Part shown: piece after piece, positions 1 to 64,000 of the stretch
Layout: every line of letters starts with the position of its first letter
Numbering within the stretch: position 1 is the first letter of the stretch
Source: Tubulanus polymorphus
Lineage: Eukaryota; Nemertea; Palaeonemertea; Tubulaniformes; Tubulanidae
Reading direction: 5' to 3'
NCBI RefSeq assembly: GCF_964204645.1
Contig: NC_134032.1
Location: 746,501-810,500, forward strand
DNA length: 64,000 nt
Position numbers and translations under genes: made by a program
The notes under the pieces: model-generated
Told to the model about the DNA's origin: nothing
The model's input: the letters and a program-made list of their open reading frames with translations, nothing else
Database searches by the model: none

Positions 1-418
1 AGTATCAACTCAATTACCTTTTGATGCAGTAAAACATCCGGTGTCAGTTCCATAGTTGAGGTTTAATACCTGAAGGGGTCTTAAATCTTAATACTGGTCT
101 TAAAATGTTAGATTGGATATGGAACTTAGTTGGTCTTAGCCCGGTCTTAAGTCTTGAGCCCTGACTATAGACCCAGCCCCAGGGGTCATGGCTTAGACTG
201 AATACCAGTCTGAGACCAACTTAGTTCTATAACCAATCTCAGCTTTAAAGACCAGTCTTAGCTGTTCTGTAGCCTGTCTAACGATTTAAATCAGTCATAA
301 GATTGAAGATGACTTTAGGGCTTAAGTCATGACTATGCATCTGGGCCAGGGCCTATCTCCATCTATAAATCAAGGCCTAGGATTATAAAGCCTCTATTGA
401 TGATGATCTGTTTTTCAG
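1..418 (+). other. Intron sequence upstream of the first visible PHF20 exon
   Basis: No coding exon is visible. The stretch holds a degenerate copy of the dispersed hairpin element built from 'ccatagtcatggcttagac / taagaccagtc' words that recurs at 2.2, 29.6-30.9 and 52.6 kb. It ends in a pyrimidine-rich acceptor (tttttcag) at 418. Confidence 0.6.
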
Positions 419-2534
419 CCGTCTGCTCGATAGCGTCTGCCGCTGTTGTAAAGGAAGCACCGACTGAAATTAAACTCGAACCGAATGAAGAACCCGACAA
501 TCGACTCAACGTTAAAGCGAGAGAGAAGGTATGCATTAAAAATACGGCGCAAGATTTTCAGATTATGCCAAATTAAAAAAATAGTTTTTGATATAGGGCT
601 AAAAGATGATACCTTGTTTTTCCTAATCAGTCGGGTCACTTTTGTAAACCGCAATAGAATTTGTAATCAGTTTATTTCTATAACTGCCGGGTCTGTTATT
701 GCTTAGAGCCTGATCATGATTTTTAAAAAAGTTATGTAAAACGTAGATATTAAGCTCAGAGAAATCAATGCGAAAGAAGGTATCCATTTTTGGTCGCGAA
801 GTCAGTGAATGGTTTGGGAAAAAAAAGCTAAAAAGCAGGGACATTTATTGAGATCGCGCATAAATTAAATAGCTAGATCACGCATAAATTAAATAGCTAG
901 ATCACGCATAAATTAAATAGCTAGATCACGCATAAATTAAATAGCTAGATCATGCATAAATTAAATAGCTAGATCACGCATAAATTAAATAGCTAGATCG
1001 CGCATAAATTAAATAGCTAGATCGCACATGAATTAAATAGCTAGATCACACATAAATTAGATAGCTAGATCGTGCATAAATTAAATAGCTAGATCACGCA
1101 TAAATTAAATAGCTAGATCGCGCATGAATTAAATAGCTAGATCACGCATAAATTAAATAGCTAGATCGCACATGAATTAAATAGCTAGATCACGAATAAA
1201 ATCAAACAGTTTCCGTCCATGTCTTAAGTATTTGACTGCGTTAATTGATTGGATTCTTAGCAGATCAAGTCAGGGAAATAAAAGTGGCCACCCTGAAAAA
1301 AACTTTTCCAAAAATGTTCCTTCGCGTGAAATCCTAAATGTCTTCACGATTTATTTTCAGCCGTCGTTTGACGATATTTTGCCGCCGCCGTTTAAAAAAC
1401 AGCGTTTAGATTCGTCGGTTAGTGAACCGACGACAGCACCAGTCGCGGAAGCGCCACCTACGATACAAGACTCGCCGATGGAAGTATCGGAGACGTCGCC
1501 GTCGCCGAGTAGGAAGAAATACCCGCGTCGAGACAGGCGCGGAAAAACTGGCGCGAAACCGTTGAATTCTACGCCAGCTGCCGATCCGGGCGCGGGCGGC
1601 GACTCGGCAGCCGCCGGACTAGCACCGGTGGCGCCACCGGTGGTCGCGCCGCCGTCGTGCAGTAAGGCGTTCGTCATCGAGGAGGACCACAACCCGTTCA
1701 AATGTCCGTACGACGACTGCAACAAGAGTTTCCGTAAAGATCGTCTGCTCGAGTACCACATCAAATATTACCACGACGACGACAACAACAGTAAACCGGT
1801 GCTGCCACCTAGGAAACGACGCAAAACTACGAGCATCTGTGAGTTTCTGTGATTCTGCTAAAACGGGATGGGGGCGCCACTTACCTGGAATCAGGGAAAT
1901 TAGTTGAGATCACCAAGCCCTACTTAAGCGCCTGAGACCCCCTAAAATTACTGGGTGACCCATTTATGTCATAATTAGACCCTCCTAAAATCTCACTTAA
2001 ACGCATGAGACTACTTTTAAAATCACTCTAGGACCCACTTATCTAGGTCCACTAGGACCCACTTATGTGCCTGAAACCCCTGAACAATCAATGTGGCCCA
2101 TTTACTGACGTATGTGATACTGCGACCTGGGTCACGTAAAATCTCACTGACACTGACTGTAGCGCCCGATATCCCCTACTGCCGGTTGCATAGTCATGGC
2201 TTAAACTTAGTTCTTAATCCAATCTAACCACTTAAGACCAGGGTTAAGATTTAAGACCACTTTTGGACTTAAGCCAGGACTGTGCCCTGAGTTGGCCCCT
2301 GAAGTACGATCAAAACCCCCCTGCTTGAATTTAACACTCTGGGTCTGGTTTCACAAAAATGATCAATTCCTAAATCAATTTGATGTGAATTAGCGAGGAA
2401 ATTAAATCAATTCATGGATTTTGTGAAGCTGGGCCCAGAATCAAGTAAAGGCTCCTGTAACACCTGTGTCTATTGTTTCTGCAGGTTCTACAGACTCGGA
2501 TATGTCGATCCAGTCCGGGTCGATGATGCTTCAA

Positions 2535-2581
<47 letters not shown>

Positions 2582-5500
2582 TAGTAGAACGAGGACTGTA
2601 TCGACTCGCAGTGAGGTCGACGTCGTACACGGAGGAGGAACCGATGAGGAATACGAGGTCGTTACCATCGACGATCACAACACCAACAACAGTACGTATT
2701 GCGGTAACTCGCGCCCCTCGAGCAGATCCTCGCGTCCCTCGAGCAGATCCTCATGATCCCTACGACTCCTCAATTCCTTTTAGAAACCCTTTAGCGCAAA
2801 ATGCTTTTAAAACGTGCTTCAAAACTCATTCAATTTGGACAAAATACCCGAAACTCTGTTAAAACTCCTTCAATTTTGAGAAATAGGCAAATTGAGAATT
2901 AGAAATTTGTGTCTAGTTTTTAGTTGTAAATTAGACTACCCCTTAATCGGTGCAGTTAGGATTTGTTTTTATGCATTTAGGTAGCAATTAAGATTAGAAA
3001 CTGAGTTCATGTCGAGTTAAGGGGTCGTAATTTGCTTGTAAAACCACTGAATTAACCGTTTACCGAGATAAACAGTACTGATTTAGTCTACGCGAGGCAC
3101 TGAAAATATCCGAAATGCCCTTCTTTGAAAGACAGAAAATGTTGAAATGAATTTGAAAACTGTTCAAATGTCTTATCCGGCAAAATTTCCTGAGGATTTG
3201 CCTCAAAAGATTGTTTCCTCGGGATCATGAATGCTCTGTTTCGGATATTCAATTGTACGCGCATTGAGAATTTTCTGGAAATTTTTTGAAAGAATTGCCA
3301 TTTACTTTGGTAAGGCAGCAGTAAAAATTGGACCCTGGATCCACTTCTGTGTAATTGGGATATGAAAGTGATGCAGAGGCTTTCTTAAAGTTTGAAATTT
3401 TCTGCATGAAAACTCCTTACATCCAGGAATGACTGAATTGTGGGGAACTTAGGGTAATATCAGTCCGCCTAAACCATATATTTCTAATTGGTATCTTTAC
3501 GTAATACGTCTGCTTGTTATTGTTTTAGTTCACCACCAGGTGGCAGCACGAGAGCGTTACGAATCGCTGGGCTGCGAGTCGATCGACGTCACCGAGGACG
3601 AACAGGTCGACCCGACTCGCGAGGAAGAGGTCGTCAACTGCGTCTGTCTCGATAACTTTGAAAACGGTCTTATGATACAGGTAATTAAACACCAGGGGGC
3701 GCTTTGAAACGTTTAACCCCTGCTGGGTTTTCTGGAAACTAATCGTGTTTTTTTTTTCGTCAGTGTGAGTTGTGTTTATGTTGGCAACACGTGACCTGTT
3801 TGAGTCTCCCGGAAGATGCTCTGCCCAGTGAATATATCTGCATATTCTGCGTCAGTCCTAAAGGTATTTACAAATCCTAGGTTTCTTAAGACCGGGCTTT
3901 AGTTGTTAGATTGGTTATAGAACCAAAATGAGCTTAGACTGGTCTTAAGGTTGTTAGATTGGTTATAGAACCAAAATGAGCTTAGACTGGTCTTGAGTTG
4001 TTAGATTGATTATAGAAAATCAGCTTAGACTGGTCTTAAGTTGTTAGATTGGTTATAGAACCAAAATGAGCTTAGACTGGTCTTGAGTTGTTAGATTGAT
4101 TATAGAAAATCAGCTTAGACTGGTCTTCAGTAAACTGGTTTTAAGTTGACTGAATAGTTATAGAACCACAATGAGCTTAGACTGGTCTTAATAAGTTATT
4201 TAACTGAAATGACTTCATTCTGGTCTAAAATGTAAGTCCAGACTCAATTGATCGTTTGTTTTGTTCAGGTTTGCGTAAAAGTGCTACGTTCAGCTACGAT
4301 CAGGAATGGTTGAAAAACGGCGTTTTACCGAAATTCAAATTTCTGACGTCGGACGCGGTGAAAACCGATCACCAGACGGCGCTACTGAAAGGAACTAACA
4401 GTCTCATTGGTGATATTCACAATCTCAATAAAGTGCTGCGCGGCCTTCGTCAGAAAATTGCTCTTGCCAGGTAGGATATTGAAATGGGAATAAACAGAAT
4501 GGAGGGGTAGCTAGGCTTATCCTCTCTTGATGAGTTATTCGATGACATGATTGGGGGATTCATGAAGGCGACCATCTTTACTGGAAGCCTGTGTGAGGGT
4601 AACTTGATGATGTCATAAGGTGATTTATGGAGACAACCATCTTAAGAAGTTAATTCTAGATCTTAAAATGACGTCAAAGAGGATTTATATTTCTGGAAAG
4701 TTTTAGATCTTTAATTAAATGATGGATTTATGGAGGCAGCCATATTTCATAGAAAGCTTTAAATCTTTTAATGATGTCATAGATGGATTTATGGGGGCAG
4801 CCATATTTCATAGAAAGCTTTAAATCTTTAAATGATGTCATAGATGGATTTATGGAGGCAGACATACTTTCTGCAAAGTTCTTGATCTATAAATGATGTC
4901 ATAGGTGGATTTATAGAGGCAGACATATTTAATAGAAAGTCCTTGATCATTTGATGATGTCATAGGTGGATTTATTGAGGCAATCATCTCTTTGGTGAAG
5001 TGCTAAATCTTTATAATGAGATCATAGGGGGATTTTTGGAGGCAGCCATCTTAATGAAATATCGTTGAACTGTTGTCTATATTATTTTCAGTTGCGACGA
5101 TCATCCGGACTTGAAAATCTGGTCGAAACACTGGGAGGTCGAACAGGAAGTGCCGATTGACCAGGACGCCACGGCGAATAAAGACACTGAATCCACGGCG
5201 ACCGTCGACGAGGTCGCTAAAAATATCACCGAGTTCACCGATCTGTTACCAGAGGGCGCCGCCGTCGAAGATGAAGACGGTATCGATTTGTCGATGGACG
5301 TGGATTCGGTCGAGCAGACGGGCGTCAGAGTCGGGTTGAGTTTAGACAGCGGTTTAACGACGGCAAGCGCGCAGGAGATCGATCTCAGCGGACAGCTAGA
5401 TGCGTTTAGCTTTCCGACCGCTAGTCAAAATCAGTCGAATCTGGAGTCATCGGCAGGTCGAAATGAGTCAAATCAAGAGTCGTGTGCAGGTCAAAATGAG

Positions 5501-8500
5501 CAAAATCAAGAGTCGTCTACAGTTCATGAGTCGAATCTGGAGTCATCTACAGGTAAAACCGAGTCGAATCTGGAGTCATCTACAGGTCATAAGGAATCAA
5601 ATCTGGAGTCGTCTGCAGGTAAAATTGAGGTGAATTTGGAGTCATCTGCAGGTAAAAATGAGTCAAATCTAGGGTCATCTGCAGCTCATAATGAGTCGAA
5701 TCTGGAGTCATCTGCAGGGCAAAATGAGCCAAATCAAGAGTCATCTGCAGTTCAAAACGAGTCGAATCTGGAGTCATCTACAGGTCAAAACCAGTCAAAT
5801 CTGGAGTCGTCTACAGGTCAAAACCAGTCGAATCTGGAGTCGTCTACAGGTCAAAATGAGTCGAATCTGGAGTCGTCTACAGGTCAAAACCAGTCGAGCA
5901 CTGGCAATGAAAAAACTCTTGAAAATCTCGATGAGAATCGGGCTCCGACGCCCACCGTGATAGAAGAACCATCTTCTGAAGAACCGCGTAAAACCGAACC
6001 TGGAAATACAAACCACGAATCAGTGAACCCTGACGGTGATGAATTAGAGGAATCTATGATCGATGACGAGACAAGTTTTAAATTACGAATCGAGGAAACG
6101 GACGAAGAATCGAATTCAAGTTTGATGTTTCTCGATCGAAGTCGATCGTTCCAAACGAAAACACCGGTCGTCGACTCAATGCCGGTCGATGACTCAATGC
6201 CGGTCAATAACTCTCTACCCATCAAAGACTCTGTGCCGGCCGAAGACTCTGTGCCGGTCGATGACTCTCTGCTAGGTGAGGAGTCAATGCCGGCCGAAGA
6301 CTCTGTGCCAGTCGATGACTCTCTGCCGGTCAATGACTCTGTGCTAGGTGAGGAGTCAATGCCGGCCGAAGACTCTGTGCCAGTCGATGACTCTCTGCCG
6401 GTCAATGACTCTGTGCCAGTCGATGACTCTGTGCCAGTCGATGACTCTCTACCGGTCAATGACTCTGAGCCGGTCAATGACTCTCTGCTGGTCAATGATT
6501 CTCTGCCAGGTGAGGAGTCAATGCTGGTCGATGACAAACAGGAAGGGACCTGCCAACAAGAAGTGACCCCTGAACGGAATGTGACCAATACGTCTGATAA
6601 TATTGCTAACCTTGACCCGGTCGATACGCCCGCCATCGCCGACCTTGACCTGACCGAAACGTCTGCCGTCGATGACCCTGACCACGGTGATGTAAGCGAA
6701 AATAAAATGGATGAGGAGTCGACGAAGAACAAATTCAAATTGGAGGACTCCGATCGGTCTCCGGACAAAACTGACGTTGATACGAACGAAACCTCAGCGA
6801 AAAGTGAAGTCCGCAGTTGTGAACCGTGTTTTAGTGATTCGGATTTGATTACGAGTAAAAAAGATTCCGCTCGTTCGTTGGACAACGGTCTCGTAGATTC
6901 GGCGGAGCGATCAGAAACGATCGCCCGACCATCGCGGGGAGCAGACGACGATACTAATCAATCGTTAACCGATCACACGTACTTCCCTCCGACTTATAAA
7001 CATTCTCCGGCTCCGACTGGAGTCCGGCTTACTGGTAATAGTGTGTGGACACCGGTGAAGGTAAGCTATTATTATACCCGCAGTCCACCGTGACCACTGG
7101 TGGATCTAGCTTAGGTTTTGGAGGCTCGGCTGCGGAAGGGCACCTTTTTCATGGACAATTTTGAATTTTAGGGGCCTGAGTCAATTTGGGGCATCAAATC
7201 CTTCTGTGCACCCACAAAATATGATATTTTGACATTTTAATGAAGAATCATTCATTAAAAATAAGAAGTTTACCCATTTTCTATTATTCAAATCGGCCAC
7301 TCTAATTACTTCTATAACCAGAACTTGTAAAATAGAAGGGCACTTCTAAAATCATGAGTACTGCTCAAGCGTTAGTAGCCCTAGGCTGGATCTGTGCCTG
7401 GTGACAATATGGCTGCCGATATAAATCCCCCTTCAACGTCATCTAATTATGCATAAACGCGCGTGCAGAAAATGCCTGCCTCCATGAATCCCCCTATGAC
7501 ATCATCTAAATGCCACCAGTGATTTCGTGTACGGATACTTCTGAAGATGATGTGTCTACCTCTATTAATCTCCCTATGACATCATCAAATTGTCTACTAC
7601 TGATTTGATCTAATAGACACTCTTCAAAATATGACTGACTGTTATTTCATTGTCTTTGAAATAAGGATGTCTCTTAGAGACCTATCTAGAGAAGATGTCT
7701 GCCTCCATAAATCCTCCTATGATGTCATGAAATAATAGTCAGAGACTTCCTAATCAAAATGGCTGTCTACAATGGCTCCTCCGATGACATGATTCAATGG
7801 TGGCAGAAAATCGTTTTCTAGGTTTTAACATGAGGATAATTTGATGATGTCATAGGGTGAATTACAAATACTGAAATCATATTTACGTGTGTTAATCTCG
7901 TTGACAGGGATCGAATTTAGATGTGGTCGATGATGAGGTCGACGATGAACTGTTAGAGGACGGCGACGATGACAGTAACCTGGTGGAGATGATGCCGATC
8001 GGTCAGAACCCGACGGACGAATGCCGACAGAATCTGCTGTTACACATCATGTCGCTGCAAGATGAAATCGATAAACGACTCGATTTAATCGATGAACAAG
8101 TGACAGGTACAGAAAAATATCTCATTGATGAAACGCTCGTCCATGTTGTAAAGATAATATAAAATGCCCACTAAGAATAAAAAGAGTCTGAAATGTTTCC
8201 TTGAGCTAGTGTAGTTTATTCAACGTTTCCACTATATCCTAATAGTCATCTTCAGGAATACTGATGTTGTCCTCATTATAACCATTGATGAAACACTCTG
8301 AGTCCGTGTTGTAAAGATAATATAAAATCCCTGCACACTAAGAATAAAAAGAGTCTGAAATGTTTCCTTGAGCTAGTGTAGTTTATTCAACATTTCGACT
8401 ATATCCTAATAGTCATCTTCAGAAATACTGATGTTGTCCTCATTATAACCATTGATGAAACACTCTGAGTCCGTGTTGTAAAGATAATATAAAATCCCTG

Positions 8501-9002
8501 CAAACTAAGAATAAAAAGAGTCTGAAATGTTTCCTTGAGCTAGTGTAGTTTATTCAACGTTTCCACTATATCCTAATAGTCATCTTCAGGAATACTGATG
8601 TTGTCCTCATTATAACCATTGATGAAACACTCTGAGTCTGAGTTGTAAAGATAATATAAAATCCCTGCACACTAAGAATAAAAAGAGTCTGAAATGTTTC
8701 CTTGAGCTAGTGTAGTTTATTCAACGTTTCGACTATATCCTAATAGTCATCTTCAGGAATACTGATGTTGTCCTCATTATAACCATTGATGAAACACATC
8801 TCTAAGTCTTTGTGGGATTGTTTAAAGTATTGTATGATTTTCTAATTCAGGGTTGGAGGAAATCGAAGGCCCGTTCCCCGGAGCGTGTGAACCGACGAGC
8901 GATGATCAGGACGTGCTCGCCGATTTACCAGTCGTTAAGAAATCGTTTAAAACTCTACTACTCGACCTCGCGAAGGTCAGGAAGTTCGCCTCGATGCCTT
9001 GA
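419..9002 (+). CDS. PHF20: PHF20-like chromatin reader, 3' part (nine exons seen)
   Basis: Exons joined by phase: 419-528, 1361-1838, 2485-2691, 3529-3680, 3764-3863, 4269-4470, 5092-7060, 7908-8106 and 8851-9002 (TGA at 9000-9002). All junctions are GT-AG and the frame stays open. In order they encode a short acidic segment, a basic proline-rich stretch, one C2H2 zinc finger ([24 protein letters not shown]), a poly-Q tract, a PHD finger (CVC...[12 protein letters not shown]...CIFC) split by a phase-0 intron, the conserved block after the finger ([11 protein letters not shown]), a very long acidic repeat-rich exon and a conserved C-terminal helix. The finger order matches PHF20/PHF20L1, which read methylated histones and act in MOF/NSL acetyltransferase complexes. 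The N-terminal Tudor domains would lie upstream of the window. Identity is strong; the exact ends of the poly-Q exon are less sure. An AATAAA lies 460 bases downstream. Confidence 0.88.
608..745 (+). mobile_element. Dispersed short element, family 'GATACCTTGTTT'
   Basis: The block runs from GATACCTTGTTTTTCCTAAT to a 'tgatcatgatttttaaaaa' tail. It recurs at about 9,636-9,850 and 20,005-20,150, and inverted at about 38,505-38,695. It has no coding capacity. It is a non-autonomous element of unknown class. Confidence 0.6.
862..1200 (+). repeat. 24-bp minisatellite (~14 copies)
   Basis: Units of 'ataaattaaatagctagatc' plus a variable 'acgc/gcgc/acac' box are arranged head to tail in a PHF20 intron. 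The variable positions are mostly CpG/TpG changes. Confidence 0.9.
1962..2440 (+). repeat. Intronic repeats between C2H2 and poly-Q exons
   Basis: Loose repeats of 'cccacttatg...cctgagacccc' are followed by two hairpin-type elements. One is the 'agtcatggcttaa...taagccaggact' family near 2,190-2,285. The other is a ~100-bp inverted repeat bounded by 'ctgggtctggtttcac' and 'gtgaagctgggcccag' (2,338-2,440). No coding signal was seen. Confidence 0.55.
2532..2579 (+). repeat. (CAG)n poly-glutamine tract in PHF20 exon
   Basis: Two CAA codons are followed by 14 uninterrupted CAG codons, giving 16 glutamines in the open frame. The near-pure CAG run is expected to be length-unstable. Confidence 0.95.
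3890..4200 (+). repeat. ~48-bp minisatellite, 'gttagattggttatagaacc' family
   Basis: About five head-to-tail units of 'cttaagttgttagattggttatagaaccaaaatgagcttagactggt' sit in the intron after the second PHD exon. The same unit forms a much larger array at 30.06-30.93 kb. Confidence 0.85.
4560..5065 (+). repeat. Dispersed ~68-bp repeat with 'gatgatgtcataggtggatttatggaggcagccat' core
   Basis: About seven diverged units fill the PHF20 intron before the large exon. The same core occurs inverted at 7.4-7.87 kb and in large arrays at 31.96-33.0 and 34.46-35.1 kb. Confidence 0.8.
5434..5893 (+). repeat. 33-bp coding repeat (11-residue unit [11 protein letters not shown]), ~14 copies
   Basis: In-frame repeat inside the large PHF20 exon. 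The consensus is SNLESS[TA]GQN[EQ], and one unit is one residue short. It encodes a serine/asparagine/glutamate-rich, probably disordered low-complexity segment. Confidence 0.93.
6172..6535 (+). repeat. 18-bp coding repeat (VPVDDS / LPVNDS), ~20 copies
   Basis: In-frame hexapeptide repeat in the same exon, of the form [SL][VML]P[VA][DEN][DE]. It also contains higher-order duplications of longer blocks. It is acidic and probably disordered. Confidence 0.92.
7380..7870 (-). repeat. Inverted copies of the 'gatgatgtcataggggga' repeat
   Basis: Several diverged units read 'aatccccctatgacatcatc', the reverse complement of the 4.6-5.06 kb core, with one forward unit at the end. They lie in the PHF20 intron after the large exon. 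Confidence 0.7.
8110..8805 (-). repeat. ~168-bp satellite carrying a hammerhead-like core, 4 units
   Basis: Head-to-tail units start at each 'accattgatgaaacactctgag' (for example 8,281 and 8,449, spacing 168). On the minus strand each carries CTGAAGA, a GACTAT/ATAGTC-type stem, GAAAC and GTTGAATA. Some units have a G for the last stem base (ATAGTG). The ribozyme sense strand is opposite to PHF20 transcription. Confidence 0.85.
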
Positions 9003-9057
9003 GTCACCACGCCTTGAGTCAGTTCCACAATTTTGTGTTCAAAATATCACTCTTTAA

Positions 9058-9331
9058 AACCCTTTCAGTGCTGACTAGTTGATGACCGCGTGCTGGAAAT
9101 GATTTGAAAATTTTAGAAAATTCCACCGCAGTGCGGTGTATAACAGGCATACCGCTTTAGAGTGTCTACACCGCAGTGCGATGTATCATAAGTAACTAAT
9201 ATTTCACTATTGACTGGTGCTGCCATCTTACAATTGGATTAAAACTAAAAACATAAATACACCGCATGCAGTGCACTAGCAAAGTCCATCCCCGATTTTC
9301 TGCACTGCGGTGTAGACACACTGAAAGGGTT
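9058..9331. mobile_element. MITE with CCCTTTCAGTG / CACTGAAAGGG ends
   Basis: Terminal inverted repeats 'aaccctttcagtg' and 'cactgaaagggtt' enclose sub-terminal 'accgcagtgcggtgt' palindromes. It is non-coding. Related copies lie at 22.93-23.21, 33.72-33.97, 34.0-34.16 and 35.62-35.88 kb. Confidence 0.75.
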
Positions 9332-9464
9332 CAACAGGGTTTGCACTGTTTGCAGGATTTTCTATGTTCTAACGTATTTTGTCTCGGAGTCTAAAGAAGC
9401 TTGATAATGATTTATATGTTCTAATTGTGTAAATATAGTCGACAGATTCATCTGTGAATTGTTG

Positions 9465-9470
9465 AATAAA
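9465..9470 (+). terminator. Polyadenylation signal AATAAA
   Basis: Canonical hexamer, the likeliest end of the PHF20-like transcript. It lies 463 bases past the stop codon. Confidence 0.5.
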
Positions 9471-10273
9471 TGCGGATATATTTGTTACTAAAAAGTACGA
9501 AGTAGTTCAAGTTTGTGGTAGGGACGTTTATAGGTCTCTTCAGGGGCCTGGCCCTTATGATGTGGTCAGAAGAACACCAGACCAGCGTGGACCTGCACCC
9601 ATTGTGTGATATTCCTAACTCCATCCCTTGTGCTGATACCTTGTTTGTCCTAATCAGACGGGTAATTGAGTTATCAGATCATTTCAATAACTGCCGGGTC
9701 TGTTATTGTTAGGCTAATATGAAATGATACCTCGTTTCTCCTAATCAGCTGGAGTAATTTTGTAAACTGAACTAGAACTTTGTTATCAGTTCATTTCTAT
9801 AACTGCCTGGTCTGTTATCGTTCGCTTGATCATGATTTTTAAAAACAAGTGTACAGGGGGCGACCGACCAGCCGGGTCAACTCGAAAGCTCGGCACAAAT
9901 GATAAACTTAATGTATCACTTTTCTGGGCCTAAAACATCAATTTCCAATCTGTTTTTCGTAGTGATAAGGTTCAAACCAAAAGGTCTTCAGGGTTGAATC
10001 AGAGCAGAGACTCTTTCCATTCATACGCGATAATTTTATTGCTAGGAGTTTAGCAATACCTATCTTGAAGTGGTAAGATTACGAATTAGGAAAAATGGTT
10101 CAACAGGTTTAGACGACCCGCATTACCGTAAGAGATAAAACTTTAGCTGGCAAAATTATAAAAACTGGGCCACGATACGAGATAAGGTGAATAATGTCAT
10201 GAGTGAAGACATCAGTGAAGATATAAGTGAAGACATAAGTGAGTCAGCACCGAATATCACCTGACTGTTCCTG

Positions 10274-10282
10274 TATATAAAA
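10274..10282 (+). promoter_or_regulatory. TATA box (TATATAAAA)
   Basis: It lies 67 bases before the last untranslated base ahead of the ATG at 10,349, so transcription would start near 10,300. The upstream block 'aactgggccacgatacgagataaggtgaat' (10,163 on) recurs almost exactly near 23,447, next to no open gene. Confidence 0.6.
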
Positions 10283-10348
10283 CCCGATACAACGCCCATA
10301 AGTTACATATATTTACTTGCTGGTGTTGATCGCGGATAAGGTGTAAAA

Positions 10349-13300
10349 ATGGCGACAAGCAGTTCGTATCGGTTTGAATTCTCTGTAACGTTTAAAGGGC
10401 GAAAAGTGAAAGTTTATTCAGATGAACAGAATGAGAACAGAACCGTCAAAAACTATTTCTATCATCCGCTGTGTGATTTACAAACTGATCAGATAACAGT
10501 TGACTGTAATGTGTTGTATCTGCCGGTTACGATGTGGAGTGAAGAATTAGAGAACGTTATTGAACAGAAACTAAAAACTAGTGATACTGAACAACAAATT
10601 TCTGTACAGATGATGCTGTTTGATGAGGTAAGAATCTCATAATGATGCAGGATAGTAATAGAGAGCACTATTCTACTCAAATATTTTACTACCCTTTCAT
10701 TTATTTTAGAATAGCTAACTATTCCACTATTCTAATATTCTACTCAATTTGATTTATTGCGACACTTCAAGTTTTTAGATGACTTTTCCTATATTCTACT
10801 CAACTTTTCTACTTTAATTTGGGGTTTAGAGGATATGGTTTTAAACCCGGGTTGGGAGGATATATGGTTTACAGACTTAAACTTGAGGGTAAGGTTTTAG
10901 ATGTGTTTAGGGTTTAAAGATGCATAGAGCTTCGGGTTAGGATTTACAGTTACGTAGGGTCAATAGAGTTAGGATTTAGGGGGTTGGTGTTTAGAGGAAA
11001 GGATATATAGGGTTATGGTTCAGATGAGGGTTAGAGTTAAAAGGGTAAGGATTAGAAGATAAGCGTGTGGTTGGTTCGGGTTTAGAGGGCTGGTTTAGAG
11101 GATTACCTTGGCTTTAGAATAGTAAAATAGTAGAATAGTATCATAGCTATCACGATCGTAACGATCGTTAGAATAGTGATCATGAGTAATAGGGAAAGTG
11201 TTGTTTCATACCAGAGGTCGAGCTCGCAAAAGCTCACTCACCCTCTCAACCTCTGATATGAAACAACACTTTCCCTATTACTCCTAATAATTTCATAAAC
11301 ATGAACATTATTTTTATGAATTTCATTGATTTCGAATAAAAAGATATGTAAAATAGATGGACAATTAAAAGAATATAAAAACGAACGAGTAATTAATGAT
11401 TCTTGATTTTTAAACATAAAAGTGTGAGTAAAGTGTGAGAAATAATTCATATTCTAACATTGAATATTTATATTTGAATGAGTTAGATTCATTTTAATAA
11501 AAATTTTGTTATAAAAATGAAAAAAGATTAAGAAGAACCAAAATTCAAAATCGAAATCAAAGAAACTAATCACTTATACTACTTTGAAATAGTTATAGTA
11601 ATTTGAAATATCTTATTTTGAATTACTCATACAGCTTAATCTTTTTTCAATATTAAATCATTATTCTTTCCATAATTGATGTGTTTGATTGTCTGATAAT
11701 GTTTTGATTTATGTGATTTTAAATATTTGCCATCATCTAAATTACATTGAATACCAATATCTTTAAAAGAATTATTATTAAATGATTCACATTGGATTTC
11801 AGTATTTGATGAATTTTCATTATAGATGATTTGTTAATTATCAAAATTAAAATAATATAATTGTCGTTTTTCAAATTCTTTAGTTTATTATATCATTGTA
11901 ATCTTTAGAAAGTATCAAATCATCGTTTCTTTCATTAAAAGGGGTTTCAAGAATATCTATAATTTTTTCATCTAAATTACCTTTACAATTTAAAACTGTA
12001 TTGAATATTTTAGGATTTTTGATTCCATTATCTTAAGTATCTATGAGTTCAGTAATTAAATATGTTTCTTTTGATAATATTTGATTATTTATAGTAATAT
12101 TATCTATTTTATATTGTCTTCCATACACTAAATTTGTTGCTGTTTAACAGTGAAAATAAGTTATTAGTTTCTTTGATTTCAATTTTGAATTTCGGTTCTT
12201 CTTAATCTTTCTTCATTTTTATAACAAAATTTTTATTAAAATGAATTTAACTCATTCAAAATATTATCAGACAATCAAACACATCAATTATGGAAAGAAT
12301 AATAATTCTATATTGAAAAAAGATTTAAAGCTGTATGAGTAATTCAAAATAAGATATTTCAAATTACTATAACTATTTCAAAGTAGTATAAGTGATTAGT
12401 TTCTTTGATTTCGATTTTGAATTTTGGTTCTTCTTAATCTTTTTTCATTTTTTTAACAAAATTTTTATCAAAATGAATCTAACTCATTCAAATATAAATA
12501 TTCAATGTTGAAATATGAATTATTTCTCACACTTTACTCACACTTTTATGTTTAAAAATCAAGAATCATTAATTACTCGTTAGTTTTTATATTCTTTTAA
12601 TTGTCCATCTATTTTACATATTTTTTTATTCGAAATCAATGAAATTCATATTAATAATGTTGATTTTTATGAAATTATTAGGAGTAATAGGGAAAGTGTT
12701 GTTTCATATCAGAGGTTGAGAGGGTGAGTGAGCCTAGTGGAGCTCGACCTCTCGACCTCTGGTATGAAACAACACTTTCCCTATTACTATCATGGACATA
12801 ATAAAAATCATAGAATATTAAGATAGTTAAGTTATTTTAAATCCTACCATTTTGGTACAGTAGAATGGTTGAACAAAGTTTTGGATAGCGATAGAAAGAA
12901 ACCTTTTACCGGTACAGAAATGTATTAAAGAATAGTTTGAATAGTTGTGCGTCATTTTCATCTTCAGTTTCATCATCATCACCCACGTGTGATACTAGAC
13001 AGGTGACCGCTGCGAAGTGAGAATCAAATAGAAATGTCGTTTTCTATTTCAGGTGAAATTAGAATGGAGAGCAGCGCCCCCTGGTGTTGAGATACCGGAT
13101 CACGGCATCCCGTTCAATCATCAACCGCAGAATCAAGTTTTCATCGTGAAATGTAAAGATGACAAAACGGCTGAAAACTACAAATCAGGCCTCGAACAGT
13201 TTCAGCAATCGATACTTGCGGGTCTTAATGTTATCGGTTTTGGTCAAGACGGGACACAAACACGGTATAAAATGAATACAGGAATATCGGGCTCTGCTAC

Positions 13301-16238
13301 TGTTACTCGACAACAACTTGTAATACTGGAAGCAAGACTGAACAAACGCATTGATGATGTCATAGGCAGAAACAATAGCGTTAAGGCGTCAATTGATGAC
13401 CTCAAAGGGAGAATTGAAAAAATGGAAAGATCTTATGATGATGTTATTGATTCATTGGTGCCCCGTAAACAGGTTCAGATAGACTTCACACCACACCTAG
13501 TGACGTCATTACCCGGTGAACAGGCGGGTATTATATATGCGCAGTGGTACTGCAATGAAGATTCGTTTATACATTACAGGAATGATAATTCAGTAAACAT
13601 GACATACATAAAGTGTGATTGTGAAGAGATACAAGGACTCGCTACTGATAGTGACGGGTTTCTGTTTGTGGTCGTGAAGAAAAACAGTGAATTCATCCTG
13701 AGAAAATATAAAGATGATGAAAAACTGTTTGAAGAAGAAATCACTGATATCCTGCCTGGAGGCTGTGAAACCCTCATAATCCGTGATCGCAATATCTATG
13801 TTCATACAGGAAGAGACGTTCAGGTTTTATGTTTACTAGAAAACCCTGAAAACAGTTTAATCGATAGATGCCGAGTGAAGAAATATCAGCTCCCGGGTGG
13901 AGATAACTATTCCATCAACTGTTTAGATGTCGATTCAAAGGGACGCATGTTTCTTTACTGTCACATGACTCACAGATTACTTTTTCTAACATCAGAAGCA
14001 GAACTGATCAGTTGTATCAATACGAAGGATTGCGATGAACTAGAATTTGATCCATGCGAGGGATTTCCGTGTGTGATTAGTAATAAACATGTATTACTAT
14101 CAGTATGCTCAGTGACTGATAACAGAGGAACTGTGATTAGTATCAGATATGATGATGATGGGTTTATAGATCCCCCCGGGCGTATAGTACTCAACTCTAC
14201 AGACAGTATGACGTATCAGATACATCACGTGTTTGACAGTGACGCTGTAGTTATCCATCACCGTGATATCAGTAATAAACAGCAATCTCTGAGATTTTAC
14301 AATATAAACACTGTATTCGATCTGAGGGCTATGACAAAAGAAGTCATCGGGAGAGTTCATGAAGTGGAGAGATCTACTGATGACGTCATAGGGAGAGTTG
14401 ATAAAGTGGAGAAGTCTACTGGTGACGTCATAGGGAGAGTTGATGAAGCGGAGAAGTCTACTGGTGACGTCATAGGGAGAGTTGATAAAGTGGAGAAGTC
14501 TACTGGTGACGTCATAGTTAGAGTTGATGAAGTGGAGAAGTCTACTGGTGACGTCATAGGGAGAGTTGATGAAGTGGAGAAGTCTACTGGTGACGTCATA
14601 GTTAGAGTTGATGAAGTGGAGAGATCTACTGGTGACGTCATAGGGAGAGTTGATAGAGTGGAGAGATCTACTGGTGACGTCATAGGGAGAGTTGATAGAG
14701 TGGAGAGATCTACTGTTGACGTCATAGGGAGAGTTGATGAAGTGGAGAGATCTACTGTTGACGTCATAGGGAGAGTTGATAAAGTGGAGAGATCTACTGT
14801 TGACGTCCTAGGGAGAGTTGATAAAGTGGAGAAGTCTACTGGTGACGTCATCGGGAGAGTTGATAAAGTGGAGAAGTCTACTGGTGACGTCATCGGGAGA
14901 GTTGATAAAGTGGAGAAGTCTACTGGTGACGTCATCGGGAGAGTTGATAAAGTGGAGAAGTCTACTGGTGACGTCATAGGGAGAGTTGATGAAGGGGAGA
15001 GATTTACTGATGACGTCATAGGGAGAGTTGATAAAGTGGAGAAGTCTACTGGTGACGTCATCGGGAGAGTTGATAAAGTGGAGAAGTCTACTGGTGACGT
15101 CATAGGGAGAGTTGATAAAGTGGAGAAGTCTACTGGTGACGTCATAGGGAGAGTTGATAAAGTGGAGAAGTCTACTGGTGACGTCATAAGGAGAGTTGAC
15201 AAAGTGGAGAAGTCTACTGGTGACGTCATAGGGAGAGTTGATAAAGTGGAGAAGTCTACTGGTGACGTCATAGGGAGAGTTGATGAAGTGGAGAAGTCTA
15301 CTGGTGACGTCATAGGGAGAATTGATAACGTAGAGATTTCTACTGGTGTAATCGATTCATTGAAGTTCAATAAACAGTTAGATACAGACTTCAGACCCCA
15401 CCTGGTGACGTCAATACCCGGTGAACACGAGGGTGAACAGTCACGTGTTATATGTGCGCACTGGGGCTCCACTGATTATATATATAGTATGAATGACGAT
15501 AATGAGATGAAGAGATACATAAAGATTGATGGTTGGATACAAGGACTCGCTGCTGATGGTAACGGGTTTCTGTTTGTGGTCGTGTGGAAAAACAGTGAAT
15601 CCATCCTGAGAAAATATAAAAATGAGATAAAACTCTTCGAAGAAAATATCACTGATCTCCTGTCTGTAGGCTGTGGATCCTTCGTAATCCGTGATTACAT
15701 TATGTATATACAGACAGGAGATAGTAACATTCATGTTTTACCTTTACGAGAAAACCCTGTAAACAAATTGATTGATAGAAACCGAGTGAAGAAATATCAG
15801 CTTCCGGGTGGAGATTACAAATATATCAACAGTTTAAATGTCGACACGCGGGGACGGATATTTGTTTACTGCTCGCGGACGCGTCGATTATTGTATCTAA
15901 CAGCAGAAGCGGAACAGATAAGTTTTATCAATATGAAGGATTTCGGACTAACATTTGATCCGCTTGTGGGATCCCCGTGTGTCATTAGTGATAGACATGT
16001 ATTACTATCTGTACGCTCTAATACTGGTAACAGAGGTGCTGTTATTAGTATCAGATATAATGATGTGGGGTTTATAGATCACCCGCGTATAATACTGAAC
16101 TCTACAGACAGTAGGACATTTAACATACATCACGTGTTTAACAGTAACGCTGTAGTTATCCATCACTGGGATTACAGTGATAAACAGAACTCATTGAGAT
16201 TTTACAATATAAACACTGAATTTACTCTTCCGATTTAG
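10349..16238 (+). CDS. Unknown repeat protein: two beta-rich domains joined by 24 x 14-residue coil
   Basis: Two exons, 10,349-10,627 and 13,053-16,238, join in phase 0 (GAG|gtaaga ... atttcag|GTG) to give about 1,154 residues. A ~195-residue N-terminal region of unknown family is followed by a short predicted helical segment (KRIDDVIG...MERSYDDVIDSL). Next comes a ~280-residue domain with about six beta-strand blocks ending LRFYNINT. Then 24 copies of DVIGRVDKVEKSTG, then a second copy of the same domain (both begin PHLVTS[LI]PGE and contain KKYQLPGGD). The strand pattern (QGLA.D..GFLFVVV, LDVDSKGRMFLYC) resembles NHL/TRIM-type beta-propellers; that is inference. The 14-residue unit has a 4-3-4-3 hydrophobic spacing, as in a coiled coil. 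There is no signal peptide or membrane segment, so a cytosolic place is likely. A TATA box precedes it. I do not recognise the family. Confidence 0.8.
10690..11110 (+). repeat. Degenerate GGTTTAGGG-like simple repeat
   Basis: A purine-rich stretch of drifting 'gggtttagagg / ggttaggattta' words lies in the intron just before the fold-back element. It is too irregular to be a telomeric tract. Confidence 0.6.
11179..11184 (+). repeat. Target-site duplication ATCATG (left)
   Basis: Identical to 12,789-12,794; together they flank the fold-back element exactly. Confidence 0.7.
11185..12788. mobile_element. 1.6-kb fold-back transposon with palindromic ends
   Basis: The ends AGTAATAGGGAAAGTGTTG and its complement are flanked by a 6-bp ATCATG duplication. 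Each terminal ~98 bp (11,185-11,282 and 12,691-12,788) is itself a near-perfect hairpin around 'ggtcgag...agctcac'. Inside, about 520-bp arms (roughly 11,185-11,705 against 12,265-12,788) are inverted copies of each other. A partial third copy lies at 12,150-12,265. It is AT-rich with no transposase frame. It sits in the single intron of the unknown repeat gene. Confidence 0.85.
12789..12794 (+). repeat. Target-site duplication ATCATG (right)
   Basis: Partner of 11,179-11,184. Confidence 0.7.
14341..15348 (+). repeat. 42-bp coding minisatellite, exactly 24 units
   Basis: The span is 24 x 42 bp with no indel, so the frame and the 14-residue period are preserved throughout. Unit variants (aagtct / agatct, gataaa / gatgaa, catagg / catcgg) come in runs, a sign of recent block duplication. 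Confidence 0.97.
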
Positions 16239-16520
16239 AACCGAAGTCTAAACCGGTTCTAGGGTTCCAGAACCGCGTGTATAGAATGAATGCTACTCGT
16301 GAATATTGCTTGGATATAGAGGGCGCTGCAGGCGCTGATAATTGATCTGATTATTGTATCTATATAAACTGTAACCGGTCTGTAATGAGAACTATATATC
16401 CGCTAAGCGACAGCTATCAACGTGAACCCAGAACCCCCATCTTGCTGACTTTCTTTTAGTTCGATTCATTCAATATCAATACATCACGTAATTAGCCGAG
16501 AAGATACACAATATCCGTGT

Positions 16521-16722
16521 ATGATGATGACGAGAGAAATCCCACAATAACGAAGCCAAGATTGAAAAATTCTATATCAGAATTTGACGGTACGCCTGAT
16601 GATGGCTTCGCCTGATGATGGCTAACAGTTAGCCGAAACGTCGCTCCTCAAATATAATCATTCTGATATAGAATTTTTCAATCTTGGCTTCGTTATTGTG
16701 GGATTTCTCTCGTCATCATCAT
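16521..16722 (+). mobile_element. Short inverted-repeat element with hammerhead-like core
   Basis: About 65-bp inverted ends (atgatgatgacgagagaaat ... its complement) surround a centre with two CCTGATGATGGC copies. The second gives CTGATGA (16,612-16,618), a 6-bp stem GGCTAA/TTAGCC, then GAAA and CGTC. Stem I beyond a GC/GC pair is not convincing in this copy. Such cores are known from Penelope-like elements; the assignment here is inference. Confidence 0.7.
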
Positions 16723-17936
16723 AATAATTGGAATAACTAATGGACTTCTACAATGTTCAATTGACAAAAATTAAGAGAAACACGGCTGATATTGCATACA
16801 AGGGGAGGGGTTCACTAAATGAATTAGCCCAATGTGGAAATACCGTAGAAAGTTGTGTTTTAAGAAACTAATTCAAACAAGTTCAAGTTGTTTTTTTTAA
16901 TTGTCGTGAAGTCTTTAACCGTTTCAGAGCTCTGACTACATAAATATCCTAAAGTGCTGGAGATGATTTGATAATTTTGAATTCTTTTTTATCAATCAAC
17001 ATTTCACTACGCATTCTCTTAAATCCTTGGACCGTTTGCAAAGACAACTGATTTTTAGTACATTTTTTGGCTAGACTAGTCAGTCGAATGCTAACCGAAA
17101 ATATTTATCGGAAGTGTCTAATATGTGAGGTAGGGGGGGGGGGGGGTTCAGGGTTCATATTTTTTGAAAAATTTGTAAATTTTACTATACCTTAATATTC
17201 ATTCTCCAAGTGTTTAAAATTATCATCATCAAATCAAGTTCACATTTTTAGGAAAATATTAATCTCAGTCACATGTTGGCCTAAATTCTAACTTTATATA
17301 TATCCATTATCCGAGTATTTTATCAGCTTACCGAATTAAGCGCACTGATTACAATTTGTAGAATACAATATATGAAACATTGAATTATCATTATGATTTA
17401 GCATTAGATGCATTTTGGACCAAGCTTATTAGCGCATCGTGTGTCGCCAATCATTTTGTTCCATTTCGAAAAACAGAAAATTAACCTTCTTTAGTTTTTC
17501 TGCCTGAAAGTGCATGTATTGTATTATCAACGATGCTTTTTGTCTCTATTGGTCCAAATGTAAATATGTTGTATAAAAACAATTTGATCTCCGATTATGT
17601 ACTTCGATTTCTACAAACAATTCTGTAAACTGAACCGCTGATCACACAACTATATTTGTACTTCGATTTCTGATTTCAAAATCAAACCGCCTGTTTCGCT
17701 CCCGGCAGGTGTGGTGGGTTTGTAAGGGACACTCAATCAAAAAAAAAATTTACCAACCAAAACAGGGTCAATCCCTATTTTATGATAAAATTAAATGATC
17801 CTATAACAACTACGTATCAAATTGAGCTCCGTTGTTTTTTGTTGTTGTCTGAAAGTGAATGGTTGCTTATTTATGATCATGACTTCAGGATGCCTCTAAA
17901 ATTCATCTAGGATCTTTCAAAAACCACATTGTTGTC

Positions 17937-18052
17937 CAGGACCCAGTTCCACAGTTGTGACTAAGAGTTAACTCTGAGTTAAAGTTAGTTCATTTTCAAT
18001 GAGTTAACTCAGAGTTGAATCTTAACTCGGAACTGTGGAACTGGACCCTGGG
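17937..18052. mobile_element. ~115-bp hairpin MITE, 'CAGTTCCACAGTTGTGA' family
   Basis: The left half 'acccagttccacagttgtga...gagttaactc' is mirrored by 'gagttaactc...aactgtggaactggaccc'. Near-complete sisters lie at 50,351-50,467 and 52,918-53,027. Confidence 0.85.
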
Positions 18053-18062
18053 ATCATAGGTC

Positions 18063-18117
18063 CTACTTTGATAAACCAACCACAGTCGATTAGATGTACT
18101 GCCGGCAGTCCGAGACC
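18063..18117 (-). pseudogene. Truncated seventh copy of the sialin cassette exon
   Basis: The minus strand reads an acceptor (atttgtag) and GTCTCGGACTGCCGGCAGTA, nearly identical to the start of cassette copy f (24,931). It runs into a frame-breaking TAA-containing stretch and degenerates. It lies 2.3 kb beyond the last exon of the transporter, so it cannot be used by that gene's normal transcript. Confidence 0.75.
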
Positions 18118-18129
18118 TACAAATAGTGT

Positions 18130-18560
18130 GAACTTTCCTTATTAGACTCACAACTGTGGAACTGGATCCTGATTTCAGAGTCAACTCTAACTCACTGTGG
18201 AAGTGGATCCTGATTTCAGAGTTAACTCTAACTCACAACTGTGGAACTGGATCCTGAGTTCAGAGTTAACTCTAACTCACAACTGTGGAACTGGATCCAG
18301 AGTTTACAGTTAACTCTAACTCACAACTGTGGAACTGGATCCTGAGTTCAGAGTTAATTCTAACTCACAACTGTAGAACTGGATCCTGAGTTCAGAGTTA
18401 ACTCTAACTCACAACTGTGAAACTGGATCCTGATTTCAGAGTTAACTCTAACTCACAACTGTGGAACTGGATCCTGAGTTCACAGTTAACTCTGACTCAC
18501 AACTGTGGAACTGGATCCTGAGTTCAGAGTTAACTCTAACTTACAACTCACAAGTTCAGA
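18130..18560 (+). repeat. ~58-bp minisatellite derived from the hairpin MITE
   Basis: About seven units of 'aactctaactcacaactgtggaactggatcctgagttcagagtt' follow the MITE at 17.94 kb. The unit is one arm of that hairpin. A sister array lies at 25,010-25,330. Confidence 0.88.
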
Positions 18561-20379
18561 GTGAAATTCTAAATTCAAACCAAGAAGAAGAAATAAAAAA
18601 GACAATATTTCGTAAATATAGAATCGTGGTTTTTATTTCATTGACTAGCACCTGATGACATTTATTAACTAAATACAAATTAGAATCGAATTCTAAAACA
18701 GTTATATTTACAAACCGCAACAGACAGCGCTGTATCAACAGAATTGTTTAAAACATTCGAAAAATTGCGACGCCTTTTTAGGAGTTCAGGCCAAACTCGT
18801 ATAGGACAGTGGGATAAAAGGATCCCCACGGATCTGTCGTTCTCGGATATAAGGAGTTTTCAAGGAGTTTTAAAGGAGAAAATTTCATATTTCGTAGAAG
18901 CGTCTGCATCACTTTCATATCTCAATTACAGTAGACTCCTCCTTAATCCTAATTTCGGGAATTTTCAAATGAGAGGAGTTTCAAGCAATTCACGTTTGAA
19001 ACGGCTTAGATTAAGAACCACCTTTAAGCCCAGTCAAGCCCAGATATAGTGCCATTAGTGACTAAGGATTTCAGTGGCATTATAAGTTATATTGTTTATG
19101 ACTAGTTTAAAGACAAAATACAGGGCCCGGTTTTAAAGAATAGAATTAACTTTAACCTGGGGGCTAACTCAATTCATTTTCAATCGTTTCTACCCCCCCC
19201 CCCCCGGGCATTTCTCGGATGAAGCAGCTGTGTCAAATCCCTAGCGCGGTCCTCCAACTAGGGTTAGATATATTTCTAAAGAAATCCACCCTAAGAGCAG
19301 TAATTTCCGAAACTGGATGAATGTCTAATTAACAGGTTTTAATGATTTCTGTCCAGACGAAAAGGGAACTCAATAGGGGCCACCTGAATGGGAAGATAGG
19401 CAGGGTCTGGATCACCCCCATAATCCACCCCTGGTTTCGCGTTCATCGGGCGCCAGTATATATCGGAGGTTTACTGCATGTCTTAATCAGGATTGAGCAA
19501 CTGTTAAACAGGGTTCAGGTTAAAACCCTTTAAGTTTTCATCACGGTATTAAAACTATCTAATACAATAATCAGTAATCATGCGATGCATTTTTTCTTCG
19601 TGCGTTTTTTTTTTGGTTGTTTCTTTATATTAAAATCTTTGCGTCTTTTATCACAGAATCAAATATATAAAAATCCGATTTAAAACGAACTCGGTTATAA
19701 TTCTATTTTTCTCGTAGAACAGCTTTGAAATAAACTCGATTTTACTTGGAAAATGTAATACTTTGGGGACTTAATCATCCCGAGTTGTTCGCACAGAGTT
19801 CACACGGGTTTCCCAATTTCATTTTCCATGACTTTTTCACGCCCAGATTTAGATTTTCCATACCGCTAAGTAACAGATCGCGCCAACCTTAAGTACAGGC
19901 GACTTAGGCCCATTCACAGTGAATAAGCGCCAATTATCAATACATGCACCATCGACAAAGTGTTTTCATAAAGTTTGTTAACAAATGCTTACCTAAACGA
20001 AAATGATACCTTGTTTCTCCGCAGCGGCCGGGTCATTTTTGTAAACAGTTCATTTCTATAGCGGCCGGGTCTGTTATGGTAAAATTGATCACAATTTTTA
20101 AAAAAAGAGTAATGTATAGGGTAGATAGGCGGCCGGCCGGGTCAACATTTATGCTCAGCAGAGCGGAGAAACAAGGTATCAATCTTTTTAGCCTTAGTAA
20201 TATATTCAGGAAAATTCGATTTCGAGACCATTTTCTGAGTTTCCAAAGTCGTAGGAAAAATCACAACATTTCCATAGCTCGGAAAAAAAATGTCCCGATT
20301 TTAAAAAACTGTCTAAGACTTCGCAAAACCCGTAAGAACTCTGTAATCACAATAATTATCTATTTACCCGTTGAAAGGG

Positions 20380-23300
20380 TTAATCGTATTTATTCACATA
20401 TTCCGAGTCCTCGGTCGGTAAAGGTTGGTAGACGGCGCCACCTACACCTTGTATCGTGTCGAGTCGACTCCTGTTGTGACGTTCGCGGTCCTCGTCGCTG
20501 TTCCAGTATTGAGTCTCTCCGCTGCCGAATATCACGTAGAATAAAGCCCCGAACGCGTAGATACCGGCCGCTATATAGAATACGATCTGCCATTGACCAC
20601 GAGTTTGCTGTGAATATATAAAACATAGAATTAGGTTCAATTTATAGCTCATAACCTGCGACCCGTCTGGCAATCTGCAGCCTGGAACCTGCACCCGTTC
20701 AGATTATCTGCAGCCTGTAACCTGCACCCCGTCTGACAATCTGCAGCCTGTAACCTGCACCCCGTCTGACAATCTGCAGCCTGTAACCTGCACCCCTTCA
20801 GACAATCTGCAGCCTGTAACCTGCACCCCTTCAGACAATCTGCAGCCTGGAACCTGCACCCCTTCAGGCATGTAACTTTGCAGTGCGAAGTTAGACGGTT
20901 GTGTAGGTTTCCACAGAAATGTGGCTTTAATTTGACTCTGACCCAGTTCTACAGTTGTGTGGGTTTAATTTAGCCCAATTCCACAGTAGTGTGGGTTTAA
21001 TTTGACTCTGGATCCAGTTCCACATTGCATTGATATCCCATATATCCCCGGAGCTAGTGTGGCCAGTTTGTTTACATCAGGTGACCAGCCAAGAGATAGT
21101 GTGCTTGAGGTCGCTGCATATATCAGATGACCAGCTGCAGCCAATCAGAAGCTAGGGTTAGGGTCAGTGGTCATGTGCTTGGGGCTATTTGCATATATCA
21201 CGTGACAAGCTCCAGCCAATCAGAAGCTAGGGTTAGGGTTAGTGGTCATGTGCTTGGGGCTATTTGCATATATCAGGTGACCAGCTCCAGCCAATCAGAA
21301 GCTAGGGTTAGGGTTAGTGGTCATGTGCTTGGGGCTATTTACATATATCAGGTGACCAGCTCCAGCCAATCAGAAGCTAGGGTTAGGGTTAGCTGTTTCT
21401 AGGTGGGAGGAGGTGTATGTTTACATACAGTGACATCAGTTCATTGACAGCTCCCCCTATAGTTAGTCAATTATACATCTACAATTGACTGTGAATTGAT
21501 TTTTACAGTTGTGTGTTATATTGACATAGAATACATTTCTGTAAGCATTATTACATCTGGCTATGGATTCAATTCTACAGTTGTATGAAGTCATTTCTAT
21601 AAAGATAACAATATCTGTTATAAGGCATTTAATAGATTGACTTGACTATTGGTTTGACTATGAATTTGAAATAAGAAGCGCGTTGATAAAGTATCAAATG
21701 TTTAAGGAGGAGGGGAGGGGGTGTTAACAGGCCGAGGAGGTACAAGATGCTGTCGGCAGGTAACACAATACTTACGTCATCATTAGTGAGTAACCCAACC
21801 ACGTACGGGCCGACCATCCCGGGTATAGTAGCAAAACTATTACTGATACCCATTAGCGTTCCTGTAAAACAAAATCATCGAATTCATTTCAAGCAACAAT
21901 CTTCATATTAGTTGTCGAATAAACACTATAATCCGTGTATACTGTAAATAAATGAAGAAATCCCACACTTCGAATTTAAAATCATATGATCAAATTTATT
22001 ATTATGAAACCACAACGTTTCGGCTGTTGACTAACATCATTCCACCTGATGATGGCTTCCACCTGATGATGGCTGTTAGTCAACAGCCGAAACGTTGTGG
22101 TTTCGTAATAATAAATTTCATCATATAATTTTAAATTCGAAGTGTGGGATTTCTTCATTAATCTTCATATTATCAATTAATTCCAATAAATATTATCTCA
22201 ATTCAACTTACCTCATTAGGCTTTTTAAAGTTATTCTTTTTCATTTGAGATATATTTTCTTTGATTTATATATTATTTTTCATTGAAATAATCGATGAAT
22301 TGTTTTTTTACACAATAGATAATTACGATATCTTTAATCTATTCGATCGCTATCTTAAATATGTTTCAATCCAGGGTTTGTAGCAGTCGGACTGAGTGAA
22401 AAGTGTCACAGCACTTTATCGGGAATCCAAAGAATCTAGACAATTTTCTAAATCTAGGCACAGTTGAATTCACACATTACGACAAAATAGACCGCGATAA
22501 AACTTGTCGCTATAAATTTCCTTTGATGACATCGGGTCCAAAATGTACAAGCACTTTTCAGCAGATTTTAGGGATATTACCTGAATGTTTAGCCCTAATC
22601 AGGGCCTCTCCTAATACATTGCAAAACGAAGCACTTTTCAGACTCAGTCGAATTAGCTACAAACCCCGTCAATCAGTTTTTATACATTAAAACGTAATTA
22701 AAACAGATAAATGATTGATTATGTTTTAGCATGCGAGGGAGTTGCAGTATATAGAAGCACGGTGAAGGAAAGACAAACAGTGAGTGTAACAACAGACAAA
22801 ACCTTCTATCATTTTCAATCCAAAACTCCCGGGTTCATTTCATATGTCTTTACCCTTTCGGTGTGGTGTATAAATCAGCGATTGCCTTTTGATGTAGTTA
22901 GGCATTAGTTTTCATCTCGATTGTTAGTCCCATTAAGTGCATCTACACCTCAGTGCAGTGTATAAATTGGTGATGGATTTTTCTAGTACACCGCATCGTG
23001 GTGTATTGATATAATTAGGAACTTTATAGCTAATGAGAGATGGCAGCACCTTAGTGAAACTTAGTGAAATATTCGTAACTAACGATACACCGCACCGCAG
23101 TGTAGACGCACTGTGGTATGCCCGTTATACACCGTACTAAAGTGGAATTTTTAGTAATTTTCAAATTATCTCCAGCACTTTCGGATTATAAATGTGTCCG
23201 CAGTGAAAGGGTTAGTAGTATTTGTTATAGTAGACTCTAACTCTCTGAGACCCCGAACTAAGATTGTCAATTCATAAAAATCTTTAGCAAGTTCACGGTA

Positions 23301-24650
23301 CAAATTTATATGTGACAATTCTATATTTAGCAGTTTGAATATCTTGAATGGTTGATAAAAGTTTTTAGTAGAATTTCAACAGATACGACCTGAATACCGG
23401 ACTCTTATAACGAGGGGTAGAAATGAGACCGAAATGATTAAAACTGGGCCACAAGACAAGATAAGGTGAATGTCGCAAGATTAGTGAATATCACTCTTAA
23501 AGCTGATAACAGAAAAACAGTTTGAAAACTTATAAGAACTAAAGCTTGGAAATTGTGTCTCAGGACCTACTTTCAAAATATTCCCGAACACCCAACACTG
23601 CCCACTTCACACCTCTGATATTATTTGTACTCTGTGGGCCATCAGTGATTAGCGACCCCCTCTTAAGTATCCTGATTCCACCCCTGCCAACTCCCCATAC
23701 ATCCCCACTCCTCCCTACCCCCCAACAAACTGTTCTCCCTCCATATGCTGGAATTTCAAATGGGCTGAATTCATTGTTCAGAGTTTGACATTTCCATTCC
23801 CGACAAAAATCTAATATAAGGCTAGCCTAATTTCAATGTTATCTTCTTTTCTTCATATCAGCTCAATATATTTCAAAGCGATTATCAGCATTGATATCGA
23901 TATTGACATCCACTTAAGTAGGGAGCATCAGATATTCTATAAGGGGTGGCTGATTTTCAGAGGGGCGGATGTGGAAATGAAAGGGGGTGGCCACAATTCT
24001 AAAAATCAACAATTAATCGCAAAATACGGCTATATCAGCCTATTTTATTATCTCAAACCTGGTGCACCACTGCAACATTCCAATACTCTTTTACTCTGTA
24101 ATCGGTACCTCAGATATGGTCAGTGGTATAAGATCTATTATACGGTTTCTGTAAGTTGATATCTGTTTTGCAGTATAGCTTATAATCAATAGATTCTTTA
24201 TCCAATCGAAAACAAGTTTATTATTTGTCGCCTGTTTTTGTTCATGTGTCTGTATTATGTCTGTATCCGTTGACGACGACCCATTTCACCAATTGTAAAA
24301 TGGCGTCCGCATCACTTTCATATCCCAATTACAGAAGACTCCTCCTAAACTCGGTTTTGGCATAATCGAGTAAAAACGAACCCAGTTTCACGAAATGGTT
24401 TAAGCATAAAACGGTTAAGTTAGAATAGTTGTCCTCATTAAAAACATGAAGTAACCAAGTACAGATTCAGGGGTAGTCTAAAGTCTAATCGCCTAAAATT
24501 GAACGGGATTCCGACATTTCCATCAAATCAAAAGAGTTTCAGGCACGTTTCAAAAGCATTTTTTCATTTTAAAAGGAGCTTTTAAGGAATCAATGAGTCT
24601 TAGTCTTAAGCGTGTGTGGTACATTGAAAGTAGAAGCATTTTGGTATATT

Positions 24651-24749
<99 letters not shown>

Positions 24750-27700
24750 ATGGTATATATAGAGGACGCAGGTACCTGCAAACACCGCCGATATATCCAG
24801 ATGGTTTATTCCGACACCGGTCAAATTAGGACCGTTAAACCCGACAGCCAGCGTTAAAATCAAAACCGCCTCCTGGGCGTTGCATCTAACAAACGACAGT
24901 CCGACTAGACATACTGCCGGCAGTCCGAGTCCTACAAATAGTGCGTGAATGTACTAGATATTAGACACTTTTAATCACTCAAACTCCCTGAATTCAGTTC
25001 CACAGTTTTGAGTTCACTGGATCCTGAGTTCAGATTTAACTCTAACTCACAACTGTGGAACTGGATCCTGAGTTCAGAGGTAACTCTAACTCACAACTGT
25101 GGAACTGGATCCTGAGTTCAGATTTAACTCAAACTCACAACTGTGGAACTGGATCCTGAGTTCACAGTTAACTCTGACTCATAACTGTGGAACTCGATCC
25201 TGAGTTCAGAGTTAACACAAACTCACAACTGTGTAACTGGATCCTGAGTTCACAGTTAATTCTGACTCACAACTGTGGAACTAGATCATCCTGAGTTCGG
25301 AGTTAACTCATTAAGTAAAACTCACAACCGTGGAACTAGATGCCAGTCTCTACGAAACAGTTTTAGTTTTAACCCTGGTTTCCGAGAATGAAATCAGAAA
25401 ATTACTTTCGAAGCTGGTTTAAGGTAATCAGTGGCAGTCGGATGGCGCGCTGGATCCGCACCTGATACGGGCGCGTGGCATACAGGTACCGGCACCTGGC
25501 ACGCGGTTAAGTACCTGCGTAAACCGCCGCGATATCTAGATGATTGACCGCAGCTGATGCTATCGTGGCACTGTTCAAACTGACGGCGAGAGTTAAAACC
25601 AAAACTGCTTCCGTAGTGTTACATTTTACGAACGAAAGTCCGATCAGACAAAAAACAGGCAGTCCGAGTCCTACAAATAGTTAAATATGTTGTTATTGTT
25701 ATGGCGCCGGTTCAGCCCATGTAGCTTGACTCCGGGCCAGTACTAAACGTGGTTTACATGCGTCTATAAAGTAGGCATCGATCTGCAGCCTGGAGCCACC
25801 CCACCTCTTCAGCCTAGGAGCAAATATCCTTCCGCTTGAGCCTGGAGCCACCCCGTCCCTTCATTCATGATGGAGCTAAGCCTTCTCTTCAGTCCGGGAT
25901 CAATTATCGCTCCCCTTTAGCCTGGAGCTACCCCTTTCCCTTTAATCAACCTGGAGCCACCCCGCTTCAGTCTGGAAGCTCCATCCAATCTTAGTCTGGA
26001 GCCAACCCTCCACTTCAGCCTGGAAGCAGCTATCACTCTTCCGCGTGGAGCCAACCCACTTAAGTCTGGAAGCTCCATCTACCCTCTTAGCCTGGAGCCA
26101 ACCCTCCTCTTCAGCCTGGAAGCAACTATCACTCCTCCGCGTGGAGCCAACCAATCGGAAGAGTGGACATTGCGATTAGTGGTCATGTGCTCGGGGCTAT
26201 TTGCATATATCAGGTGACCACCTTCAGCCAATCAGAAGTTAGGTTTAGGGTTAGCTGTTCCTAGGAGGGATGATGTGTCTGTTTACGAACAGTGACTTCA
26301 AGATCAAGGTGGCTGATCGCGAAAAAATAATCATCTGCAAAAATGTGATTGTAATCTGAGTCGAAAAAATGAGACAAGAAGGTTGTGTCTGCTTTATAGA
26401 ATAGCTAAAGAGGTTATAGTGCGTTTCTAGTTCATGCTATACCTGCGAATACGGCTGATATGTCTAAATGATTGATACTATAACCGGCCATATTGAATCC
26501 GTTCAAACCGACGGCCAGGGTCAACACTAAAACGGCGTGCTGAGAATCGCATATGATAAACGACATCCCCACGAGACAGACGCCCGGCAGACCGAGCCCT
26601 GAAAAATTCAAATTGGTTTTTGAAACGGGAAGTTCCATTCCTGTGCTCGATTCGCAGGTTTGAAGACGAAATGGCCGATTAAAACAGTGTCCCTACAGAT
26701 CAGTCATAAATTTTTAATTTTTTTCTAATTTCAAGGAGAAAATTTCAAATCCTGAGGAAGCGTCTGCGTCACTTTCATATCTCAATTACAGAAGACTCGC
26801 TCCTAAATCAGTACAGTTTATCAGTAAACCATTACTTCAGTGGTTTTGTAAACAAATTTCATTCCACATACTTTCTAAACTCAGTTAGCCTAATAATTTT
26901 GTAACCGCCCAATTGGGTTATAACAAATCCAGGTCCCAATTGTACCGATTTAGGTGTAGTCAACTGTACATCTAAAAACTAGATAAAAAATTTCTAATTG
27001 CTTTTAAATTCTCAAAATTTAATGAGTTTTAAAGGAATTTCGTGCATTTCTTTTAAATCAAAGGAGTTTCAAGCTATCTTAAACCCCATCCGGTGTCACT
27101 TTATCCGTCGAATAATATATCCCTAAAAATTTTTGCGTGCATTTTCAATTTTGTGCCGGTTTCGAATTCGATTGAGATCGTAAAGATGTGCTTTAAAAAT
27201 CATACGAAAACGGGTACACACGTAAAGCTAAGCTTCGATCGGCCGGTTTTTATTCGGCTAGTCCGGCGGTCGTATACCTGCGAATACGGCCGAAACGTCT
27301 AAATGGTTTATACTATAACCGGCCATATTGAATCCGTTTAAACCGACGGCCAGAGTCAATACTAAAACGGCGTGCTGAGAATCGCATATAATAAACGACA
27401 TCCCCACGAGGCAGATGCCCGGCAGACCGAGCCCTGAAAAATTCAAATCGTTCGTAAAATTGCGGAAGTTCCGTTCGTACGCTTGATTCGCTGATTTGAA
27501 GACACGATTGCCGATTAAACCTTCACCGCCATCTGTCATTTTCCGCACCCTTCAATACCATTATAACTTTTCCATCCCTAACTAAGGCATCAACCACATA
27601 GAACAGGCAATAGGCTGATCAAAAGTAGGTAAGCGCCGATCATCATAACCATTGACACATTGTTATCACATTGATGGTGGATCTATAACTCCCTGTTTTA

Positions 27701-30700
27701 AGCAAATGTATTTTCCTATGACAATCAGGCATAGCCTGAAGTTCGGATGAAAAATTATATTCTGAGGCCCTTACCGATTACCTAAACCCGTTCCCGAGCC
27801 AGAGAAAAAAAGGCAACAAATTTCCAGAGCGATGGTTCCCACAGTTACGTGAATTAAAAATTCCCAAGTTTTTCATGGGTGATTTTTCAGTTTTTCCAAA
27901 TGGAAATGAACGCGTACCAGTCATGCTACAGTCAATATTTCAGTGGTGACTGGGTGATAAAGGTGATCTCAAGGGAAATCTCTGAAGAAAATGACAAATG
28001 AAATGTAAAATGTAGATGAATTTCCCAAATATTTCCCAGATTAGGGGAACATTTTTCAAATTCCCAAATATTTCCAAACTGGGAATCATTATTTCAAAAT
28101 TCCCAAGTTTGTCCCCAATTTTTCCTGTTCTGCGGGAACCATGCATAGCTTTTCCGACGGCCTGGATAAAATTCCCATTTTCCAAAACTTCCGCTAGAAC
28201 CCGCGAGTCTTTTGGACGAATCTGTCGCTGCAACGACCGAAAGATTCTCGATATTGTCCGCGAAGGTTTCGACAATCGAATTCGATTTCGTAAAGACGTG
28301 CTTTAAAAATCGTACGAAAATGGGTACACGCGTAAAGCTAAGCTTCGGTCGGTCGGTTTTCAAGCTCGTGTATATGAATAGCCATAAAAGCGATAACACT
28401 AAAAACCTCATTTTCTAATGAGTAAATACTGTTAATTAACACGATCCGTTTTCGGGATCATATCCCCTCATCGGGTGAAATACAAGTGAATCAAATGATT
28501 AAACTACAGGGCTGGGTTTCATAGATGTGGAAGAAAGATAGTCCCTTGGAACATTTTGAAATTTGTCAGTTATTACCATAGTTTCTCATTGTTACTATGG
28601 TGGTTGTCATCCAGATTGACGATTTACCCCTAGGGATAACTTTAATACTCAGTCTATGAAACCGGGCCCAGGTTTATATACAACATACAGTTACAAAATT
28701 ACAAGTGCTAAATTCTAAGCTAATAACAAACCAAGTATTTAATTACAAGCTAATTATTTGAATACATTTAGGATAAAGGATGAGCCGTTTTGGAATAATT
28801 GTTGATTTAAAGAGGGTCGTTGCGCTTTAATAAAAATAAATTTAAATAAATAAATTTTTTAGTGTTAACGCTTCTATGGTTATTCAGATACTCGAACTCT
28901 CTTCCTAAGATCGTGTAGTGTACCTGCGTAGACCGCCGAGATGTCTAAATGGTTTATGCTATAACCGGCCATGATAAATCCGTTCAAACCGACGGCCGCC
29001 GATAAAACTATAACCGCCTGCTCAGAACCGCATACTATAAACGACATCCCTATAAGACACCCGGCGGCCAAATCTTGGCCTGAAAAAATTCAAGTCAGTC
29101 GAAATCAGCGTAATCACCACCTGCGGTACTTAGCCGTTGACGCTGAAATTTTTAGATTACCGCCGCCATTTTGGTTCAACAAAAAAAAAAAAACATTTAA
29201 ATACTTATACGAGATGGGGGGAAACACTTAAAATAGAAAACACCATGACAGATACTGAAAAAGATTAAAAACTGCAGCGGCCGGTTTCACAAAGCTTAAT
29301 TAACCTTTAATTATGATTAAACCACTAATCATGATTAAATTATCACAATTAAATAAAGTTATGTGTTTCACAAAATGTAATTATCTTAAATTATGATTAA
29401 GTTAAGTTCCTCTAGAGTGTCAATTAAATCGTATAATCGTTATTAACTAATCACGCTTAAGGAAATTTAATTATGATTTAGGTCCTAATTTTGATTAAAG
29501 TTGATTATGCTTTGCGAAACCGGCCCCCGAGGGATGTATCCAGTACTGGGAACTGTGGATCTAGGCCACATGGCTTGTAGCAGTACGGCTAGAGTGCAAA
29601 ACTGAGCACTTTTCTGCACTTACAGCGCGGAAAAAGTAGTGTCAACTTTAAGACTAGTCTTAAGACCTTAGACTTAACACCATCCTATTTCTATAGCTTA
29701 TCTAACAACTTAAGTTCAGTCCCAAGATTTAAGACCACTTTTGGTACTAAGTCTCGACTATGGAATTGACCTCAGGGGCCGGTTCCTCAGTTGAGACTTA
29801 AGTCCAAAAATGGTCTTAAATTTTAAGACTGGTCGTTAGATTGGCTATAGAACTAAGATGGTCTTAAATTGGTCTTAAGCCTAAGCCATGAATATGAAAC
29901 TGGGCCCAGGGGTCGGTTCCATAGTCATGACTTAGACTTAAGACCAGTCTAAGACCAACTTAGTTCTACATCCAATCTATCAACTTAAAACCAGTCTTAA
30001 GATTTAAGACAACTTTCGAACTTAAGTCACAACTGTGCAACCAGTCCAGTTGCAAAGTCGTGACTTAAGTCCAATAGTGGTCGTAAATCTTAAGACTGGT
30101 CTTAAGTTGTTAGATTGGCTACAGAACCAAAATGAGCTTAGACTGGTCTTAAGTTGTTAGATTGGTTATAGAACCATAATGAGCTTAGACTGGTCTTAAG
30201 TTGTTAGATTGGCTATAGAACCAAAATGAGTTTAGACTGGTCTTAAGTTGTTAGATTGGTTGTAGAACCATAATGAGCTTAGACTGGTCTTAAGTTGTTA
30301 GATTGGCTATAGAACCAAAATGAGTTTAGACTGGTCTTAAGTTGTTAGATTGGTTGTAGAACCATAATGAGCTTAGACTGGTCTTAAGTTGTTAGATTGG
30401 CTATAGAACCAAAATGAGTTTAGACTGGTCTTTAGTTGTTAGATTGGCTATAGAACCAAAATGAGTTTAGACTGGTTTTAAGTTGTTAGATTGGTTGTAG
30501 AACCATAATGAGCTTAGACTGGTCTTTAGTTGTTAGATTGGCTATAGAACTAAGTTGGTCTTAGACTGGTCTTAAGTTGTTAGATTGGTTATAGAACCAA
30601 AATGAGCTTAGACTGGTCTTAAGTTGTTAGATTGGTTATAGAACCAAAATGAGTTTAGACTGGTTTTAAGTTGTTAGATTGGTTATAGAACCAAAATGAG

Positions 30701-33700
30701 TTTAGACTGGTTTTAAGTTGTTAGATTGGTTATAGAACCAAAATGAGTTTAGACTGGTCTTAAGTTGTTAGATTGGTTATAGAACCAAAATGAGTTTAGA
30801 CTGGTTTTAAGTTGTTAGATTGGTTATAGAACCAAAATGAGCTTAGACTGGTCTTAAGTTGTTAGATTGGTTATAGAACTAAGTTGGTCTTAGACAGGTC
30901 TTAATTCTAAGCCATGACTATGCAACCGGTCCCTGGGGCCTTACCAAAAACGTAGCACTAGAGATAGACTCACTACAAGCCATGTAAAACACAACATCGA
31001 TGACACAAACATTCAGCGAATCCAAACGAACAAATCCTCTCCGTTTTCAATCATACCCGCGAAAACAGGCGAAAGGTCAAGGTGATTCACCATATACCCG
31101 ACCATCGCGAAGCCGTTCAACGCGACGTTCAAAACGACGAACACTAGCGCCACCTGTTGATCGCACGGGATATACCCGACCGCGATGAGGAACACGACCG
31201 GCAGGGTCAGACCTAACGTCGAATATATATCAGACAGTTATTAATATCGATGAATTCATGATCGCGAAAAACAGGGTTTGTAGTTTGTCAGACGCTTTCA
31301 CTAAAGTATCTAGGCTTCTCCGAAGGAGATGAATGTGAAATTGTAATCGGGCATCTATTTTGAAAACGACAGATTTGGCAACGTGAGGGGTGCAAGTATA
31401 ACATTAGTGGGGTTCGGGTGGTCCTCCAAACGAAATACAGGGGCTTAACTGGCCTTCATCAGGGTCTATTTTTTTGAAAATTTCATCTGGTCAAAAAGAA
31501 ATTGCAGACTTTTTGGAGAGCGCTTTTGAATTTATGACGGCCCCCGTTAAAGTAATCAGAAATGGCCGCCTATTTCAAGTTTGTCCAAAAGTATCACTTT
31601 TTCGGGAAAGTATCGACGTACCACAAACCCTGCCTTTTTCTTTTTGACGTATCATTTTAGACTGGATTTAAAGGTGGTTGTAGAATTCACCTGAAATATT
31701 TCTAGTATTGGTAATAAACATTTTCAACAATTACGATATTTCAAATTGTTTCTACTCCTCTGATTCAGAATGCTGCGTAAATTCGATGAATTTGAACACT
31801 TACCTAAAGTGTTGAATATTTTGCGTACTGTAGTCGTCGATAAGATGCCTTTAAATCGTAAATAATCGGCGATTTGTCCGGAACAAATCGCCAACACCCA
31901 GAACACTAAATACGGTACAGCCGATAGAAAACTATTCTGAAAATATACACGACATAACACGCTGTCATAGGGGGATTTATGCGGGTAGCCATCGTTTCTA
32001 GATCTGTGATGATGTCATAGGGGGATTTATAGAGGTAGCCATCGTTTCTAGATGATTCTAGATCTGTGATGATGTCATAGGGGGATTTATGGAGGTAGCC
32101 ATCGTTTCTAGATAGTTCTAGATTTGGGATGATGTCATAGGGGGATTTATGGAGGTAGCCATCGTTTCTAGATGATTCTAGATTTGTGATGATGTCATAA
32201 GGGGATTTATTATAGAGGTAGCCATCATTTCTTGATAGTTCTAGATCTGTGATGATGTCATAGGGGGATTTATGGAGGTAGCCATCATTTCTAGATAGTT
32301 CTAGATCTGTGATGATGTCATAGGGGGATTTATGGAGGTAGCCATCATTTCTAGATAGTTCTAGATCTGTGATGATGTCATAAGGGGATTTATAGAGGTA
32401 GCCATCGTTTCTAGATAGTTGTAGATCTGTGATGATGTCATAAGGGGATTTATTATAGAGGTAGCCATCATTTCTTGATAGTTCTAGATCTGTGATGATG
32501 TCATAGGGGGATTTATGGAGGTAGCCATCATTTCTAGATAGTTCTAGATCTGTGATGATGTCATAGGGGGATTTATAGAGGTAGCCATCGTTTCTAGATA
32601 GTTGTAGATCTGTGATGATGTCATAAGGGGATTTATTATAGAGGTAGCCATCATTTCTAGATAGTTGTAGATCTGTGATGATGTCATAGGGGGATTTATA
32701 GAGGTAGCCATCGTTTCTAGATAGTTGTAGATCTGTGATGATGTCATAAGGGGATTTATTATAGAGGTAGCCATCATTTCTTGATAGTTCTAGATCTGTG
32801 ATGATGTCATAGGGGGATTTATGGAGGTAGCCATCATTTCTAGATAGTTGTAGATCTGTGATGATGTCATAGGGGGATTTATTATAGAGGTAGCCATCAT
32901 TTCTAGATAGTTGTAGATCTGTGATGATGTCATAGGGGGATTATAGAGGTAGCCATCGTTTCTAGATAGTTCTAGATCTGTGATGATGTCATAAGGGGGT
33001 TTATGGAGGCCGCCATCAGTTCTGTTAATCACAAGTAGGCAAGCGGTACTGATAAATTGATGTCATAGGGAGATGTGCGAGTGCAGACATTTTTTCTTTC
33101 TGGAAGTGCGTAGAGGTTACTAGATGATGTCATAGGGGGATTTATGGAAGCAGAAATCTCTACTGTAAAGTTGTAGATCTTCATAATGATGTAGTAGGGC
33201 GATCTATGGAGGCAACCATCTTTTTTGTAGAGTTCCTTAAATGATGTCATTAGGGGGATTTTTGAAGGCAACCATCATTTTCAGAACGTATACGGGAGGT
33301 ATTTGATGATGTCATAGGGGGATAGATACTGACCTTTTTGATATCGAAATGAAGCACCTCTTTCATGTAGGTCGGGAGACAAGTCAACAGCGTATAAAAT
33401 CCCCAGTTGTTGCACATGTGCGTGACCAGTATCGCGTAATTCGGCATCGATTTGAATATATCCTTCCACGGTGGATGAGTGTACTGTGGAAATGAAAATA
33501 GATTTCAATATATCCTTCCACAGTGGATGAGTGTACTGTGGAGACAAAAATAAATTTCAATATATCCTTCCACAGTGGATGAGTATACTGTGGAAACAAA
33601 AATAGATTTCAATATATCCTTCCATGGTGGATGAGATTTAAAATCAATCTAATTTCTAGAAAAAATTCTTTAAATCAATCTTATTTCATTTTATTCAATT

Positions 33701-59329: not shown

Positions 59330-61735
59330 GTTGTTGTTGGGCAAAAACGAAAACTTCGGAAAAGGAAAAGTTTCGTTTTTGCTCCATAATATTCGTTTTT
59401 GCACCCGGCAAAAAACGAATTACGTTTTACTGCTACCGCTTTTTAAAAACGAAATATCATAGAGCAAAAACGAAAAGATTCGTTTTTGCTCCATGATTTT
59501 TCGTTTTTGCATAATAGTTGTTTTGCGCGGTAGAAAAAAACTAACTTTCGTTTGTGCTACCGCACAAAAACGAAATAGCTCCATGATTTTTCGTTTTTGT
59601 TCCATTATATTCGTTTTTGTGCCCTAGAAAAATAACCAGTTTTTGCCACCGCACAAAACGAAATATCATAGAGCAAAATCGAAAATATTCGTTTTTGCTC
59701 CATGATTTTTCGTTTTTGGTCCATTATAATCGTTCTTGTGCCCTGGAAAAAAAAAAACCAGTGTTTGCTTCCGCACAAAACGAAATATCATAGAGAAAAA
59801 TCGAAAAGCTTCGTTTTTTTCTCCATTTTATTCGTTGTTGTGCCCTGGAAAAAAAATCAGTGTTTGCTTCCGCACAAAACGAAATATCATAGAGCAAAAT
59901 CGAAAAGATTCGTTTTTGCTCCATGATTTTTCGTTTTTGCTCCATTTTATTCCTTGTTGTGCCCTGGAAAAAAAATCAGTGTTTGCTTCCGCACAAAACG
60001 AAATATCATAGAGCAAAATCGAAAAGATTCGTTTTTGCTCCATGATTTTTCGTTTTTGCTCCATTTTATTCCTTGTTGTGCCCTGGAAAAAAACCAGTGT
60101 TTGCTTCCGCACAAGACGAAATATCATAGAGCAGAGACGAAAATATTCGTTTTTGCTCCATGAGTTTTCGTTTTAGCTCCATTATTTTCGTTTTTGTGCC
60201 CTAGAAAAATAACCAGTTTTTGCCACCGCACAAAACGAAATATCATAGAGCAAAAACGAAAAGATTCGTTTTTGCTCCATGATTTTTCGTTTTAGCTCCA
60301 TTTTATTTGTTTTTGTGCCCTAGCAAAAACCACCTCGTTTTTGCTACCGAACAAAACGAAATATCATAGAGCAAAAACGAAAATATTCGTTTTTGCTCCA
60401 TGATTTTTCGTTTTAGCTCCATTATTTTCGTTTTTGTGCCCAAGAAAAAAATCAGTTTTTGCCACCGCACAAAACGAAATATCATGGAGCAAAAACGAAA
60501 ATATTCGTTTTTGCTCCATGATTTTTCGTTTTTGGTCCATTATATTCGTTTTTGTGCCCTAGAAAAATAACCAGTTTTTGCTTCCGCACAAAACGAAATA
60601 TCATGGAGCAAAATCGAAAAGATTCGTTTTTGCTCCATGATTTTTCGTTTGAGCTCCATTTTATTTGTTTTTGTGCCCTAGCAAAAACCACCTCGTTTTT
60701 GCTACCGCACAAAACGAAATATCATAGAGCAAAAACGAAAATATTCGTTTTTGCTCCATGATTTTTCGTTTGAGCTCCATTTTATTTGTTTTTGTGCCCT
60801 AGCAAAAACCACCTCGTTTTTGCTACCGAACAAAACGAAATATCATAGAACAAAAACGAAAAGATTCGTTTTTGCTCCATGATTTTTCGTTTTAGCTCCA
60901 TTTCATTTGTTTTTGTGCCCAAGAAAAAAACCAGTTTTTGCCACCGCACAAAACGAAATATCATAGAGCAAAAACGAAAATATTCGTTTTTGCTCCATGA
61001 TTTTTCGTTTTAGCTCCATTATTTTCGTTTTTGTGCCCAAGAAAAAAATCAGTTTTTGCCACCGCACAAAACGAAATATCATGGAGCAAAAACGAAAATA
61101 TTCGTTTTTGCTCCATGCTTTTTCGTTTTTGGTCCATTATATTCGTTTTTGTGCCCTAGAAAAATAACCAGTTTTTGCTTCCGCACAAAACGAAATATCA
61201 TAGAGCAAAATCGAAAAGATTCGTTTTTGCTCCATGATTTTTCGTTTTAGCTCCATTTTATTTGTTTTTGTGCCCTAGCAAAAACCACCTCGTTTTTGCT
61301 ACCGAACAAAACGAAATATCATAGAACAAAAACGAAAAGATTCGTTTTTGCTCCATGATTTTTCGTTTTAGCTCCATTTCATTTGTTTTTGTGCCCAAGA
61401 AAAAAACCAGTTTTTGCCACCGCACAAAACGAAATATCATAGAGCAAAAACGAAAATATTCGTTTTTGCTCCATGATTTTTCGTTTTAGCTCCATTATTT
61501 TCGTTTTTGTGCCCAAGAAAAAAATCAGTTTTTGCCACCGCACAAAACGAAATATCATGGAGCAAAAACGAAAATATTCGTTTTTGCTCCATGCTTTTTC
61601 GTTTTTGGTCCATTATATTCGTTTTTGTGCCCTAGAAAAATAACCAGTTTTTGCTTCCGCACAAAACGAAATATCATAGAGCAAAATCTAAAAGATTCGT
61701 TTTTGCTCCATGATTTTTCAAGAGCTGCTTTTTGT
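59330..61735. repeat. ~119-bp satellite with 476-bp higher-order repeat
   Basis: About 20 units of 'gcaaaaacgaaa...ttcgtttttgctccatgatttttcgtttt...gtgcccta', each with internal inverted 'agcaaaaacga/tcgtttttgct' arms. The blocks at 60,782-60,964 and 61,258-61,440 are identical, giving a 476-bp (four-unit) period. Many short open frames on both strands are repeat artefacts. Confidence 0.95.
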
Positions 61736-61739
61736 ATAC

Positions 61740-62594
61740 ACTAACTTTTGCTCTGAAGCAGTACTTCATTTATCCTTGGAGTAATCATTTGCCAAATGAT
61801 TACTCCAAGTAATCATCCACTTATCGAACTTAAACTTCCACTTATCGAAGTACATTGTTATGGATTATTATGGAGCACAAACGAAAAATTATGGAGCAAA
61901 AACGAATATTTAGTTTTTGCTTTATAACATTTCATTTTTCGTTTTTGCTCTAAAAGTTTCGTTTCACATTTTTCTATAATCGCGGTCATGTAAAAATTAT
62001 TGCATTCCATGACACGAGTCCAATAAACTTCGATTCAAATCAGATTCTATTGGGTATATTGCCTGTTCGAACCTTGCGATTTCAAACGCAACACTTGACT
62101 ATCATATCAGCGTTCCTTGAAATAGTTGTGCCAGTCATATCAGATTCGAATCCCGATAATCCGCAATCTATTTTTCCATTTTGATAATTCACTTTATTTA
62201 CGTATCAAGCCTAGATGTTTTGGGCAGAAAACCCGTTATTGTTGTTACAATTTGTACTGCTTGCTTAAGACTATTCGAAGTCAAGGGTAAAACGCGGAAC
62301 TGGAATTGATGGTAAATGTTTTTCTCGCCGCGTATGGAACGGTGCAATTATTGCCCACTTTGAAAATCTACACTGACAAAAATCATAAACAGTTAACAAC
62401 CCGATCACTACTAGCAGTTTTATTGAATCTAATTATAACACGATATTTGACGACTGAGATACAAATATAGATTAAATTCGAGTGTCTTCTGTTTATAGTT
62501 AGTGAGTAAACTGGCTGTAGTTCAGTTTCATAATCGGATATTTCCCAAACCACCACAAGTATATCCCATTATAAACCAGCATTATCACCAGCGA
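61740..62594. other. Intergenic, 3' flank of the knottin gene
   Basis: A few stray satellite words lie at 61,870-61,970. On the minus strand an AATAAA (62,424-62,419) sits about 170 bases after the knottin stop and may be its polyadenylation signal. Nothing else was seen. Confidence 0.5.
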
Positions 62595-62922
62595 TTAGGA
62601 TAAACAGTTTCCGGCCCAACATTTCTTTTTGCAACAATCACTATCTTCGGAACACGTTCCCGTTATTTTCACGCAACCTATATATGTATATATATATATT
62701 TTCGTAAAGCATGAAATTAACGATGGAATTATTGAATTTACCTCAATTGAAAAGAAATAATTGGGAATAGATGTTTACTGATAATCGCTACATTAATCTA
62801 TAGTAATCATGGAACCCGATGTATTAGTTTTTTTTCAAATGTTACTCACCTGCGGCAAATGATGCGGCACTGACCATGATCACAACAATAGTACACACGC
62901 GTGTTGTCAGATAAGCGAGCAT
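62595..62922 (-). CDS. Small secreted knottin (inhibitor cystine knot), 51 residues
   Basis: Two exons: 62,922-62,850 (signal peptide MLAYLTTRVCTIVVIMVSAA.., donor GCAG|GTGAGT) and 62,677-62,595 (acceptor tatatag, stop TAA). They join in phase 1 to give 51 residues. The mature part is about 27 residues with cysteine spacing C-x6-C-x5-CC-x3-C-x4-C, the C-C-CC-C-C inhibitor-cystine-knot framework. There is no propeptide between signal and knot. ICK peptides act as ion-channel toxins, protease inhibitors, antimicrobials or neuropeptide-like ligands; which applies here cannot be told. Each exon is too short to be noticed alone; the splice phase and the cysteine frame support the model. Confidence 0.72.
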
Positions 62923-63949
62923 TTTCTTTTCCTAAAATGTGAATTAATTTCATCAGCGAATTGATATCTTTGGAAATCCCAAAATCTAATCATTCAACGG
63001 TTTTCATCGGGATCTCGATGAATAAACTTTTGTCGGAAAATGCACCAGCTTTAGAATGCCGCGAGCTTCCTGCTTTGCTGGCTTGCACGCTGTACTGTGA
63101 GTTTCGTCAAAATTAGTTTCATCAGTTCTTATAGTGAAAATGAATTTTATTATTAATACAGCGAACATTAACATTAATCTCGATAATCTAATTCCCACCT
63201 CATAAGAAAAATTTGGTAGTTAATTTCATGCAGCTTAAATTGAAATCTTTATTTGGTAGAATAATTAGAATGTACTACTATTATAATAGACGGTATAACC
63301 AGTGACACGTCGTCAAACAATTCCCCACTATCACAATTCGTATGTTATCTATCTACTTACGGTTTGCGTTCGTATCATTAACGTTTGGTTGCTGCATTCA
63401 ATATAGAAACCTGTTTATGTAGAACTTTCGCTCGTGAATTTGACACTTCAGATATTGAATACACTATTTACTTTTCAATTCAATTCTCTCAACTTGTCGG
63501 GTGTGTAAATTGTACTGTACCTGAATCCCGAGTGGGATCGAGTGAAATATGAAACTATTTCGTCTGGTATATGAAATTTGATATTTTGATATATGGAATG
63601 TCTTATTTCGGTGAAATACAAGGTACTATTCTACTTAACTTGATCTTGGTTTATCTAAGCATTTCTTTCTGTTTCATAAGCTTTCCCATTTATTTGAAGA
63701 GGCCAGAGCCACATCGGCATTTTCCTGACCTTTCTCATTTATTCATACGGATACCTTTGATCAGGAAACTATGAATTCAAAATCAGTAATCTCATAATTA
63801 CTTCTAATTAACCAATTTAACGAATTGTAGTTTTGCCTGCAACTAATTGACCATATCCGCCACTTACATTTGAATCGTATAGCAACGACAATGGAGTTGA
63901 AATCGATAATGTCGACTATTTTATATTTTCTAAGATATTAAAGTACCAT
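62923..63949. other. Intergenic region upstream of the knottin gene
   Basis: AT-rich. Two open frames (about 63,004-63,198 minus; 63,571-63,774 plus) have hydrophobic stretches but no splice partner, Kozak context or family match. No further feature was seen. Confidence 0.45.
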
Positions 63950-64000
63950 TCTCCACCGGCAGGGATTCGAACCTGATGGCACGGTACAAAACCCTGTCAC
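63950..64000 (-). mobile_element. SINE head fragment at window edge
   Basis: Minus strand 'atcaggttcgaatccctgccgg' equals the box B part of the SINE at 47.04-47.30 kb. It is cut by the end of the window. Confidence 0.65.

What the first reader, a model, noticed from the sequence alone, without database searches (positions are those of the whole stretch)
24776..31212. Six tandem, same-length, same-phase versions of one exon in a sialin-like transporter
Seen: six exons of exactly 156 nt, all phase 1-1, all with acceptor and donor, all open, all aligning to one ~52-residue segment ending NHLD..(P/A)V(F/Y)AG. Every other exon of the gene is single. Known: this region of SLC17 carriers forms membrane helices in the C-terminal half. 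Inferred: the exons are used mutually exclusively, so one gene could make six carriers that differ in one helix pair and perhaps in substrate or regulation. Since 156 is a multiple of 3, double inclusion would not cause a frameshift, so a splicing mechanism rather than decay must enforce choice. I know of no such array in a sialin gene.
Basis: partly seen in the sequence, partly recalled or inferred. Interest (0 to 1): 0.93.

Follow-up and report, generated by a model that had tools for sequence, protein, structure and literature searches.

The report
Six swappable exons in a transporter
A marine ribbon worm's gene for a sialin-type carrier holds six alternative copies of the exon for its substrate-contacting helix, so one gene could make six carriers; this is probable from the sequence but not yet shown in RNA.

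Summary
On the minus strand, a 533-residue SLC17 (sialin-like) carrier is encoded by nine single coding exons plus six internal, tandem, homologous exons of 156 nt each, all phase 1-1 with AG/GT sites and no stops. Public protein P0002, "sialin-like isoform X5 [Tubulanus polymorphus]", equals the nine exons plus the fifth copy letter for letter, confirming the gene model and the likely species, a nemertean. The copies form one clade. I found no second array in this genome. Mutually exclusive splicing is the best reading but is inferred; I saw no RNA reads.

New here: the exon encodes the second half of TM9 and all of TM10. It spans the equivalent of human sialin Ser411, which contacts docked sialic acid and bound NAAG (PMC11116495, passages). 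The copies carry Met, Ser, Ser, Ser, Ala, Gly there; the substrate-contact His414 is kept in all six; five copies replace the usual Pro419 with Ala. A screen for docking/selector RNA pairing found nothing above shuffles. It is a new member of a known kind; ten paper searches listed no SLC17 case.

The parts
36948..37047 (-). coding exon e1 with start codon (residues 1-33)
   Evidence: spliced product equals P0002
36422..36621 (-). coding exon e2 (TM1 and lumenal loop)
35354..35587 (-). coding exon e3 (TM2, TM3 and most of TM4; holds R171, E174, E178, which align with human R168, E171, E175)
35155..35242 (-). coding exon e4
34207..34433 (-). coding exon e5
33334..33483 (-). coding exon e6 (TM7)
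31804..31936 (-). coding exon e7 (TM8 and first half of TM9); constant upstream splice partner of the array
31057..31212 (-). alternative exon c1, 156 nt; Met at the human Ser411 position; keeps Pro419; sister to the other five
28924..29079 (-). alternative exon c2, 156 nt; Ser at 411; Ala at 419
27278..27433 (-). alternative exon c3, 156 nt; Ser at 411; Ala at 419; young pair with c4 (93% DNA identity)
26443..26598 (-). alternative exon c4, 156 nt; Ser at 411; Ala at 419
25515..25670 (-). alternative exon c5, 156 nt; Ala at 410, 411 and 419; the copy found in public protein P0002 (isoform X5)
24776..24931 (-). alternative exon c6, 156 nt; Val at 410, Gly at 411, Ala at 419
21776..21861 (-). 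coding exon e9 (TM11); constant downstream splice partner of the array
20380..20607 (-). coding exon e10 (TM12, C-terminal tail, stop)

Best explanation
The locus is one SLC17 (sialin-type) carrier gene of a nemertean, very probably Tubulanus polymorphus. The exon for the second half of TM9 and all of TM10 was tandemly duplicated into six copies. Exon e7 is joined to exactly one of c1-c6, which is joined to e9, giving six 533-residue carriers with the same first 377 and last 104 residues. Because TM10 holds a substrate-contact residue and changes shape in the transport cycle of its relatives, choosing a copy would tune substrate preference or kinetics. Shown: gene anatomy, six open homologous exons, a single origin of the copies, the isoform with c5 in public annotation, and the spread of residues at the Ser411 position. 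Inferred: expression of the other five, strict one-of-six choice, and the functional effect. How the choice is enforced is unknown; it cannot rest on frameshift decay, since each copy is 156 nt.
For: Six same-length, same-phase, open exons with splice sites. Exact match of the c5 isoform to P0002, named 'isoform X5', in a cluster of five member sequences. One clade for the six copies: 95/83 support, one change in 94% of 200 bootstrap trees. Outside the window, each of the 14 TM9-10 segments has an e3-type match of its own within about 4 kb (paired by hand), against six segments for one e3 here. On the Drosophila X chromosome only 6 of 1705 genes have such look-alike neighbouring exons that are not mutually exclusive (PMC3228551, section 13). 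Among the 120 listed of 2572 hits to the full-length protein, the only entry named Tubulanus is the 533-residue P0002, though proteins up to 1.75 times the query's length were admitted. Human Ser411 contacts docked sialic acid and bound NAAG, and mutating it to Ala attenuates sialic acid transport (PMC11116495, passages); DgoT Ser370 on TM10 hydrogen-bonds substrate (PMC6532931, passages). An AlphaFold2 model of the c5 isoform is confident across the cassette (block means 91-98) and matches sialin best.
Against: No RNA reads or junctions were seen; P0002 is one model and the other four members of its cluster are hidden from me. Pairwise dN/dS is 0.06-0.38 for the 13 of 15 pairs with finite dS, but synonymous sites are saturated or nearly so for several pairs. 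A per-copy count of unique changes shows an excess of silent change for c6 (P 0.0018, or 0.015 against four references) and c4 (P 0.014, from three changes) but not for c1, c2, c3 or c5; these P values are not corrected for eight tests. So relaxed or diversifying evolution of those copies is open. No docking/selector pairing rose above shuffles. The 5' splice sites of the copies pair with U1 no more weakly than those of several constant exons.
Confidence: 0.8

Rival explanations
1. The copies are alternative but not strictly exclusive: some transcripts carry none or two, because all lengths keep the frame.
For: 156 nt is a multiple of three, so nothing in the frame forbids skipping (by arithmetic 481 residues) or double inclusion (585 residues) (lengths). 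No enforcing RNA structure was detected.
Against: Skipping would delete TM10 and half of TM9, and double inclusion would add about one and a half helices; neither fits the 12-helix fold modelled for the c5 isoform (inference). No longer protein named Tubulanus is among the 120 listed hits.
Confidence: 0.12
2. Only one or a few copies work; the rest are decaying duplicates.
For: Lineage counts do not show constraint on c1, c2, c3 or c5 one by one. Absence of stops is not by itself significant. Five copies lack the family's usual proline at 419 and two lack the usual aromatic residue at 410.
Against: All six keep exact length, phase and splice sites and share 14 invariant residues including NHLD. 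Amino-acid differences are fewer than random substitution gives for 15 of 15 pairs. The copy least like human sialin, c5 (36%), is the one in the public isoform.
Confidence: 0.06
3. Several copies are spliced in series to make a longer protein.
For: The frame would allow it.
Against: Inserting half of TM9 plus TM10 repeatedly does not fit the carrier fold (inference); no such protein named Tubulanus was listed.
Confidence: 0.02

Closest known systems
Clusters of homologous mutually exclusive exons as described by Pillmann et al. 2011 (Dscam, muscle myosin heavy chain, dynein heavy chain)
   Same: Internal neighbouring exons of the same length and frame, homologous, flanked by further exons (PMC3228551, abstract and sections 13-14 read; PMC3912159, abstract and section list read, for myosin clusters across animals).
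   Different: Here the swapped part is a membrane helix of a secondary carrier; exclusive use is not shown.
Human carriers with mutually exclusive exons: SLC25A3 and SLC39A14
   Same: An exon of a carrier is replaced by an alternative one (named in PMC5740500, passages).
   Different: Other carrier families; that these are pairs rather than larger sets is recalled.
Drosophila Mrp (ABC transporter) with tandem alternative exon arrays (recalled; the search did not list a paper on it)
   Same: A transporter with a large tandem array of alternative exons.
   Different: ABC transporter, not a major facilitator; recalled only.
Human sialin SLC17A5
   Same: Best sequence and fold match among solved structures; the Arg and two Glu of TM4 align.
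   Different: Human Tyr301 of the pocket is Asn here. I did not examine the human gene's exons.

Membership tests
Cluster of mutually exclusive exons | Two or more neighbouring internal exons, flanked by further exons | tested here: met
   Six between e7 and e9
Cluster of mutually exclusive exons | Similar length, same reading frame, conserved splice sites | tested here: met
   6 of 6 are 156 nt, phase 1-1, AG/GT
Cluster of mutually exclusive exons | Sequence homology of the exons | tested here: met
   38-96% protein identity; one clade
[quoted passage not shown]
   No RNA reads; one public isoform holds c5 alone
Docking/selector-controlled exon array (Dscam type; type recalled) | One intronic site pairing with a site beside each copy | tested here: inconclusive
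   Three layouts screened; observed values reached by 3 to 11 of 20 shuffles; single species, so no covariation test
SLC17 / sialin-like carrier | Major facilitator fold, sequence closest to SLC17 | tested here: met
   Pfam MFS_1; sialin then VGLUT best among solved structures by sequence; sialin and VGLUT2 best by fold. The nearest NCBIfam model, TIGR00894, is below its curated cut-off (500 against 626 bits)
SLC17 / sialin-like carrier | TM4 Arg and Glu residues (human R168, E171, E175) | tested here: met
   R171, E174, E178 align
Sialic-acid transporter in the strict sense | Transport of sialic acid; pocket residues H298, Y301, S411 | tested here: inconclusive
   His kept, Tyr301 is Asn, 411 is Ser in only three of six copies; transport not testable

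The most novel reading that the evidence does not exclude
One gene makes six carriers with different substrates by swapping the TM10 helix that touches the substrate. The copies sample residues (Ser, Ala, Gly, Met) that elsewhere differ between sialin-like genes, so splicing in one nemertean gene does what gene duplication does in other animals, with cell-type-specific choice of copy.
Probability: 0.4. Interest if true: 0.78.

Novelty: new member of a known kind. Interest (0 to 1): 0.6.

Why it matters
If used one at a time, the copies are a natural mutagenesis series of one helix of an SLC17 carrier: the same protein with Met, Ser, Ala or Gly at a residue that contacts substrate in human sialin, with or without a proline that most relatives keep. 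Expressing the six would test how TM10 sets substrate choice and coupling in a family that includes the vesicular glutamate transporters. It would also extend large exon-choice arrays to a major facilitator carrier.

Tried and rejected
Docking/selector RNA pairing: 24-nt windows (step 6) of the first array intron, and of the last one without its first 200 nt, against 350-nt flanks upstream of c2-c6 or downstream of c1-c5, with 20 dinucleotide shuffles per layout. The worst-of-five energy was reached by 10, 3 and 8 of 20 shuffles and the mean-of-five by 11, 5 and 7 of 20. No signal; window and flank sizes were my choice and one species gives no covariation. Weak 5' splice sites as an explanation: rejected, since U1 pairing energies of the copies (-6.5 to -7.2) lie among those of the constant exons (-5.2 to -12.4).

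My own errors, corrected: one search had the bounds of c2-c5 shifted by three bases (mended); one search placed e1 and e7 wrongly, so the proteins it printed are wrong at those two exons (mended; one search uses the right bounds).

Conservation in other animals: a cassette-only search with c6 (residues 376-432) had 97 candidates and none at E 0.001, probably because the piece is short. Lingula anatina sialin P0001 (692 aa) looked like a double-cassette protein at first but repeats a whole C-terminal block, not one cassette. P0095 (unnamed source) also has Ala at 419 but is only 50% identical. The DNA of other nemerteans could not be searched here.

Second array in the same genome: three segments on contig C1 looked like one but have three e3-type exons of their own, so they are separate genes.

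Papers: ten searches. Searches joined SLC17 or sialin with exon terms, 19, 39 and 56 transporters with exclusive exons, 63 nemerteans with exclusive splicing (0 papers). I saw only the listings (at most 20 each) for most of the papers found, and nothing in them reports alternative tandem exons in an SLC17 gene. Most subscription journals are not held.

Full report
Observation. A script read of the minus strand and an exon model give a gene of nine single coding exons, e1-e7, e9 and e10, between 37047 and 20380, with six extra exons c1-c6 between e7 and e9. All six are 156 nt, phase 1-1, preceded by AG, followed by GT and open. Spliced with any one copy, the gene encodes 533 residues. tblastn of every exon against the window finds six copies of this exon; below E 0.1 the other nine exons hit only themselves, save two partial copies of the start of e6 in a minisatellite.

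What gene it is. The best solved relatives are human sialin (E 3.4e-151) and then vesicular glutamate transporter 2. The public protein P0002, 'sialin-like isoform X5 [Tubulanus polymorphus]', is identical to the model with c5 over 533 of 533 residues; the other five isoforms match it at 501 to 513 residues. Its cluster holds five member sequences, of which I can see only the representative. That the others are cassette isoforms is inference.

Only array found in the genome. A 125-residue query across the array finds 40 matches at E 0.01, eight of them in the window (six copies, e7, e9). c1 alone finds 20 at E 1 and c6 alone 15, six of each in the window; the tool calls such counts lower bounds. 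Comparing by hand, each of the 14 segments outside the window has an e3-type match of its own within about 4 kb, so they look like one segment per gene. I displayed five paralogue segments (three on C1, one each on C2 and C11). Read by eye, the C2 and C11 genes have an AG acceptor at the same place as c1-c6; the C2 gene reads on past the place where c1-c6 end, and the C1 genes end a little earlier.

Evolution. In a tree of 51 rows (six copies and 45 homologous segments) the copies form one group with 95/83 support; c1 is sister to the rest (99/97), c5 pairs with c6 (99/93) and c3 with c4 (99/80). With only 54 columns many other forks are unresolved. So the copies most likely arose by duplication in this gene's own lineage. 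Introns beside c3 and c4 share short diverged blocks (86 nt at 77%, 89 nt at 89%), which fits an older tandem duplication better than an assembly error. Pairwise dN/dS is 0.06 to 0.38 for the 13 of 15 pairs with finite dS. Random substitution at the observed divergence would leave a copy without stops in 15 to 72% of simulations, so openness alone is weak, but it would change more residues than observed in 15 of 15 pairs. One-lineage counts show an excess of silent change for c6 and c4 only, uncorrected.

What the exon does in the protein. It covers residues 378-429. In an AlphaFold2 model of P0002 made with 45 homologues (mean pLDDT 86.9; blocks over the cassette 91-98), TM9 is helix 367-389, TM10 begins at 396 and breaks at 416-419, and the next helix runs 420-455. 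The cassette is therefore the second half of TM9, the loop and TM10; I place its end near the TM10/TM11 border by inference. The model's best fold matches are sialin and VGLUT2 structures.

Substrate-contact residue. By the alignment and the count, human Ser411 corresponds to residue 418, inside the break of TM10. In human sialin Ser411 makes hydrophilic contacts with docked sialic acid and with NAAG in a cryo-EM structure, and mutating His298, Tyr301 or Ser411 to alanine attenuates transport; His414 alanine is among the mutants that cut NAAG transport by 50-90% (PMC11116495, passages). A later paper also lists S411 in the pocket (PMC13207226, passages). Ser370 of TM10 in bacterial DgoT hydrogen-bonds galactonate, and TM10 is kinked in the inward state and continuous in the outward one (PMC6532931, passages). 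Here the copies have Met, Ser, Ser, Ser, Ala, Gly at 411 and His at 414 in 6 of 6. In 182 segments from 180 of 201 fetched homologues (21 lacked my motif and were dropped; P0002 itself is counted), position 411 is Asn 90, Ser 43, Gly 13, Gln 13, Ala 8, Met 3 and others 12; position 419 is Pro in 165; position 410 is aromatic in 174. So 411 varies between sialin-like genes, while the loss of Pro419 in five copies and of the aromatic 410 in c5 and c6 is unusual. Human Tyr301 is Asn in the constant part, so sialic acid need not be the substrate.

Splicing. Introns between copies are 583 to 1977 nt and all sites are GT-AG, so neither tight spacing nor incompatible splice-site types forces exclusion; that these are the usual alternatives is recalled. 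Each copy is a multiple of three, so decay of frameshifted messages cannot enforce choice. My screen for RNA pairing was negative. The mechanism is open.

Known or new. Same-length, same-frame, homologous neighbouring internal exons are an accepted signature of mutually exclusive clusters; only 6 of 1705 genes on the fly X chromosome have such exons that are not exclusive (PMC3228551, abstract and sections 13 and 14). Six of the twelve human gene families whose fly and worm orthologues also have such exon swaps are ion transporters (PMC9741552, abstract and passages). SLC25A3 and SLC39A14 are human carriers with exclusive exons (PMC5740500, passages). Ten paper searches listed no SLC17 case (see Tried and rejected). 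I file it as a new member of a known kind, with one membership feature, exactly one copy per transcript, untested.

Noticed in passing
window 33449-33635 (-): A 52-bp minisatellite of 3.6 copies directly upstream of and into exon e6 repeats the e6 acceptor and the first bases of the exon: a second exact acceptor copy would start an exon at 33535, and a one-base variant lies one unit further up. 52 is not a multiple of three, so use of a decoy would shift the frame.
   Followed up: partly
window 31996-33023 (-): The intron between e6 and e7 holds a 60/63-bp minisatellite of about 17 copies; a frame on the gene's strand is open for 344 codons across most of it, as the unit lengths are mostly multiples of three. 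Related units recur at 34463-34973.
   Followed up: no
window 21948-22162: A 215-bp stretch that matches its own reverse complement at 86.5% lies about 90 bp upstream of exon e9 in the intron after c6.
   Followed up: no
window 18146-18548 and 25016-25309: The same 44-bp minisatellite occurs in the intron between c5 and c6 and again downstream of the gene.
   Followed up: no
P0001 (Lingula anatina sialin, 692 aa): The model holds a C-terminal block from TM8 to the tail twice in one protein, which looks like a merged tandem gene or alternative 3' ends.
   Followed up: no
window 37739-38188 (-): A 150-codon open frame just upstream of the gene matches no Pfam family at E 0.001.
   Followed up: partly
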